Translations under genes and position numbers: made by a program | Part shown: piece by piece, positions 1-64,000 of the stretch | Position numbering within the stretch: position 1 is the stretch's first letter | Layout: every line of letters begins with the position of its first letter | Source: an uncultured Traorella sp. | GTDB lineage: Bacteria > Bacillota_I > Bacilli_A > Erysipelotrichales > Erysipelotrichaceae | NCBI RefSeq assembly: GCF_944327115.1 | Contig: NZ_CALVGS010000122.1 | Span: forward strand, 1-64,000 | Length of the DNA stretch: 64,000 bases | Direction of reading: 5' to 3' | Notes under the pieces: generated by a model | The model's input: the letters and a program-made list of their open reading frames with translations, nothing else | What the model was told of the DNA's origin: nothing | Database searches by the model: none

Positions 1-212
1 ATGCCGAATATGTAGTAAGTGAGGTAGCAGCCTATGGAAGGCTGACCGAGGATTTTGGCCCTGTTACCTTAGGAGAAGATGAATATTTTCTAATGGGAGA
101 TAATCGTCAGCATTCCACGGATTCAAGAGTTGTCGGAGCTTTTCACAAGGATGAAATTACGAGTGTGGGCATTTTTATCTATTACCCGTTTGATGAATTT
201 GGGGTAAAATAA
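1..212 (+). CDS. lepB: Signal peptidase I, C-terminal part (gene starts before the window)
   Basis: This is the last 69 codons of a type I signal peptidase, the membrane serine protease that removes signal peptides from exported proteins. The frame is open from base 3 and stops at 210-212. The visible motif YFLMGDNRQHSTDSR is the conserved box (GDN..S.DSR) of the family. The catalytic Ser and Lys lie upstream and cannot be seen. The stop codon abuts the ATG of the next gene, so the two are probably co-transcribed. The family call is firm, although only the end of the gene is present. Confidence 0.93.
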   Translation, partial: AEYVVSEVAAYGRLTEDFGPVTLGEDEYFLMGDNRQHSTDSRVVGAFHKDEITSVGIFIYYPFDEFGVK

Positions 213-626
213 ATGATTAGAGTCAAATATGAAATCACAGCGGAAGATTTTTTTAAGATGAGAAGATCTGTCGGCTGGCGGGATATTGGTATCAATCAGT
301 TGAAGAAGGCTCTTGACAATTCGATGATAACACTCGGACTTTATGATGATCACAAGATCATAGCGATGGGAAGATTGGTCGGTGATTTTTCCTGTAAAGG
401 AATGTTGACAGATATCATCGTTGATCCGAAATATCAAAGAAAAGGATATGGGAAACAGATCGTATCGGAAATCTTGGCGCTTTGCAAAAGCCGGTTGGAT
501 CAGGGCGATAAGATATGTATAGAAGCAAATCCGACGGCCGGCAACAGATTGTTTTATATCCATTGCGGATTTGAATATGATCCAAAAAAGCAGGAGGGTG
601 TCTTTCTTTGGATAGAGAATGTATAA
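213..626 (+). CDS. GNAT family N-acetyltransferase
   Basis: This is a 137-residue single-domain GNAT acetyltransferase. The acetyl-CoA pyrophosphate-binding motif A is clear at about residues 70-81 (VDPKYQRKGYGK, the R/Q-x-x-G-x-G/A pattern), followed by the usual helix. Near the C-terminus, a strand-rich segment around NRLFYIHCGFE matches motif B. The substrate cannot be predicted. It could be a small molecule, an antibiotic or a protein N-terminus. The gene starts directly after the lepB stop with no gap and ends 16 bases before rbgA, so it sits inside an operon of housekeeping genes. Confidence 0.85.
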   Translation: MIRVKYEITAEDFFKMRRSVGWRDIGINQLKKALDNSMITLGLYDDHKIIAMGRLVGDFSCKGMLTDIIVDPKYQRKGYGKQIVSEILALCKSRLDQGDKICIEANPTAGNRLFYIHCGFEYDPKKQEGVFLWIENV

Positions 627-642
627 AAAGAGGAAGTGAATC

Positions 643-1512
643 ATGGGCGAAAACAGAATAAATATCAACTGGTTTCCGGGGCATATGACCAAAGCTAAAA
701 GGGAAATGCAGGAAAAATTGAAAATGGTGGATATGGTGGTAGAGTGTCGTGATGCCCGTATTCCCAATGCATCTAAAAATCCTTTATTAGAAGAGCTGAT
801 CGCACATAAGCCACGTTGTATCATCCTGACCAAGACAGATAAGGCGGATCCTAAGGAAACGGAAAAATGGATTGCCAGCTTAAAAAATGAAACGACAAAG
901 GTAATAGGGTGTAACATATTAAAGGATAACATGACACAGATATTAACTTCTGCCAGTAAGGAAATCATGGCTTCATTTATCGAAAGGCAGAAAAGAAGGG
1001 GTATCAATCCAAGAGCCATTCGTATCATGATCGTGGGTATTCCGAATGTCGGTAAATCGACATTAATTAATCGAGTTGCTAAGAAAAAGGCTGTTGTCAC
1101 AGCGGATCGTCCGGGTGTGACGCGTTCGCTGCAGTGGGTAAAGATCAATAAGGATCTTGAATTATTAGATACACCGGGAGTTTTGTGGCCTAAGTTTGAA
1201 GATGAGAATGTAGGTTTGTGTTTAGGTATCAGCGGTGCCATCCGTGATGAAATCTTACCTATGGAGGAAATCTTCATGTTTGGTTTAAAATATTGTATGG
1301 AGTATTATCCGCAGTATCTGATAAGCCGCTATGAAATTGAATTAAGTGACGATCCATTGGAAAATTTACGGCGTATTGCCAGAAAGCGCGGGTGCGTTAA
1401 AACAGCCAATGAGCTGGATGAGGAGAAGGCAATGAATCTTTTCATCCGTGAAGCCCGTGATGGATTGATTGGCCGGATCAGCTGGGAGCGAAGCGATGGA
1501 AACAGCGAATGA
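643..1512 (+). CDS. rbgA: Ribosome biogenesis GTPase A (YlqF/RbgA)
   Basis: This is a circularly permuted GTPase needed for late assembly of the 50S ribosomal subunit. The permuted order is visible: G4 (TKTD) at about residue 63, G1 (GIPNVGKST) at about 132-140, then G3 (DTPG) at about 176. The N-terminal INWFPGHMTKA motif is typical of the YlqF family. The length of 289 residues is normal, and a helical C-terminal domain follows the GTPase. A good ribosome-binding site (GAGGAAGTGA, slightly offset) precedes the ATG. The end overlaps the start of rnhB, an arrangement known from many Firmicutes. Confidence 0.95.
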   Translation: MGENRININWFPGHMTKAKREMQEKLKMVDMVVECRDARIPNASKNPLLEELIAHKPRCIILTKTDKADPKETEKWIASLKNETTKVIGCNILKDNMTQILTSASKEIMASFIERQKRRGINPRAIRIMIVGIPNVGKSTLINRVAKKKAVVTADRPGVTRSLQWVKINKDLELLDTPGVLWPKFEDENVGLCLGISGAIRDEILPMEEIFMFGLKYCMEYYPQYLISRYEIELSDDPLENLRRIARKRGCVKTANELDEEKAMNLFIREARDGLIGRISWERSDGNSE

Positions 1513-2119
1513 ATATGAAAAACGCTGGTGGCAGGATGGAAAAAAATATGTCATCGGCATAGATGAAGCAGGTCGAGGGCCGTTGGCGGGACCGTTGGTA
1601 GTGGCAGCCGTCTGTTTTGAAGCGGGTTATCACCATGAGGGAATCTATGATTCAAAAAAGGTCAGCGAAAAGAAGCGGGAAGAAATGTTTCAGATCATTA
1701 TACGTGAAGCGTTAGAGTACCATATCAGGATCGTAAGTCCGCAAGAGATCGATCAATTAAATATTTATCGGGCAACACAAAAAGCGATGGAAGAGCTCGG
1801 ACGTGAATTTACATACGTAGATGGAATCCTGACGGATGCGATGCCGCTGCATCATATGTCCTGTGAGGTCTGTGATATCATCAAGGGTGATCAGAAAAGT
1901 GTCAGTATTGCCGCTGCCAGTATTTTAGCCAAGGTCGTCCGTGACCATATCATGAAGGGCTATGATCTTTTATACCCGGAATATGGTTTTGCGAAGCATA
2001 AGGGATATGGTACGAAGCAGCATCTGGAGGCTATTGAAAAATATGGTATATTAGAGATCCATCGTCAAAGTTATGGACCGGTTGCGAAACAAAAAATAAA
2101 ACAATTACAATTTTTTTAG
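1496..2119 (+). CDS. rnhB: Ribonuclease HII
   Basis: RNase HII removes ribonucleotides from DNA and degrades RNA in RNA-DNA hybrids. The metal-binding start of the active site, GIDEAGRGPLAGP, lies at residues 21-33 with Asp23 and Glu24. The KGDQKSVSIAAASILAKVVRD block and a following KGYGT segment complete the family signature. I chose ATG 1496 over an in-frame TTG at 1469 because GGGAG lies at suitable spacing before it. The result is 207 residues, a usual length. The start lies 17 bases inside rbgA, which suggests translational coupling. Confidence 0.95.
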   Translation: METANEYEKRWWQDGKKYVIGIDEAGRGPLAGPLVVAAVCFEAGYHHEGIYDSKKVSEKKREEMFQIIIREALEYHIRIVSPQEIDQLNIYRATQKAMEELGREFTYVDGILTDAMPLHHMSCEVCDIIKGDQKSVSIAAASILAKVVRDHIMKGYDLLYPEYGFAKHKGYGTKQHLEAIEKYGILEIHRQSYGPVAKQKIKQLQFF

Positions 2120-2120
2120 G

Positions 2121-2166
2121 AAAAATCACCTTTTCATGCATATATAAGAGTAGAGGTGGTTTTTTT
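2121..2166 (+). promoter_or_regulatory. Hairpin covering the dprA ribosome-binding site, ending in a T-run
   Basis: AAAAATCACC (2121-2130) can pair with GGTGGTTTTT (2155-2164) over ten positions with one G-U pair and a loop of 24 bases. The right arm contains the GAGGTGG ribosome-binding site of dprA, and the T-run leads straight into the ATG at 2167. The hairpin could act as an attenuating terminator after rnhB or could mask the dprA start. The pairing is seen in the sequence. The function is inferred. Confidence 0.5.
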
Positions 2167-2886
2167 ATGAGAGAACAGATTTTATATTATGCATTAAAAT
2201 ATCGTGGAGAATATGCTTCGATGCATCGGGCGATCATGCGTGATGAAACATGGAAAAAAGTCCGTTGTGACCAGCAATATCTTACGATATTGGATGAAGA
2301 ATATCCCAAGGAGCTTTTTCTTTTGGAATATCCTCCTTATATTCTTTTTTATGAAGGTGATCTTACACTTCTTAAATATCCTAAGGTATGCGTGATCGGT
2401 TCAAGAAACTGTTCCGGATATGCTCATAACGGCTGTCATGAATTGATTCGTTCACTGGATGCACATACGGTAATCGTCAGCGGGATGGCTAAGGGAGTCG
2501 ATGCTTTGGCACATCAAAGTGCCCTTAAGCTGAATTACAGGACGATCGGTGTTATCGGCTGTGGCTTGGATAAGAGTTATCCGAAAGAAAATGCCTGGCT
2601 GTATGAAAAAATGAAAAGCAGTCAATTGCTGCTGAGTGAATATCCGTCAGGTACGCTGCCGCTTGCCCATCATTTTCCTTGGCGCAATCGGATCTTAGCG
2701 GCCCTGGGAGAGAAATGTTATGTCGTTGAAGCCAGAAATAAAAGCGGTACGATGATCACGGCGGATTATGCCCAGTCATTGAATAAGGAAGTCATTGCGT
2801 TTCCATATCGTTTTGATGATGATTTTGGCATGGGCTGTAATTGTCTGATCGAACAGGGAGCGGGTATTTTTATGAAGGAAAGATGA
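2167..2886 (+). CDS. dprA: DNA processing protein DprA
   Basis: DprA binds incoming single-stranded DNA and loads RecA during natural transformation. The 239-residue protein carries the Rossmann-like DprA fold: CVIGSRNCSGYA from about residue 75, IVSGMAKGVDALAH from about 103, GVIGCGLDKSYP, and FPWRNRILAALG with VVEARNKSGTMITADYA. It is shorter than many homologues (about 280-370) and has a reduced N-terminal region and no C-terminal winged helix, as in some Bacilli. The start lies just after a hairpin that includes its ribosome-binding site. It sits between rnhB and topA, the usual Firmicute neighbourhood. Confidence 0.92.
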   Translation: MREQILYYALKYRGEYASMHRAIMRDETWKKVRCDQQYLTILDEEYPKELFLLEYPPYILFYEGDLTLLKYPKVCVIGSRNCSGYAHNGCHELIRSLDAHTVIVSGMAKGVDALAHQSALKLNYRTIGVIGCGLDKSYPKENAWLYEKMKSSQLLLSEYPSGTLPLAHHFPWRNRILAALGEKCYVVEARNKSGTMITADYAQSLNKEVIAFPYRFDDDFGMGCNCLIEQGAGIFMKER

Positions 2887-2892
2887 AAAGTG

Positions 2893-2920
2893 TTGACAAA
2901 AAGAAAAAAACAAGAATAAT
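2893..2920 (+). promoter_or_regulatory. Probable sigma-A promoter for topA
   Basis: A perfect -35 box TTGACA (2893-2898) is followed after 16 bases by AATAAT (2915-2920), one mismatch from TATAAT. Transcription would start about 15-20 bases before the topA ATG, independently of the rnhB-dprA transcript. Confidence 0.6.
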
Positions 2921-2944
2921 AATAAAGAAGTGAGTGTGATAAAA

Positions 2945-5074
2945 ATGAAAAAACTGGTAATTGTGGAATCCCCATCAAAATCAAGAACGATTGAAAAATA
3001 TTTAGGAAATGACTATAAGGTCGTTTCCAGCAAAGGACATATACGCGATTTAGCGACAAGTGGTAAGGGAGGACTGGGAATTGATATCGAAAACAATTTC
3101 ACACCGACCTATGTGATCAGCAAAGATAAAAGAGAAACGGTCAAGGAATTAAAGGAAACAGCAAAGAAATGTTCTGAAATCTATCTGGCAAGCGACCCTG
3201 ACCGTGAAGGAGAGGCGATTGCGTGGCATCTGGCAGAGGTGCTGGAGGTCGATAAGGATCAGAAAAACCGTGTTATCTTCAATGAAATTACGAAGAATGC
3301 GGTAATCGATGCCTTTAAATCACCACGTACCATCGACATGGATCTGGTCAAGAGCCAGGAAACGCGGCGCATGCTGGATCGCATCATCGGTTTTAAGCTT
3401 TCAGGACTTCTGAAAAATAAGATCAAATCAAAAAGTGCCGGACGTGTACAGTCTGTTGCGCTGAATCTGATCGTTGAAAGAGAAAAAGAGATACAGGCGT
3501 TTAAAAGTGAGGAATATTGGACGATCGATGCTTTGATTACGAAGGGTCATAAGAAATTCAAGGCTTCTTTAAATAAAATTAACGGTAAAAAAGTAAAGAT
3601 CCAAAATGAAGAAGAAGCTAAAGCGATCGAGGAAGCCTGCAGCGGTGATTATGTCATCACTAAAATAGAAAAAAAGGTAAAAAAGAAACAGCCGCGACTT
3701 CCGTTTATTACTTCAACGCTTCAACAGGAGGCTTCTACCAAGCTGAATTTTTCCAGCAAGAAAACGATGAGCATTGCCCAGAAGCTTTATGAAGGTATTT
3801 CCATTAAAGGAAACCATGAAGGTTTGATCACATATATGCGAAGCGATTCAACACGTCTGAGCGATGTATTCGTAAAGGAAGCCTTTGACTATATTGAAAA
3901 AGAATATGGAAAGAAATATGTAGGAAAGGTACATCAGAAAAATAATAAAAATGCGCAGGACGCACATGAAGCTATTCGTGTGACGCATATTGACTATACG
4001 CCGGAGTCGATCAAGGATGATCTGACCAATGACGAGTATAAGCTGTATAAGCTGATCTATGCACGTACCATCGCTTATCTGATGGCGCCAAGTTTAAGCG
4101 ACAGCGTAAGCGTAACGATTGAAAATGCAGGTCATGAATTCAATGCGTCAGGCTCGGTATTGACCTTTGACGGTTATTTGAAAGCTTATAAGGATTATGA
4201 ACAGAATAAGGATGAAGTGCTTCCGGAAATGAGCGAGCAGGAAATCCTAAAGGATGTTTCTTTAGACAGAAAACAGCATTTTACAGAACCGCCTCTGCGT
4301 TATTCCGAGGCACGTCTGATCAAGGAAATGGAAGAAAAGGGAATCGGACGTCCAAGCACTTATGCTACGATCATCGATACGATCCAAAAGCGTTTATATG
4401 TAGAACTGGTGAAAAGCAATGAAAACAGTAAGACAAAGGTCTTTATTCCGACAGAGCAGGGTATTTTGACGGATGCCAAGCTTCAGGAATATTTCTCCAG
4501 CATCATCAATGTTTCTTATACGGCAAATATGGAAAAAGATCTGGATGAGATTGCCGAGGGCAAAAAGGAAAGTGTTACTGAATTAAGAGAATTTTATGAT
4601 AAATTCGTACCGCTTTTAGATGAAGCCTATGAAAAAATGGAAAAGGTGGCCCCTCAAAAGACAGGGGAGCTGTGTCCGGAATGTGGCAGTGAGCTTGTTT
4701 ATCGCAATGGAAAATATGGACGCTTTATTTCCTGCAGCAATTTTCCTGCCTGCAAATATACCAAAAGTGAAAATGAAGAAGAGGTTCGCTCAGAGGAAAC
4801 ATGTCCTAACTGCGGCAGTCCGATGGTGATGAAGAAGGGCCGCTATGGCAGCTTTTTAGCCTGTTCCAATTATCCGGAGTGTAAAACGATCAAAAAGATC
4901 AATGCGCCTAAGGAAGAGCCAAAGCCAACAGGAGAGATGTGTCCGGAGTGCGGCAAACCGCTTATCGAACGTAAATCGAGATATGGAACGACCTTTGTCG
5001 GCTGCTCAGGCTTTCCAAAATGTCGTTATATAAAGAAACAGCCGAAAAAGAAAAAAGGTGAAGAAAATGAATAG
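2945..5074 (+). CDS. topA: DNA topoisomerase I
   Basis: Topoisomerase I relaxes negatively supercoiled DNA. The N-terminal TOPRIM domain begins [21 protein letters not shown] and includes [12 protein letters not shown]. The catalytic Tyr lies in [12 protein letters not shown] at about residue 297. The C-terminus carries three four-cysteine zinc-finger modules (CPECG...CSNFPAC, CPNCG...CSNYPEC, CPECG...CSGFPKC) and a lysine-rich tail. I start at ATG 2945 because the family begins with [12 protein letters not shown]. An in-frame GTG at 2930 is possible but adds only five residues. The 709-residue length is normal. The 3' end overlaps trmFO by 8 bases. Confidence 0.97.
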
Positions 5075-6362
5075 TGTCAAGGTAATCGGTGCGGGTCTTG
5101 CCGGATGTGAGGCTACATGGCAGCTTGTGAAGCGCAATATTCCTGTGACCTTGATCGAAATGCGGCCTGAAAAAAGTACACCGGCACATAAAAGTGCTTA
5201 TTTCAGTGAGCTTGTCTGCAGCAATTCGCTGCGCAGCAATGAACTGACAAGTGCGATCGGACTTTTGAAAGAAGAGATGCGTCAGTTTGATTCTTTGATC
5301 ATGCAGGCTGCTGAAAAGCATCGCTTGCCGGCGGGAAGTGCTTTAGCGGTCGATCGTGAAGCATTCTCAAAGGAAATTACACAGCGTTTGAGCGGGCATC
5401 CGCTTGTTACGATCGTTCATGAAGAAGTATGTGAGATTCCAAAGGGTCCTTGTATCATTGCTACCGGTCCTTTGACGAGCGATGCTCTTTCAAAAAGTAT
5501 CCAGGATCTGCTTCAGGAAGAAGAATTCTATTTTTATGATGCGGCAGCACCGATCATTGAAAAGGATTCGATCGACTTTACAAAAGCCTACTATAAGTCA
5601 CGCTATGATAAAGATGAAGCAAGCTATATCAACTGTCCGATGACAAAGGAAGAGTTTGAAGCTTTTTATCAAGAAGTGATCCATGCGGAATGTGTCAAGA
5701 TGCATGAATTTGAAGAAGAAAAATATTTTGAAGGCTGCATGCCATTTGAGGAAATGGCCAGAAGAGGCGAAAAGACACTTTTATTCGGACCGATGAAGCC
5801 GGTAGGTCTGGAAACGGATAAGATCAAGCCGTATGCAGTCGTTCAGCTCCGTCAGGATAATGCTGCTGCTTCTTTATATAATGTCGTTGGTTTTCAGACA
5901 CATTTGAAATGGCCGGAACAGAAAAGGGTATTATCAATGGTTCCGGGTCTTGAAAATGCCCGTTTTGCCCGCTATGGAGTGATGCATCGCAATACGTATA
6001 TCTGCTCACCTAAGGTATTGAAAGCGACTTATGAGTGCAAGCTGAGAGATGATTTATTTTTTGCCGGCCAGATGTGCGGCGTGGAAGGATATATCGAATC
6101 TGCTGCCAGCGGATTGCTGGCGGGCTTGAATATGGCCAATCGTATTCACGGAAGGGAATGTGTGATCCTGCCGCCAAGCTGTATGATGGGAGCCATGGCG
6201 CATTATATCACACATACGCATCCTAAATACTTTCAGCCGATGAATGCTACTTATGGCATCATGCAGTGTCTTTCTAAGACGAATAAGCATAATAAAAAAG
6301 AAGTGCTTGCAAAGCAGGCATTAGATATCATAAAAGAGAAGAAGGCATGCTTCGATGAATGA
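5067..6362 (+). CDS. trmFO: tRNA (uracil-54-C5) methyltransferase, folate- and FAD-dependent
   Basis: TrmFO (Gid) makes ribothymidine at tRNA position 54 using methylene-tetrahydrofolate and FAD, unlike the SAM-dependent TrmA. The FAD-binding Rossmann motif [11 protein letters not shown] is at residues 7-17. Other family blocks are [27 protein letters not shown] and [20 protein letters not shown]. The start is ATG 5067, behind AAAGGTG. The upstream in-frame GTG at 5058 is less likely. The 431-residue length is normal. It overlaps topA by 8 bases and xerC by 8 bases, the conserved topA-trmFO-xerC order of Firmicutes. Confidence 0.96.
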
Positions 6363-7239
6363 ATGGATTCATAAATTTCTCGATTACATCGCTTCGATCA
6401 ATACAGACAGCGAGCATACCAGAGATGCCTATCAGCGTGATTTGAATCATTACCAGAGCTTTTTGGAAAGAGAACAGATCAGCTATGATCAGGCAGACCG
6501 TCAGATCATTCTAAACTATATCACTTATTTGCGAATGGAATGTCATTTGAAAAATTTATCGGTCTTGAGAAAGATATCGACCGTCCGTTCATTTTATCGC
6601 TATTTAAGTGAATATCACGGATTGGAAACAAATCCCTTTGCATTGATCAAATTGGGAAAAAAAGAAAAAAAAATACCGGAATTTCTTTTCTATGATGAAA
6701 TGGATGCCTTATTAAACAGCATTCCCCTTGATAACGATGAAGATATTCGCAACCGTGCCATGTTTGAGATCATGTATGCCTGTGGCTTACGTGTCAGTGA
6801 GGTCGTTTCTTTAAGAGTTGATGATATCGATCTCAATGACCATGTTTTGCGGGTCATCGGAAAGGGAAGCAAAGAAAGGATCGTTCCTTTCTATGATGAA
6901 GCCGGTGATTTCTTAAAGCTGTATTTAAATCAGGTACGTAAAAAATGGTGTGATGAAAAAGAGCGCATCTGTTTTTTGAATTTGAAGGGAAAGCCTCTGA
7001 CGACCCGTGGTGTTCAATATATCTTAGATAAGGTCGTTTTAAAAAGCAATCTGCTTCTCAAGGTACATCCTCACATGTTTCGTCATTCCTTCGCAACCCA
7101 TCTTCTCGATAATGGAGCGGATCTCAGGGTGGTGCAGGAGCTTTTGGGACATTCCTCACTTTCAACGACCCAGATTTATACGCATGTATCGAGAGAGCAT
7201 TTAAAAAATACATATGAAAAAGCTTTTCCTCGCAGATAG
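6355..7239 (+). CDS. xerC: Tyrosine recombinase XerC
   Basis: This is a site-specific tyrosine recombinase that resolves chromosome dimers with its partner. An N-terminal SAM-like core-binding domain spans about residues 1-90. The catalytic domain contains Arg146 (CGLRVSEV), Lys170 (VIGKGSKER), His240 and Arg243 ([14 protein letters not shown]), His266 ([16 protein letters not shown]) and the nucleophile Tyr275. All active-site residues are present, and the 294-residue length is normal. The position after trmFO matches xerC (codV) in Bacilli and argues against a phage integrase. A rho-independent terminator follows. Confidence 0.93.
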
Positions 7240-7273
7240 CTGACAATAACGCTGAAATTCCTATGAAATCAAT

Positions 7274-7300
7274 AAAAACGCTTGTTTTTCAGGCGTTTTT
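7274..7300 (+). terminator. Terminator after xerC
   Basis: AAAAACGC (7274-7281) pairs with GCGTTTTT (7293-7300) around an 11-base loop. The stem ends in a T-run. The loop also holds the putative -35 box of the rpsB promoter. Confidence 0.7.
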
Positions 7301-7437
7301 ATTCTATAATAAACAAGCGCAAAGCGCAAAATACACACATCATGGATTCTCTGATCCGTGCCTTAGTCCCGAAGCAGGTTGATGATGATAGGTTATCAGA
7401 GATATGAAATGATGGAGGAAAAACGGAGGAAAAGTAT
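7282..7437 (+). promoter_or_regulatory. rpsB promoter and structured 5' leader
   Basis: TTGTTT (7282-7287), 17 bases, then TATAAT (7305-7310) form a promoter overlapping the xerC terminator. The resulting leader is about 120 bases. TCTCTGAT (7348-7355) pairs perfectly with ATCAGAGA (7395-7402), enclosing a 39-base region. A strong site (CGGAGGA) precedes the rpsB ATG. Ribosomal-protein genes are often controlled by binding of their own product to such leaders, so S2 autoregulation is a reasonable inference. I cannot match it to a named RNA family. Confidence 0.55.
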
Positions 7438-8403
7438 ATGGCAGTCATTTCAATGAGAAAATTATTGGAAGCAGGTACTCATTTCGGACACCAGACTCGC
7501 AGATGGAATCCGAAGATGAAACCAAACATTTATACATCAAGAAACGGTGTATATATCATTAATCTTGAGAAAACTCAGGAACAGATCGAAGAAGCTTACA
7601 ACAAGCTGAATCAGATTGCGGCTGAAGGCGGAAAGGTACTTTTTGTAGGTACGAAGAAACAGGCTCAGCAGATCGTGATGGAAGAAGCTTTACGTTCAGG
7701 CTCATTCTATGTTAATCAGAGATGGCTTGGAGGACTTCTGACAAATTTCAGAACGATCCAGAAGCGTGTAAAACGTCTGATCGAAATCGAAGAAATGGAA
7801 GCAAACGGTTCTTTGGAGGTTTATCCTAAGAAAGAGGTTGCCCAGATCAAGAAGGAAAAAACAAAATTAGAAAATTCATTAGGTGGAATCAAGGAAATGA
7901 AGAAGCTTCCAAACGCTTTATTCGTGATCGATCCTAAGGAAGAACATAATGCTGTTGCGGAAGCCAAGAAATTAGGCATTCCTGTATTTGCGATGGTAGA
8001 TACGAATTGTGATCCTGAAGTGGTTGACTATGCGATCGCTTCAAATGATGATGCTGTCCGTTCGATCAAGCTGGTCGTTGAACTGATGGCAGATGCAATC
8101 GTAGAAGCTAAGGGCGGCTTGCTGTCAGTAGCTCGTCAGGTTGAAGAAGAACCGGATGTTACGATGGCAGATGTAATCGTGAATGTAGAAGAACAGATTG
8201 CTGAAAATGAAAGACGTCGTCGTCAGAAGAACGAAGAAAGACGTGCTCAGCAGGCACAGCGTCGTCCTTACAACAGAGATGCAAAAAGAGGCGGACGCTC
8301 ATTCGCAAGAAAAGAAAAGGAAGAGGTTGCAACTGAAGGGACAGTTGCTGAACCGGTAGCTGAAGCAAACGAAGTGAAAACTGAAGCAGAAGCTGGCGAA
8401 TAA
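7438..8403 (+). CDS. rpsB: 30S ribosomal protein S2 with long charged C-terminal tail
   Basis: S2 is a small-subunit ribosomal protein. The start [27 protein letters not shown], the [10 protein letters not shown] block and the [20 protein letters not shown] block are diagnostic. The core ends near residue 235, yet the protein runs to 321 residues. The last 80 or so residues are a low-complexity tail, first Arg/Gln-rich ([21 protein letters not shown]) and then Glu/Ala-rich. Typical S2 is about 230-260 residues. The tail is read in frame without interruption and ends 18 bases before tsf. Confidence 0.97.
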
Positions 8404-8421
8404 TAACAGGAGGAAAAGCAA

Positions 8422-9312
8422 ATGGCAATTACGGCACAAGATGTAAAAGCGTTAAGAGAAAAAACAGGTGCAGGAATGATGGACTGTAAAAAGGCCCTGA
8501 CTGAATGCGACGGTGATATTGAAAAGGCCAGTGAATGGCTGAGAGAAAAGGGTATCGCAAAGGCTGCTAAGAAGGCCGGACGTATTGCTGCGGAAGGAGC
8601 TACTCGTGTAGCTGTTGACAACAATACAGCCGTTATCTTTGAAGTCAATTCAGAAACAGATTTTGTTGCGAAAAACGAACAGTTTTTAGCGCTGATGGAT
8701 ACGATCCAGAATTTATTGCTGAAAAACAAGCCAGCTACTGTTGAAGAAGCAATGGCTGCTAGTATGGATGGCAAGACATTGGAAGAATTAGTTACCGATG
8801 CTACGGCAACGATCGGTGAAAAGATTACTTTCAGAAGATTCAAGATCGTTGAAAAAACAGATGCTGATGTATTTGGTGCTTATATTCACATGGGCGGCAA
8901 GATCTCTGCTCTAACTGTTTTAACAGGTACAAATGATGCAGCAGTAGCAAAAGATGTTGCAATGCAGGTAGCTTCTATGAATCCGCAGTATGTTTCCCGT
9001 GAGGATATGCCTCAGGAAGCTATTGAGAATGAAAGACATGTCCAGATGGAAATCTTAAAGAATGATCCTAAGCTTTCCAGCAAGCCTGAAAAAGTACTTC
9101 ACGGAATCGTTGAAGGAAGACTTACAAAGTCACTTCAGGAAATTTGCTTAGTTGATCAGGTTTACTTTAAGGAACCGGATCTGAAGGTTGGCCAGTATGT
9201 GAAGAATCACAATGCAAGCGTGAAGTCTTTCGTACGCTATGCTGTTGGTGAAGGTATTGAAAAACGTCAGGAAAACTTTGCTGAAGAAGTAATGTCACAG
9301 ATTAACGGATAA
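8422..9312 (+). CDS. tsf: Translation elongation factor Ts
   Basis: EF-Ts is the guanine-nucleotide exchange factor for EF-Tu. The N-terminal UBA-like domain has the signature [21 protein letters not shown] (about residues 9-29). The core has [16 protein letters not shown] and [19 protein letters not shown], and the C-terminal module is present. The 296-residue length is normal. A clear AGGAGG-type site precedes the ATG. rpsB-tsf is the canonical operon, and a strong terminator follows immediately. pyrH, often next, is not here. Confidence 0.97.
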
Positions 9313-9315
9313 TTG

Positions 9316-9344
9316 AAAAACCTATGCTGATGCATAGGTTTTTT
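9316..9344 (+). terminator. Terminator after tsf
   Basis: CCTATGC (9321-9327), loop TGAT, GCATAGG (9332-9338), then six T's. Flanking A's and T's lengthen the stem. Confidence 0.85.
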
Positions 9345-9354
9345 ATATACATGA

Positions 9355-9420
9355 TTGAATAATCGCTATATTATGATATAATATTAGTAATCATTCTCAA
9401 AATAAAAGAAGAATGAGAAT
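9355..9420 (+). promoter_or_regulatory. Promoter with downstream inverted repeat for the rubredoxin-like gene
   Basis: TTGAAT (9355-9360), 16 bases, TATAAT (9377-9382) form a sigma-A promoter. Starting just after it, ATTCTCA (9393-9399) and TGAGAAT (9414-9420) form a perfect 7-base inverted repeat separated by 14 bases. A second register, TCATTCT/AGAATGA, overlaps it. The repeat would lie at the very start of the transcript. It could be an operator, for instance of a Fur/PerR-type regulator, or a 5' mRNA hairpin ending next to the ribosome-binding site. Confidence 0.5.
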
Positions 9421-9439
9421 ATGGAAAGGAAGAATGACT

Positions 9440-9604
9440 ATGTGGATGTGTTCGATTTGCGGCTATGAATATGATGGTGAAGATTTTTTAAGCGTTGAGG
9501 ATGATTATGTTTGTCCTTTATGTGAATCAAAGAATTCATATCGTGACAGAGATATGAATTCGGAAATCGAAATGGCTGTAAGAGAATTTAAAAATAATGA
9601 GTAG
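9440..9604 (+). CDS. Small rubredoxin-like protein
   Basis: This 54-residue protein has two metal-ligand knuckles, CSICGYEYDGEDF near the N-terminus and YVCPLCES about 20 residues later. This is the C-x-x-C-G-Y...C-P-x-C arrangement of rubredoxin and rubrerythrin C-terminal iron domains. Rubredoxins carry one electron on a single iron and often supply peroxide- or superoxide-reducing enzymes in anaerobes. The knuckle spacing is shorter than in classic rubredoxin, so zinc binding is possible. I place the start at ATG 9440, with AAAGGA at proper spacing. ATGs at 9413 and 9434 are also in frame. The gene is monocistronic, with its own promoter and terminator. Confidence 0.7.
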   Translation: MWMCSICGYEYDGEDFLSVEDDYVCPLCESKNSYRDRDMNSEIEMAVREFKNNE

Positions 9605-9632
9605 AGCTGCTTAGGCAGCTTTTATTTTTTTT
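9605..9632 (+). terminator. Terminator after the rubredoxin-like gene
   Basis: AGCTGC (9605-9610), loop TTAG, GCAGCT (9615-9620), followed by a long T-rich run to 9632. Confidence 0.85.
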
Positions 9633-9670
9633 AAAAGAATAAATTCATGGATACCAGATGATTTAAACTG

Positions 9671-9797
9671 TGATATAATGAAACAGGAAAGAAGGTGTTT
9701 GTATGTCTCCTGAGCCCTTAGGCCCTGATCGAAGTAGAATGAAGAATAAAACAGGAGATATGCAAGACTATCTCCTGTAAAAAGGGAGGTAGGAAAT
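9671..9797 (+). promoter_or_regulatory. corA leader: extended -10 promoter and mutually exclusive hairpins
   Basis: An extended -10 box TGA-TATAAT (9671-9679) gives a start near 9686. Segment 1 (9704-9712) can pair with segment 2 (9752-9760) over 9 positions. Segment 2 (9751-9760, ACAGGAGATA) can instead pair perfectly over 10 bases with segment 3 (9769-9778, TATCTCCTGT) around an 8-base loop. Segment 3 (9769-9776) can also pair over 8 positions (two G-U) with GGGAGGTA (9784-9791), the corA ribosome-binding site. Thus 2:3 frees the site and 3:4 masks it. Segments 1-3 lie within a short leader ORF. The pairings are seen in the sequence. The switching is inferred. Confidence 0.6.
9703..9780 (+). 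CDS. Putative 25-residue leader peptide upstream of corA
   Basis: A short ORF starts at ATG 9703 behind AAAGAAGGTG (spacing about 7) and ends at TAA 9778-9780, 17 bases before the corA ATG. Its N-terminus, MSPEPLGPDRSR, alternates proline with acidic residues and then turns basic. The Mg2+-responsive leader peptides of enterobacteria (MgtL, beginning MEPDP) have the same character. There, ribosomes destabilised at Pro/acidic codons in low Mg2+ change the downstream RNA fold. The C-terminal half is encoded by the 2:3 hairpin. I infer a sensing role. It could be a chance ORF, though its start site, ribosome-binding site and position favour a real one. Confidence 0.55.
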   Translation: MSPEPLGPDRSRMKNKTGDMQDYLL

Positions 9798-10736
9798 ATG
9801 ATTGAATTCTACAAGACTTTTAATAATGTAACTAAAAAAATAGCAGCACCTGAAAAAGGCTGCTGGATCAATGTCGTACATCCGAGTACAGAGGAAACAG
9901 AATATCTGGTCAATGAAGTTAAGGTCCTTCCTGAATTTGTCAAGGCTTCTTTAGATGAAGAAGAAAGCTCACACGTGGATTATGATGAAGATGAAGGCCA
10001 GACGCTGGTGATCGTGGATTATCCGAATGCTGATGATGATCCAAATAACAAGACGCTGCTTTATACGACCTTACCGTTAGGTGTCGTCATCATGAAGGAT
10101 TATATCGTAACGATCTCGCTTCAGGAAAATCTCAATATAGAAGATATGGCTGAAGGCAGGATCAAAGGAATGAACACAGAGCTCAAGACACGTTTTCTGC
10201 TCTTGCTGCTTTTGAGGATTTCCCAACGTTATCTGATTTATCTTCGTCAGATTGACCGTGAATCCTCACGAACAGAAAGAAAGCTTCATCAGTCAATGCA
10301 GAATAAGGAATTGATCCAGATGCTGGGACTTGAAAAATCACTGGTATATTTTTCCACTTCTCTGAAGTCAGATGAGGTTACCCTGAATAAGATCATGCGT
10401 GGCAAGCTGATCAAAATGTATGAGGATGATCAGGATCTTTTAGAAGATGTCATGATTGAAATTCATCAGGCAGTTGAGATGTGTAATATTTATTCAAATA
10501 TCTTGTCAGGTACCATGGATGCTTTTGCTTCGGTCATTTCCAATAACTTGAATATCGTTATGAAAGTGCTGACGGTCATTACGATCGTTATGGCAATTCC
10601 AAATATCATTTTCAGCTTTTATGGGATGAACGTTGAAGGGCTTCCTGTGGCACAGTGGTGGTTTCCGACCCTTCTGGCAGTGATTGCCTGTCTGATTGCC
10701 ACATGGATCTTTAAGAAAAAGGATATGTTTCATTAA
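9798..10736 (+). CDS. corA: CorA-family magnesium/divalent cation channel
   Basis: CorA is a pentameric inner-membrane channel that admits Mg2+ (and Co2+ or Ni2+) down the membrane potential. The 312-residue protein has a large acidic cytoplasmic N-terminal domain and a long helix (about residues 150-260). Two C-terminal membrane segments are joined by the signature YGMNVEG, with the GMN motif at about residues 276-278. The end KKKDMFH is the usual basic cytoplasmic tail. The strong GGGAGG site is part of the leader hairpin system described above. The gene is monocistronic and convergent with cca, with a shared terminator. Confidence 0.95.
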   Translation: MIEFYKTFNNVTKKIAAPEKGCWINVVHPSTEETEYLVNEVKVLPEFVKASLDEEESSHVDYDEDEGQTLVIVDYPNADDDPNNKTLLYTTLPLGVVIMKDYIVTISLQENLNIEDMAEGRIKGMNTELKTRFLLLLLLRISQRYLIYLRQIDRESSRTERKLHQSMQNKELIQMLGLEKSLVYFSTSLKSDEVTLNKIMRGKLIKMYEDDQDLLEDVMIEIHQAVEMCNIYSNILSGTMDAFASVISNNLNIVMKVLTVITIVMAIPNIIFSFYGMNVEGLPVAQWWFPTLLAVIACLIATWIFKKKDMFH

Positions 10737-10764
10737 AAACTCCGCACTCTAATGCGGATTTTTT
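10735..10764. terminator. Bidirectional terminator between corA and cca
   Basis: TCCGCA (10741-10746) and TGCGGA (10753-10758) form the stem, with A's on the left and T's on the right. It works for corA on the plus strand and cca on the minus strand, and it overlaps the end of cca. Confidence 0.8.
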
Positions 10765-11900
10765 ATATATTTAAGAAGGATCTCTTTTTGATTGAGGGAA
10801 GGATCATCAAGCACCAGATCCGTGCATCGATGCAGGGCTTCCTTGATTTGTTTTCCTTGAAATCCCAGTTTGATGAGATCATTTCCGTCCACAGCCAGCT
10901 TTTCTAAATAATCATGCTGCCCGATCATCTGATGAAACAGTGTAAGATCCATTTGCTTGAAAAGCAGGATCTTTTCACTAAGCTCAATTCCATTATCGTA
11001 GATCAAGTGCCGCAGCCTGCGTGGATCATTTGAAAGGGAAATCTTCTTATATTCGACAAGCGTTACGACCTGTCGGATCATTTTTTTTGAACAATGCCAA
11101 CTTTTTAAGATCTTCTTTGCATATGAACTTGAAAAGAAAAGACAGGCTATCTTACATTCAAGATCATACGGGCAGACTTCAAGCGCATCTGATATCGAAG
11201 AATGGGCATGAATATTAAAATAGGGAAACAGATGATAATAGACAAGAATCGAATAAGGATTTTTTCCTTCAACCATCAAAATCTGTTTCAATTCATCGAC
11301 CTTACGTTCGATAGAAATAGCATCTAAAAGCGGAAGAGATTGAAAGAGGGCTTTTTCTGTTTCTTTTTCGATCGTAAAATTTAAAGAGTATGCAAAACGG
11401 ATCGCTCTCAAAATACGCAAAGCATCTTCCTGAAACCGTTTTTTAGGGTCGCCGATACAACGGATGATCTTATGTTTCAGATCGTCAAGACCATGATGCT
11501 CATCGATCAGATGTCCGTTTGTATCACAAGCAAAAGCATTGATCGTAAAATCCCGGCGTTTTAGATCTTCATGGAGAGAGCGCGTAAAGGCAACCTTTTC
11601 AGGAATACGGTGGTGAAGATAATTTTGTTCGATTCTAAATGTCGTAATTTCGATATGATGATGCTGGTTGATGATCGTAAGGGTTCCGTGGCGGATGCCT
11701 GTTTCGATGATCTTGTATTCTCCCAGTATTTTTTTCATTTCTTCAGTGCTGGCAGCAGTGGCGGCATCATAGTCATGAACTTTTTTGCCTAAAAGAAAAT
11801 CACGGATACAGCCTCCGACATAATAGGTTTCATAATGTTCGCTCAGCTTTTGAATCACTTCCTGAATCGGCTGAGGCACTAAGAGTTGCAAAGTTTTCAT
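10749..11900 (-). CDS. cca: CCA-adding enzyme / polyA polymerase family tRNA nucleotidyltransferase
   Basis: This class II nucleotidyltransferase adds or repairs the 3' CCA of tRNA. The head domain has YYVGGCIRDFLLGKKVHDYDAATAA with the catalytic Asp pair (DYD), then RHGTLTI, the RRDFTINAFA motif and the RFQEDALRILRAIRFA motif. The C-terminal helical body is present. The 383-residue length is normal for Firmicute enzymes. I start at ATG 11900 (MKTLQLL). Longer frames upstream lack support. No ribosome-binding site is visible, and a strong promoter places the transcript start within a few bases of the ATG, so the mRNA may be leaderless. Confidence 0.93.
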   Translation of the reverse strand: MKTLQLLVPQPIQEVIQKLSEHYETYYVGGCIRDFLLGKKVHDYDAATAASTEEMKKILGEYKIIETGIRHGTLTIINQHHHIEITTFRIEQNYLHHRIPEKVAFTRSLHEDLKRRDFTINAFACDTNGHLIDEHHGLDDLKHKIIRCIGDPKKRFQEDALRILRAIRFAYSLNFTIEKETEKALFQSLPLLDAISIERKVDELKQILMVEGKNPYSILVYYHLFPYFNIHAHSSISDALEVCPYDLECKIACLFFSSSYAKKILKSWHCSKKMIRQVVTLVEYKKISLSNDPRRLRHLIYDNGIELSEKILLFKQMDLTLFHQMIGQHDYLEKLAVDGNDLIKLGFQGKQIKEALHRCTDLVLDDPSLNQKEILLKYIKNPH

Positions 11901-11938
11901 CTTAGCTTTATTATAAATTGGAAAGGAAGAGGTAACAA
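11886..11938. promoter_or_regulatory. Overlapping divergent promoters of cca and mnmM
   Basis: On the minus strand TTGTTA (11933-11938), 17 bases, TATAAT (11910-11915) lie so close to the cca ATG (A at 11900) that only nine bases separate the -10 box from the start codon. On the plus strand TTGCAA (11886-11891), 17 bases, TATTAT (11909-11914) would serve mnmM. The two -10 boxes overlap, so the promoters probably compete for RNA polymerase. Confidence 0.55.
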
Positions 11939-11942
11939 GAGA

Positions 11943-12476
11943 ATGTTGAAAAAAGTTGTAGATATTGCTCATGATATATTGCTTGAGGGAATGGATGAAC
12001 AGAGTATTGCTGTTGATTTTACCTGTGGTGGCGGTCATGATTCATTATTTTTAAGTCAGCATGCTTTATATGTGCATAGCTATGATATTCAAAAGGAGGC
12101 TCTTGATGATGCGAAAAAGCTCTGTCATCAGGCCAAGAACATAAGTTTTCATCATAAAAGCCATTTATATTTTGATGAAGATGTGGAGCGGTTTGATCGA
12201 GGAATCTTTAATCTGGGATATTATCCCAAGGGTGACAGAAGCATCACGACACAGGCCCATGAGGTGCTGGAGGCTATAAAAAAAGCACTTGATAAGCTTA
12301 ACCATGGCGGTAAGATCGTCATTGTCTGCTATCCGGGATTTGAAGGCGGTAAGCTGGAAGCCGAGCAGATTGAAAAAGCACTTGCTGGTCTTGAAAGCAA
12401 GTGGTATGATGTTTATCGCTTTGGCTTGTTAAATCGACATCAGGCACCATATCTGATAGGAATTGAAAAGCATTAG
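11943..12476 (+). CDS. mnmM: tRNA methyltransferase MnmM (YtqB family)
   Basis: This is a 177-residue SAM-dependent methyltransferase of the YtqB family, recently assigned to the last step of mnm5(s2)U34 synthesis in tRNA of Gram-positive bacteria. The SAM-binding motif VDFTCGGGHDSLFLSQH is at about residues 21-37. The family-specific FNLGYYPKGDRSITTQ block and the VIVCYPGFEGGKLEAEQIE block follow. The start at ATG 11943 has GAAGAGG upstream. It is divergent from cca and shares its promoter region. Only 11 bases separate it from the next gene. Family assignment is strong. The exact reaction is taken from homologues. Confidence 0.88.
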   Translation: MLKKVVDIAHDILLEGMDEQSIAVDFTCGGGHDSLFLSQHALYVHSYDIQKEALDDAKKLCHQAKNISFHHKSHLYFDEDVERFDRGIFNLGYYPKGDRSITTQAHEVLEAIKKALDKLNHGGKIVIVCYPGFEGGKLEAEQIEKALAGLESKWYDVYRFGLLNRHQAPYLIGIEKH

Positions 12477-12487
12477 GGGGAAGAAGT

Positions 12488-13153
12488 ATGAATCAGGAAA
12501 GACAAATGTCACAGTCGATGCCGCTGGCAATCATGCTGACGCTTGCGGGAGGCTTTCAGGATGCCTACTCTTATAATAGTCGTGGGCATGTATTTGCGAA
12601 TGCCCAGACAGGAAATATCGTTTTATTTGCTCAGAATCTGATGAGCGCCCAGTTTGATCAGGCGTTGCATTATCTTGTACCGGTGCTCGCTTTTATGATT
12701 GGGGTCTATGTCAGTGAAAGGATCCATCATAAATATAAATATTCACAAATGCTCCATTGGCGACAACTGATTCTTTTCAGTGAGGTTTGCCTGCTTATCA
12801 TAGCTGGATTTATAGAATCAGATATGGCTGCTAATATTTTATTATCTTTTGCTTGTGCCATGCAGGTGCAAAGCTTTCGCAAATTTAAGGGAATCATGTA
12901 TGCGACCACGATGTGCATCGGCAATATGCGCAGTGCGACAGAAATGCTGTGCCAGTACCATATCAGTCAAGATGAAGAAGTGAAAAGGAAAAGCTATCGT
13001 TATTATCTATTGATCCTTATTTTTGCACTGGGAGCCGGTTTAGGAGCTTTAAGTTCATGGCAATGGGGAAATCATTCCATTTGGATAGCGGCCTTATTTA
13101 TGATGCTGGGGGTCATTCTGATGTTTGTTCGAGAGAAAAAAGAAGAAGAATAA
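12488..13153 (+). CDS. YoaK/DUF1275 family membrane protein
   Basis: This is a 221-residue integral membrane protein with about six hydrophobic segments. The N-terminal segment MLTLAGGFQDAYSYNSRGHVFANAQTGN, with the conserved G-G-x-x-D and the N-x-Q-T-G-N motif, identifies the DUF1275 (YoaK) family. So does FACAMQVQSFRK...YATTMCIGNMRSATE in the second half. The family has no proven function. A transport role is often assumed. An AGGGGGAAGAAG site precedes the ATG. It probably shares the mnmM transcript. clpB downstream has its own promoter. Confidence 0.85.
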   Translation: MNQERQMSQSMPLAIMLTLAGGFQDAYSYNSRGHVFANAQTGNIVLFAQNLMSAQFDQALHYLVPVLAFMIGVYVSERIHHKYKYSQMLHWRQLILFSEVCLLIIAGFIESDMAANILLSFACAMQVQSFRKFKGIMYATTMCIGNMRSATEMLCQYHISQDEEVKRKSYRYYLLILIFALGAGLGALSSWQWGNHSIWIAALFMMLGVILMFVREKKEEE

Positions 13154-13168
13154 AAAAATTTAAAAAAA

Positions 13169-13241
13169 TTAGCACTCTACTATTGACAGTGCTAATTTAT
13201 ATGGTATAATACTGTTAGCACAAAAAGGAATGGAGTGCTAA
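13169..13241 (+). promoter_or_regulatory. clpB promoter flanked by two CIRCE (HrcA) operators
   Basis: The first CIRCE is TTAGCACTC (13169-13177), nine bases, CAGTGCTAA (13187-13195), with one mismatch to the GAGTGCTAA consensus. The promoter is TTGACA (13183-13188), 16 bases, TATAAT (13205-13210). The second CIRCE is TTAGCACAA (13215-13223), nine bases, GAGTGCTAA (13233-13241). The operators cover the -35 box and the initially transcribed region, so HrcA should repress tightly until heat or misfolded protein titrates it. The right arm of the second site runs into the AAGGAGGG ribosome-binding site. Confidence 0.93.
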
Positions 13242-13253
13242 GGAGGGATTTTC

Positions 13254-15791
13254 ATGGATGTAAATCAATTATCTGAAAACATGCAGAAAATATTGCTGAA
13301 GGCAATTGAAAAAGCTAAAAGCTATCAGCATGTCAGTGTCGATACACTTGAATTTCTGGAAGCTATATTTGAAGATAACACACTTGATGGTCTTTTTAAG
13401 CGTGTAGCACTTGATAAAGAAAAAGTATTCAGGATCCTTCAAGACGAGAATACGCATATCGCACGAACCTCTTATAAGGATATTACATTAAGCAATAAGG
13501 TTCAGGAGAGCTTTATGAATGCGAAAAAATGGTCCGATGAGCATGAGGAAAGCTATGTGAGCGTATTTAGTGTTCTGTTGGCTCTTTTGAAGAATAAAAG
13601 CAGTATTTCACAGCGGGTGGTCAGTGAATGTGGCATTGATCTGAAAAAGCTGGAAAGTGAGGAATTGATTCGTAGAGGGGGAATGAAGATGAATACCCAG
13701 ACCAGTGAAAATAATATTGAAGCATTAAGTAAATATGGACGTGATTTAGTTGAGGATGTAAAGGAAGGCAAGATCGATCCGGTCATCGGACGTGATGAAG
13801 AAATTCGTCGAGTTATTGAAATATTGTCGAGGAAGACAAAAAATAATCCGGTGCTGATCGGTGAGCCGGGCGTTGGTAAAACAGCGATTGTCGAGGGCAT
13901 TGCATGGAGAATCATGAAGGGTGATGTTCCTTTGACATTAAAAGATAAGAAGCTGATTGAATTGGACATGGGCTCTTTGATTGCCGGTGCCAAATATCGG
14001 GGTGAGTTTGAGGAACGTTTAAAGGCTGTTCTTGAAGAAGTCAAGAATGCAAACGGCGGTATCATCTTATTTATTGATGAAATTCATAATCTTGTCGGAG
14101 CCGGTAAAACAGAAGGCAGCATGGATGCCGCTAATCTGTTAAAGCCGATGCTGGCACGTGGAGAATTACGTTGTATCGGTGCGACGACCTTTGATGAATA
14201 TCGTAAGTATATTGAAAAAGATGCCGCATTGGAAAGACGTTTCCAGAAGGTGATGGTCAATGAGCCGACGGTTGAAGATACGATCTCGATTTTGCGTGGC
14301 TTAAAAAGCCGTTTTGAATCCTATCATGGCGTAAAGATCCTGGATGAAGCGATCATTGCCAGTGCAACGCTTTCTAATCGTTATATCACAGATCGGTATT
14401 TGCCGGATAAAGCTATTGACTGTATCGATGAAGCCTGCGCCATGCTGCGTGTAGAAATGGATTCGATGCCGGCTGTACTGGATGAGCTTTCCCGTAAGAT
14501 CATGCAGCTGGAAATTGAAGAAACAGCTTTGAAACAGGAAGAAGATAAGAAGACAAAAGAACGTTTGGCTGAAATCGTCGATGAGCTGAAGGAGCTTAAA
14601 ACAAAACGTGATGAGCTGCATGCCAAGTGGATGGATGAAAAACGTGATTTGGAAGCAAGCAAGCAGGATAAGATCGATCTGGAGAAGGCTAAGCTGGAGC
14701 TGGAAAGAGCACAGAACGATGCCCGTTATGAAGATGCGGCCCGTCTGCAGTATCAAACGATCCCAAATCTGGAAAAACGTATCAAGGAAGCCAGTGAGAA
14801 TATCAAGAGCGATTCTTTGATTCAGGAAACGGTCAATGAAGAAATGATTGCCAAGGTCGTTTCGAGATGGAGCGGTGTAGAGGTCAGCCGGATGGTAGAA
14901 AGTGAACGTATCAAGCTGTTGCATCTGCGGGAAGCCTTAGGTAAACGTGTCATCGGTCAGGATGAGGCGCTGACGCTTGTTACGGATGCGATCATGAGAA
15001 GCAAGGCACAGATTCAGGATGAAAACCGTCCGATCGGTTCCTTCCTCTTCTTAGGTCCTACAGGTGTCGGTAAGACGGAAGTGGCAAAAGCATTGGCTGA
15101 ACAATTGTTTGACAGTGAAAGTCATATCATTCGTATCGATATGAGCGAATATATGGAGAAACACAGCGTCAGCCGGTTGATCGGTGCTCCTCCGGGATAT
15201 GTCGGTTATGATGAAGGCGGACAATTGTCAGAAGCAGTTCGTCGTAATCCTTACTCGATCATTCTTTTTGATGAGGTAGAAAAAGCCCATCCGGATGTTT
15301 TTAACCTTTTGCTTCAGATCCTGGATGATGGACGTATCACTGATAATAAAGGTGTTACGATCGACTTTAAGAATACGCTGTTGATCATGACAAGCAACTT
15401 GGGAAGCGAGCATGCCAATGATGCGAATCCGAAGGAAGGTTATATGGCTGCTGTCAAATCATTCTTCAAACCGGAATTTATCAATCGTATTGATGAAATT
15501 ATCGTCTTTAATTCACTCAATGATGATATGCTGCGCAAGATCGCTCATAAGTTCATGAACGAATTGATCGAACGTTTGAAGCAGAAAGACATTACCCTTG
15601 AAGTAAGCGACCGTGTTTATGATAACATTTCGAAATACGGTGTTGATGCCGTTTATGGTGCTCGTCCGATGAAGCGTTATATCCAGCGTAATATTGAAAC
15701 GATGATTGCCAGAAAGATCATTGAAGGTACGATCAGCAAGGATCAGCATGTATTATTGGATGTTGAGAATGATGAATACGTAATACGTTAA
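13254..15791 (+). CDS. clpB: ATP-dependent chaperone ClpB
   Basis: This Hsp100 disaggregase resolves protein aggregates with DnaK. The order is an N-terminal Clp repeat domain (about 1-145), NBD1 with Walker [10 protein letters not shown] (about 203), a long coiled-coil M domain (about 405-525, including [18 protein letters not shown]), and NBD2 with Walker [10 protein letters not shown] (about 601) followed by the C-terminal domain. The full-length M domain and absence of a UVR motif favour ClpB over ClpC. No ClpP-binding loop was evident to me. The length of 845 residues fits. Two CIRCE sites precede it. No ctsR, mcsA or mcsB genes are nearby. Confidence 0.9.
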
Positions 15792-15812
15792 ATCACAGAA
15801 GACAGATAAAAG

Positions 15813-15875
15813 AATCCCACTAAAACAGATCAAGGAAATAAAAAAATTTCACTTATCTGGAAGTGGGATTTTATT
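15813..15875 (+). terminator. Long-hairpin terminator after clpB
   Basis: AATCCCACT (15813-15821) pairs with AGTGGGATT (15862-15870), and an inner CAGAT/ATCTG pair extends the stem. It is followed by TTATTTT. Confidence 0.75.
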
Positions 15876-15994
15876 TTGGGAAGAATGCCTGAAATCGAGC
15901 GTTTTTATAAGAGAAGGCATGCGAGAAATAAAACTTCTTTTTTTATATCAAATATGATACAATTTACATGTTGGTTAATGATTTTGGAGGAAAT

Positions 15995-16663
15995 ATGGAT
16001 AACAGAATTTTAATAGCCGTCATAGTTGGTATTTTAGTAGTCGTGGTCATGAATCTTGTGAGAAAATATTTGGAAAAAAGATATACGATCAAACTGATGA
16101 AGGCTATCATGACGGATGAAGATGAATTTTTAAAGCTTGTTGATTCTTTTATGGTGAAATATTTATTCCCGCCTTATAACCGTGAATTCATGCGTTTGAA
16201 CAATTATATTGCCAGAGGTGCAGATAAAAAGGTAAAGGAACAGATTTCACTGATGGAACAGATGCGCATGAATCGGAATCAGCGGTTTGCGGTTTATCAG
16301 ACAGCTTTCCAATATTTTATTACGATCAATAGTGAATCAAACGCTAAAAACATGCAGCGTAAGATGAATGCCTTTATTGATGAAAATAAGCTTGATCCGG
16401 AAATGAAAAAGACGATCGATATGGATATGAAGATGTATTTTGATAAGGATATTTCAACACTTCCGTATATTGATGAGAAGCTGGAAAACTGTGATGATGC
16501 GGACAAGGCAGTCTGGAATCTGAAGAAGGCTTATGTATTAAAAGCGAATCAGAAGCTGGAAGAAGCTAAAGAATGTATTCGATTGGTCATGCAATATACA
16601 AATGATCCGACGCAAAAACAGATCATGCAGGATCTGCTGGATAATAATTTAAAAGATTTATAG
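15995..16663 (+). CDS. Hypothetical membrane-anchored protein
   Basis: I do not recognise this 222-residue protein. It begins MDNRILIAVIVGILVVVVMNLV, a single N-terminal membrane segment followed by positively charged residues, so the rest should be cytoplasmic. The remainder is highly charged and predicted helical. Two segments, near AKNMQRKMNAFIDENK and WNLKKAYVLKANQKLEEAKECIRL, resemble tetratricopeptide-type helical pairs. ATG 15995 follows GGAGG. The gene stands alone between the clpB terminator and its own terminator. A role in protein-protein contact at the membrane is possible but not shown. Confidence 0.7.
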   Translation: MDNRILIAVIVGILVVVVMNLVRKYLEKRYTIKLMKAIMTDEDEFLKLVDSFMVKYLFPPYNREFMRLNNYIARGADKKVKEQISLMEQMRMNRNQRFAVYQTAFQYFITINSESNAKNMQRKMNAFIDENKLDPEMKKTIDMDMKMYFDKDISTLPYIDEKLENCDDADKAVWNLKKAYVLKANQKLEEAKECIRLVMQYTNDPTQKQIMQDLLDNNLKDL

Positions 16664-16685
16664 GAGAATGATCTCCTTTTTTATA
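16662..16685 (+). terminator. Terminator after the hypothetical gene
   Basis: AGGAGA (16662-16667) and TCTCCT (16672-16677) with loop ATGA, then a T-run. The stem begins within the stop codon of the gene. Confidence 0.75.
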
Positions 16686-16839
16686 TGTTACTGACAAAAG
16701 CTGACTATGTATATGAAAGAAGCTGCTTGTCCATGCAGTCATGCAAGAAATCGGCATTTGAAGCATTATCACAAAATTTCACATTTAATCCTTTATGAAA
16801 AGTGGTATAATACAACTGTTATTTTTTAGGAGAAACGAT

Positions 16840-18432
16840 ATGAGAACAAGGAAAAGGAAAAAAATCAACAACAAGGTAGATTTGGTCCTGCTTTTATTAT
16901 TTTTAGTAATCGGATTTTATTTCAGTATCGAAGCGATCATGGGAAATCTGATTCCATTGAAATATATCTTTATATTTATGGCCGCTGTTCTAATTTTATT
17001 TGTAGGAATCTTTCTGACTTTTAAAGTCAGGAATTCAGCCTTTCGAATCATCAGAAAAGTGTTTTTAACGGTTTTATGCTGTGTTTTGTTATTTGGCGGT
17101 ATTTTTCAGGGACAGATCAGAAATGCATTTTCTAATGTGAATGACGGTTCTTATTATAAGGACTATATGTATGTCATTACCTTGAAGGACAATGATTATG
17201 AAAGCATCGAGGATGTGGGGGTGCTTGGATATCTGAGCCAGCGTGATGATCTGTTGGATTATTCGTTAAAGCAGCTAAATGAATATTCATTGAGGAATAA
17301 AACGTATGATACGTTAGAAGATGAGCTGGCAGATCTCGATGATGAAGAAATAGATGCGGTATTGATCAGTGCCAAGGATCAGACGCTTCAGGAATTAAAT
17401 GACAGCAGTTTTTCAGGAAAATATAAAACGATACATACGATAGAGATGACGGTTGAAAGCAATAATGATGTGGTTCAAAGCGATTTAACGTCAAAGCCGT
17501 TTGTTGTCTATGTAGCGGGACTTGATAACATGGGCGAGCCGACCCAGCTGGGGCTTCATGATGTAAATATGCTTTTGATGGTTGATCCTGTCAATCATCA
17601 TGTAGAGATGATTTCTATCAATCGGGATACTTATATACCGAATCCGATGATGAATGATTATCCGGATAAGCTGACGCATTTGGGATGGTATGGACCGGAA
17701 ACCGCAATGGAGACGCTTGAGAGGATTTTTGGGATCGAAATCGATTATTATGCGAAGGTTACCTTTGAATCACTGATCAAAATCATTGATACGTTAGGTG
17801 GCATCGATGTCGATGTTCAGATATCGTTTACTGAACAGGATGAGAATCGCTCCTTTGCTGAGGGCGATCTGATCCATCTTGAAAAAGGTTACCAGCATCT
17901 CAATGGTTCACAGGCACTGGCTTATGCGCGTCATCGTCATACAGAGGGCTGGGATGTCAGAGGCCGAGAACAGGCTCAGCGTGATATCATTGCTGCAATC
18001 GTGGATAAGATGTTATCCGTTGAGGGTGCCTTGAAGCTGGGAGATGTTGTCAATGTGGCCGCCAGCTATGTTTCGACGAATATGTCGATGGACAGTGCAC
18101 GTTCCTTTGTGAAAAGTGCGATTGATTCCGGTCATGGATGGACATTTGGTTCTTCAACGGTCAATGGTGATGTTGAGGTCTTATTGCCATGTGCGATGGA
18201 AAATGATCTGGAGCGTTCTGTCGTATTGCTGGAAGAAAGTGATATTCAGCTTGTTCATGATATTTATACGTCTATGAATACTCAGATTCATTTTAATGAA
18301 TTTGCTTTCGATTTGGATGACATGGAAAAGTATATGGATACATTTACTCTTGACAAACATGTAATAACTCTGGAAAATTATTATGAAGTGGTGCCCGAAT
18401 ACTTTCCTGAGTATTTAAGGTATAGATTTTAA
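16840..18432 (+). CDS. LytR-CpsA-Psr family protein 1 (cell-wall glycopolymer ligase)
   Basis: LCP enzymes attach teichoic acids or capsular polymers from lipid carriers to peptidoglycan on the outer face of the membrane. This 530-residue protein has two or three N-terminal membrane segments (to about residue 95). An extracytoplasmic region of about 120 residues follows, with a substrate-binding-protein-like feel, then the LCP domain: DVNMLLMVDP, the SINRDTYIP Arg-Asp motif, LGGIDVDVQ, LNGSQALAYARHRHTEGWDVRGREQAQRD. The phosphate-binding arginines and the metal Asp are present. A TATAAT (16806-16811) and an AGGAG site precede ATG 16840. It is first of three tandem paralogues. Confidence 0.9.
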   Translation: MRTRKRKKINNKVDLVLLLLFLVIGFYFSIEAIMGNLIPLKYIFIFMAAVLILFVGIFLTFKVRNSAFRIIRKVFLTVLCCVLLFGGIFQGQIRNAFSNVNDGSYYKDYMYVITLKDNDYESIEDVGVLGYLSQRDDLLDYSLKQLNEYSLRNKTYDTLEDELADLDDEEIDAVLISAKDQTLQELNDSSFSGKYKTIHTIEMTVESNNDVVQSDLTSKPFVVYVAGLDNMGEPTQLGLHDVNMLLMVDPVNHHVEMISINRDTYIPNPMMNDYPDKLTHLGWYGPETAMETLERIFGIEIDYYAKVTFESLIKIIDTLGGIDVDVQISFTEQDENRSFAEGDLIHLEKGYQHLNGSQALAYARHRHTEGWDVRGREQAQRDIIAAIVDKMLSVEGALKLGDVVNVAASYVSTNMSMDSARSFVKSAIDSGHGWTFGSSTVNGDVEVLLPCAMENDLERSVVLLEESDIQLVHDIYTSMNTQIHFNEFAFDLDDMEKYMDTFTLDKHVITLENYYEVVPEYFPEYLRYRF

Positions 18433-18447
18433 GATAGGAGTGATATT

Positions 18448-20037
18448 TTGAAAGATCGAACGAAGAAAATCAATAAAAGAATTGATTTGGTATTGCTGAT
18501 CCTTTTTTTGGCAGGCAGCTTATATTTTTTGATTGAAGCAATTGCCGGTGAAATGATACCGATGAACTATATCCTGATTGCCGGTGTTGTTTTACTGTTG
18601 ATTTTTCTTTTGATATTTGCTACCTTTCGAATAGAAAATATGGCTGTCTTTGTCATTCGTAAGATTTTGCTGGCGGGGTTATGTGTACTGCTTGTCTTTG
18701 GTGCCGTATTCCAGGGAAGGATACGAAGTGCCTTTGCGAATGTTGATGACGGATCCACCAATATCAGCAGGATGTATGTCATTGCTCTTGAGGATTCTTC
18801 ATTGCAAAGCATGGACGATGTTGAAACGTTAGGTTATGTGGATCATGCGAATGCTCTGATCACTTATTCCATTGAACAGCTGCAAAGCTATTCGATGGAG
18901 GAAATGGCATATAACAGTGTTGATGAAATGCTTGCTGCTTTAAATGCTGATGAAATCGAGGCGGCAATGATCAGCGATCAGGATCAAAGCTTTGAGATTC
19001 AGAAGGAGAATAGTACTTATTCCGATGATTATAAGATCATTCATACGATCGAGATGAAAACAACGTCAGAGTCTGATACTGTTGATAACGATTTAAGCAA
19101 GCCTTTTGTCGTTTATGTTTCCGGAATGGATGATATGGGTGAGCCTACTTATAATGGTTTGAGCGATGTGAACATGCTGTTAATGGTCGATCCGCAAAAT
19201 CATCATGTAGAAATGATTTCCATCAATCGTGATACCTATGTGCCTAATGCGAAATATAATGATTATCCGGATAAGCTGACGCATTTAGGATGGGATGGCG
19301 TGGAAGCCGGAGCGGCTGCTTTGGAGCGTATTTTCGGCATTGAGATCGATTATACGGCGAAAGTGACTTTTGAATCACTCATCGAGATCGTAGATACCCT
19401 TGGAGGTATTGATGTCGATGTACAGCTGGATTTCTGTGAACAGGATGAAAATCGTTCGTTTGCTTCTGCTGATCTGATCTGTCTGAATAAGGGCTATCAG
19501 CATCTCAATGGTTCGCAGGCATTGGCTTATGCGCGTCACCGGCATACGGCCGGCTGGGATGTCAAGGGCAGAGAACAGGCTCAGCGTGATATCATATCAG
19601 CCATCGTCAATAAGCTGCTTTCCGTAGAAGGTGCTTTGAAAGCAGGAGATGTATTGAATGTCGCATCGAATTATGTATCTACGAATCTTCCGATGAGCAG
19701 TGTAAAATCCTTTGTGATGAATGCCATCAGTGATGGCCATGCATGGACATTTGGTTCTTCTACCGTTAATTCAAATTATGAATATTTGTTTCCTTGTGCA
19801 AGTTATACGAGCCAGGATCTTTATGCGGTACTTTTAGAGGAAGAAGATATCATGCATGTACATGATCTGTATGTGACGATGAAATCAGATGAAAGCTTCA
19901 GTGACTTTGCTTTCGATTTAAATGATATGGAACGATATGAAAATACCTTTGAACTGGATCCAAAGGTCATTACGGTTGAAAATTACTATGACACGGTTCC
20001 GGCTTATTTTCCAAGTTATCTGAGACATAATTTCTAA
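18448..20037 (+). CDS. LytR-CpsA-Psr family protein 2
   Basis: This is a close paralogue of the preceding gene, colinear from the N-terminal membrane segments through the LCP domain. The catalytic signatures are intact (SINRDTYVP, LNGSQALAYARHRHTAGWDVKGREQAQRD), so it should be an active ligase. The 529-residue length matches its neighbour. The start is TTG 18448, with AGGAG seven bases upstream. No ATG lies nearby in frame, so the TTG start is well supported. It lies 15 bases after gene 1 and 19 bases before gene 3, so the three probably form one operon. Divergence from gene 1 suggests an old tandem duplication. Confidence 0.9.
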   Translation: MKDRTKKINKRIDLVLLILFLAGSLYFLIEAIAGEMIPMNYILIAGVVLLLIFLLIFATFRIENMAVFVIRKILLAGLCVLLVFGAVFQGRIRSAFANVDDGSTNISRMYVIALEDSSLQSMDDVETLGYVDHANALITYSIEQLQSYSMEEMAYNSVDEMLAALNADEIEAAMISDQDQSFEIQKENSTYSDDYKIIHTIEMKTTSESDTVDNDLSKPFVVYVSGMDDMGEPTYNGLSDVNMLLMVDPQNHHVEMISINRDTYVPNAKYNDYPDKLTHLGWDGVEAGAAALERIFGIEIDYTAKVTFESLIEIVDTLGGIDVDVQLDFCEQDENRSFASADLICLNKGYQHLNGSQALAYARHRHTAGWDVKGREQAQRDIISAIVNKLLSVEGALKAGDVLNVASNYVSTNLPMSSVKSFVMNAISDGHAWTFGSSTVNSNYEYLFPCASYTSQDLYAVLLEEEDIMHVHDLYVTMKSDESFSDFAFDLNDMERYENTFELDPKVITVENYYDTVPAYFPSYLRHNF

Positions 20038-20056
20038 GCAGAATGGAGGTGGACAC

Positions 20057-21658
20057 ATGAGAAAAGACAGGATCAGCACGACGATCGATCTGATTTTACT
20101 GATCATCTTTACGGTGTCCGCCATTTTTATATCGACCCAGTTATATTTAGGGAATATTGTTTCTTTTTTCTGGCTCATCTTACTGATTTTTCTTTTTATT
20201 GCTTTTTTGGTCGGAATGTTCATCTGGCTGTTATTAACAAAGAAGCTGGCATGGCTGCGACGCTCTGTTTTATTCATTTTCAGTATTTCGCTGGTAGTTG
20301 GGGGTTTTTATTTAGGAAACCTTCGCTCTGTCAGCCAGCAGGAAACAGATGGCATTGTCATGTATTATCAGATGAATCTGTTAAGCAATGATGAAAATGT
20401 AAAGGAAGCAGAGGAACTGGATGGCAAAAAAATCGGTTTTGTGATGAATGACCGCAATCATATCCAGGCCTTTGATGATATCAATGCTTCATTTCAGACA
20501 AAAAACTGTCAGCTGATCGAGTATTACAGCATGGAATATCTGATACATGCTTTGGAGGAAGATGAGATTCAGGGAATGATCCTCAGCGATCATAACCTGG
20601 CGGTTTTAAAAGCTGCGTATCCGCAGATAAGTCATAAGCTTGTTCTTTTGAATCAGAATGTTCATGAGGTTTTGATATCCCATACCGCAAAGCCTTTGGA
20701 GGAGGGCCAGCCGATAAGCATTTTGCTTACCTTGGGTGAGGATGATCTGCCGGCAGATTATGTTTCCTATTCATTGAAGTGTCTGTTGCTTTTTATCGAT
20801 CCGATTGACCATGAGGTCACGTTGATCGAAATACCGAATAATCTGTATATTCCTAATGTGGCTTATGATTCTTATCCCGATGCCTTATATAATGTTTCTT
20901 ATAATGGTATTGATAATTTATTGTATTCGATCGAGAGCATATTCGGTGTGGAATTCGATTATTTCATTAAGACAAGCTTTCAATCGATCTTGAATTGTGT
21001 GGATATCATGCAGGGAATAAATATTCCTCAAGAGGTATGCGTTGAAGATGTCTGTGTGATGGAGGATGTCACGATGAATGCCGGACAGGTTGCTGATTAT
21101 TATAGAAGCAGTGATGATCTTAATACCATTATTGAGGGAATATTTGAGAAGAGGGATGAATTAAAGACAACGAAGCTCATGAATTTTTTGAATAATTATA
21201 AACGTTCTTCTTTTACGAATCTTACTTCTATAGAGCTCAGAAGGCTGGTTTCCATGCTTGACAGCGATGAAGGATGGAGCTTTGTAAGCCAATCGTTTCT
21301 GGATCTGACGACTTCTTATGAGCCTTGTGTCAGCTTTGGAGCTAATGATACCTATGAGGTGTCGATCATTGATGCTGATTTTTTGGATCGGATATATAGC
21401 TGTTTCTTAAAGAATTCTCATATGGAGATCATGAGTAATTTTGCCTTTGACCTCGATCGGATGAGAAATAACAGGATACTGCCTTATTCAAATGAAAAGC
21501 TGATCACAACGAGTAATATGGATTGGAAGATTTCTGAATATTTTGCCTTGCTGCCGGAATCGATCGTCAGTCCGATCGAAATAGAAAAGTGGAACGGGAC
21601 GATACGTTTTGAACAGCCAAATTATGATCCGGATGCGCCAATTCAAGAAATAGAATAA
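20057..21658 (+). CDS. Degenerate LytR-CpsA-Psr-like protein 3
   Basis: This 533-residue protein keeps the architecture of its two neighbours: N-terminal membrane segments, then a middle domain (LDGKKIGFVMNDRNH, reminiscent of solute-binding proteins), then an LCP-like domain. The active site is eroded. The SINRDTY motif of the paralogues is EIPNNLY here. The segment carrying the LCP arginines (YARHRH...GREQAQRD) is replaced by YYRSSDDLNTIIEGIF. It is therefore probably not a ligase and may scaffold or regulate the other two. The reading frame is intact, so it is not a decaying pseudogene. GGAGGTGG precedes ATG 20057. Confidence 0.8.
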   Translation: MRKDRISTTIDLILLIIFTVSAIFISTQLYLGNIVSFFWLILLIFLFIAFLVGMFIWLLLTKKLAWLRRSVLFIFSISLVVGGFYLGNLRSVSQQETDGIVMYYQMNLLSNDENVKEAEELDGKKIGFVMNDRNHIQAFDDINASFQTKNCQLIEYYSMEYLIHALEEDEIQGMILSDHNLAVLKAAYPQISHKLVLLNQNVHEVLISHTAKPLEEGQPISILLTLGEDDLPADYVSYSLKCLLLFIDPIDHEVTLIEIPNNLYIPNVAYDSYPDALYNVSYNGIDNLLYSIESIFGVEFDYFIKTSFQSILNCVDIMQGINIPQEVCVEDVCVMEDVTMNAGQVADYYRSSDDLNTIIEGIFEKRDELKTTKLMNFLNNYKRSSFTNLTSIELRRLVSMLDSDEGWSFVSQSFLDLTTSYEPCVSFGANDTYEVSIIDADFLDRIYSCFLKNSHMEIMSNFAFDLDRMRNNRILPYSNEKLITTSNMDWKISEYFALLPESIVSPIEIEKWNGTIRFEQPNYDPDAPIQEIE

Positions 21659-21683
21659 AAAAAATACACCGTGAGGTGTATTT

Positions 21684-21686
<3 letters not shown>
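21657..21686. terminator. Bidirectional terminator between the LCP operon and purA
   Basis: AAAATACACC (21661-21670), loop GTGA, GGTGTATTTT (21675-21684) form a perfect ten-base stem with A's to the left and T's to the right. It serves both convergent transcripts. Confidence 0.88.
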
Positions 21687-22982
<1,296 letters not shown>

Positions 22983-23005
22983 TTACTGATACATGATATC
23001 ATTTT

Positions 23006-23040
23006 TTTATATTTTAGGCAATTTTATTTGTAAATAAAAT
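23006..23040 (-). promoter_or_regulatory. purA promoter with a palindromic operator candidate
   Basis: On the minus strand TTTACA (23029-23034), 17 bases, TATAAA (23006-23011) fit a sigma-A promoter. The -35 box sits in the centre of a perfect inverted repeat, ATTTTATTT (23021-23029) and AAATAAAAT (23032-23040), separated by two bases. A repressor bound there would block purA. The A/T-only composition means chance is not excluded. Confidence 0.45.
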
Positions 23041-23073
23041 CTGTTTCAAAACATTAAAAAATAAAGAAAATAA

Positions 23074-23155
23074 TTGACAAATGAAAGATGAGAATTTAAG
23101 ATATATCTGTAGAACAAAGGCGTTCCACATGTTTTTTTATGTTGAATGCTTTTTT
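23074..23155 (+). promoter_or_regulatory. Promoter and ANTAR-type antiterminator/terminator leader
   Basis: TTGACA (23074-23079), 17 bases, TAAGAT (23097-23102) form a promoter. GTAGAAC (23109-23115) and GTTCCAC (23122-23128) form a stem with one A-C mismatch around the six-base loop AAAGGC, which has A at position 1 and G at position 4, as in ANTAR-bound RNA. The overlapping GCGTTCCACAT (23120-23130) pairs with ATGTTGAATGC (23139-23149) with one mismatch and one G-U, followed by six T's, making a terminator. The two folds exclude each other. An ANTAR protein is encoded in the same operon. Confidence 0.65.
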
Positions 23156-23170
23156 CATTTAGGGGGTTTT

Positions 23171-24271
23171 ATGAGAGAAACGGAACGAGAAGTCTTACGG
23201 TTTGTGGAAGAAAATGATGTGAAATTTATCCGCCTTGCTTTTAGTGACCTTGAAGGAACACAGAAGAATATGTCGATCATGCCTTGTGAATTAGAAAAAG
23301 CATTTTCAAAAGGGATTCCTTTTGACACCTCAAAATTCCAAGGTTTTTTTCATAAAAAGGCTTTTTTAAGACCGATAGCAAATACGCTTTCACTTTTGCC
23401 GTGGCGTCCGCAAAGCGGTCGTGTGATTCGTCTGTATTGTGATATCGTTGATGAAAATGGTCGTCATATGGAATATGATTCAAGGGAAATACTCAGTCAA
23501 ACGATTGAAAAGGGAAAGAAAAAGGGATATGAGTTTCAAATAGGCGTTGAATGTGAATTTTATCTTTTTAAAAATGATGCCTACGGTCATGAAACAACCG
23601 AGCCGATCGATCATGGTTCCTATTTTGATATAGCACCCCTCGATCAGGCAGAAAATATTCGCCGTGATATCTGTTTGACCTTAGAAAAGATGTCGATCCA
23701 GCCATTAAGCAGTCATCATGAAGCAGGATGGGGACAGAATGAAATCGTTTTTGCGGAAAATGAACCTCTGTGTGCCTGTGATAATATCATGACATATAAA
23801 AGCGTGGTAGCTACGATGGCATCATTGAGCGGATATAGTGCCAGCTTTCATCCTTTGCCGATCAAAGATCAGCCGGGAAGCGGACTTCATTTCCGTATTG
23901 CGATACAAAAAAATGATGTCCTTCTTGATGAACATGATGAAGCGATGAAGCAGTTTAAAGAACGTATTCAAAAACGTCTTCCTGAAATCTGTGCAATTCT
24001 TGATACCAAGGAAGAATCCTATGAAAGAGTGAATCGGCTTGATCCGAAACGATTGATTGAAATTGACAAAGAATGGCTGATCGTTCATTCTGCCGACAGC
24101 TTGTGCAATCCATATCTGGCGCTTGCCTGTATGTTGGAAGCCGGTATGTGTGAAGAAACTTCTTGTGAAAAACTACCCACGAATCTTGAAAAAGCTCGCA
24201 AGATCGCACAACATTCATCTTTTCTTTCATCCTTCCTAAATGAAAATATCTTAAAGGTTTACAGCCAATAG
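23171..24271 (+). CDS. Shortened glutamine-synthetase-like protein
   Basis: This 366-residue protein is clearly related to class I glutamine synthetase. The N-terminal beta-grasp-like domain has FSDLEGTQKNMSI. The catalytic domain has GVECEFYLF, HHEAGWGQNEIVF and GSGLHFRIAI, and CNPYLALACMLEAG follows near the end. Active enzymes are about 440 residues. Here the segment that normally holds YKRLVPGYEAP...NRS..RIP is reduced to ERVNRLDPKRLIEIDKEW. Arginines that bind glutamate and ATP phosphates are therefore lost. It may be a regulatory pseudo-enzyme or act on another substrate. ATG 23171 follows AGGGGG. It is co-transcribed with the ANTAR gene. Confidence 0.82.
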   Translation: MRETEREVLRFVEENDVKFIRLAFSDLEGTQKNMSIMPCELEKAFSKGIPFDTSKFQGFFHKKAFLRPIANTLSLLPWRPQSGRVIRLYCDIVDENGRHMEYDSREILSQTIEKGKKKGYEFQIGVECEFYLFKNDAYGHETTEPIDHGSYFDIAPLDQAENIRRDICLTLEKMSIQPLSSHHEAGWGQNEIVFAENEPLCACDNIMTYKSVVATMASLSGYSASFHPLPIKDQPGSGLHFRIAIQKNDVLLDEHDEAMKQFKERIQKRLPEICAILDTKEESYERVNRLDPKRLIEIDKEWLIVHSADSLCNPYLALACMLEAGMCEETSCEKLPTNLEKARKIAQHSSFLSSFLNENILKVYSQ

Positions 24272-24272
24272 G

Positions 24273-24824
24273 ATGAAAAGCTGTCTTCTTGCAGGCAATA
24301 TATCTTCACCATTTTTAGCACGCTGTCAGATGTATTTTGATACGGTCGATGTCTTGACAAGCGGTGTGGAGGTTCGGCGGCGGCTGAGCTCACAGACTTA
24401 TTCCTGTGTGATGATCATGACACCGCTGATCAATGAATTTGGTGATATGCTGGCACGTTATGCGGCGACTGATCCCTATTGTCTTGTTGTTTTGTGGGTG
24501 AAGAGTGAAATGGTGGAAGAGATGGCGCAGGCATTGGAAAATGTATATGTCCGCAGCATTTTTGATATGGATGAGTGGGATAGCTTTATGCAGTTTTTAA
24601 ATGTGACATGTCAGAAAATGGATGTGATTCGGGCACAGAAAGATGATCTGATGAAAAAAATCGATGAGATCCGGCTGGTGGATCGGGCCAAATGTCTGTT
24701 GATTGAAAAATTTCATTATTCAGAAGAAAAGGCGCATTATACAATTGAAAAGAAAGCAATGGATAATCGTCTTAGCCGTTTACAGGTAGCTAAGATCATT
24801 ATCCGTCATATCAAAGGAGATTAA
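24273..24824 (+). CDS. ANTAR-domain RNA-binding antitermination regulator
   Basis: This is a 183-residue regulator. The N-terminal part (about 1-115) resembles a receiver fold but lacks a clear phospho-acceptor Asp pocket. A short coiled helix follows. Residues about 130-183 form an ANTAR domain ([19 protein letters not shown]...[23 protein letters not shown]). ANTAR proteins bind RNA hairpins with hexanucleotide loops and prevent termination. A matching hairpin lies upstream of the glutamine-synthetase-like gene one base before this one, so autoregulation of the operon is likely. The signal might be nitrogen or glutamine status. That is inference from context. Confidence 0.88.
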
Positions 24825-24825
24825 G

Positions 24826-26430
24826 ATGAGAAAATATATTTTTATTACAGGTGGAGTCGTGAGCGGTCTTGGAAAAGGTATTACCGGAGCTTCACTCGGA
24901 AGACTTTTAAAAAATCGCGGTTATAAGGTGATCAGCCAGAAATTAGATCCCTATATCAATGTGGATCCCGGTACGATGTCCCCTTATCAGCACGGAGAGG
25001 TATTCGTAACGGAAGATGGTGCAGAAACAGATCTGGATCTGGGACACTATGAACGCTTTATTGATGAAAATTTGAATCATTTTTCTAATCTGACGACGGG
25101 AATGGTTTATCATAAGGTGCTTACTGCCGAGAGAAAAGGAGAGTATCTTGGTGAAACGGTACAGGTCGTGCCGCATATTACCAACGAAATAAAAAAATAT
25201 ATCTATCAGGTCGGTGAAAAAAGCGAGGCAGATATCGTCATTTCTGAAATTGGCGGTACGGTTGGCGACATTGAAAGTCAGCCTTTTCTGGAATCTGCAC
25301 GGCAGCTGTCAATAGAGGTAGGACGTGAAAATTGCTGTTTCATTCACGTAACATTGGTCCCATATATTTCCGGAAGCAATGAATACAAATCCAAACCGAC
25401 GCAGCATTCGGTCAGGGAATTACAATCTTACGGGATTCATCCGAATATCATCGTTACCCGCAGTGATGGTCATTTAGGATCAAGCATACGTAAGAAGATC
25501 TCATTATTCTGTAATGTTTCACCGGAATGCGTTATTGAAAACGAAACATGCAAGAGCCTTTATGAAGTAGTCTTGATGTTAGAAAAACAGCATTTTTCCG
25601 AGGTTGTCTGCGCTCAGCTGTCACTGCCTCCGAAACCAATCGATCTGAGCGAATGGAAAAGTCTGGTAGAGAGAATCAACAGCTGTGAGCGAGAGGTCAA
25701 AATCGGTTTGGTCGGCAAATATGTCCAGCTGCATGATGCCTATCTTTCAGTAATGGAGTCGTTATATCATGGCGGTTATGCCCTTGGTGCCAAAGTTTTG
25801 ATCCAATGGATCGACAGTGAAGAGATCACACCATTCAATGTTGAAGATAAGCTGAAGGAATGTGACGGCCTGATCATACCGGGAGGCTTTGGCCTTCGCG
25901 GAATCGAAGGAATGATTGAAACAGCTTATTATGCACGGACGCATCATGTTCCGCTATTAGGCATTTGTCTTGGCATGCAGGTCATGACGATCGAGTTTGC
26001 CCGTCATGTCCTTCAATATCAGGATGCCAATTCATATGAGTTTGATCCGCTTTCCAAGCATTGCGTCATTCATTTCATGGAGCATCAGTCAGATGAAATC
26101 TCTAAGGGAGGTACGATGCGCTTAGGAGCTTATCCTTGTCAGCTTACCGCAGGTTCAAAGCTGATCTCGCTTTACGATGAACCTGTCATTCATGAGCGTC
26201 ACCGTCACCGCTATGAATTTAATAATGATTATCGCGAAGATATGGAAAAGGCAGGACTGGTCATTGCGGGAACGAGCCTTGATGGAAAGCTGGTCGAAGC
26301 AATTGAGGTAAAAGATCATGATTTTTATATCGGTGTCCAGTTTCATCCGGAATTTAAATCCCGTCCGAATCGTCCGCATCCACTGTTTACAGGCCTTGTT
26401 CATGCCGCTATTCTTCATTCTCAGAAATAA
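24826..26430 (+). CDS. pyrG: CTP synthase
   Basis: CTP synthase aminates UTP to CTP with glutamine as nitrogen donor. The N-terminal synthase domain begins [26 protein letters not shown] and continues with [19 protein letters not shown] and [11 protein letters not shown]. The C-terminal class I amidotransferase has [11 protein letters not shown]-like [12 protein letters not shown], the nucleophile Cys in LLGICLGMQ at about residue 380, and the QFHPEF His-Glu pair. The 534-residue length is normal. It follows the ANTAR gene by one base, so a glutamine-using enzyme shares that operon. A terminator follows. Confidence 0.97.
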
Positions 26431-26454
26431 GTGTCCGCAAGGGCACTTTTCTTT
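26429..26454 (+). terminator. Terminator after pyrG
   Basis: AAGTGTCC (26429-26436), loop GCAA, GGGCACTT (26441-26448) with one G-U pair, then a pyrimidine-rich run TTCTTTC. Confidence 0.75.
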
Positions 26455-26542
26455 CAATTTTGTAAGACTTTCACTTTATTGAGAATCCAGGGGAAAAACA
26501 TGTTATAATGGTAAAGATGAATTGAAACATGTGGAGGCTTCT

Positions 26543-27553
26543 ATGAAGGTTTGTCTATATTTTGAAGGTAAAGAAATCATCAAAACAAGCGGGATCGGCC
26601 GGGCTTTAAAGCATCAGATGGCGGCTTGTGAGTCAGCAGGCATCAGCTATACGCTCGATCCGGATGATGATTATGATATCTTACATATCAATACAGTCGG
26701 TGTAAGCTCCTTGCCGGTGATCAATAAAGCGCGTAGCAAGGGCTGTAAGGTCATCTATCATGCGCATTCCACAGAAGAAGATTTTCGCAATTCGTTTGTG
26801 TTAAGCAATCAGATTGCTCCGGTCTTTAAAAAGATGCTGATTAGTTATTACTCTAAAGCAGATCTTATTCTGACACCGACCCCTTATTCTAAAAAGCTGC
26901 TTGAGGGATATGGGATCACCGTTCCTATTCATGCCTTAAGCAATGGCATCGATCTGAATCGTTTTCATTATGATCCGGAAAAGGTCAAGGCTTTCAGACG
27001 CTATTTTTCATTGAAAGAAGAAGATAAGGTCATCATTTCTGTAGGATTATATTTTGAAAGAAAGGGAATCTTGGATTTTATGGAGGTTGCCGGAAGGATG
27101 CCGGATATAAATTTTATCTGGTTTGGCTATACCCCGCTGATCTCCATTCCGAAAAAGGTACGGGATGTGATCACAAAGGATCATCCGAACAATGTGATCC
27201 TGCCGGGATATGTCAAGGGTGCGGTAATTGAAGGCGCTTATGCCAACGCCAACTGTTTCTTTTTCCCAAGCTATGAAGAAACGGAAGGTATCGTTGTACT
27301 GGAAGCATTGGCAAGCTCACAGAACGTTTTATTGCGCGATATTCCTGTATATGATCCATGGCTGGTGAATGGAGAAAATTGTTATAAGGGAAAAAATAAT
27401 GAAGAATTTATTACGCAGCTCAGAAAGATCTTAAATCATGAATGTGCAGATCTAAGAGAGCAGGGAAGGATCACTGCGGAAAAGAGAAGCATTCAGGAAG
27501 TGGGACGTGAACTGAAGAAGATCTATGAGAGTGTTTGTGAGGGAAATATATGA
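26543..27553 (+). CDS. Glycosyltransferase family 4, probably glycolipid synthesis
   Basis: This is a 336-residue GT-B glycosyltransferase. The nucleotide-sugar-binding C-terminal half has VIISVGLYFERKGILDF, FFFPSYEETEGIVVLEALAS with the E-x7-E type motif, and VNGENCY. The N-terminal half contains HINTVG and YHAHSTEEDFRNSF. I start at ATG 26543 behind GGAGG. An extended -10 TGT-TATAAT lies at 26501-26509. It overlaps the following membrane-protein gene by four bases (ATGA). With the downstream glycosyltransferase it resembles pairs making mono- and diglucosyl-diacylglycerol, the anchor of lipoteichoic acid. The substrate is inferred. Confidence 0.82.
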   Translation: MKVCLYFEGKEIIKTSGIGRALKHQMAACESAGISYTLDPDDDYDILHINTVGVSSLPVINKARSKGCKVIYHAHSTEEDFRNSFVLSNQIAPVFKKMLISYYSKADLILTPTPYSKKLLEGYGITVPIHALSNGIDLNRFHYDPEKVKAFRRYFSLKEEDKVIISVGLYFERKGILDFMEVAGRMPDINFIWFGYTPLISIPKKVRDVITKDHPNNVILPGYVKGAVIEGAYANANCFFFPSYEETEGIVVLEALASSQNVLLRDIPVYDPWLVNGENCYKGKNNEEFITQLRKILNHECADLREQGRITAEKRSIQEVGRELKKIYESVCEGNI

Positions 27554-28572
27554 AAAAGGATTTTAAAAAATATGCCTTGAGCATCGTGCTTCTGGTTGGA
27601 CTGACAGGCTTTGCGCTGTGGTATGTGCTCAAGGATGATAAAGATGCTGTCTTGGCGGAATTAAGCAGCATTTCACCTTTGAATTTTATAGGGATCATGG
27701 CTTGTTCGCTGTTCTATTTTATATTTGTGGCCCTTTCGCTTTATGTAATTGCAAAGGAAAAGTATCCGCATTATAAATTTTTGCCGTCTTTATCAAATGC
27801 CTATGTCGGCGGTTTTTTCAGCGGTATCACACCGAGTGCCAGCGGCGGACAGGTAGGTCAGGTTTATGTGTTTTATAAGCAGGGAATCGACTCAAGCGAT
27901 GCGGCAGGTATTTTATGGCTGGACTTCGTCATGTATCAGGTGGTACTGATATTTTATACAACGGTATTGGTCCTGCTCCGCTTTCCTGTATTTTCAAGTC
28001 GGGTTCCGGCGCTCTTCGTGATGATCTTTATCGGTTATCTGATGAACGGGATCGTGTTGGCAATGCTTTTTTCAATGGCTTTTTTTCCGGTAAAGTTCAA
28101 GCATTTTTGTTTGCGTATCGTAACGCTGCTTCATAAGCTTCATCTCATCCGTGATGCAAATAAAGCGATCAAGAAGTGTGATGACTATTTGGAAGCTTTT
28201 ACGAATAATATCAATAAGAACAGAAGTAATAAAAAATTAATATGGAAATTGGTCATAGTTAATATCTTACGTCTTACGGTCTATTATTCCATTCCGTATA
28301 TGATCGGCAAGCTGATCCATGTCGATATGAATTTTATTGATTCACTGGCACTTTCCAGCTATATATCCATGGCCAATACCTTTTTTCCGGTTCCCGGAGC
28401 CAGCGGTGGTACAGAGATGATGTTCCTTCAGCTTTATTCGCTGATCCTGCCGCTGACACAAGTATCTACGATACTGATCTTATGGAGGGTGGTTACCTTC
28501 CATCTGGCTTTGATCATTGGCTGTATTATGTTTATTATCGAGAAGATTAGAAGAAGGAGGATCATCACATGA
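27550..28572 (+). CDS. YbhN/AglD-type integral membrane protein (LPG synthase TM family)
   Basis: This 340-residue protein has about eight membrane segments and the family motifs NAYVGGFFSGITPSASGGQVGQVY (about residues 80-103) and FFPVPGASGGTEMMF (about 275-290). These are typical of the PF03706 family that includes the flippase half of MprF and YbhN. MprF-like proteins move lysyl-phosphatidylglycerol across the membrane. Here there is no synthase domain. Lying between two glycosyltransferases with ATGA overlaps at both ends, it could export or flip a glycolipid intermediate. The family call is firm. The flippase role is inferred from relatives. Confidence 0.85.
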   Translation: MKKDFKKYALSIVLLVGLTGFALWYVLKDDKDAVLAELSSISPLNFIGIMACSLFYFIFVALSLYVIAKEKYPHYKFLPSLSNAYVGGFFSGITPSASGGQVGQVYVFYKQGIDSSDAAGILWLDFVMYQVVLIFYTTVLVLLRFPVFSSRVPALFVMIFIGYLMNGIVLAMLFSMAFFPVKFKHFCLRIVTLLHKLHLIRDANKAIKKCDDYLEAFTNNINKNRSNKKLIWKLVIVNILRLTVYYSIPYMIGKLIHVDMNFIDSLALSSYISMANTFFPVPGASGGTEMMFLQLYSLILPLTQVSTILILWRVVTFHLALIIGCIMFIIEKIRRRRIIT

Positions 28573-30560
28573 GAATAGGTCTGTTTTCGGATACCTACCT
28601 GCCGGATCTCAACGGAGTTGCCACAAGCGTGGAGACCTTGCGCAAGGCATTGGAAGCGCATGGACATGATGTCTTTGTGATTGCCAATCACAAGGGACTT
28701 CTGCATTTAAAACGCGAAGGCAATATCTTACGGCTTCCGGGCATTGAGCTTAAATGGCTCTATGGCTATAATATGTCCTCACCGTTACAGCTCAAGGCTA
28801 AAGAAGAGGTCAAGGCGATGAATCTGGATATCGTACATGTGCATACGGAATTTGGTGTGGGTATTTTCGGGCGTAATGTTGCGAAGGATCTGAATATACC
28901 GATCGTTTCGACGTATCATACGATGTATGAGGATTATACGCATTATTTGAATATCTTCGGATTGGAAATCGTGGATAAGGCGACAAAAACGCTGGTAAGT
29001 ACCTTATCTAAAATTTGGAATGATGCGGCACAGGTGGTCATCGCACCTTCGCAGAAGACAAAAGAAACGTTGATCCGATATGGCGTCAAGGCACCGATCC
29101 ATGTCATTCCTACGGGAATCGATCTGAGTCAGTTCAATGCCGATAATATCGATCCGGTACTGGTAGCTGGTCTAAAAGAAAAATATGGAATAAGGCAGGA
29201 AGACCAGGTCATCATTTATGTCGGACGAGTTGCCAGTGAAAAGTCGATCGATGTCGTGATTCGCGGTTTTAAAAAATTTGCACTGGCTGACGAACATCAT
29301 AAGCTTATGATCGTTGGCGGCGGGCCGAGCTTAGAAGAATTAAAGGAGCTGGCCAAGACGGAAGGAATCGAAAAAAATGTCATCTTTACAGATCGTCAGG
29401 AAAGAGAATTGATACCGGCGTTCTATGAATGTGCTGCAGCTTTTGTCAGCTGTTCAACGAGCGAAACCCAGGGCATGACCTATATTGAGGCCATGAGCTG
29501 TTCGCTTCCTGTGTTTGCGCGAAAAGATGAGGTGCTGCTGGATTTGATCGATGAGGGAAAAAGCGGTTATTTTATCGAAGAGGATACTTTTTCGGACCGG
29601 TTGGCTGATTTCTTTGCTCTCAGTGAAGAAGAGCGGAAGGAAATGGGGCACTATGCCCGTAAAAAAGTCATGGGATATGATACAGAAGTATTTTATGAGA
29701 GAGTGATTGCCTGCTATGAACAGGCGTATGCTTCTTATTTTAAGACCTTGACGATCAAAAAAGTCAAAAGTAACAGCGAATATGTGACATTGACCTTGAA
29801 GGATTCACAGGATGAAGAAATCAAGTGTATGGTTTCACTCGAAGATTATTTTGCCTTTGAATTGAAAAAAGACGGCATTGTCCATGAACTGACCCTGCAG
29901 GAGCTTCAGCGCAGAGAAGTTATCTTAAAAGCATGGATTTTATGCATCAAAAAGCTTGCTGCCAAAGATCGTACCCGGAAGGAAATGTATGATATCCTTT
30001 TAAAAGAGAATACTCTGGATGCGAAAGCGATGAATGATATCATTGATAAGCTGGAAGAAAAAGGATATATCAATGATCAAGCCTATCTGATGAATCACTT
30101 GGAGAAGATGAGCGATTCTTTAGAGGGAAAAGAGAAGATCATTCGTACATTGGTAAAAAAAGGACTTCCTTATGAAATGGTAAAAGAAGCGGTGGATTCT
30201 TACAGTGATGCTTCAGAAAGAGCGAAGGCGATCCGCTATATCTCAAAAAATGAAAAGACGATGAAGGAAGGCAGCGTCAAGATGAAAAAACAGATGCTGA
30301 TCTCTCGTCTGATCAATCATGGATATTCTTTTGATGTTGCGAAAGATGTCGTCAATCATTATGAATTTACGGATGAGTTTCTGAATGATAAAGATTCTTT
30401 ATATAAGACGATCCAAAAAGCAATTCGGACATATTCACGAAAATATAGCGGAGAGGATCTCAAACGTATGGTGCTCAATCAGTTGATCCGTAAGGGCTTC
30501 AGCTCTGAGGATGTACTTGTCGCAATAGAAGAAATGGAGATTTTTAATGATGAAAATTAA
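28569..30560 (+). CDS. Glycosyltransferase family 4 fused to a RecX-like domain
   Basis: This is a 663-residue two-part protein. Residues 1 to about 390 form a complete GT4 enzyme (MRIGLFSDTYLPDLNGVA, VHTEFGVGIFGR, HVIPTGIDLSQFN, IYVGRVASEKSIDV, CSTSETQGMTYIEAMSCSLP), similar to diacylglycerol glucosyltransferases. From about residue 394 a RecX-like region follows: a leader strand domain (LTIKKVKSNSEYVTLTLKD, VSLEDYFAFELKKDGIV) and repeated three-helix units (AKDRTRKEMYDILL, IIDKLEEKGYINDQAYL, RTLVKKGLPYEMVKEAV). RecX inhibits RecA. No stop or frameshift separates the parts. It overlaps yhaM by 14 bases. Confidence 0.85.
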   Translation: MRIGLFSDTYLPDLNGVATSVETLRKALEAHGHDVFVIANHKGLLHLKREGNILRLPGIELKWLYGYNMSSPLQLKAKEEVKAMNLDIVHVHTEFGVGIFGRNVAKDLNIPIVSTYHTMYEDYTHYLNIFGLEIVDKATKTLVSTLSKIWNDAAQVVIAPSQKTKETLIRYGVKAPIHVIPTGIDLSQFNADNIDPVLVAGLKEKYGIRQEDQVIIYVGRVASEKSIDVVIRGFKKFALADEHHKLMIVGGGPSLEELKELAKTEGIEKNVIFTDRQERELIPAFYECAAAFVSCSTSETQGMTYIEAMSCSLPVFARKDEVLLDLIDEGKSGYFIEEDTFSDRLADFFALSEEERKEMGHYARKKVMGYDTEVFYERVIACYEQAYASYFKTLTIKKVKSNSEYVTLTLKDSQDEEIKCMVSLEDYFAFELKKDGIVHELTLQELQRREVILKAWILCIKKLAAKDRTRKEMYDILLKENTLDAKAMNDIIDKLEEKGYINDQAYLMNHLEKMSDSLEGKEKIIRTLVKKGLPYEMVKEAVDSYSDASERAKAIRYISKNEKTMKEGSVKMKKQMLISRLINHGYSFDVAKDVVNHYEFTDEFLNDKDSLYKTIQKAIRTYSRKYSGEDLKRMVLNQLIRKGFSSEDVLVAIEEMEIFNDEN

Positions 30561-31482
30561 TGAGTTGAAGGATGGATCACGCGGACGTTTTACATTTTTG
30601 TTAAGCTCACTTACCAAAGGAGTGACCAGCAAAGGAGCCACCTATCTTTCCTGTGTGCTTCAGGACAAGACGGGCAGCATGGATGCGAAATACTGGTCCC
30701 CATCAAGTGAAGAAATAAAAATGCTTAAACCAGGAATGGTTTTGGAAGTTGACGGTGAAGTTTTAAATTACAATAAGCAGCTTCAGATGAAGATCAATGC
30801 TGTCAAGGTCATTGATCGCTCACAGATCGATTTAAATGATTTCATCAAAGAGGGGGATATTCCTCGAAGTGAATTAAAAAAGAAGATTACAGGAATCATT
30901 GATTCTTTTGAAAATCAGACATTAAAGACGTTGATTCTCAAGGTCATGGAGCATTATGAGCTTGATTTCTATAATTATCCTGCGGCGGCCAAGATCCATC
31001 ATGATTTTGTAGGAGGACTGGCTACCCATGTCTGGGGAATGATCCGCCTGTCGCTTGCCATCTGTGAATGCTATCCTTCGTTAAATAAAGAATTGCTGAT
31101 AACGGGAGTGATCTTGCATGATATTGGCAAATGTGTGGAATTGAGCGGACCGGTCATTACGGAATATACAGTTGAAGGAAGACTTTTGGGTCATATTTCC
31201 ATCATGCAGGCCATCGTAGCTGAAATTGCACATGAAAATGGTCTGGAAGGTGAAGAAATTATGCTTGTACGTCATATGATCCTTTCACATCATGGTGAAT
31301 ATGAATATGGCTCACCTGTCTTGCCAATGATACCGGAAGCTGAGATCCTTCATTATATCGATAATATCGATGCCAGAATGAATGTGATCACGAAAGCTTA
31401 TGAAGGTGTGAATGAAGGAGAATTTACTTCACGACAGTTTGCACTTGAAAATAGATCTTTTTATAAGAGTCATTTAAAATAG
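30547..31482 (+). CDS. yhaM: 3'-5' exoribonuclease YhaM
   Basis: YhaM is a metal-dependent 3'-5' exonuclease that trims mRNA ends. The 311-residue protein has an N-terminal OB-fold (GRFTFLLSSLTKGVTSKGATYLSCVLQDKTGSMDAKYW) and a C-terminal HD domain. The HD domain has DFVGGLATHVWGM, the signature ILHDIGK, HISIMQAIV and LSHHGEYEYGSPVLP. The length and layout match Firmicute YhaM. GGAG lies eight bases before ATG 30547, and the start falls inside the preceding gene, so the two are coupled. A terminator follows directly. Confidence 0.93.
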   Translation: MMKINELKDGSRGRFTFLLSSLTKGVTSKGATYLSCVLQDKTGSMDAKYWSPSSEEIKMLKPGMVLEVDGEVLNYNKQLQMKINAVKVIDRSQIDLNDFIKEGDIPRSELKKKITGIIDSFENQTLKTLILKVMEHYELDFYNYPAAAKIHHDFVGGLATHVWGMIRLSLAICECYPSLNKELLITGVILHDIGKCVELSGPVITEYTVEGRLLGHISIMQAIVAEIAHENGLEGEEIMLVRHMILSHHGEYEYGSPVLPMIPEAEILHYIDNIDARMNVITKAYEGVNEGEFTSRQFALENRSFYKSHLK

Positions 31483-31508
31483 GGATTTCACTTGAAATCC
31501 TTTTTTTC
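31482..31508 (+). terminator. Terminator after yhaM
   Basis: GGATTTC (31483-31489), loop ACTT, GAAATCC (31494-31500), then seven T's. Confidence 0.88.
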
Positions 31509-31540
31509 ATGAACATGATTTTTTTTGCATAGAATAAAGC

Positions 31541-32659
31541 ATGAAAATAAGAAATGAAATAAAGGCTCTTTATGATATGCTTGTAAGGATCCGACGAGAT
31601 TTGCATCAAATGCCCGAAACAGGCTTTGATACCTTTAATACGATGGCTTATGTTGTAAATAGCATTCCCATAGCGGCTGATGCGTATGATGGCTTCAGCG
31701 GTGTTTTTTATTTGCCGGGGAAAAATACGGCATGTATTGCTTTTCGTTGTGAATTAGACGGATTGCCTGTAAAGGAAGAAAACCTATTTTCTTATGCATC
31801 TGAAAACAAGGCGATGCATGCCTGCGGTCATGATGCACATATGGCGATCATGATCTGTACCTTGCATTATTTTATTCAGCATCCTTTTGAATATTCTCTG
31901 CTTTTTATCTTTCAGCCGGCAGAGGAGAGCGGTGGTGGTGCCAAGCATATGATCCAAAAAGGTATTTTTGAAAAATATAAGGTTCAATATCTGATAGCGG
32001 CACATGTCTATCCGCATTTAAATGATAAGATCGGATGCCGCAGCGGTGTCTTGATGGCAAGAAGCTGTGAGATCAAGATCATTGTACAAGGCAAAAGCGC
32101 TCATGCGGCTCATCCTGAAAAAGGAATTGATGTCATGCGGACTTTGTGCTTATTTTTAGATTGGATCACTGAGCTGAAAATAAAATCAAGCCCATCACTG
32201 ATTCATTTTGGGAAAATGAACTGTGGTGAAGTCTGTAATGCAGTTGCTGCCAATGGTATATTGGAAGGTACCTTACGCAGTTTTGAAGATGAGAGCTTTG
32301 ATGAGCTTCGTTGTCAGATGATCGATAAATTAAAGGAAATGGATGAAAAATATCATACATTATCGAAGATCTGCTTTTCAGATGGTTATGAAAGGGTCGT
32401 CAATGATGAAGGACTGGTTCGGCTCGTTTCGCAAATTGCTAAAAAGGATTATGTGACGATGGAACCCCTTTATTTAAGTGAAGATTTTTCATTTTATCGT
32501 AAAAAGTGTCCATGTTGCTTATATCTTTGCGGCTTAAGCAGTGGAGAGGATCTTCATTCATCACGTTTTGATCTGAAAGAAGAAGAATGTCTTAAGGCAG
32601 TGGAAATGAATGTTTCTTTGGCAGAGCATATCCTTTTAAAAGATGGTATTAATTCTTGA
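31541..32659 (+). CDS. M20-family amidohydrolase
   Basis: This is a 372-residue peptidase of family M20 (amidohydrolase subfamily D), which hydrolyses N-acyl amino acids or small peptides. Family motifs are RRDLHQMPETGFD, MHACGHDAHMAIM (metal ligands His and Asp), FQPAEESGGGAKHMIQKG (Glu pair) and a dimerisation lid with GKSAHAAHPEKGIDVM. The metal ligands seen are intact, and a late LSEDFSFY corresponds to the last ligand region. The substrate cannot be told. No ribosome-binding site precedes ATG 31541, and TAGAAT (31530-31535) ends only five bases before it, so the mRNA may be leaderless. Confidence 0.88.
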   Translation: MKIRNEIKALYDMLVRIRRDLHQMPETGFDTFNTMAYVVNSIPIAADAYDGFSGVFYLPGKNTACIAFRCELDGLPVKEENLFSYASENKAMHACGHDAHMAIMICTLHYFIQHPFEYSLLFIFQPAEESGGGAKHMIQKGIFEKYKVQYLIAAHVYPHLNDKIGCRSGVLMARSCEIKIIVQGKSAHAAHPEKGIDVMRTLCLFLDWITELKIKSSPSLIHFGKMNCGEVCNAVAANGILEGTLRSFEDESFDELRCQMIDKLKEMDEKYHTLSKICFSDGYERVVNDEGLVRLVSQIAKKDYVTMEPLYLSEDFSFYRKKCPCCLYLCGLSSGEDLHSSRFDLKEEECLKAVEMNVSLAEHILLKDGINS

Positions 32660-32701
32660 CTTAGAAGATGAGATGATTATAATAGTTAATATGGTTAACT
32701 A
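32656..32701 (+). promoter_or_regulatory. Promoter with MarR-type palindromic operator
   Basis: TTGACT (32656-32661), 16 bases, TATAAT (32678-32683). TAGTTAA (32683-32689) and TTAACTA (32695-32701) form a perfect 7-base inverted repeat with a 5-base spacer. It covers the end of the -10 box and the start point. The following gene is a MarR repressor, so autorepression of the marR-ABC operon is likely. Confidence 0.75.
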
Positions 32702-32715
32702 TTGGAGGTGATTGC

Positions 32716-33180
32716 ATGTATGAAATCAATAAAGAGCAGATGAAAACCTTGATAAAGATCAAACAAAAAATGCATCATCTGCGACTGTCACCGACGCTTT
32801 CGATGTCATTGTTTTCGATGCTGAAAACGATCGATGCACAAGCAGTGCCTATGAAAATAGCCGGTGAAGAAATAGTAGCCATGAGGGTCAATGATCTTTT
32901 TGATACGATTCATGTTAGCCGGCCGGCAATATCCAAGGCTTTGAAGGAGTGTGAATCTAGAGGTTATATTTGTCGGTTTACAAGCGAAAAAGATAAGCGT
33001 TTCAGTTATGTAAGCCTGAAAGAAAAGGGAAAAGAAGTGATTGCTCAGGCAGAAGCTGAAATCAAAGAATCTATGAGCTGGATCGTTGCCCAATTCAGTG
33101 ATGATGAAAAAGAACAATTTAAGAACCTGATCTTGCGTATTGATCAGATCTTAGATGATTTTGAAAAGAAAGGACGTTAG
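32716..33180 (+). CDS. MarR-family transcriptional repressor
   Basis: This is a 154-residue winged-helix regulator. The recognition region has DLFDTIHVSRPAISKALKECESRGYICRFTSEKDKRFSYVSLKEKGKEV. This includes the DNA-binding helix after S-x-P-A-I-S and the DKR wing, placing it firmly in the MarR family. Flanking helices form the dimer interface. GGAGGTG precedes ATG 32716. It is the first gene of an operon with two ABC exporter subunits. A palindrome lies over its own promoter. Such regulators usually sense the toxic compounds exported by the neighbouring transporter. The ligand is unknown. Confidence 0.92.
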   Translation: MYEINKEQMKTLIKIKQKMHHLRLSPTLSMSLFSMLKTIDAQAVPMKIAGEEIVAMRVNDLFDTIHVSRPAISKALKECESRGYICRFTSEKDKRFSYVSLKEKGKEVIAQAEAEIKESMSWIVAQFSDDEKEQFKNLILRIDQILDDFEKKGR

Positions 33181-33182
33181 AA

Positions 33183-35330
33183 ATGCTACGACTAAAAAAA
33201 TACTTAAAGCCGTATCTGCTTATGATCGCGGTAGCTATTGGACTTTTGTTTGCTTCTAATATATGTGATCTAAAGCTTCCGGATGTGATGAGCGATATCG
33301 TCAATGTCGGCATCCAGCAAAGCGGGATCGAACATGCATCCGTGGATGTCATTAGTGAGGATGGTCTTGATTTTCTAAGCGTGTTCATGGAAGAAGATGA
33401 GGTTTCCCTGGTTAAAGATTCCTATGTGCTGGAGGATGGATATTATCATCTGAAAGAAGATGTGGATCGTGAAACCTTAGATGAGATTTTTTCGGTAAGT
33501 GAATGGACGCTGATCAATGCCCTTCAAAAGATGCAGCCGGCAGAAGGTACGGGTGATCTGAGTGAATCCGTCAATGATATTGATATTCAGAAATTATATG
33601 CCGCAAAGCCATTTTTTGAAATGATGGATCTCAGTGATGCTCGCAGCAGTGCGCTTGCCTTAGATGAAACGATGCGCAGTGGTACAGGTGTTGTCTTTGC
33701 CAAGATGTTCTATGAGGAAGCCGGTGAGGATCCCTCAGTGATGCAAAGCGAATATATTTTAAAAAGCGGCGCTAAGATGCTGGGTATTGCCTTTATCGGC
33801 ATCTGTGCCACGATTGCAGTCAGCTTCATTGCTTCACGTGTGAGCAACGGTGTCGGCAGAGATCTTCGAGAAGATATTTTTAAGAAGGTCGAAGGATTTT
33901 CAAATGCAGAGTTTGATAAATATTCAACTTCTTCATTGATCACGCGAAATACAAACGATGTGACACAGGTCAGTCAATTGGTCATGATGGGTTTGCGAAT
34001 GATCATCAGTGCACCGATCATGGGAATTGGAGCCTTGATCATGATTTTTAAACGTAATACAAGCATGGTCTGGATATTAGGTTTAGGAATAACGGTAGTC
34101 ATGCTGATGATTATTTTTATGTTTATCTTTGCTTTGCCGAAGTTTAAGATCATCCAGCAATTGGTTGATAAATTAAATCTGGTTGCCAGAGAAAACTTAA
34201 ATGGTCTGATGGTCGTACGTGCCTTTAAAAATCAGAAATTTGAAGAGAAGCGTTTTGATAAGGCTAATACCGATCTTACGAAGACCCAGTTGTTCATCAA
34301 TCGTACGATGGCCGTGATGATGCCTTTTATGACACTGATGATGAATGGCATGATGCTTTTGATCATTTGGGTCGGTGCCCATCAGATTGCCCAAAGCCAG
34401 ATGCAGGTTGGTGATATGATGGCTTTCATGCAGTATTCGATGCAGGTGGTCATGAGCTTTGTCATGATTGCCATGATCTTTATCCTTGTTCCAAGAGCCA
34501 GCGTCAGTGCGGGACGTATTGCGGATGTGTTAGAAACAGAGAGCATGATTCAGGATCCTGTTCATCCGCTTCCTTTTAAAGAAGAATATAAGGGTTATGT
34601 TGAATTTAGAAATGTATCGTTTAATTATGGAGATGCCGATGAAAATGTGCTGCAGGATATTTCCTTTGTCGCAAAGCCTGGGGAAACGACTGCCTTTATC
34701 GGTTCTACGGGTTCCGGTAAGAGCACGCTCATCAATCTGATTCCACGTTTCTATGATGTGAGCAAGGGTGAGATCCTGGTCAATGGTGTCAATGTTAAGG
34801 ATGTGACTCAGCATGATCTTCACGATCAGATCGGTTATGTTGCTCAGCGAGGCATTCTTTTATCGGGAACGATCAAGGAAAATATTAAATATGGCAATGA
34901 AAATTTAAGTGATGATGAGGTCCGTGAGATTGCGAAGGTAGCTCAGGCCGATGATTTTATCAGTGCCAAGGAAGAAGGCTATGATTTTGATATTGCCCAG
35001 GGTGGTGCCAATGTCAGTGGCGGTCAGCGTCAGCGTTTAAGCATTGCCCGTGCGCTGGCAAAAAAAGCGCCTATTCTGATTTTTGATGATTCCTTCAGTG
35101 CGCTTGATTTCAAAACCGATGCAGCCTTACGTGCCGCTCTTGCAAAGCATACCAGCGATGCAACGATTTTGATCGTTGCACAGCGTGTCAGCAGCATCAT
35201 GCATGCTGAACAGATCATTGTATTAGATGAGGGAAAAGTGGTCGGCAAAGGAACGCATGAAGAGCTTTTGAAGAATTGTCCGACATATTATGAAATCGCC
35301 TCAAGTCAGTTATCAAAGGAGGAATTATAA
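33183..35330 (+). CDS. ABC exporter half-transporter, subunit A (degenerate catalytic Glu)
   Basis: This is a 715-residue fused membrane and ATPase subunit. Membrane segment 1 is at about 12-28. A large outside loop of about 150 acidic residues precedes segment 2 near 200. A standard six-helix exporter core follows. The ATPase has Walker A GSTGSGKSTL, signature SGGQRQRLSIARA, and Walker B ILIFDDSFSALD, with Asp where the catalytic Glu normally is. This marks the degenerate site of a heterodimeric exporter. Subunit B follows one base later. The long loop is unusual for the family. A drug or peptide export role is inferred. Confidence 0.9.
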   Translation: MLRLKKYLKPYLLMIAVAIGLLFASNICDLKLPDVMSDIVNVGIQQSGIEHASVDVISEDGLDFLSVFMEEDEVSLVKDSYVLEDGYYHLKEDVDRETLDEIFSVSEWTLINALQKMQPAEGTGDLSESVNDIDIQKLYAAKPFFEMMDLSDARSSALALDETMRSGTGVVFAKMFYEEAGEDPSVMQSEYILKSGAKMLGIAFIGICATIAVSFIASRVSNGVGRDLREDIFKKVEGFSNAEFDKYSTSSLITRNTNDVTQVSQLVMMGLRMIISAPIMGIGALIMIFKRNTSMVWILGLGITVVMLMIIFMFIFALPKFKIIQQLVDKLNLVARENLNGLMVVRAFKNQKFEEKRFDKANTDLTKTQLFINRTMAVMMPFMTLMMNGMMLLIIWVGAHQIAQSQMQVGDMMAFMQYSMQVVMSFVMIAMIFILVPRASVSAGRIADVLETESMIQDPVHPLPFKEEYKGYVEFRNVSFNYGDADENVLQDISFVAKPGETTAFIGSTGSGKSTLINLIPRFYDVSKGEILVNGVNVKDVTQHDLHDQIGYVAQRGILLSGTIKENIKYGNENLSDDEVREIAKVAQADDFISAKEEGYDFDIAQGGANVSGGQRQRLSIARALAKKAPILIFDDSFSALDFKTDAALRAALAKHTSDATILIVAQRVSSIMHAEQIIVLDEGKVVGKGTHEELLKNCPTYYEIASSQLSKEEL

Positions 35331-35331
35331 G

Positions 35332-37182
35332 ATGGCAGAAGCAAATATGACATCTAAAAGACCTTCTAGAAGAGGTCACGGCCCTAATGCCATGATGGTT
35401 GCGGAAAAAGCGAAAGATTTTAAAGGTACATTTATCAAGCTGGTGAAATATCTCGGAAAATATAAGATCACGATCATCCTTGTTATGATCTTTGCCATCT
35501 GTTCAACGGTATTTTCAATCATAGGTCCTAAGGTCATGGGTGATGCGACTCAGAAAATCTATGAGGGATTGATGAATATCATTACAAATAGCGGCGGTAT
35601 GGATTATGACGGGATTCTCAGAACGATCCTTCTTTTGCTGGGGCTTTATGTTCTGAGTGCTTTATTTTCATACATGCAGGGCTGGCTGATGAGTGGTGTG
35701 GCCAACAAGGTCAGCTATCAGATGCGAAAGGAATTGGCAGCAAAGATTCATAAGCTTCCATTGTCCTTTTATGATAAAACAAGCTATGGTGAAGTACTTA
35801 GCCGTATCACCAATGATGTGGACACTCTTTCCAATTCTCTGAACCAGTCATTGACCCAGATCGTAACGTCATTGACTACGGTGATCGGTGTATTATATAT
35901 GATGTTTTCCATCAGCTGGCAGATGGCATGCGTTGCCTTGCTTGTCTTGCCGATTTCGATGATCTTCATCAGCGTGGTCGTTAAACGGAGTCAGGGCTAT
36001 TTTGTCAGCCAGCAGGAATATTTAGGTCATGTCAATGGTCATATAGAAGAAATGTATGGTGCTCATATCATCGTTAAGGCGTATAACGGTGAAGAAAAAA
36101 GTACGAAACAGTTTGAAAAATTAAATAACAGTCTGTATGAATCAGGCTGGAAGAGCCAGTTTATGTCAGGGCTTATGATGCCGATCATGAGCTTTATCGG
36201 TAATGTCGGCTATGTTGCCATCTGTGTTCTGGGAGGCTATTATGCATCCATCGGTGTGATCACAGTAGGTAATATTCAGTCTTTCATTTCTTATATGAGA
36301 AGCTTTACACAGCCTTTGACACAGGTAGCGAATATTTCGAATGTCTTACAGCAGACGATGGCAAGCAGTGAGCGTATCTTTGAATTTTTAAGTGAAGAGG
36401 AAGAAGAACCGGATACTCAACATCCATTGAATGTCGAGAATATCAAAGGCGATGTCATCTTTGCCCATGTGAAATTCGGCTATCAGCCGGATAATATCGT
36501 CATCCATGATTTTACAGCGGATATCAAGCAGGGACAAAAGGTAGCAATCGTAGGCCCTACGGGTGCCGGTAAGACAACGATCGTGAAACTGCTGATGCGT
36601 TTCTATGAACTGAATGAAGGTGCAATCTGTATCGATGGCTTGGATATCCGACAATTTACCAGGAATGATCTGCGAAGCTTGTTTGGCATGGTCTTACAGG
36701 ATACATGGTCATATAGTGCTTCTATTGCGGATAATATACGTTATGGAAAATTGGATGCGACGGATGAGGAGGTCGTCCAGGCAGCAAAGGCCGCTCAGGT
36801 CGATCACTTTATCAAGACTTTGCCGGATGGCTATAACAGCATTTTAAATGAGGATGCCAATAATATATCACAGGGTCAGAAACAGCTTTTAACGATTGCC
36901 AGAGCCATTCTGACAGATCCGAAGATCCTGATCCTTGATGAAGCAACCTCTAGTGTTGATACACGTACGGAAATTCTGATACAGAAAGCAATGGATAATC
37001 TGATGAAGGGAAGAACAAGCTTTATCATTGCTCATCGTCTTTCTACCATCAGGGATGCTGATCTCATTTTATGTATGGATCATGGCGATATCGTAGAACA
37101 AGGCAGGCATGAAGAACTTTTGGAAAAGAAAGGCTTCTATTATCGCTTGTATAATTCACAGTTTGAACATGAGGAAGAATAA
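35332..37182 (+). CDS. ABC exporter half-transporter, subunit B
   Basis: This is the 616-residue partner of subunit A. An N-terminal basic stretch (RPSRRGHGP) is followed by a six-helix membrane domain and an ATPase. The ATPase has Walker A GPTGAGKTTIVKL and Walker B ILILDEATSSVD, with the catalytic Glu. Its signature is ISQGQKQLLTIARA, off the LSGGQ consensus. The combination is complementary to subunit A: A supplies a good signature and B a good Walker B, giving one active and one degenerate ATP site. AAAGGAGGAA precedes ATG 35332. A terminator overlaps the end. Confidence 0.92.
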   Translation: MAEANMTSKRPSRRGHGPNAMMVAEKAKDFKGTFIKLVKYLGKYKITIILVMIFAICSTVFSIIGPKVMGDATQKIYEGLMNIITNSGGMDYDGILRTILLLLGLYVLSALFSYMQGWLMSGVANKVSYQMRKELAAKIHKLPLSFYDKTSYGEVLSRITNDVDTLSNSLNQSLTQIVTSLTTVIGVLYMMFSISWQMACVALLVLPISMIFISVVVKRSQGYFVSQQEYLGHVNGHIEEMYGAHIIVKAYNGEEKSTKQFEKLNNSLYESGWKSQFMSGLMMPIMSFIGNVGYVAICVLGGYYASIGVITVGNIQSFISYMRSFTQPLTQVANISNVLQQTMASSERIFEFLSEEEEEPDTQHPLNVENIKGDVIFAHVKFGYQPDNIVIHDFTADIKQGQKVAIVGPTGAGKTTIVKLLMRFYELNEGAICIDGLDIRQFTRNDLRSLFGMVLQDTWSYSASIADNIRYGKLDATDEEVVQAAKAAQVDHFIKTLPDGYNSILNEDANNISQGQKQLLTIARAILTDPKILILDEATSSVDTRTEILIQKAMDNLMKGRTSFIIAHRLSTIRDADLILCMDHGDIVEQGRHEELLEKKGFYYRLYNSQFEHEEE

Positions 37183-37198
37183 CTTCCTCATTTTTTTT
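37168..37198 (+). terminator. Terminator after the ABC exporter operon
   Basis: GAGGAAG (37171-37177), loop AATAA, CTTCCTC (37183-37189), then eight T's after one A. The stop codon lies in the loop. Confidence 0.88.
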
Positions 37199-37242
37199 AC
37201 TGATTAAAGATATGATCGATATGTTTTTGTCTATAAGAAATT

Positions 37243-37293
37243 TACCTAGGAAGGAGGTATCTTCTTCCATATTCTATGAGTGAGGAATACCTC
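37243..37293 (+). promoter_or_regulatory. Alternative hairpins in the cotJ leader
   Basis: TACCT (37243-37247) can pair with AGGTA (37255-37259). GAGGTAT (37254-37260) can instead pair with ATACCTC (37287-37293). The shared central strand contains a perfect AAGGAGG (37251-37257) with no start codon at proper distance. CATATTCTA at 37268-37276 matches a sigma-K-type -10 pattern (CATA-N3-TA). I cannot assign a function. Confidence 0.35.
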
Positions 37294-37312
37294 AGAAAGG
37301 AATCAGCTAAAT

Positions 37313-37501
37313 ATGAGCAAAGAATTTGGATGTAGCCGTAACCGTAGGGATTCACGTCCTTTGGCAATGGCTTATGTTCGTAAGCAGTCATGGCGCAGAA
37401 TCTATAAGTTAGATGTTGCACTTGCACGTGGCACACTGTTTAATGAACTGGATATGCCTTTTAGTGGATGTGGAATAGGAGGAAGACATTGTGAGAAATA
37501 A
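37313..37501 (+). CDS. cotJA: Spore coat protein CotJA
   Basis: This is a 62-residue protein that starts MSKEFGCSRNRRDSRPLAMAYVRKQSW and continues with KLDVALARGTLFNELDMPFSG. The RPLAMAYV and AL-x-x-GTLF-x-EL-x-x-PF motifs are diagnostic of CotJA, an inner spore-coat protein encoded with CotJB and CotJC. I choose ATG 37313, which has AAAGGAA upstream. It overlaps the next gene by 11 bases. In Bacilli the operon is transcribed in the mother cell under sigma-E. The sigma gene for that factor lies about 5 kb downstream. Confidence 0.88.
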   Translation: MSKEFGCSRNRRDSRPLAMAYVRKQSWRRIYKLDVALARGTLFNELDMPFSGCGIGGRHCEK

Positions 37502-38258
37502 CGATAGCTTTGATTTCTGCGAAAAAAATCATTATGATTGTGACCGCGATTTTGATTTTTGTGATGATGATTGTGAATATAACGGATATGATCGTCGTCG
37601 TATAGGCGATTATGATCGAAGAAACGGCTGTGAAGATTTTGATTGCCATCGCCGTGACAGAGATTGCGACTGTGATGACTATGATACGTATCATCGTGAC
37701 AGGGATTGTGACTGTGATGATGGACACAGACGGAAGTGTGAGTGTGAGGAAAGAGGCAGAGAAGGATGTCATGATCATGATGAGTGTCACTGCCATGAAC
37801 GAGAAAATGATTGCTGTCATGATAACGATTTTGATAGCGAATGCTGTGAAAGAACAGCACGTTGTAGCGAATGTCGAGATTTTAATGAAGATGAAAGATT
37901 TGGATGTAACTCTCGATGTGATGCCGCACAAAGTGATGAGTCATGGTTCGACTGTCGAGAAGAAGATGAGTGCTGCCAGCGTTCACGTGAATTGTGCGAA
38001 GAAGAAAAAAACTTTAAGAGAAAATTAAAGTGCCGTATTCAGGTTTTAGATTTCGCATTAGTAGAAACCGCATTATTTTTAGATACGCATCCTTGCGATT
38101 TTGAAGCTTTACGCTATTATCGTATCATTAGAAAAAAACTGGCTCGTTTAGAAAGACTTTATGAATGTAAATTCGGTCCTCTGACAAATCAAGGCGTCGA
38201 TACCGAATTTGGTTGGGAATGGGCAACGTGCCCATGGCCTTGGGAAGGAAAGGAATAA
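37491..38258 (+). CDS. cotJB: CotJB with a long Cys/Asp/His/Arg-rich N-terminal extension
   Basis: This 255-residue protein has the normal CotJB domain only in its last 80 or so residues (KCRIQVLDFALVETALFLDTHP, EALRYYRIIRKKL, TEFGWEWATCPWPWEGKE). Ordinary CotJB is about 80-90 residues. The preceding 170 or so residues are low-complexity, rich in Asp, Cys, Arg and His, with 27 cysteines by my count and repeats such as HRDRDCDCDD. The start is GTG 37491 behind AGGAGG. The frame is open throughout. The extension could bind metal or form disulphide cross-links in the coat. Confidence 0.85.
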   Translation: MRNNDSFDFCEKNHYDCDRDFDFCDDDCEYNGYDRRRIGDYDRRNGCEDFDCHRRDRDCDCDDYDTYHRDRDCDCDDGHRRKCECEERGREGCHDHDECHCHERENDCCHDNDFDSECCERTARCSECRDFNEDERFGCNSRCDAAQSDESWFDCREEDECCQRSRELCEEEKNFKRKLKCRIQVLDFALVETALFLDTHPCDFEALRYYRIIRKKLARLERLYECKFGPLTNQGVDTEFGWEWATCPWPWEGKE

Positions 38259-38261
38259 TTT

Positions 38262-38894
38262 ATGTGGACTTATGAAAAAATGCTTCAGTTTCCAGTAAAT
38301 ATCAAAAAAGCTGATCCAGAAATGGCCAGACTTATATTAACCGCTTTGGGCGGACCTGATGGTGAAATGGGTGCCAGCAATCGCTATCTTCATCAGCGTT
38401 ATGCGATGCCTTATCCACAGATCGTTGCTTTATTAACAGACATCGGCAGTGAGGAAATGAATCATATGGAGATTGTGAGTGCTATCGTACGCCAGCTGAC
38501 CAGAAATTTATCCTCGAAACAGATACAAGAATCCGGTTTTGACGCTTTCTATACCGATCATACTTTAGGTATGTATCCAGTAAGTGCCAGCGGTGATCCG
38601 TTTATGTCACATTATTTCCAATCAAAGGGAGATCCGATCACAGACATGCATGAAAATATGGCTGCTGAACAAAAAGCCCGTACGATGTATGAAAACCTGA
38701 TCCGTATGGCTGAAGATGATGATGTGATTCGTCCATTAGAATTTTTACGTCAGCGTGAAATCGTGCATTACCAAAGATTTGGTGAAGCATTGGAGATCAT
38801 TCGCCGTGAACTTGACTGCAAGAACTACTATGCCTTTAATCCGGGCTTTGATAAAAAAGCATCAATGGAAGACAGAGGACTTGAATCAAAATAA
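38262..38894 (+). CDS. cotJC: Spore coat protein CotJC, manganese-catalase family
   Basis: CotJC is a spore-coat member of the dimanganese catalase family. The 210-residue protein has the four-helix pattern, with ligand-like Glu and His in DIGSEEMNHMEIVSAIV and FLRQREIVHYQRFGEALEII. YQRYAMPYPQ-type RYLHQRYAMPYP and GDPITDMHENMAAEQKARTMYE are also typical. The ligand set seems intact, so peroxide destruction or coat cross-linking are both possible. It lies three bases after cotJB and is the last gene of the operon, followed by a terminator. Confidence 0.92.
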   Translation: MWTYEKMLQFPVNIKKADPEMARLILTALGGPDGEMGASNRYLHQRYAMPYPQIVALLTDIGSEEMNHMEIVSAIVRQLTRNLSSKQIQESGFDAFYTDHTLGMYPVSASGDPFMSHYFQSKGDPITDMHENMAAEQKARTMYENLIRMAEDDDVIRPLEFLRQREIVHYQRFGEALEIIRRELDCKNYYAFNPGFDKKASMEDRGLESK

Positions 38895-38897
38895 ATT

Positions 38898-38922
38898 GAA
38901 GCACTTCGGTGCTTCTTTTTTA
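38898..38922 (+). terminator. Terminator after cotJC
   Basis: GAAGCAC (38898-38904), tetraloop TTCG, GTGCTTC (38909-38915), then six T's. Confidence 0.92.
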
Positions 38923-39082
38923 TATAACGATAAAAAAATAAATCAAAAGGTAGACATTTTAAGAAGGGTATAAAAGATGTCAAAAAAACTTTAAATATCT
39001 GCTTTATCTTTTCATTTTTATTATAAAACCAATGAAAGAAATTGTCTGATTTATCGTTCAATGGAAAGGAGAAAGAATAAAA

Positions 39083-41716
39083 ATGAAGAAAATGGTAAGA
39101 AAATGGCTTGCCTACTTATCGGCATTTGTTTTAGCGTTGTCTTTATTACCGGTAAATATCAAGGCAATGAGTATCACAGATGAAGCAGATTTACAAGATG
39201 CCATCAATCAAGGCGGGTCGGTTTCAATTGATTCAAATATTGAATTAACAAAACCATTGACAATCAGTCAAGATGTCACGCTGACAGGCAATGGATCGCT
39301 TGTTTTATCAACAAAATGGGAAAATGATACAACGTCTCCGATAACTGTTGAAAAAGATGCAACGTTAATTTGGGACGGAGTCACGTTAGATGGAGGAAAT
39401 GGAGAGCTGAAATATGGAAAAGAAACTGCTTCAGCAATTATTGTAAAGGGTACGCTGATATTGGAAAGCGGCACGATTACCCGTTTCGTTAATCATGTTT
39501 CAGGAAATGACCGTGGAATCATTTATGTCGATGGCGGTACCTTTCATATGAATGGCGGATCTGTATCAAATAATAAATTACTAAGCGGAAACTATCAGGG
39601 GATCATTTATTTAACGAACGGTGCATCTTTTGATTTACAGGCAGGGATGATTTCAGAGAATCTTGTTTATGATACGCAAGGTGCTTCAGGTATCGTTAAA
39701 GTAGATAACATCAACGGGAAAAATGTCTTTGTCATGAATGGCGGTATGATCAATGAAAATGGAAGTACAGCTGTTTTTGTAGGCTCTCTTGACTCTCGTC
39801 CAAATGGAGTGGCTTTGTTTACCATGAATGGTGGTACGATTGCCGATAATAAGATGGATGAGGCCTCCGGTAATACATGGTATGGACGTGCCATCTATGC
39901 TACTAATGGCGGTGTAACGCTCAATGGCGGAACAATTTCCGGAAATGAAAGCCAATTTTATGGAGGCGCTGTTTATCTAGTTGCCAATTCGCTGTCAGAC
40001 GATCATACAAAATCATTTTTTATCATGAATGACGGCATAATTTCAGAGAATCATTCCATGTATGGCGGCGGCATATTAGTCACAGGCGTATCTAATACGA
40101 ATTATGAGTATCATGTAGAACTGAATGGCGGATCAATCGTGAATAATTCCGCAACACGTCAAGGCGGCGGTATTTATATCGTTAGAGGACAGACAATTCA
40201 TTTACATCATGTGGTCATTTATGAGAATACCGCAACTAAGATCGGTGGTGGCATCTGGACCTGTTCCACTGGTGATTTAAGAACTTATATTACGAATGGC
40301 GGTGCTGTTTTTGATAATCGTGCAGAAGGCGATGAAAGCGGATCTGCCGGTGCAGATTTGGCCTTTGTACAACATGAAGGTGAATCCAATGATTTTATCT
40401 TAGCTGAAAGAATCATCGGCGGCGGTAAGGTAAGCTACTATGAAGATGGCGGTGTTTACGCAGTGAATGATCCGGGTGAAGGGACGGATGGCAGCGGTAT
40501 GTATTATTTAGGCGTATCCGATGGCAGTGCGCGTTTTGATGCAAATGATCCGGGTGAAGCGGTCACGGTTGCTGATATTTCAACAGAAAGCTATGCTTTG
40601 ATATCAAATATCAGTGATAATGCGAAATCTTTGTCAAAAGAGTCAGCAGCTTTAGTAATTACCGGTAACACAGCGGATCGCGGTGCCGGAATAGGTGCGA
40701 ATGGCAGTGTTGTTATTGGAGATGCACCTAATGAGGAAAATGTCGAATATACATTAATGGTCAATAAGGAATGGAATAAAGATATTCCTGAAAATAAAAA
40801 AACAGCCGTTGAAGTTGCATTAATGGCAGGCGGCTATGAATTAGATACGGTCATCTTAAATGCTGACAACAATTGGAGCGCCAGCTTTACAGGTCTTCCT
40901 GAAGGAAATTATGCAGTAAGAGAGGTTCATCTGCAAGAGGACATGGAAGCGACGTACAGCAATGTAACCTTAGATGGTTCAACATATAAAATAACAATAA
41001 CTAATAATGCCCTGCCTGTCACCATTAGCGGTACGAAAACTTGGGATGATGCGAATGATCAAGATGGCATCAGACCGGAATCAATAATTGTTCGTTTGTG
41101 GGCTGACGGCAAAGAGGTGGCTATCCAAAAGGTAACGGCTGAGGATAACTGGACATGGCTATTTGAAAACTTAGCCCGTTATCAGGACGGTAAAGAAATT
41201 AAATATACGATCAGCGAAGATGATGTAGATGGTTATCAATCTATGATCAATGGCTATGATATTACAAATCATCATCAGCCAAAAACCATGAATATTACGG
41301 TGAGCAAAAAGTGGGATGACCATGATAATGAAGGAAATAAGCGTCCTGAAAGCATCGTTGTCAAGTTATTTGCAGATGGTACTGATACAGGTAAGACGAT
41401 AACGCTGAGTGAAGAAAATCAATGGATGGATAGCTTTGATGGTCTAGCCGTTAATAAAAATGGTCAAAAGATCGTATATAGCATTTCAGAAGTAAGTGTT
41501 GAGGGTTATACGACAAAGATCACAGGTAATGCTGCTTTAGGTTATACGATCACAAATACTTTGAATACCACGACAGAAACTTCGGAAAAGGATGAATGGC
41601 CTGAAACCCCGAATACTGGTGATTCGCTTCATATTTACCTGATGACAACAGCCGTATCTTTATTGATCTTATGTGCGATCAGTCTTATGAAATTTAAAAA
41701 AGAGTTTTCTAATTAA
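39083..41716 (+). CDS. Cell-wall-anchored surface protein with beta-helix and Cna-B repeats
   Basis: This is an 877-residue exported protein. A signal peptide (MKKMVRKWLAYLSAFVLALSLL...) leads, then about 500 residues of right-handed beta-helix repeats with recurring MNGG-x-I-x-x-N and LNGGTISGNES units. Three Cna-B-type domains follow (VNKEWNKDIPENKK, GTKTWDDANDQDG, VSKKWDDHDNEGNK). A sorting signal ends the protein: TPNTGDS, a hydrophobic stretch and a basic tail KFKKEF. TPNTG is a variant of LPXTG recognised by some sortases. GGAAAGGAGAAAG precedes ATG 39083. An adhesin or stalk role is inferred. No sortase gene is in the window. Confidence 0.9.
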   Translation: MKKMVRKWLAYLSAFVLALSLLPVNIKAMSITDEADLQDAINQGGSVSIDSNIELTKPLTISQDVTLTGNGSLVLSTKWENDTTSPITVEKDATLIWDGVTLDGGNGELKYGKETASAIIVKGTLILESGTITRFVNHVSGNDRGIIYVDGGTFHMNGGSVSNNKLLSGNYQGIIYLTNGASFDLQAGMISENLVYDTQGASGIVKVDNINGKNVFVMNGGMINENGSTAVFVGSLDSRPNGVALFTMNGGTIADNKMDEASGNTWYGRAIYATNGGVTLNGGTISGNESQFYGGAVYLVANSLSDDHTKSFFIMNDGIISENHSMYGGGILVTGVSNTNYEYHVELNGGSIVNNSATRQGGGIYIVRGQTIHLHHVVIYENTATKIGGGIWTCSTGDLRTYITNGGAVFDNRAEGDESGSAGADLAFVQHEGESNDFILAERIIGGGKVSYYEDGGVYAVNDPGEGTDGSGMYYLGVSDGSARFDANDPGEAVTVADISTESYALISNISDNAKSLSKESAALVITGNTADRGAGIGANGSVVIGDAPNEENVEYTLMVNKEWNKDIPENKKTAVEVALMAGGYELDTVILNADNNWSASFTGLPEGNYAVREVHLQEDMEATYSNVTLDGSTYKITITNNALPVTISGTKTWDDANDQDGIRPESIIVRLWADGKEVAIQKVTAEDNWTWLFENLARYQDGKEIKYTISEDDVDGYQSMINGYDITNHHQPKTMNITVSKKWDDHDNEGNKRPESIVVKLFADGTDTGKTITLSEENQWMDSFDGLAVNKNGQKIVYSISEVSVEGYTTKITGNAALGYTITNTLNTTTETSEKDEWPETPNTGDSLHIYLMTTAVSLLILCAISLMKFKKEFSN

Positions 41717-41721
41717 GCGAT

Positions 41722-42051
41722 ATGAATATTGATAAGCTTCATCAGGAAATATATGACATCGTACAGGATGACACAAAAACGGCACTTGTCGTAAAATTAG
41801 TAATTAAAAATAAAAAAGAAGAAGAAGCGAAACGAAAAGAAAAAATTATAAACGGCATCAAAGCAGCTCAAGATAAAGGAGTCGTATTTGGAAGACCCAA
41901 GAAAAAGATTCCCGAACAGTTTGATATCATCTATGAGATGTATGAAAAGCATCGCGTATCAAGCCGAGCAGCTGCCAGAATGTTAGGTGTTGCTCAAAGC
42001 ACTTTTCTTAAATGGTGTAATGAGCATGAGTGTTCAGAAGTTCATCAATAA
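41722..42051 (+). CDS. Orphan resolvase-type helix-turn-helix protein
   Basis: This is a 109-residue protein. Its second half (GIKAAQDKGVVFGRPKKKIPEQFDIIYEMYEKHRVSSRAAARMLGVAQSTFLKW) matches the C-terminal arm and helix-turn-helix of serine recombinases (Pin/Hin and resolvase). The N-terminal catalytic domain with its Ser is missing. It is replaced by about 45 charged residues. It begins six bases after the surface-protein stop with no evident ribosome-binding site, so it may be translationally coupled. It could be a DNA-binding regulator or a recombinase remnant. A terminator follows. Confidence 0.75.
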   Translation: MNIDKLHQEIYDIVQDDTKTALVVKLVIKNKKEEEAKRKEKIINGIKAAQDKGVVFGRPKKKIPEQFDIIYEMYEKHRVSSRAAARMLGVAQSTFLKWCNEHECSEVHQ

Positions 42052-42073
42052 AATTCCATAAAAAGATAAATGA

Positions 42074-42106
42074 ACAAAGCGGTGGTTTAACGCCGCTTTG
42101 TTTTTA
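42074..42106 (+). terminator. Terminator after the HTH gene
   Basis: ACAAAGCGG (42074-42082) and CCGCTTTGT (42093-42101) form a nine-base stem, followed by TTTT. Confidence 0.88.
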
Positions 42107-42176
42107 TGACTGCATGTCATCTAAAAAGTATGACAAATTATGATGGCTGGTTTTGATAGAGTGAAGAGGGGTGATT

Positions 42177-42881
42177 ATGGAAAGCTATGTTGAAATTACA
42201 TTTATGCATAATCTTTTAATCAGTGCTTTTTCACTTACATCTTCACTGGTCCTTTCCAGAAAACCGATGAATCGTTCTCATTTCTGGAAGATTCTTTTGA
42301 TGGTGACGATATTGCCAAGCTTTCTGTTTTGTGAAAACAGCATGACGTGGATATGGCTCAATGAGATCATCATGTTTTTATTTCTTTTTAAAGAGAGAAA
42401 TCATACGTATTTATTGTTTGTGACATTTCGTTTATTATTTCATTTGATTTATTATATGTTGTTTGAAGGAGTTATTTATCATTTGCAGTTTTTTGTTTCA
42501 GATATTTTCATGGTCTTTCTTGCTGATATGGTCGTTGGTTTCTTTTATCTGATTTTATTGTCAAAAGGACGATATCATCTTTCCGAAAGAGATTTTCTTT
42601 ATTGCTTTGAAATGAATCATAAAAAGTATAGGGGCTATGTTGACAGCGGCAATCTGGCAACCTACCGCTCTCTTCCTATCATATTTGTGAAAAGAAGCAT
42701 TTATGAAACGATAAAAGCTCCCGCTACCCTCATTTTGATTGAACAGGTGGTGGGAATTGAAGAAGTCGAGGGAATCAAAAGTGAGATCATCATGAATCGA
42801 AAAAAAATTCAAGTCATCTGTTGTCCGCTGGAAGGCGATTATCCTTATGATGCATTATTAAATATGAAAGGAATCCTATGA
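42177..42881 (+). CDS. spoIIGA: Sigma-E processing peptidase SpoIIGA
   Basis: SpoIIGA is the membrane aspartic protease that cleaves pro-sigma-E in the mother cell. The 234-residue protein has an N-terminal half of about five membrane segments and a cytoplasmic protease half. The catalytic motif YRGYVDSGNLATY corresponds to the D-T/S-G-N site. SLPIIFVKR and a CCPLEGDYPYDALLN end follow. It is shorter than the Bacillus protein (about 300), mainly in the C-terminal half. ATG 42177 follows AGAGGGGTG. It overlaps sigE by four bases (ATGA), the canonical spoIIG operon. Confidence 0.9.
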   Translation: MESYVEITFMHNLLISAFSLTSSLVLSRKPMNRSHFWKILLMVTILPSFLFCENSMTWIWLNEIIMFLFLFKERNHTYLLFVTFRLLFHLIYYMLFEGVIYHLQFFVSDIFMVFLADMVVGFFYLILLSKGRYHLSERDFLYCFEMNHKKYRGYVDSGNLATYRSLPIIFVKRSIYETIKAPATLILIEQVVGIEEVEGIKSEIIMNRKKIQVICCPLEGDYPYDALLNMKGIL

Positions 42882-43582
42882 AACGATTACGCAAGCTGTT
42901 TGCCTGGCTGTTTAAGCCTAAAGAAGTCAGATATGTCCATTATATAAAAAGTAAGGAAGGGCTTCCCAAGCCTTTAGAAGGTGAAGAAGAAAAAGAAGCC
43001 CTGGATCTGTTGATGAAAAAAGATGAAGAGGCTCGCAAAAAGCTGATCGTGCATAATCTTCGTCTTGTCGTTTACATTGCTAAGCGTTATGAGGTCAGCA
43101 GCAGTGAGATGGAGGATCTGATCAGCATCGGTACGATTGGCCTGATCAAGGCGGTCAACACATACCGGACGGATAAAAATATCAAACTGGTGACCTATGC
43201 CTCACGATGTATTGAAAATGAGATCTTGATGTTTTTGCGTAAGAAAAGCAAAAGCCGTAAGGAGATTTCTTTAGATGAGCCGTTAAATGTTGATTATGAC
43301 GGCAATGAGCTTTTATTAGGGGACATTATCGGTACTCAGGGAGATCTTGTCGAGAAGGCCTTTGAACGCAATGAAAATAAACGTATATTATTAAAAGCCA
43401 TTTCAACATTGAATGAACGGGAGAAGATGATTCTTCAGATGCGCTATGGCATCGGTGAAAATGAAGCAACCCAAAAGGATATTGCTGATAAGCTGGGAAT
43501 CAGCCAAAGCTATATCTCACGTTTGGAGAAACGTATTTTGATGCAGCTGAAGGCTACGCTGACAAGTGCTAAGGGCAAATAA
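42878..43582 (+). CDS. sigE: Sporulation sigma factor sigma-E (pro-form)
   Basis: Sigma-E directs early mother-cell transcription in sporulation. The 234-residue protein begins with a basic, hydrophobic pro-sequence (MKRLRKLFAWLFKPKEVRYVHYI) removed by SpoIIGA. Region 2 has NLRLVVYIAKRYEVSSSEMEDLISIGTIGLIKAVNTYRTDKNIKLVTYASRCIENEILMFLR. Region 4 has LNEREKMILQMRYG and the helix-turn-helix QKDIADKLGISQSYISRLEKRI. It overlaps spoIIGA, so protease and substrate are co-translated. It probably controls the cotJ operon upstream. sigG follows after 83 bases. Confidence 0.96.
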   Translation: MKRLRKLFAWLFKPKEVRYVHYIKSKEGLPKPLEGEEEKEALDLLMKKDEEARKKLIVHNLRLVVYIAKRYEVSSSEMEDLISIGTIGLIKAVNTYRTDKNIKLVTYASRCIENEILMFLRKKSKSRKEISLDEPLNVDYDGNELLLGDIIGTQGDLVEKAFERNENKRILLKAISTLNEREKMILQMRYGIGENEATQKDIADKLGISQSYISRLEKRILMQLKATLTSAKGK

Positions 43583-43625
43583 GGACGGCTGGAAATTTTA
43601 GGAAGAAATTGAATTGAATACTCAC

Positions 43626-43662
43626 TCACTTCTAAGGGAAAAATGTAAGTAAGAGGAAGTGG
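43626..43662 (+). promoter_or_regulatory. Hairpin masking the sigG ribosome-binding site
   Basis: TCACTTCT (43626-43633) can pair with GGAAGTGG (43655-43662), eight positions including two G-U pairs, around a 21-base loop. The right arm holds most of the AGAGGAAGTGG ribosome-binding region of sigG (ATG 43666). In Bacillus subtilis, sigG translation is known to be reduced by its leader. The pairing here is seen. The regulatory role is inferred. Confidence 0.45.
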
Positions 43663-43665
43663 ATC

Positions 43666-44442
43666 ATGAGTAAATTCAAGGTTGATATATGTAATGTAAA
43701 TACTGCTGATTTGCAGGTGTTGAGCGTCAGTGAAATGAAAGAGGCCTTTATTCGTTACCAGCAAGGAGATGAGAGCTATAAGGAAGTGCTTCTTTTAGGA
43801 AATTTAAAGCTGGTTTTAAGCATGGTGCAGCGTTTTTCAAATCGCTGTGAAAATATGGATGATCTTTTTCAGGTGGGGTGTATCGGCCTTGTAAAGAGCA
43901 TCGAGAATTTTGATTTATCTCATGAGGTGCGTTTTTCGACTTATGCGGTGCCGATGATCTTGGGAGAGATCAAGCGCTATCTGAGAGATAATCAGATGAT
44001 TCGGGTTTCAAGAAATTGTAAGGATCTGGCTCATCAGTGCTTTCGTCTGAAAGAAGATTATTATCATGAATACAGCATGGAGCCAAGCATTGAATATTTA
44101 TGCGAGATGACTCAGGCGAAAAGTAAGGATGTGATTGAAGCGTTAGACTCGTTTCAAAGCGTCCTTTCATTATTTGAGCCGATCTATAACAGTGATGGGG
44201 ATGAGATGTGTCTGGTTGATACCATAGGTGATTCAAAAGATGAAATTGCCCTTTTAAGTAATGTTCTTACATTACGGATGAGCTTGAAGCAGCTCAATGA
44301 AAAAGAGCTGGATATCTTAAATAAACGATATTATCTGGATTATACGCAAAGTGAGATCGCAAAGGAGCTGGGAATCTCCCAGGCTCAGGTATCACGTTTG
44401 GAAAAAGGCGCTTTAAAATGTTTGAAAAAGAATTTTGAGTAA
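43666..44442 (+). CDS. sigG: Sporulation sigma factor sigma-G
   Basis: Sigma-G drives late forespore transcription. The N-terminus KFKVDICNVNTADLQVLS matches the conserved sigma-G start (KVEICGVNTS type). Region 2 has GNLKLVLSMVQRFSNRCENMDDLFQVGCIGLVKSIENFDLSHEVRFSTYAVPMILGEIKRYLRD. Region 4 has LNEKELDILNKRYYLDYTQSEIAKELGISQAQVSRLEK. The 258-residue length is normal. The order spoIIGA-sigE-sigG matches Bacilli. In B. subtilis sigG is silent until the forespore, partly through read-through and leader control. A hairpin here covers the ribosome-binding site. Confidence 0.96.
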   Translation: MSKFKVDICNVNTADLQVLSVSEMKEAFIRYQQGDESYKEVLLLGNLKLVLSMVQRFSNRCENMDDLFQVGCIGLVKSIENFDLSHEVRFSTYAVPMILGEIKRYLRDNQMIRVSRNCKDLAHQCFRLKEDYYHEYSMEPSIEYLCEMTQAKSKDVIEALDSFQSVLSLFEPIYNSDGDEMCLVDTIGDSKDEIALLSNVLTLRMSLKQLNEKELDILNKRYYLDYTQSEIAKELGISQAQVSRLEKGALKCLKKNFE

Positions 44443-44483
44443 CATGTAAGCAATGTGAGCATAGACTGAAGCAGGGTGATTGC

Positions 44484-44720
44484 ATGAAACTGAGCGAGCT
44501 GATGAGCAAGCAGGTCATATGTGTTGTGGATGGTAAAAATATTGGTTTTGTCAGTGATGCGATCTTAACACATGATCTGAAGATCGTTTGTATCATCGTG
44601 TGCATGAAACGAAGAGGTCTGGCTCGTTTTTGTCCATTCTTGTTTGAACCGGAATGTGAAAAGATTGCAGTTGATTGTATCGTGAATATTGGTTGTGATG
44701 TCATCTTAGTCAAACGATAG
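44484..44720 (+). CDS. ylmC: YlmC/YmxH family sporulation protein (PRC-barrel)
   Basis: This is a 78-residue protein of the YlmC/YmxH family, a PRC-barrel-like fold found in spore-formers. It starts MKLSELMSKQVICVVDGKNIGFVSDAIL, with the conserved L-x-x-K-x-V-I-x-x-x-D-G-x-x-x-G pattern. It ends with a hydrophobic strand CIVNIGCDVILVKR. The function is not established. The family is often annotated as sporulation protein. It follows sigG by 41 bases with an AGGGTGATTGC site, the same order as sigG-ylmC in Bacilli. A terminator follows. Confidence 0.85.
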   Translation: MKLSELMSKQVICVVDGKNIGFVSDAILTHDLKIVCIIVCMKRRGLARFCPFLFEPECEKIAVDCIVNIGCDVILVKR

Positions 44721-44722
44721 CT

Positions 44723-44745
44723 GAAGGCCAGAGGCCTTCTTTTAT
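44723..44745 (+). terminator. Terminator after ylmC
   Basis: GAAGGCC (44723-44729), loop AGA, GGCCTTC (44733-44739), then a T-rich run. Confidence 0.85.
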
Positions 44746-44828
44746 ATTGTTTAAATGATGCAGGGATTATGTTAAGATAGAATTGTAAAAGACACAGATT
44801 AAAATTTTTCTAAAGAAAGGGGAATTAG

Positions 44829-45401
44829 ATGAATAAAAAAAGAATCGCTGCTGTGATTGTCGTTGTCATGCTTGCAGGAATGAAGCTTTTTTCGGATCGA
44901 ATCTATTTTCAGAGAGATTCAAATCTAAGCCAGAAAGAATTCTATGAGCATTTTCATCTTCAGCCCATCTCTGAAGAGTCAGGTTTTGAAGAGTATTTTG
45001 TCAATGTTATTTATGATAATCCATATGTATTCTTATTCAGACATGATCCGACTTATGTGCAAAGATATTTCTGGAGCGTGAATGAAAATGAAATCTATTC
45101 GGTCGAGTTAGCGGCTTGTGATAGTAAGAACGGTTATAATGTCAATCGTATAGGTGACCATAAAAATTATGATGTTGTTTATACTTATGACTTAACTGTC
45201 AATGGCATGGATGTTTATCTGGAGATGGTCAAAATGCTTTATGATTCTGTTGTTTATGATTACCGGATGAGCTTTGAATATAAAGATAAATATTATTCCA
45301 TAACTTTATACGGCATGGATGATCCGGCGTATCAAAGTCATGATGGATTAAATGAATATTATCATCATTTGATCGTTAGGCTGATAAATGAGCTGTTTTG
45401 A
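44829..45401 (+). CDS. Hypothetical exported or membrane-anchored protein
   Basis: I do not recognise this 190-residue protein. It begins MNKKRIAAVIVVVMLAGMKLFSDRIYF, a hydrophobic signal or anchor with no lipobox Cys. The rest is soluble-looking, rich in Tyr, Asp and Asn, with predicted strands (VYTYDLTVNGMDVYLEMVKML, YRMSFEYKDKYYSITLYGMDD). It most likely sits outside the membrane. AAAGGGGAA precedes ATG 44829, and an extended -10 TGT-TAAGAT lies about 55 bases upstream. It stands alone between ylmC and sepF, where Bacilli carry other ylm genes, but shows no likeness to YlmE or YlmG. Confidence 0.65.
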   Translation: MNKKRIAAVIVVVMLAGMKLFSDRIYFQRDSNLSQKEFYEHFHLQPISEESGFEEYFVNVIYDNPYVFLFRHDPTYVQRYFWSVNENEIYSVELAACDSKNGYNVNRIGDHKNYDVVYTYDLTVNGMDVYLEMVKMLYDSVVYDYRMSFEYKDKYYSITLYGMDDPAYQSHDGLNEYYHHLIVRLINELF

Positions 45402-45498
45402 TAGGGAAAAGGCGGAAATATCTTCTCTTTTTAATTTGTTTATTTTCAACTACCAATAAAATGGTTTTGTGTTATAATAATGAAGTGTGGAGGTAATT

Positions 45499-45894
45499 AT
45501 GAGTATTAAGGAGAAGTTAAAGGATTTTATTAGTCCGGATGATGAAGAATTATATCTGGATGAAGAAGAAGTAGAAACAATCAGCAGTAAATACGAACAG
45601 CCTCGTTCAAAAGCGATGGCAAATGCACATATTGATGCGAAAATGGTTTTATTTGAACCTCGCTCTTATGAAGAAGCCCAGGAAATTGCGATTCGTTTGA
45701 AAGAAAATAAGGCATGTGTTGTCAATTTGCATCGTTTGCCTCATGATTATGCACAGCGTACGATTGATTTCCTGACAGGAGTGATCTTTGCGTTGGATGG
45801 AACGATTCAGAAGATTGGCCCTAATATTATCTTATGTGCGCCTAAGACGATTGGTGTTGGCGGATCGATCAATATAGATGGGGACGACGAATAA
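45499..45894 (+). CDS. sepF: Cell division protein SepF
   Basis: SepF bundles FtsZ filaments and tethers them to the membrane at the septum. The 131-residue protein begins MSIKEKLKDFI, an amphipathic membrane-binding helix, followed by an acidic linker. The SepF core has FEPRSYEEAQEIAIRLKENKACVVNLHRLPHDYAQRTIDFLTGVIFALDGTIQKIGPNIILCAP. The length is slightly short, mainly in the linker. GGAGG precedes ATG 45499, and TATAAT lies at 45473-45478. It overlaps ylmH by 17 bases. The ylmE and ylmG genes often found here are absent. Confidence 0.95.
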   Translation: MSIKEKLKDFISPDDEELYLDEEEVETISSKYEQPRSKAMANAHIDAKMVLFEPRSYEEAQEIAIRLKENKACVVNLHRLPHDYAQRTIDFLTGVIFALDGTIQKIGPNIILCAPKTIGVGGSINIDGDDE

Positions 45895-46630
45895 GAACTG
45901 GCTCGTTCATTTTAAAGGAAATGAAACACTGGCACTTCGCTTTGATGATCAGATTGAAAGTCATTTAAGAACCGGACGTCGTATTTTAACGCCTTTTTTG
46001 GATGAAACTCAGCAGGAAGTCTTAAAAAAGGTGGCCGGAAACCGGATCACGCTTTCTTTTTTTGGCGGGTATGAAAATGCAGAGCGAAAAAGAGCACTGA
46101 TCGGCGGAGAAAATGATTTTGAGATCGTCCAGCTTAGTGCAAAATGGTCGTCGTTTGACCGTATTACGCATTCGGACTGTATGGGTGCTTTGTACAACTG
46201 TGGATGCAAGAGCGACCATTTTGGCGATATTCTGGTGAATGAGAATGAGGTCATCGTCTTTGTGTGTCAAAGCATTGCGGAATATGTGATGGATCATTGT
46301 ACCCAGATAAAAAGAAGCCGGATCGTTTTTCATGAAGATGACCGCAAGATTGAAAAATCTGTGAATATTGAGAGGTTTCATAAGATCGTGACAACGCTTC
46401 GCTTAGATTCGTTGGTAAGTGCCTGTACGAATCTTTCACGTGCCAAAGCGCAGCATTTGGTGCGTGCAAAAAGTGTAAAAGTAAATCATATTTGTCTTGA
46501 AGATTGTGCATACTTGTGCAATAATGGTAGTATTCTATCCATTCGAGGATATGGAAGATTTTTGTTTGAGGGCGTTGTCAAGGAAACCAAAAATCAGAAG
46601 TATGTCGTCAGTCTGGGAAAATATAAGTAA
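45878..46630 (+). CDS. ylmH: YlmH family S4-domain RNA-binding protein
   Basis: This is a 250-residue protein with an N-terminal YlmH domain and a C-terminal S4 RNA-binding domain. The S4 motif LRLDSLVSACTNLSRAKAQHLVRAKSVKVNHICLEDCAYLCNNGSILSIRGYGRF is clear at about residues 168-230. YlmH family members act on ribosomes and have been linked to ribosome quality control together with RqcH, also encoded in this window. The start ATG 45878 lies inside sepF with no strong ribosome-binding site, which suggests translational coupling. divIVA follows after 11 bases. Confidence 0.9.
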   Translation: MGTTNKNWLVHFKGNETLALRFDDQIESHLRTGRRILTPFLDETQQEVLKKVAGNRITLSFFGGYENAERKRALIGGENDFEIVQLSAKWSSFDRITHSDCMGALYNCGCKSDHFGDILVNENEVIVFVCQSIAEYVMDHCTQIKRSRIVFHEDDRKIEKSVNIERFHKIVTTLRLDSLVSACTNLSRAKAQHLVRAKSVKVNHICLEDCAYLCNNGSILSIRGYGRFLFEGVVKETKNQKYVVSLGKYK

Positions 46631-46641
46631 GGGGTGAAGTT

Positions 46642-47100
46642 ATGGGTGATGTGAAATTTGATACGATGCGCAATGGCTATAATCGCTATCAGGTGGATGA
46701 TAAGGTCGCTCAGTTAACCAGTGAAGTAGAAACCTTACAAAAAAAGCTGGATCTGTATGTCAGTCGTCTGGATGAGGTTGAAAAGCAGAGTGCCAGCTAT
46801 AAAGAAAAGTATCTGACGCTTGCCGGTGAGATCCGCATCAAGGAAAAAGCGGCGGAGGATATTGCCCGCATTGCTTTAAAGGAAGCCAATGTGATCGTAC
46901 AGACGGCCAATGACAATGCGGATGTGATCGTGAAGGAAGCGTTGGCGAGTGCTCGGGCGATCCTGATAGAGGTCAATAAGCTTGGCGAAGAAACAGGTGA
47001 GATCAAACAGCGGATGATCAAGGAACTGGATAAGCTGGATCAGGCGTTAAGCGAATTTGAGGTTCCGCGTAAGATCGATCTGAACTTGCTTGAAGAATAA
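46642..47100 (+). CDS. divIVA: Cell division / polarity protein DivIVA
   Basis: DivIVA is a coiled-coil protein that marks curved membrane at poles and septa. The N-terminal lipid-binding domain has VKFDTMRNGYNRYQVDDKVAQL, the F-x-x-x-x-x-GY pattern of DivIVA. A long coiled coil (about residues 30-140) with regular heptads and little else follows. The 152-residue length is typical. GGGGTGAAG precedes ATG 46642. The order sepF-ylmH-divIVA-ileS is the classic Firmicute division cluster. In spore-formers DivIVA also helps place the septum and chromosome. Confidence 0.92.
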   Translation: MGDVKFDTMRNGYNRYQVDDKVAQLTSEVETLQKKLDLYVSRLDEVEKQSASYKEKYLTLAGEIRIKEKAAEDIARIALKEANVIVQTANDNADVIVKEALASARAILIEVNKLGEETGEIKQRMIKELDKLDQALSEFEVPRKIDLNLLEE

Positions 47101-47129
47101 ATACGATGAATAAGACATGTCTTATAGAT

Positions 47130-47312
47130 GGGATCAATAGAGAGCTGCTGGCTGGTGGAAAGCAGTGTGAAAGCTATAAGGAATCACTTAGGAGTAGGTT
47201 AGGCGATAGGTAGCTTAACACGTAACCTTGCGTTAAAAGGATGAGTGCACAGGTAATTTGTGAACTAAGGTGGTACCACGTGAAGCGTCCTTAGATGAGG
47301 CGCTTTTTTTTA
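47130..47312 (+). promoter_or_regulatory. T-box riboswitch upstream of ileS
   Basis: The AGAGAG element (47139-47144) of Stem I, a Stem I distal region (GCTGCTGG...GGTGGAAAGCAGTGTGAAAGC), and the T-box core AAGGTGGTACCACG (47267-47280) are present. An ATC at 47184-47186, followed by A, is the probable specifier codon and matches tRNA-Ile. A terminator follows: AAGCGTCCT pairing with AGGCGCTT, then a T-run (47283-47312). Uncharged tRNA-Ile should stabilise the antiterminator and switch on ileS. Specifier placement is from pattern, not from a full fold. Confidence 0.93.
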
Positions 47313-47330
47313 TTAAACAGGAGGGATAAA

Positions 47331-50078
47331 ATGGACTATAAAAGTACGCTTAGAATGCCGCAGACAGATTTTGAAATGAGGGGAAATCTTCCTAAAAAGG
47401 AACCTTTGTTTCAGGAAAGATGGGAAAAAGAGGATCTTTATCATGAAATGCTTTCAAAGCATGACGGATACCCAACTTTTATTTTGCATGACGGTCCTCC
47501 GTATGCGAACGGAGATATCCATATCGGACATGGATTAAATAAGATTTTGAAGGATGTGATCGTCCGTTCAAAGTATAAGGCCGGCTATCAGACACCGTTT
47601 ATTCCGGGATGGGATACCCATGGTCTGCCAATTGAAACGGCAATTACCAAATTGGGTTATGACCGTAAGAAAATGCCGATCAATGAGTTTAGAAAGCTCT
47701 GTTATGACTATGCCTTGAAGCAGGTCGCAAATCAGATGGCAACGATGAAGAAGCTGGGTACAGTTGCTGATTATGATCATCCATATATTACCTTGCAGAA
47801 GGAGTATGAAGGACATCAGATCGAGATCTTTGCGAAGATGGCGATGGATGGTTTGATTTATAAAGGCTTGAAGCCGGTTTACTGGTCACCGTCCAGTGAA
47901 AGTGCATTGGCAGAAGCTGAGATCGAATACAAGGATGTGAAATCACCGACGATCTATGTGAAGTTTCAGGTCAAGGATGGCAAAGGTATTTTAGATGAAA
48001 ATGATTATTTTGTGATTTGGACAACAACGCCTTGGACGATTCCGGCAAATTTGGCCATCTGCCTGAATGAGCGATTGGAGTATGCATTAGTAAAGAGTGA
48101 AAAAGGAAATCTTCTGGTTTTGAAAGAATTAGTAGATTCACTTTGGGAAAAGTTTGGTTTAAAAGAAAAAGAAATCTTAAAAACGTTTAAAGGAAAAGAG
48201 CTGGAAGGCATTACGACCCGACATCCTTTGTATGACCGTGAAAGTATCATTATTTTAGGTGATCATGTTACTGCAGATGCCGGTACAGGCTGCGTCCATA
48301 CGGCTCCGGGCCATGGTGTCGAAGACTTTATGGTCGGCTTGAAATATGGCTTAGAAGCTTATTGTCCGGTAGATGAACACGGCTGCATGACGGAAGATTG
48401 CGGCGATTGGCTGAAGGGACAGTATGTAGATGATGCCAATAAGACGGTAACATTGAAGCTGGATGAAGTAGGCGCCTTATTAAAGCTGGAATTTATCACG
48501 CACTCTTATCCGCATGACTGGCGTACGAAAAAGCCGATCATCTTCAGGGCAACGACACAGTGGTTTGCTTCGGTAGATAAGATTCGTGAGAAGCTTTTGA
48601 GCGAAATCGAGAAAATTGACTGGAAGCCGGCATGGGGCGAACAGCGTATGTACAATATGATCAAGGATCGTTCCGACTGGTGTATTTCCAGACAGCGTGC
48701 CTGGGGCGTTCCGATTCCGATCTTCTATGCAGAGGATGGTACGCCGATCATGGATGAAAAGGTGTTTAAGCATGTTGCTTCTTTAGTGAAGAAATATGGC
48801 AGCAATGTCTGGTTTGAAAGAGAAGCAAAGGATCTTTTGCCTGAGGGCTATACACATCCGGGTTCACCGAACAATATCTTTAAAAAAGAAACGGATACGA
48901 TGGATGTCTGGTTTGATTCGGGAAGCTCACATACAGGCTGTATGGTCGAAAGAGGCTATTCATTGCCGGTAGATCTTTATTTTGAAGGCAGTGACCAGTA
49001 TCGCGGATGGTTCAATTCTTCATTGATCGTTTCTACGGCTTTCTATGGCTATGCACCTTATAAGCAGGTCTTGTCACATGGATTTGTCATGGATGGCAAG
49101 GGCGTAAAGATGAGCAAATCACAGTTTAATGCCGTTTCTCCTGCAAATATCATGAAGCAGTATGGGGCAGATGTGCTTCGTTTATGGGCCAGCAGTGTTG
49201 ATTATCAGGCAGATTGTGTCATGAGCGATGAGCTCTTGAAGCAATGCTCTGAAGCATATCGTAAGGTACGTAATACCTTCCGTTTCATGTTGGCAAATAT
49301 CAATCCGAACGATTTCACAAAAGAGGATTTATTAGATCCGAATGAATGCAGTGTTGTTGATAAAGATATCTTATTAAAATTAAATGAGGTTTCTGATAAA
49401 GTAAAGAAAGCTTATGCCGACTATGATTTCATGAGCGTAACTTCGACATTGTCAACTTTCATGAGCAATGAACTGAGCAGTTATTATCTTGATTTTGCGA
49501 AGGATATCCTCTATATTGAAGCACATGATGATGTTCGCCGCCGTCAGGTACAAAGCGTGATTTATTATTGTGTGGATACGCTGATGCGCTTATGGGCACC
49601 GATTTTGGTTCATACCTGTGAAGAGATCAATGACCACTTTGATAAAGGTGAATCGGTACATTTAAAAGAATTTAATGAAAACTATGAAATCAATGATGCA
49701 CAGGCGATCCGTGAGAAGATGGCACGTTTGATGGAATTGCGCAGTGATGTATTTAAGGCATTGGAAGAAGCACGTGCTGAAAAGAAGATCGGTAAATCAT
49801 TGGAAGCAACGGTCTATATGCATGTCAGCGATGCCGATCAGAAGATCATTGATGAAGTTTTGGGATGTAAGCTGGCACAGTGGCTGATCGTAAGTGAAGC
49901 GATCCTGACGGATACACCTTTAAAGAAATATGAAAGCTGTGAGGTGAGCGTAGAAAAATGTCAGGGCAAGGTATGTCCGAGATGCTGGAATATGCATGAT
50001 GACAGTGATGCTCATGAATGCTGCAACCGCTGCGTTGAGGTATTAAAGAAAGAATATCCACAAGTTCCTATTTTATAG
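47331..50078 (+). CDS. ileS: Isoleucyl-tRNA synthetase
   Basis: IleRS charges tRNA-Ile and edits mischarged valine. The 915-residue class I synthetase has the HIGH-type motif PPYANGDIHIGHGLNK, the CP1 editing domain (VIWTTTPWTIPANLAI, GTGCVHTAPGHGVEDF), and KMSKS (GVKMSKSQFN). The C-terminal zinc-binding motif CPRCWNMHDDSDAHECCNRC is present. ATG 47331 follows CAGGAGGG. An in-frame GTG or ATG at 47295 lies inside the T-box terminator and is not used. Regulation is by the T-box upstream. Confidence 0.98.
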   Translation: MDYKSTLRMPQTDFEMRGNLPKKEPLFQERWEKEDLYHEMLSKHDGYPTFILHDGPPYANGDIHIGHGLNKILKDVIVRSKYKAGYQTPFIPGWDTHGLPIETAITKLGYDRKKMPINEFRKLCYDYALKQVANQMATMKKLGTVADYDHPYITLQKEYEGHQIEIFAKMAMDGLIYKGLKPVYWSPSSESALAEAEIEYKDVKSPTIYVKFQVKDGKGILDENDYFVIWTTTPWTIPANLAICLNERLEYALVKSEKGNLLVLKELVDSLWEKFGLKEKEILKTFKGKELEGITTRHPLYDRESIIILGDHVTADAGTGCVHTAPGHGVEDFMVGLKYGLEAYCPVDEHGCMTEDCGDWLKGQYVDDANKTVTLKLDEVGALLKLEFITHSYPHDWRTKKPIIFRATTQWFASVDKIREKLLSEIEKIDWKPAWGEQRMYNMIKDRSDWCISRQRAWGVPIPIFYAEDGTPIMDEKVFKHVASLVKKYGSNVWFEREAKDLLPEGYTHPGSPNNIFKKETDTMDVWFDSGSSHTGCMVERGYSLPVDLYFEGSDQYRGWFNSSLIVSTAFYGYAPYKQVLSHGFVMDGKGVKMSKSQFNAVSPANIMKQYGADVLRLWASSVDYQADCVMSDELLKQCSEAYRKVRNTFRFMLANINPNDFTKEDLLDPNECSVVDKDILLKLNEVSDKVKKAYADYDFMSVTSTLSTFMSNELSSYYLDFAKDILYIEAHDDVRRRQVQSVIYYCVDTLMRLWAPILVHTCEEINDHFDKGESVHLKEFNENYEINDAQAIREKMARLMELRSDVFKALEEARAEKKIGKSLEATVYMHVSDADQKIIDEVLGCKLAQWLIVSEAILTDTPLKKYESCEVSVEKCQGKVCPRCWNMHDDSDAHECCNRCVEVLKKEYPQVPIL

Positions 50079-50084
50079 GAACTT
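50062..50084 (+). terminator. Hairpin at the end of ileS
   Basis: AAGTTCCTA (50062-50070), loop TTTTA, TAGGAACTT (50076-50084) form a perfect nine-base stem, followed by only a weak T-rich run (TCTTAT). It may slow or partly stop transcription before the next gene. Confidence 0.5.
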
Positions 50085-50100
50085 TCTTATGGGAGTGTAT

Positions 50101-51945
50101 ATGAAGGTAAAGGTTAAAGATACAGTATTGGAATGTTTTGCTGATGGGAGCTTGAGCATTGAAAATGAGCATGTTCAATGGATCAGCAGAGAAAGAGGAA
50201 AGATTGTTTTTGGTGAACATCAAATTGTTTATTTTGATGAGATGAAGGTACAAGAAGTTTCCTATAAAAGCGGTGTAGGAGAAGGGATCCGTCACTTGTA
50301 TGAGTGGCAAGAGATTCGTTTTGAAACGCTGGTTTGGATCGAATATGCTACGGGAAATGTTTATTTTGAAGTGATTCCGGTTCACTTTGAAGATGATTTT
50401 GAGGCGCTTTACTGGCCGGGTCATTTTGAATTTGAGCGCTGTTCAAGGGAATGGATCACATTGTTGCCGCATATGCAGGGACTTATGATTCCTAATGATT
50501 ATGAAAATGAATGTACACGATTGAATTTTGACGGTCAGTTCTGCAGCAATGGTGCTTATATGCCGTGGATGGCACAGATCAAGGATGGGCATGGTTATAT
50601 CATGATCTCATGTACGCCATGGGATATGGGATATCAGGTCGATCATCCTGCAAATGGACCTTATACCCATGTTTCTATGCGTCATCTGTCTTCTCTTGGA
50701 AAGCTGGCTTATCGCAGGGTCATGCGGATGGTGCTTCAGGAGGATGCCACGGTGACTTCGATCTGTAAGCTTTATCGTCAATATGCCTTAGAAAAAGGAA
50801 ATCTGGTAACATTACATGAGAAAGCTGCACGCTGCCGTAATGTAGATAAGCTGATTGGCAGTGCGATCCTGCATAAGGGAATCAAAACGCATCTTTCAAA
50901 GGACTGTGAATTTTATGATCATGAGCATCCTGAAAAAAATGATCATGTGGTTTCATTTGATGCAAGGGCTGAAGAAATTGAATATTTTCATGAGCAAGGC
51001 ATTAAAAAGCTGTATCTTCATTTAGACGGATGGGGAGAACCGGGTTATGATAATGCTCATCCGGATTATCTTCCTGCCTGTCAAGAAGCAGGCGGCTGGG
51101 AAGGCATGAAGAAGCTTTCGGATACGTTGATGAAGTATGATTATATGTTTGGTCTGCATGACCAATACCGTGATTATTATAAGCGTGCTGCCAGCTTTGA
51201 TGAAGATTCTGCCCTCATGCAGAAGGATGGTCATATCTTTGAACAATGCCGCTGGGCAGGGGGTGCCCAGTCGTATCTGTGTGCTTCCTTGGCTCCTTAT
51301 TATGTGAAGCGTAATTTTGAAGAGGTATTAGCCCATGATATTCATTTAGAAGCCAGTTATCTGGATGTCTTTACTTGTAATGAACCGGATGAATGTTACA
51401 ATGAGCGTCATAGGATGTCACGAAAGGAATGTTTGGAATATCGTGAAGCCTGTTTTCAATATCTCTGGTCAAAAAATATCTTGCCGAGCAGTGAAGAGGT
51501 GAATGACTGGGCCGTACGTTCACAGGTATTTGCCCATTACGGTCCTTATGATTTTATGCTGAGAATGCCGGATGCTGCGCGTTTAGGTATTCCGGTTCCT
51601 TTATGGAATCTTGTCTATCATGACTGTGTGATCTTGCCTTGGCCGATGGATCATACCGGTAAGGAAGATTATATGCTGTATGCTTTATTGAACGGCGGGG
51701 CTGCCTATGTTGATAAGGATGGGGCTTATCCAAATGTGGATGGAGCCTTTGATTACCATAAAAAAGAATTGGATGAAGAAATCCGGCGGTATCGCATCGT
51801 TGCTTCTTTACAGGAAAAAGTGGCAAAATGTGAAATGGTAGAATTTGGCTTTATCGATCAGGATTATAAAAAGCAATATTCTGTCTTTTCAGATGGGACA
51901 CGGGTAGAAATCAATTTGAATGATAATACGTATCATATACGGTAA
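50101..51945 (+). CDS. Glycoside-hydrolase-like protein (DUF5696 type)
   Basis: This is a 614-residue protein without a signal peptide. An N-terminal beta-rich region (to about 260) precedes a barrel-like region with GIKTHLSKDCEFYD, KLYLHLDGWGEPGYDNAHPDYLP, FGLHDQYRDYYKRAASFDE, ASYLDVFTCNEPDECYN and a late SSEEVNDWAVRSQ. The ordered Asp and Glu clusters at strand ends suggest a glycosidase fold related to the DUF5696/GH101-like group. I assign the family by pattern only. The activity is unknown, and lack of a signal peptide points to intracellular substrates. ATG 50101 follows GGGAG. It stands between ileS and ltaS. Confidence 0.6.
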   Translation: MKVKVKDTVLECFADGSLSIENEHVQWISRERGKIVFGEHQIVYFDEMKVQEVSYKSGVGEGIRHLYEWQEIRFETLVWIEYATGNVYFEVIPVHFEDDFEALYWPGHFEFERCSREWITLLPHMQGLMIPNDYENECTRLNFDGQFCSNGAYMPWMAQIKDGHGYIMISCTPWDMGYQVDHPANGPYTHVSMRHLSSLGKLAYRRVMRMVLQEDATVTSICKLYRQYALEKGNLVTLHEKAARCRNVDKLIGSAILHKGIKTHLSKDCEFYDHEHPEKNDHVVSFDARAEEIEYFHEQGIKKLYLHLDGWGEPGYDNAHPDYLPACQEAGGWEGMKKLSDTLMKYDYMFGLHDQYRDYYKRAASFDEDSALMQKDGHIFEQCRWAGGAQSYLCASLAPYYVKRNFEEVLAHDIHLEASYLDVFTCNEPDECYNERHRMSRKECLEYREACFQYLWSKNILPSSEEVNDWAVRSQVFAHYGPYDFMLRMPDAARLGIPVPLWNLVYHDCVILPWPMDHTGKEDYMLYALLNGGAAYVDKDGAYPNVDGAFDYHKKELDEEIRRYRIVASLQEKVAKCEMVEFGFIDQDYKKQYSVFSDGTRVEINLNDNTYHIR

Positions 51946-51973
51946 ACATGGATCATAAGGTCCATGTTTTTAT
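51944..51973 (+). terminator. Terminator after the glycoside-hydrolase-like gene
   Basis: AAACATGGA (51944-51952) and TCCATGTTT (51961-51969) around an eight-base loop, then TTATT. The stem begins within the stop codon. Confidence 0.8.
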
Positions 51974-52017
51974 TAAAAAAGATAGAAAAATCGTGGCTCT
52001 TGTGACATAATAATAGC

Positions 52018-53943
52018 ATGAAAAAGGTAATTAAAAATTTTGCGGTCGATATAGGGCTTCTCATCTGTCTTTTATATTTGGAGATCTTATTTCAGATACA
52101 TATTTTTCATGAGCTTTCATTTGATCTGATCTATCCTTTTCTTTTCGGATGTTCATGGATCTTGTTTTTGTTGCTGATCATCCATCTGTTAGGTGGAAAA
52201 TGTGGTAAGATACTTTCAGCTTTTTTTCTTTTGCTGATGATTTTGATCTTTTTGATACAAATGATCTATTATGATAAATTTAAAGTATTTACAAGTATTT
52301 TTTCTGTATTTCATGGTACTGGACAGGTCTTGGGATTTGGCAGTGAAATCACGGATTCTATTTTAAAGAATCTGTCGCTGATTGTTCTTTGCCTGCTTCC
52401 TTTATTCGTTTATAGTATCGTGCTTGTGAAATGTGAGCTGAAAAGAATTCATTTTAAGGAAGGCTGTATCCGTGCATTAAGTGCTTTAGGTTTCTATCTG
52501 GCAGGATTTTTATGCCTTTTGATCCCACATGCCGGTATGGAAACGACCTTGGATATTTATCTCGATAATCGTCCCAGTGTCATGGTGATGAAGCGTTTTG
52601 GGGTGATGACCTCCTTTCGTCTGCAGATAAGGGACATGATCATTCGCTTTGATGGCGGAATAGATAAAAAAACGGTGAAGGCGTATAACAGCCATACTTA
52701 TGATGAGGATGAATTGAATCAGATGGCGATTGATTTTTCATCATTGATTGCCAATGAAGCTGATCCGGCCATCAAAGACATGCACCAGTATTTTGCCAAT
52801 CAGCCGGCGACGGAGAAAAATGAATATACAGGTATGTTTAAAGATTATAATCTGATCATGATCACGGCAGAGGCATTTAGTGATTATGCCATTGATGAAA
52901 AGCTGACACCGACCCTGTATAAAATGAAAACAGAGGGCTTTGATTTTAAAAATTTTTATAATCCATTATTTGAAGTTTCTACCAGTGATGGCGAATATGT
53001 CAATGTGATGGGACTTTATCCAAAACCGGGTGTTTGGAGCTTTTCAAGGTCTTATGGACATGAGCTGCCGTTTGTCTTGGCGAGGCAATATCAAAAAATG
53101 GGTATAGAAACCTTTGCTTATCACAATCATTATTATGATTACTATGACCGTGACCAGACACATACGTATATATGGAAGAATTATAAAGGGCTTGGAAATG
53201 GTCTGGATGTGAAGGATACATGGCCGGAAAGTGATTTGGAGATGATTCAGAAGACAAGTGATGAGTATATGCAGCTGGATCGTTTTCATACTTATTTTAT
53301 GAGCGTGAGCGGGCATATGAATTATACGTGGATCGGTAATACGATGTCTTCCAAGAATTATGATGCAGTGGCTGATTTAAATATGAGCGAGCTTTCAAAG
53401 GGTTATCTGGCTGCTCAGATCGAGCTTGACAAGGCGATGGAACAGCTTTTGAAAGATTTAGAAAGATATGATCATCTTGATGATACCCTGATCGTGATTG
53501 CAGCGGATCATTATCCGTATGGATTGGAAAAAGAAAATATTGAAGAGCTTTCAGGCAGAAAGATCGAAGATGATTTTGATCTGTATAAGAGTGCCTTGAT
53601 CATTTATGCACCTTCGATGGAAAAGACGATCGGGGTGGATACGATCTGCAGCAGTGTTGATATCCTGCCGACTGTATCCAATCTTCTGGGTCTTGAATAT
53701 GATTCCAGGCTTTTGATGGGAACGGATGTTTTCAGTAATCAAATGCCGCTGGTTGTATTGGCTGATGGCAGTTTCATGAATGGTGAAGTAAAATATGATG
53801 CGCAAAAGGGAAGTGCCGTGTTTTTGGATAAGCGAATCAGTGAAGCAAGGTTAAAGTCATTATATGAAAAAGCAGCGAAAAAGCTTGAGATGTCGGCTTT
53901 GATTCTGGATAAGGATTATTATCGCAGCTTACATTTGAAATAA
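52018..53943 (+). CDS. Lipoteichoic acid synthase family protein
   Basis: LtaS-type enzymes polymerise glycerol-phosphate onto a glycolipid anchor outside the membrane. The 641-residue protein has about five N-terminal membrane segments and a sulfatase-fold domain. The domain has NLIMITAEAFSDYA (metal Glu), FEVSTSDGEYVNVMGLYP with the catalytic Thr at about residue 322, SGHMNYTWIGNT, and IVIAADHYPYG with metal Asp and His. Active residues are present. An extended -10 TGA-CATAAT (52003-52011) ends six bases before ATG 52018, and no ribosome-binding site is visible, so the transcript may be leaderless. Confidence 0.9.
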   Translation: MKKVIKNFAVDIGLLICLLYLEILFQIHIFHELSFDLIYPFLFGCSWILFLLLIIHLLGGKCGKILSAFFLLLMILIFLIQMIYYDKFKVFTSIFSVFHGTGQVLGFGSEITDSILKNLSLIVLCLLPLFVYSIVLVKCELKRIHFKEGCIRALSALGFYLAGFLCLLIPHAGMETTLDIYLDNRPSVMVMKRFGVMTSFRLQIRDMIIRFDGGIDKKTVKAYNSHTYDEDELNQMAIDFSSLIANEADPAIKDMHQYFANQPATEKNEYTGMFKDYNLIMITAEAFSDYAIDEKLTPTLYKMKTEGFDFKNFYNPLFEVSTSDGEYVNVMGLYPKPGVWSFSRSYGHELPFVLARQYQKMGIETFAYHNHYYDYYDRDQTHTYIWKNYKGLGNGLDVKDTWPESDLEMIQKTSDEYMQLDRFHTYFMSVSGHMNYTWIGNTMSSKNYDAVADLNMSELSKGYLAAQIELDKAMEQLLKDLERYDHLDDTLIVIAADHYPYGLEKENIEELSGRKIEDDFDLYKSALIIYAPSMEKTIGVDTICSSVDILPTVSNLLGLEYDSRLLMGTDVFSNQMPLVVLADGSFMNGEVKYDAQKGSAVFLDKRISEARLKSLYEKAAKKLEMSALILDKDYYRSLHLK

Positions 53944-54007
53944 ATGTTTCCGGTCTTTTTTCTATCGGAGAAGGTTAAATTATGCTATTATAAATAAAGG
54001 TGATGAA

Positions 54008-55051
54008 ATGCAAAGCTTATATGATTTTAATTATGAACAGATCCAGCAGTATGCCTTGGATCAGGGTTGGAAGAAGTTTCGGGGTCATCAGATCTTTCAA
54101 TGGCTGTATCGCAAAAGGGTGCAAAGCATTGATGAGATGAGTGATCTAAGTAAGGATTGCCGCGATTTTCTGAAAGAAAGATTTATCGTCAATCCCTGTA
54201 AGGTTGTGAATAAGCAAGTATCCAGTGATGGTACGATCAAATATTTATTTGAATTGACAGACGGAGCATTGGTAGAAAGTGTATTGATGGTCTATGATTA
54301 TGGGAAAAGCGTCTGTGTTTCTTCACAGGTGGGCTGTAACATGGGCTGTGATTTTTGTGCGAGCGGTCTTTAGAAAAAAAGAAGAGATCTGACAAGCGGA
54401 GAGATGGTGGCTCAGGTATTGAGCGTTCAGAAGGATCTGGATGCAGCCGAGGATCGTGTTTCACATGTCGTCGTGATGGGAACGGGGGAACCGTTTGATA
54501 ATTATGAGCATGTGATGAATTTCGCAAAAACGATCAATCATGATCTTGGATTGGGCATAGGAGGAAGGCATATCACGATTTCAACCTGTGGGATCGTGCC
54601 TAAGATATTGGCCTTCGCCCAGGCAAAAACGCAGTATAATCTGGCGATTTCCTTGCATGCTCCCAATAATGCCTTACGCAGCAGGCTGATGCCGATCAAT
54701 AAGGCCTATCCCTTGGAGGAACTGATGAAGGCCTTGAAGGTATATACTGATTTGAATAATCGGCGTTTGACGTTTGAATATATTCTTTTGAAGGGAATCA
54801 ATGATCAGCCGGTCCATGCCGATCAGCTGGCGGATCTGATTCGCGGCATCAATGCTTATGTGAACCTGATTCCTTATAATGAGGTCGATGAGCATGGTTA
54901 TCGAAGTGTGGATCGGAAAAGTGCCATGGTCTTTTATGACCGTTTGATGAAAAGAGGGATTCGCTCAACGATCCGTAAGGAGCATGGCGGTGATATCGAT
55001 GCGGCTTGTGGACAGCTGAGGGCCAAAGAAGAGAAAAAGAGAATGGGGTGA
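54008..55051 (+). pseudogene. rlmN: rlmN (23S rRNA/tRNA A2 methyltransferase) interrupted by an in-frame amber codon
   Basis: RlmN is a radical-SAM enzyme that methylates 23S rRNA A2503 and some tRNAs. The first part (121 codons) has the cluster motif CNMGCDFC at residues 110-117. TAG at 54371-54373 follows CASGL. The frame continues directly ([16 protein letters not shown]) to 55051, including the second catalytic Cys in DIDAACGQL. No base is gained or lost. Homologues usually have Leu or another residue at the stop position. It may be a mutation, an assembly or base error, or read-through. TAG is used as a normal stop elsewhere here. Read through, it would be 347 residues. Confidence 0.85.
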
Positions 55052-55055
55052 TGGT

Positions 55056-55796
55056 ATGAAGGTAGCAGGATTGAGTGATAAAGGTCTTGTACGTTCAAAT
55101 AATGAAGATTGTATCGGATATAAAATGAAGGAAGATGGTACGCTTTTGGCGATTGTTTGTGACGGTATCGGCGGCAGCAATGCCGGAGATGTTGCCAGTA
55201 AGTGTGCTGTCGAAACATTTTTAAATGATTTTGATCATGCGCCTTCTTTGCAGACACCTAAAGAAGCAAGCGACTGGATCAAGAATGAGATCGATCACTG
55301 CAATGATGTGATCTATCAGATGGCAAGCTCCAATAAAAATTTATATGGCATGGGAACGACGCTGGCAGGTGTGCTGATGAATGATAAGATGACCCTGATC
55401 ATGAATGTCGGAGATTCACGTGTCTATGGTCTGTTCGACCGCATGGTATGTCTGACACAGGATCACAATCTGTTTCAGGAACTGCTTCATGCCGGACAGC
55501 TGACAAGTGAAGAAATCAAACGTCAGCCGTCGAAACACGTGCTTACAAATGCCTTGGGTGTTTATGATAAGGCGAAGGTCGATATCGGACTTGCCAACAA
55601 TGATTATGACTGTTTGCTTTTATGCAGTGATGGGCTTCATGGTTATGTCGATGAGCACATCATAAAAAACGTGTTGATTCAGCAAAAAAGCGCAGAGGAG
55701 AAAGCTTCTTTGCTCGTACAGGCGGCCTTGATCGCCGGAGGTTATGATAATACGAGCGTGATCGTGATCGACAAGGAGGTGGGAAGCAATGACTGA
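55056..55796 (+). CDS. prpC: PP2C-type serine/threonine phosphatase
   Basis: PrpC removes phosphates placed by the partner kinase PrkC. The 246-residue protein has the PP2C motifs: SDKGLVRSNNEDC, VCDGIGGSNAGDVASK with metal Asp, GTTLAGVLM, VGDSRVYGLFD and LLLCSDGLHGYVD, and NTSVIVID near the end. The length is normal. It overlaps prkC by 8 bases, the conserved prpC-prkC pair of Gram-positive bacteria. It starts five bases after rlmN with GGGTGATG upstream. Confidence 0.95.
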   Translation: MKVAGLSDKGLVRSNNEDCIGYKMKEDGTLLAIVCDGIGGSNAGDVASKCAVETFLNDFDHAPSLQTPKEASDWIKNEIDHCNDVIYQMASSNKNLYGMGTTLAGVLMNDKMTLIMNVGDSRVYGLFDRMVCLTQDHNLFQELLHAGQLTSEEIKRQPSKHVLTNALGVYDKAKVDIGLANNDYDCLLLCSDGLHGYVDEHIIKNVLIQQKSAEEKASLLVQAALIAGGYDNTSVIVIDKEVGSND

Positions 55797-57459
55797 AAAC
55801 CTGCTTGCGGGTCGTTATAAAATTGTGAAGTCTTTGGGAGAAGGCGGAATGGCAGATGTTTATCTGGCCATTGATACGATCATCAACCGTGAGGTGGCCA
55901 TCAAGATCCTTCGTGGTGAGTTAGGAAATGATCCGGTAACTTTGCTGCGTTTCCAGCGTGAAGCCAATGCGGCAAGCAAGCTGAACCATCCGAATGTTGT
56001 TCAGGTTTATGATGTGGGAACAAGTGAAGACCGTCATTTTATCGTCATGGAATATATTCGCGGCAAAACATTGAAACAGCTGATCCAGTTAAGAGGTGCT
56101 TTGCACAAGGAAGAAGCGATCAGCATCATGAAGCAGCTTTTGAGTGCTGTGGCAGAAGCCCATCGCCATAATATCATTCATCGGGATATCAAGCCTCAGA
56201 ATGTTCTTGTGAAGGATGATGGAACGGTCAAGATCACGGATTTTGGGATCGCTCTGGCACATAATGCCGTTCAGCTGACCCAAAGTGATTCAGTTTTGGG
56301 AAGTGCCCATTATCTGGCACCTGAAACGACGCGTGGTGAAGCTGCGACCAACCAGTGTGATATTTATTCGCTGGGAATCGTTTTCTATGAACTGCTTTCA
56401 GGCAGCGTGCCGTTTACCGGAGATAATCCCGTACAGATCGCCATGAAGCATTTAAGCGAGGAAATACCGAGCATTCGCGAATTTAATCCGTCATTGCCTC
56501 AATCAATTGAAAATATCATTATCAAAGCAACCGCTAAAAATAAAGCATATCGCTATCAAAACGTAGAGGAAATGCTGCATGATGTCGAAACCTGTCTGGA
56601 TGAGGATCATCTTCACGATGAAAAAATCGTCTTTCAGCCGCCAAAGGATAAGGCTACGACAACGGTCGTCATCGACCGCTTTGATAAAAATGTCATCAAG
56701 GATGAAGAAGAACCAAAGAAAGATCATAAATGGCTGATCGGTTCGCTGATCGTGTTCATCGTCATTGCCGTAAGTGTGATGATCATGTATTTTAGTGGTG
56801 TCTTTGATTACTTGACAAAGCCGAAAACGGAAATCATTCCGGATGTTTCAAATAAAACAGTGGAAGAAGCCACACAGATGCTGACAGAGCTGGGCTTTGT
56901 CGTCAATGAGGATATCACTTATGAAAATTCATCGGACTATGCCGAAGATATGATCATCCGTACTAGTCCTGCTATCAGCAGTGAGCAGGAAATCGGTACA
57001 GAGATCAAGCTTACTGTGTCGAAAGGACCGGCATTCATCATTGAAAATTATGTCGGAAAAAATATCAATGATATCCAGCCGTATCTTGAAGGAATGAATA
57101 TCGAAGTAATCGTCAGCAAGGTAAATTCAGATCAGCCGACCAATACGATTTTGTCACAGGATCTGGAAGCCGGAACAGCCATTGATCCTGATGATAAGAA
57201 ATATCGTATTCGCTTTACTGTGGCAGGTGAAAAAGAATTTGTCATGATGAATCTGATTGGACAGCCGATCGAAGAAGCCCAGAAAACCTTGACAGATCTT
57301 GGTGCTGTCGTTGAGCTGGAAGTAATTTCCACGGAAGGCATGAGCGAAGAAGAATTGCTTGAAATCGAAAGGGGCGTGGTGATTACGCAGAGTCAGGAAC
57401 AGGGAACTTATTATATACAAAGTGAAGGAAAAGTAATTATACTGTCATATTATGAATAA
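55789..57459 (+). CDS. prkC: PASTA-domain serine/threonine protein kinase
   Basis: PrkC senses muropeptides or lipid II and phosphorylates cell-wall and growth proteins. The 556-residue protein has a cytoplasmic kinase (GEGGMADVYLA loop, VAIKIL Lys, HRDIKPQN, DFG, APE motifs). One membrane segment lies at about 315-338, and three outside PASTA repeats follow (IPDVSNKTVEEATQML, NYVGKNINDIQPYL, NLIGQPIEEAQKTL). All catalytic residues are present. It overlaps prpC and rsgA by 8 bases each. In spore-formers PrkC also triggers germination in response to peptidoglycan. Confidence 0.96.
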   Translation: MTENLLAGRYKIVKSLGEGGMADVYLAIDTIINREVAIKILRGELGNDPVTLLRFQREANAASKLNHPNVVQVYDVGTSEDRHFIVMEYIRGKTLKQLIQLRGALHKEEAISIMKQLLSAVAEAHRHNIIHRDIKPQNVLVKDDGTVKITDFGIALAHNAVQLTQSDSVLGSAHYLAPETTRGEAATNQCDIYSLGIVFYELLSGSVPFTGDNPVQIAMKHLSEEIPSIREFNPSLPQSIENIIIKATAKNKAYRYQNVEEMLHDVETCLDEDHLHDEKIVFQPPKDKATTTVVIDRFDKNVIKDEEEPKKDHKWLIGSLIVFIVIAVSVMIMYFSGVFDYLTKPKTEIIPDVSNKTVEEATQMLTELGFVVNEDITYENSSDYAEDMIIRTSPAISSEQEIGTEIKLTVSKGPAFIIENYVGKNINDIQPYLEGMNIEVIVSKVNSDQPTNTILSQDLEAGTAIDPDDKKYRIRFTVAGEKEFVMMNLIGQPIEEAQKTLTDLGAVVELEVISTEGMSEEELLEIERGVVITQSQEQGTYYIQSEGKVIILSYYE

Positions 57460-58315
57460 AGGAACGATCATAAAAAATATATCAAATCAATATGAGGTGC
57501 TTTTTGACAATGGTGAGATCCATCCCTGTGTCGCCATGGGAAAGGTACGTCTTGATAAGAAGCCGTTAGTAGGCGATCATGTCATGGTAGAAGCCTTTGA
57601 ATCGCAATACGGTATCCAAAAGATACTTGATAGAAAAAACTATCTGGCACGCCCGGCAATTGCCAACGTCGATCAGGCATTGATCGTTATGTCCAGCTTT
57701 GAGCCTGATTTTTCGACAACGCTTGTCGACCGGCTGATCTTTCTGATCTCACTTGCCGATATCGAACCGGTGCTATGTGTTACGAAGATGGATCTTGTCA
57801 AGGATGAGGATGAAATTTATTCGTATATCGAAGATTATCGTAAAAGCGGTTATCGTGTTTATACGACAGGCAAAGATTTTGATGAAACAGAGATCATCGA
57901 ATGTTTTGAAAACAAGATTACCGTATTAACAGGACAAAGCGGGGCCGGTAAAAGCTCGCTGCTGAATCGTATCAATCCTGAATTTCAGCTTCAGACACAA
58001 AAAACCAGCAAGGCATTGGGACGTGGCAAGCATACGACCCGTCATTGTGAATTATATGCGATAGGCAGCGGCTGGGTCGCTGATACGCCGGGATTCTCTT
58101 CGCTTGATTTTTCACGAGTGGATCTTTTAGAACTGAAAGATAAGATCTTAGATTTTCAAATTGACGAAGAGTGTCGTTTTAGAAACTGCGTACATCTCGA
58201 TGAACCGGATTGTGCCGTAAAAAAAGCTGTTCAGGAAGGAAGAATTTCTTCTATCCGTTATCAAAACTATAAAGATGTAGCTATGCTGATCAAGCAAGGA
58301 AAAAGGAGTTACTGA
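57452..58315 (+). CDS. rsgA: Small-ribosomal-subunit biogenesis GTPase RsgA
   Basis: RsgA (YloQ) is a circularly permuted GTPase that matures the 30S subunit. The 287-residue protein has an N-terminal OB-fold and a permuted GTPase: G4 TKMDLV, then G1 GQSGAGKSSLLNR and G3 DTPGFSS. A C-terminal zinc domain follows with CRFRNCVHLDEPDCAV ligands. RGKHTTRH (G2 region) is present. The length is normal. It overlaps prkC by 8 bases and rpe by one base (TGATG), matching the prpC-prkC-rsgA-rpe order in Bacilli. Confidence 0.96.
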   Translation: MNKGTIIKNISNQYEVLFDNGEIHPCVAMGKVRLDKKPLVGDHVMVEAFESQYGIQKILDRKNYLARPAIANVDQALIVMSSFEPDFSTTLVDRLIFLISLADIEPVLCVTKMDLVKDEDEIYSYIEDYRKSGYRVYTTGKDFDETEIIECFENKITVLTGQSGAGKSSLLNRINPEFQLQTQKTSKALGRGKHTTRHCELYAIGSGWVADTPGFSSLDFSRVDLLELKDKILDFQIDEECRFRNCVHLDEPDCAVKKAVQEGRISSIRYQNYKDVAMLIKQGKRSY

Positions 58316-58980
58316 TGAGAAAAATAGAAATTGCTCCGAGTGTACTTTCACTGGACTATTCGATCTTTGAAAAACAATGTGCAGATTTAAATCAAAGCTC
58401 AGCCCATTATCTTCATTTTGATGTCATGGACGGACATTTTGTACCGAATCTTACTTTTGGTCCGGATATTTTAAAAGGTTTCCGAAAAGCCTGTCCAAAT
58501 ATGATCTTGGATGTTCATTTAATGGTCGATGATCCTGATATGTTCATCGAAGCTTTTGTGAATGCCGGGGCTGATCTGATTACTTTTCATTACGAAGCTT
58601 GTACAAGTCATGAGGAAATTAAGAAAATATTGGCAAAGATCCATTCATATGGCATCAAAGCAGGACTTGTCATCAAACCTAAAACTGATGTGAGCGTCCT
58701 CTTTGATTTTCTTGATCAATGCGATCTTATTCTTGTCATGTCCGTCGAACCGGGCTTTGGCGGTCAAAAATTTATGGAAAGCTCATTGGATAAGGTCAAG
58801 GCTTTGCGTAAAAGAATCGATGAGTCCTCTTTATCCTGTCTGATCGAAATTGATGGCGGCATCAATGATATCACAGCTTCTTTCGCAATAGAAGCCGGAG
58901 CTGATGTCTTAGTTGCCGGCAGCTATGTATTTAAAGGAGATATCCAACAGCAAATAAACCATCTTTATAAAACACGGTAA
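58315..58980 (+). CDS. rpe: Ribulose-phosphate 3-epimerase
   Basis: Rpe interconverts ribulose-5-phosphate and xylulose-5-phosphate in the pentose phosphate pathway. The 221-residue TIM barrel has IAPSVLSLDYSIFEKQ, HFDVMDGHFVPNLTFGPDIL with metal ligands, DVHLMVDDPD, MSVEPGFGGQKF and IDGGINDITA, and ADVLVAGSYVFKG. All are intact. The length is normal. It shares its start with the rsgA stop (TGATG), and AAAGGAG lies upstream. It ends the prpC-prkC-rsgA-rpe unit. Confidence 0.96.
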   Translation: MRKIEIAPSVLSLDYSIFEKQCADLNQSSAHYLHFDVMDGHFVPNLTFGPDILKGFRKACPNMILDVHLMVDDPDMFIEAFVNAGADLITFHYEACTSHEEIKKILAKIHSYGIKAGLVIKPKTDVSVLFDFLDQCDLILVMSVEPGFGGQKFMESSLDKVKALRKRIDESSLSCLIEIDGGINDITASFAIEAGADVLVAGSYVFKGDIQQQINHLYKTR

Positions 58981-59002
58981 GTCTTTTCTGGAGAAGGATA
59001 CG

Positions 59003-59620
59003 TTGAATAATGTAGGATTTGATTTATGGGCAGATGATTATGATAAGAGTGTCGGACTATCTGATGAAGAGGGTGTCTATCCGTTTGCAGGGTACAGAGA
59101 TGTATTAAATAAGATATATGCCGGTGTATTATCTCACTTTGGAAAAGTTGTGTTGGATATTGGTTTTGGGACCGGAACACTTACATCCAAACTTTATGAG
59201 AATGGATGTGAGATCTATGGACAAGACTTTTCAGATAGAATGATAGAACTCGCTTATGAAAAAATGCCTAAGGCTCATTTATTTCAAGGAGATTTTTCAG
59301 TGGGATTGGCAGATGAACTGACACAAAATAAATATGATTCAATAACCGCAACCTACTCACTGCATCACCTTACGGATGTACAAAAAATTGATCTTCTTCA
59401 TCTGTTATTGAGTTTATTGAAAGATGATGGATGTATCTATATTGGAGATGTTGGTTTTACAACGCGTAAGGATATGGAAGATTGTAAGATACAGATGGGG
59501 AATAAGTGGGATGATGATGAGATATACTTTATTTTTGATGAAGTGAAAATTACTTTCCCCCAGATAGAATTTGAACAGCTATCTTATTGTGCAGGAGTTT
59601 TTTACCTGAAAAACCAGTGA
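59003..59620 (+). CDS. Class I SAM-dependent methyltransferase
   Basis: This is a 205-residue methyltransferase. The SAM-binding motif I is VVLDIGFGTGTLTSKLYENGCEIYGQD (about residues 49-75). Motifs ATYSLHHLTDV and GCIYIGDVGFTTRKDM follow in type-11/25 style. The substrate is unknown. I use TTG 59003 as start, with GGAGAAGGA upstream. No better ATG exists in frame before motif I. It lies 22 bases after rpe and could be co-transcribed. A terminator follows. Homologues occur mainly as scattered accessory genes, so the substrate cannot be read from context. Confidence 0.85.
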   Translation: MNNVGFDLWADDYDKSVGLSDEEGVYPFAGYRDVLNKIYAGVLSHFGKVVLDIGFGTGTLTSKLYENGCEIYGQDFSDRMIELAYEKMPKAHLFQGDFSVGLADELTQNKYDSITATYSLHHLTDVQKIDLLHLLLSLLKDDGCIYIGDVGFTTRKDMEDCKIQMGNKWDDDEIYFIFDEVKITFPQIEFEQLSYCAGVFYLKNQ

Positions 59621-59682
59621 TATCGCTCTTACAGAATCATCTTATGTGGATATATAAGATAAAAAAATCATGAATATAAAAG

Positions 59683-59714
59683 AAAAGAAGTATTCACATC
59701 TAAATACTTCTTTT
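59683..59714. terminator. Bidirectional terminator between the methyltransferase and rqcH
   Basis: AAAAGAAGTATT (59683-59694) and AATACTTCTTTT (59703-59714) form a perfect 12-base stem around an eight-base loop, with A's left and T's right. It serves both convergent genes. Confidence 0.85.
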
Positions 59715-59761
59715 AATTTAAACCTGTTTGGATAATTCTGTTTTAACGACCGGTATCGAAT

Positions 59762-61399
59762 TTATTTCTTATACGTATCCAATAATTCAATGACCTTTTT
59801 TTCATCGGGGTCGATATAAATCGTCTTATAGCTGTTCATCAGCGCCTGCCCGATGGCTTTTCCTTTCGCTTTTTTCAAGTTTTTGATCTTTGTATAAGCG
59901 ACAGGAACGCTGCTGGAATCCTTGCCCTGTGAGTAATAGCTGGCAAGCAGGGCACAGGTGCGGATGATCTCTTCTGACAGATCGTCACATTGTACGATGA
60001 CATGAGCGCCATGGTAATCAAGCGTATGGAACCACCAGTCTTCTTTTTTCGCAAAGTGAAAGGTCAGATAATCATTTTGCAGGTTGTTTTTTCCAATATA
60101 GATGTTGCTTCCTTTAAAATTTAATGTAATAAAGTGAGGAAGAGCATTCTTTTTGGTCTTGCGGACATTTTTCTGAACACGAAGATAACCGTTTTTTTCT
60201 AATTCACTGCGTATTTCTTTGGCATCATCAAACGATGCGTATTCAAGCTGCGATTGAAGCAGGGTAAAATATTCGATTTCTTTTTCGCAAAGATCGATCT
60301 GTTTGGCTACTTCTACTTGTGCGGTCTTGCTTTTTTTGTATTTTTGATAATATTTTTTGGCGTTGTATTTGATATCATATTTCACATCTAATGGAATATG
60401 GATCATTTGTCCGGTTTCAAAATCTTCCAGATCAACGGCTTCCATTTTCTGCGGATACTGGTAAGCATAGGCATAAAGAAGATCACCGTATATGCGATAA
60501 TGTTCACAGTCGTTAGCAGAAGCCAGAGTATCCTGGAGCTTTTTCAACTTTGATTCATTCTTATGCAATTCTTTTTTTACTACCTTATAAAGATCACCGC
60601 TTTGTTCACGGATCCTTTCTTTTTCCTGTGCGTGGTAATAGACGACATCGAATCCACGCATCAAAGGATAAACGCTGTACGAAGAGTGAAGATGTTTTAA
60701 TTCAATACAGTGAAATTGATTTTCTTTTTCATAGACATAGAGTGACTGACTTTGTTCCAATTCATTCATGATTTCCCGAAAGGATTCATGATTGTGGATC
60801 CGGTACATAAATTCTCTGGAAAGCAGCGGTGAAAAACCGTGAAACTGTTTCGAGAGCGATTCTTCACTGTCAAAATCTTCTTCTACAAAAGGATCTTTTT
60901 TATTAAACTGTGCAGGCAGTGTAAATTCCATGCCCGGAAAGATCGGCCGAATGTTGTTTTCAAAAGGGGGAATCCGCTTAAGGGCGTCAATGATCCTATT
61001 GTTTTCGACCAATACAAGATTGGCATATTTGCCCATTAATTCAACATACAGGTGATAGGTATGCTGATCGCTGAGATCGTCATAAGCAACGATTTCAAAA
61101 TCCAGGATACGGTCTAATCCAAGCTGTTTGATCGATACGATCATGCCTCCGTCAATATATTTTCTTAAGATCATGCCGAAATTTCCGGCAACTGCCGGAC
61201 TTTGATAATTTTCATTGGTCAGATTGATGCGATTGTACTGTGAATGTGTTGAGATCATCAGTTTATAGTTTTTCGCATGGCTTCTGATATAAAAGAGCAT
61301 TTCATGTTCACTGACTTGTGAACATTTATTGATCTTCATAGGTGTCATCTCTGACAAGCTTTTCTGCAGCTTATGCAGCAATAATCCATCGAGTGCCAT
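59762..61399 (-). CDS. rqcH: Rqc2 homologue RqcH (NFACT family)
   Basis: RqcH binds stalled 50S subunits carrying nascent chains and adds alanine tails for degradation. The 545-residue protein begins MALDGLLLHKLQKSL. It has the NFACT-N domain (KINKCSQVSEHEMLFYIRS, GMIVSIKQLGLDRILDFEI), a coiled-coil middle and the NFACT-R region near the end (NIYIGKNNLQNDYLTFHFAKKEDWWFHTLDYHGAHVIVQ). The middle is shorter than in some homologues. GGAGG lies before ATG 61399 on the minus strand. YlmH, linked to the same ribosome rescue pathway, is also in the window. Confidence 0.93.
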   Translation of the reverse strand: MALDGLLLHKLQKSLSEMTPMKINKCSQVSEHEMLFYIRSHAKNYKLMISTHSQYNRINLTNENYQSPAVAGNFGMILRKYIDGGMIVSIKQLGLDRILDFEIVAYDDLSDQHTYHLYVELMGKYANLVLVENNRIIDALKRIPPFENNIRPIFPGMEFTLPAQFNKKDPFVEEDFDSEESLSKQFHGFSPLLSREFMYRIHNHESFREIMNELEQSQSLYVYEKENQFHCIELKHLHSSYSVYPLMRGFDVVYYHAQEKERIREQSGDLYKVVKKELHKNESKLKKLQDTLASANDCEHYRIYGDLLYAYAYQYPQKMEAVDLEDFETGQMIHIPLDVKYDIKYNAKKYYQKYKKSKTAQVEVAKQIDLCEKEIEYFTLLQSQLEYASFDDAKEIRSELEKNGYLRVQKNVRKTKKNALPHFITLNFKGSNIYIGKNNLQNDYLTFHFAKKEDWWFHTLDYHGAHVIVQCDDLSEEIIRTCALLASYYSQGKDSSSVPVAYTKIKNLKKAKGKAIGQALMNSYKTIYIDPDEKKVIELLDTYKK

Positions 61400-61446
61400 A
61401 ATACCTCCATTTCCATGATATTATATCACAAAAGGGCAAAACATAA

Positions 61447-61475
61447 TTGACTTTCCGCTTGATTGTTACTATAAT
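61447..61475 (+). promoter_or_regulatory. Strong sigma-A promoter for gmk
   Basis: TTGACT (61447-61452), 17 bases, TATAAT (61470-61475). It gives a leader of about 16 bases before the gmk ATG at 61499. Confidence 0.8.
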
Positions 61476-61498
61476 TGAACCATATTAGTGGGGGTATT

Positions 61499-62062
61499 AT
61501 GAAAAAAGGATTACTTATTATTGTCAGCGGACCGAGCGGTGTTGGAAAAGGTACGGTAAGAGAATACTATATGAAAGATCCTTCATTGAATCTGACCTAT
61601 TCTATTTCTATGACTACCCGTGCTCCTCGTGAAGGCGAAAGGGATGGTATCGATTATATTTTTATTTCACGTGAAGAGTTTGAACAAAAGATCAAAGAAG
61701 GGGAATTTCTGGAGTGGGCTGAGTTTGTCGGCAATTACTATGGAACCAGCATCAAACAGGTACAAAAGCTGCGTGAGGAAGGCAAGAACGTGGTTCTTGA
61801 AATAGAGGTTCAGGGAGCTACGATCGTTAAGGAGAAATGTCCGGATGCGATCAGCATTTTTATAATTCCGCCATCTATGGAAGAACTTGAAAAGCGTATC
61901 CGTGGACGCAGAAGCGAGCCTGAGGAAATTATCCAGCAACGACTGGCAAAGGCGAGTCAGGAATTAAAGCTGGTAGGAAATTACAAATATGTCGTCTGCA
62001 ATGATGATCCGGAGCTGGCAGCAGAAGTGATCGGCCTTATAATCAAAAGAAATCAGAATTAG
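61499..62062 (+). CDS. gmk: Guanylate kinase
   Basis: Gmk phosphorylates GMP to GDP. The 187-residue protein has the P-loop SGPSGVGKGT (about residues 10-19). GMP-binding blocks follow: SMTTRAPREGERDGIDYIFIS, EFVGNYYGTSIKQV, and VLEIEVQGATIVKE, then RGRRSEPEEIIQQRL. The length is normal. I start at ATG 61499 behind GTGGGGG. An in-frame start at 61475 lies within the promoter and is excluded. It is divergent from rqcH, has its own promoter and terminator, and lies before the M28 gene. Confidence 0.97.
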   Translation: MKKGLLIIVSGPSGVGKGTVREYYMKDPSLNLTYSISMTTRAPREGERDGIDYIFISREEFEQKIKEGEFLEWAEFVGNYYGTSIKQVQKLREEGKNVVLEIEVQGATIVKEKCPDAISIFIIPPSMEELEKRIRGRRSEPEEIIQQRLAKASQELKLVGNYKYVVCNDDPELAAEVIGLIIKRNQN

Positions 62063-62083
62063 CAGGGGAAGTCCTGCTTTTTT
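62061..62083 (+). terminator. Terminator after gmk
   Basis: AGCAGG (62061-62066), loop GGAAGT, CCTGCT (62073-62078), then six T's. Confidence 0.82.
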
Positions 62084-62097
62084 ATATGGAGGAGCTT

Positions 62098-63033
62098 ATG
62101 ATGAGAGAATGTTCAAGAGAGATCTTACAAGAATATCAGATACGAAAAACAAGAAGACAGAAAGATGCGTTTATTGATTATTTAAGTCAAAGGGTCAAAG
62201 AGCTTGGTTTTGAGATGATCGTTGAAGAGGGCGGTTATTTTAAAAGCCGTAATCTTGTGGCAGGAGATGTCGATAAGGCAAAGGTGATCCTGGGGGCTCA
62301 TTATGATACCTGTGCGCAGTTGCCGTTTCCTAATTTTTTGACACCTAAAAATATACCGGTATATTTATTGTTTAATCTTATTTTGTTGGCCGTTATATTT
62401 CTTTTAGAGTTTGTTTTGTCGTTCATCTTATATTCACTGACTCATGATGCTTTGATCGTTTCTTTGGGAAGCCTGATCTTATGTGTTGCTTTGATCTATA
62501 TGATGCTTGCCGGTAAACCCAATAAGCATACTGTCAATGATAATACTTCCGGGGTGATTACCCTTTTGGAAATCATGGGTGAGTTAGATGAAAAGATGCG
62601 GGAACAGGTTGCTTTTGTCTTTTTTGATCATGAAGAAATCGGGTTGTTTGGGTCGATGGCATTTGTGAAAAAGCATAAAAAAGCACTTGAAGATAAATTA
62701 TTGATTAATTTTGACTGTGTTTCGGATGGTGATCATCTCATGTTCATCTTAAATAAGAAAGCACAAGCGTACGCCTCTTTCTTTCAAGAAGCCTTTAAGT
62801 GTGAAAATAAAGAAATCATCGTGACGAAGGCCTCTAATACCTTGTATCCTTCGGATCAGCTTAATTTTAAGTGTTCTGCAGGAGTGGCGGCCTTTCATAA
62901 AAATAAATATATTGGTTATTATATCTCTCGTATTCATACGCCTAAAGATCTTGTGATGGATGAAAAAAATATTGAGATCTTAAAGAATGGGACGATGAAA
63001 CTGATGACAAAGCTCTCAGATATGGTACAATGA
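62098..63033 (+). CDS. M28-family metallopeptidase with an internal membrane hairpin
   Basis: This is a 311-residue zinc aminopeptidase-like protein. The metal and catalytic motifs are present in order: ILGAHYDTC (His, Asp), VNDNTSGVITLLEIM (Asp), FVFFDHEEIGLFGS (Glu pair), FDCVSDGD and a late IHTPKD (His). Between HYDT and the DNTSG motif, about 60 residues form two strongly hydrophobic segments (VYLLFNLILLAVIFLLEFVLSFILY and LIVSLGSLILCVALIYMMLAG). The peptidase thus seems threaded through the membrane. The catalytic face should be cytoplasmic if both ends are inside. GGAGG precedes ATG 62098. Confidence 0.82.
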   Translation: MMRECSREILQEYQIRKTRRQKDAFIDYLSQRVKELGFEMIVEEGGYFKSRNLVAGDVDKAKVILGAHYDTCAQLPFPNFLTPKNIPVYLLFNLILLAVIFLLEFVLSFILYSLTHDALIVSLGSLILCVALIYMMLAGKPNKHTVNDNTSGVITLLEIMGELDEKMREQVAFVFFDHEEIGLFGSMAFVKKHKKALEDKLLINFDCVSDGDHLMFILNKKAQAYASFFQEAFKCENKEIIVTKASNTLYPSDQLNFKCSAGVAAFHKNKYIGYYISRIHTPKDLVMDEKNIEILKNGTMKLMTKLSDMVQ

Positions 63034-63051
63034 AAGAAACGGAGGTAGATG

Positions 63052-63846
63052 ATGAGAACGTGTGAAAACTGTAAGAAGGTTTTTGATGATGATATGAATT
63101 ATTGTCCTTATTGCGGAACGAAATATCATGATTATCACGAAGACTTAAAAAATGTGATGGATGAGCTTTTTGATGAAGAAACAAATGTTTCTAAAGAAAA
63201 GCAGGATGATGTCGAAAAGACACAGGTCATAAATGTTGGAAAAGAAGAAAAGACGGTTGTTTCAAGGGTTGAGAAACAGAAAAAGCTAAAGGAAGAAAAA
63301 GAGAACAACATGTTGAATAAGATTTTGCTCGTGCTGATTGCTTTGCTTGTTGTGGTATTTCTTGGCGGCAGCTATTTTATCGTTAAGACATATTTTTTCA
63401 AGAACAATGATACGGTAGTGAATGAAAAGCTGCCTGAAAATGAGCAGCCACAGGAAAATGATGAGCCGTCAGCACCACTGCCGGATGAGGATGATGTCCC
63501 GCAAAAGGATGATCAAGCGCAGGATACGTCGGATACACCTGTAAATGTGATCGATGAATCGATGGAGGGTGAAAATGTGACGATAACGGCTATCCGGGCT
63601 TCAAATGAAGACGGACAGATTCGTTTAGATATCACTTGTGATTCTAAAACGGCAGGTGAAATCTATTTAAGTGATGGCGCATCTTTGAATATCGGTCCTA
63701 TTCAATTGAGAGAGGGCAGCAATTCCTTCTATTTTACGTTAAACGTAAGAGAAAATGCACAATATACGCTTTCTTTCCAGTATGAGGGCGGACAGGACCA
63801 AATGGTCGTAACCTATGATATGATCATGGGAGCACTTACGGAGTAA
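63052..63846 (+). CDS. Zinc-ribbon membrane protein with an extracellular domain
   Basis: This is a 264-residue protein. The N-terminus has CENCKKVFDDDMNYCPYCGTKY, a C-x-x-C...C-x-x-C zinc ribbon. A charged linker (about 25-85) follows, then one membrane segment (ILLVLIALLVVVFLGGSYFIV, about 90-110). The outside part is an acidic Pro/Asp-rich stretch (LPENEQPQENDEPSAPLPDEDD) and a beta-rich domain resembling an Ig-like fold. The function is unknown. Zinc-ribbon plus one membrane segment is a common layout of Firmicute membrane sensors. GGAGG precedes the ATG pair at 63049/63052. It is followed at once by a response-regulator gene. Confidence 0.75.
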   Translation: MRTCENCKKVFDDDMNYCPYCGTKYHDYHEDLKNVMDELFDEETNVSKEKQDDVEKTQVINVGKEEKTVVSRVEKQKKLKEEKENNMLNKILLVLIALLVVVFLGGSYFIVKTYFFKNNDTVVNEKLPENEQPQENDEPSAPLPDEDDVPQKDDQAQDTSDTPVNVIDESMEGENVTITAIRASNEDGQIRLDITCDSKTAGEIYLSDGASLNIGPIQLREGSNSFYFTLNVRENAQYTLSFQYEGGQDQMVVTYDMIMGALTE

Positions 63847-63850
63847 AGAA

Positions 63851-64000
63851 ATGGCAGATAAGATCCTGATTGTAGATGATGAGTCGGCAATTGGAGAACT
63901 GGTTGAGGTTTATCTGAAAAATGACGGCTATGAGGTCGAGCGTGCAGAAAATGCTCATGATGCCTTAAAGTGTATCGAAGATGATAAGATCACATTAGCG
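63851..64000 (+). CDS. Response regulator, N-terminal part (continues beyond the window)
   Basis: The first 50 codons of a two-component response regulator are visible. The receiver domain starts MADKILIVDDESAIGELVEVYLKNDGYEVERAENAHDAL, with the acidic pair DD of the phosphorylation pocket. The phospho-acceptor Asp and output domain lie outside the window. An OmpR/PhoB-type DNA-binding regulator is likely from the start sequence, but unproven. It lies four bases after the zinc-ribbon gene, so the two may be linked. Confidence 0.88.
   Translation, partial: MADKILIVDDESAIGELVEVYLKNDGYEVERAENAHDALKCIEDDKITLA

Follow-up and report, generated by a model that had tools for sequence, protein, structure and literature searches.

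Upstream of the Mg2+ transporter gene corA, bacteria of the order Erysipelotrichales carry a short leader open reading frame (ORF) that is likely to act as a dwell-time translational attenuator, in which a ribosome on the first leader codons controls corA. The leader was examined in a window of 64,000 nucleotides (the whole stretch of DNA analysed) from an uncultured Traorella sp., whose closest named genome is that of Traorella massiliensis (Erysipelotrichaceae, Erysipelotrichales, Bacillota; CorA 96% identity). Within about 115 nt, the leader region holds all of the elements through which control would be exerted:

9669-9679, forward strand: extended -10 promoter element, TGTGATATAAT; a -10 of this type stands before 41 of 44 leaders.
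9692-9697, forward strand: leader Shine-Dalgarno sequence AAGGTG, read from the sequence; GAAGGTG or GTAGGTG is kept in the leader alignment.
9703-9780, forward strand: leader ORF of 25 codons, MSPEPLGPDRSRMKNKTGDMQDYLL; homologous leaders in 44 genomes keep the N-terminus, and their C-terminal part and stop position vary.
9703-9712, forward strand: segment 1, ATGTCTCCTG, made of the leader start codon and codons 2-4; its partner is segment 2 (9752-9761), with covariation at z -5.2 to -7.5 against swapped partners.
9709-9720, forward strand: codons 3-6, the conserved Pro-acidic-Pro-(acidic) motif, P-E-P-L in the window; counts below are over 31 representatives.
9751-9761, forward strand: segment 2 (9751-9760 is ACAGGAGATA), pairing with segment 1 (OFF) or segment 3 (ON), with covariation.
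9769-9778, forward strand: segment 3, TATCTCCTGT, pairing with segment 2 (ON) or the corA Shine-Dalgarno sequence (OFF), with covariation.
9784-9791, forward strand: segment 4, the corA Shine-Dalgarno sequence, GGGAGGTA, hidden by segment 3 in the OFF form according to covariation and accessibility modelling.
9798-10736, forward strand: corA, a CorA-family Mg2+ transporter of 312 aa, the sole CorA in the genome.

A first-pass annotation of this DNA had described an ORF with its own ribosome-binding site and three pairings, and a re-reading of the sequence places all of them exactly where it had put them. The ORF begins MSPEPLGPDRSR and reads ATG TCT CCT GAG CCC TTA GGC CCT GAT CGA AGT AGA ... 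CTC CTG TAA. In the window, pairing 2:3 comprises 10 perfect base pairs (9751-9760 with 9769-9778) and pairing 3:4 comprises eight, including two G-U (9769-9776 with 9784-9791). The region folds better than 200 of 200 dinucleotide shuffles (z -3.8). A -10 of the TATAAT or TACAAT type, mostly extended (TGTGN), lies 23-31 nt 5' of the leader ATG in 41 of the 44 leaders, which suggests that the leader is the first ORF of the corA transcript; in the window, this transcript would start at about 9686. No U-run stands behind 2:3 or 3:4 in the leader sequence, so there is no intrinsic terminator and control is probably exerted at translation. An Rfam search of the leader region (9300-10100) returned nothing relevant and left the M-box (RF00380) unmatched. 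Just 5' of the corA promoter lies a 63-aa ORF (9413-9604) with two CxxC pairs and weak rubredoxin or zinc-ribbon matches.

The product of the downstream gene carries the CorA domain (PF01544, E 1.6e-51) and the GMN signature (YGMN in the translation), and scores 112 bits against the narrower NCBIfam CorA model TIGR00383, under its cut-off of 200.75. The assembly, about 96% complete, yielded no MgtE, no MgtA/B ATPase over the family cut-off and no M-box match anywhere. With one CorA and none of these others, the genome has no recognisable Mg2+ importer besides this corA.

Orthologues of corA were collected by searching Erysipelotrichales with the window CorA. A homologous leader precedes all 42 of the 42 close orthologues (at least 68% identity to the window CorA) and two more divergent genes (L012 and L063), giving 44 genomes in 18 genera and two families. 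These ORFs run to 12-31 codons and typically begin MSPEPE, MSPEPD, MSPDPS, MSPDPL, MAPEPE, MTPEPEP, MSSDP, MSPVPE, MSPLPED, MSASPDP, MFPDPE or MSLDADG. A covariance model of the leader (R1), run against 311 genomes of the order, gave a single strong match in each of 43, always directly 5' of corA, and only noise-level matches in other orders of the class; since R1 was trained on these same leaders, the absence of strong matches elsewhere is the informative part of this search. Weaker R1 matches within the order, sampled by eye, looked like chance hits in or beside unrelated genes, with the exception of L145, a true leader before mgtE. A leader of the corA type was not seen before CorA genes of other families of the class or of Anoxybacillus. 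Alignment of relatives thus recovered what the first-pass annotation had proposed to look for, namely a conserved ORF and stems with Pro/acidic codons and covariation in the stems. Recurrence in 44 genomes and 18 genera, together with cognate pairing that is better than swapped pairing, leads us to dismiss a chance origin.

Some other upstream ORFs were noticed before corA. Two more distant corA genes of one genus (L078 and L080) have a different leader starting MDAGPYHD at -109 to -55. Outside the order, upstream ORFs precede one f21 gene and two f9 genes, and two corA genes of another family of the class (L223 and L225) have upstream ORFs with early acidic residues, MPEDICRYY and MSSDINRS, about 140 nt upstream, which are possibly related leaders.

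Native segment pairs were compared with segments exchanged between species in a swap test of 20,000 permutations, using sets of 30 representatives (<80% identity), 24, and 21 (<62% identity). Among the 30 leaders, native pairing energies were -12.5 kcal/mol for 1:2, -13.4 for 2:3 and -11.7 for 3:4, against -10.5, -9.9 and -9.5 kcal/mol after swapping (z -6.2, -7.8 and -7.4, respectively), figures that carry no correction for shared ancestry. The 21 most divergent leaders gave z -5.3, -6.6 and -6.8 for the same pairings, and at all three redundancy thresholds 0 of 20,000 permutations reached the native value for any of them. The non-partner controls 1:3 and 2:4 were flat, at 0. Segments of L012 were picked by hand in the first swap test, which was repeated without L012. 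Column counts agree, with changes on both sides at five of 10 pairs of 1:2 and four of five pairs of 2:3, and compensatory examples include TCTTC/GAAGA/TCTTC in L056-L057, TCTTT/AAAGA/TTCTTTT in L041 and TTCCC/GGGAA in L063. In 3:4, the Shine-Dalgarno core is invariant and covariation at its flanks is modest (position 6, p 0.006; positions 6-9 jointly, p 0.04). The three mutually exclusive pairings put forward earlier are thus held by compensatory changes in the alignment, with uncorrected shared ancestry as the main statistical caveat.

Because the stems covary independently of the peptide, and because RNA helices are stabilised by Mg2+, a switch made of RNA alone could be imagined, in which Mg2+ or temperature acts directly on the stems and the ORF is incidental. 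We regard this as extremely unlikely: the leader Shine-Dalgarno sequence and ATG are conserved, the Rfam search gave no match, and codons 4-6 are kept at the amino-acid level outside the helices. Over the 31 representatives, Pro is found at codon 3 in 25, Glu or Asp at codon 4 in 27, Pro at codon 5 in 29 and Glu or Asp at codon 6 in 19, and the leader peptide varies freely from codon 7 onward. All synonymous codons are used within the motif. The codon 5 prolines are CCC (12), CCG (12), CCA (3) and CCT (2), so that all four synonymous Pro codons are in play, and the acidic codon 4 is GAG (11), GAC (8), GAT (5) or GAA (3). Segment 1 consists of the start codon and codons 2-4, and the opening "MSP" could therefore be kept for pairing alone; it is partly set by RNA pairing, and the true peptide-level evidence in the alignment is codons 4-6. 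No stem includes codon 5 or the second and third bases of codon 4, which argues for selection on a Pro-acidic-Pro-acidic nascent chain within the first six residues. The Pro/acidic leader of the first-pass annotation thus holds as a motif of codons 3-6 conserved across the order (consensus P-E/D-P-E/D), and needs qualifying in that "MSP" is partly driven by pairing and that the window leader itself has Leu at codon 6, with Pro-Asp at codons 8-9. Three leaders have no acidic residue at codon 4 (MSPVPER twice and MSPLPED).

The prominence of Pro5, the most conserved residue, raises the question of whether the leader senses proline, proline-tRNA or EF-P, pausing when charged tRNA-Pro is short; the Salmonella mgtCBR leader has been reported with a Pro-responsive attenuator (PMC3641672, PMC8092293). 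The leaders have just two or three Pro codons, non-adjacent and in all four synonymous forms, the acidic residues are conserved as much as Pro, and the two leaders with no Pro (MSLDADGH and MSLDSDGH) retain Asp. The target, moreover, is a Mg2+ transporter, and we find a proline sensor very unlikely. A D-x-D-G stretch recurs in corA leaders L041 and L043 and in mgtE leaders L151 and L152 (MSLDADGH, MSLDSDGH, MCTDPDGN and MCTDSDGN); it is reminiscent of a cation-binding loop, and may be due to chance.

The effect of ribosome position on corA was modelled by folding the inferred transcript while a ribosome footprint of 29 nt was moved from codon to codon, and calculating the openness of the corA Shine-Dalgarno sequence at equilibrium. 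Across 30 leaders, mean predicted openness was 0.06 in vacant RNA, 0.30, 0.32, 0.30 and 0.24 with the P-site at codons 1, 3, 5 and 7, and back to 0.06 with it at codons 9 and 11. Compared with vacant RNA, a ribosome at codon 5 raised openness in 25 leaders and lowered it in none (Wilcoxon p 9e-10), and in several leaders the modelled ON state reached openness of only 0-0.2. The window responds more sharply, with 0.02 when vacant, 0.64-0.75 with a ribosome at codons 1-7 and 0.02 at codon 9 and beyond. In silico, vacant openness of the window became 0.71 when segment 1 was synonymously recoded and 0.77 when segment 3 was changed, and was 0.02 when segment 2 was changed. The folding model agrees with the earlier assignment, in which 2:3 switches corA on and 3:4 switches it off.

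Under the dwell-time attenuator that we favour, transcription would begin just 5' of the leader. With the leader empty, or with a ribosome past about codon 8, 1:2 and 3:4 would form and corA would be off; a ribosome on codons 1-7 would mask segment 1, allow 2:3 to form, free the corA Shine-Dalgarno sequence and turn corA on. Motif codons 3-6 sit where slow elongation would hold the ribosome in the ON position, and the fact that the ON window (codons 1-7) encloses the motif is the strongest argument for slow or abortive elongation as the signal. We infer that the leader is translated and that ribosomes pause or abort at the motif. The Pro-acidic motif would probably slow or destabilise ribosomes at low Mg2+, so that corA would be made when Mg2+ is scarce. 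Low Mg2+ is the presumed signal because the target is CorA, the motif resembles the EPDP of E. coli MgtL and the layout matches Salmonella mgtQ-mgtB.

The first-pass annotation had arranged the same elements differently, with ribosomes dropping off at the Pro/acidic codons in low Mg2+, the empty leader folding 2:3 to free corA, and full translation covering segment 2 to shut corA. That scheme fits the same anatomy, E. coli MgtL is an established case of intrinsic ribosome destabilisation at EPDP (PMC11282234), and the stop codon lies no more than 7 nt before segment 2 in every leader, so that a ribosome completing the leader always covers segment 2. However, vacant RNA is predicted to be OFF in the window and on average over the 30 leaders, where 1:2 outcompetes 2:3, and loss of leader translation in mgtQ lowers the transporter rather than raising it (PMC8092293). 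Drop-off alone should thus not activate corA, contrary to the earlier claim; either dwell on codons 1-7 is needed, or 2:3 must be trapped before drop-off and then persist. With segment 4 not yet transcribed, the model (30 leaders) gave 2:3 a frequency of 0.27 on an empty leader and 0.83 when a ribosome stood at codon 5. We consider the drop-off scheme doubtful.

A terminating ribosome over segment 3 also opens the Shine-Dalgarno sequence in many leaders in the model, which leaves room for other readings of the same anatomy. One is translational coupling, in which a ribosome that completes the leader would open 3:4 and start again at corA, leader translation doing no more than feeding corA. About half of the leaders, that of the window among them, do have their stop codon where segment 3 ends, separated from the corA Shine-Dalgarno sequence by 3-10 nt. 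The position of the stop codon is nevertheless not kept: at one extreme it precedes segment 2, at the other it stands 3 nt from the Shine-Dalgarno sequence, and in L036, L037 and L060, where it falls within the hairpin loop or 5' of segment 2, the distance to the Shine-Dalgarno sequence is 31-39 nt. This variation argues against coupling as a common principle. Coupling would also have no need of segments 1 and 2 or of the conserved codons 4-6, and we judge it unlikely.

In attenuators of the ermC type, a ribosome held in the leader masks segment 1, 2:3 forms and the downstream ribosome-binding site opens, with a macrolide as the inducer. In the corA leader, the place of the macrolide would be taken by slow codons 3-6 and a presumed low-Mg2+ cue. 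The closest relative in design is Salmonella mgtQ-mgtB (PMC8092293), which likewise has a short ORF with early Asp/Glu codons and segment 1 inside it (leader nt 1-10 in corA), pairings 1:2 and 3:4 that exclude 2:3, a 3:4 hairpin hiding the ribosome-binding site of a Mg2+ transporter, and control at translation; leader translation and slow passage favour expression there, as is predicted for the corA leader. In that system, the dwell-time model correctly anticipates the behaviour of mutants in the stems, of a segment 1 disrupted by silent changes, of a leader deprived of its start codon and of substitutions at Asp2/Glu5 (PMC8092293). The two also differ. mgtQ has 8 codons and lies between mgtC and mgtB in an operon under PhoP, whereas the corA leader has 12-31 codons and its own promoter, in Bacillota. 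The single Pro codon of mgtQ acts only via RNA pairing, in contrast to the conserved Pro-acidic-Pro of the corA leader, and no sequence homology between them was seen. Layout and peptide chemistry are thus known from mgtQ; target, lineage, promoter and the conserved Pro-acidic-Pro start are different, with no evident homology.

Other Mg2+-responsive leaders resemble the corA leader in part. MgtL, which controls mgtA in E. coli and Salmonella, has a Pro/acidic motif just past its start (EPDP, compared with SPEP or SPDP, P-[ED]-P at codons 3-5, in corA leaders) and also targets a Mg2+ transporter. It acts by Rho-dependent transcription termination through a long leader, unlike the corA leader, which has no intrinsic terminator and a sequestered Shine-Dalgarno sequence. 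The resemblance to Mg2+-responsive leaders that had been pointed out therefore stands, in motif with MgtL and in anatomy with mgtQ-mgtB, but the choice of MgtL as the parallel gives way to mgtQ-mgtB, which shares the translational 1:2/2:3/3:4 layout. The corL ORF of E. coli and Salmonella is a short upstream ORF before corA that responds to Mg2+, and its own translation is inversely related to corA expression (PMC11552253); it differs in its UUG start, few Pro/acidic codons, Rho-dependent termination and other RNA structures. The M-box (RF00380) provides cis-acting Mg2+ control of Mg2+ transporters in Bacillota through a Mg2+-binding aptamer, and has no match in the window genome or the corA leader. 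The open-access literature searched describes no such leader before corA or mgtE in Bacillota, in keeping with the earlier remark that no peptide of this type was known for a Firmicute corA.

The mgtE genes of Erysipelotrichales also often have a short ORF preceded by a Shine-Dalgarno sequence, starting MDDKPGG, MDNPGG, MDEIPKS, MDGSPH, MDERPR, MDDLPC or MEIPDN, or containing DVPEP. By a rule of at least two Asp, Glu or Pro residues in codons 2-7, qualifying upstream ORFs were found at 25 of 68 mgtE loci, 45 of 70 corA loci and four of 132 other genes, those four being corA genes with a mis-called start. The control genes had seven upstream ORFs in all, and removing the four mis-started corA genes leaves a true background of 3 in about 128, none with both acid and Pro. 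At three mgtE loci, an M-box (RF00380) and a leader ORF stand in tandem (L151, 275-441; L158, 302-468; L177, 3000-3153), an arrangement that would stack two Mg2+-type controls on one transcript. The ribosome-sliding test gave no early opening in the mgtE leaders. We therefore do not extend the corA mechanism to mgtE, and use only the peptide chemistry and the target of these leaders as support.

Among mgtE upstream regions L148-L217 (e.g., L157, L172, L165 and L153), acidic/Pro leader starts include MDDLPCN and NDVPEP. The leader's own Shine-Dalgarno sequence is paired to a segment further 3', and that of mgtE is often buried in a second hairpin. An EDHLPP or EDHVP stretch near the C-terminus of some mgtE leaders (L200, L212, L187 and L189) was considered as an arrest motif and rejected, since the codons encoding it form the reverse complement of the region around the leader's own Shine-Dalgarno sequence and start (GGTGG...ATG), so that RNA pairing explains the stretch.

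We put forward only tentatively, as somewhat short of an even bet, the broader idea that nascent-peptide Mg2+ sensing is general in this branch of Bacillota. Pro/acidic leaders would then have arisen independently before CorA (SPEP/SPDP) and several MgtE lineages (MDDxP, MDNPGG, MDEIP, DVPEP), in some cases in tandem with an M-box, and would form the translational equivalent of MgtL and MgtQ in enterobacteria. In the open-access literature found, Mg2+ sensing by leader peptides that destabilise the ribosome is described only for enterobacterial mgtA, mgtB and, weakly, corA. If true, a conserved and apparently independent version in gut Firmicutes, with like peptide chemistry placed at the same early codons, would point to acidic/Pro nascent chains as a general gauge of Mg2+. 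The requirement that the slow codons fall within about seven codons of the start provides a sharp and testable distinction between pausing and drop-off, and the corA leaders offer dozens of natural variants that could show what early sequences make ribosomes slow down or leave. For Erysipelotrichales gut bacteria, a ribosome lingering on the first leader codons should open the corA ribosome-binding site, with low magnesium as the likely cue.
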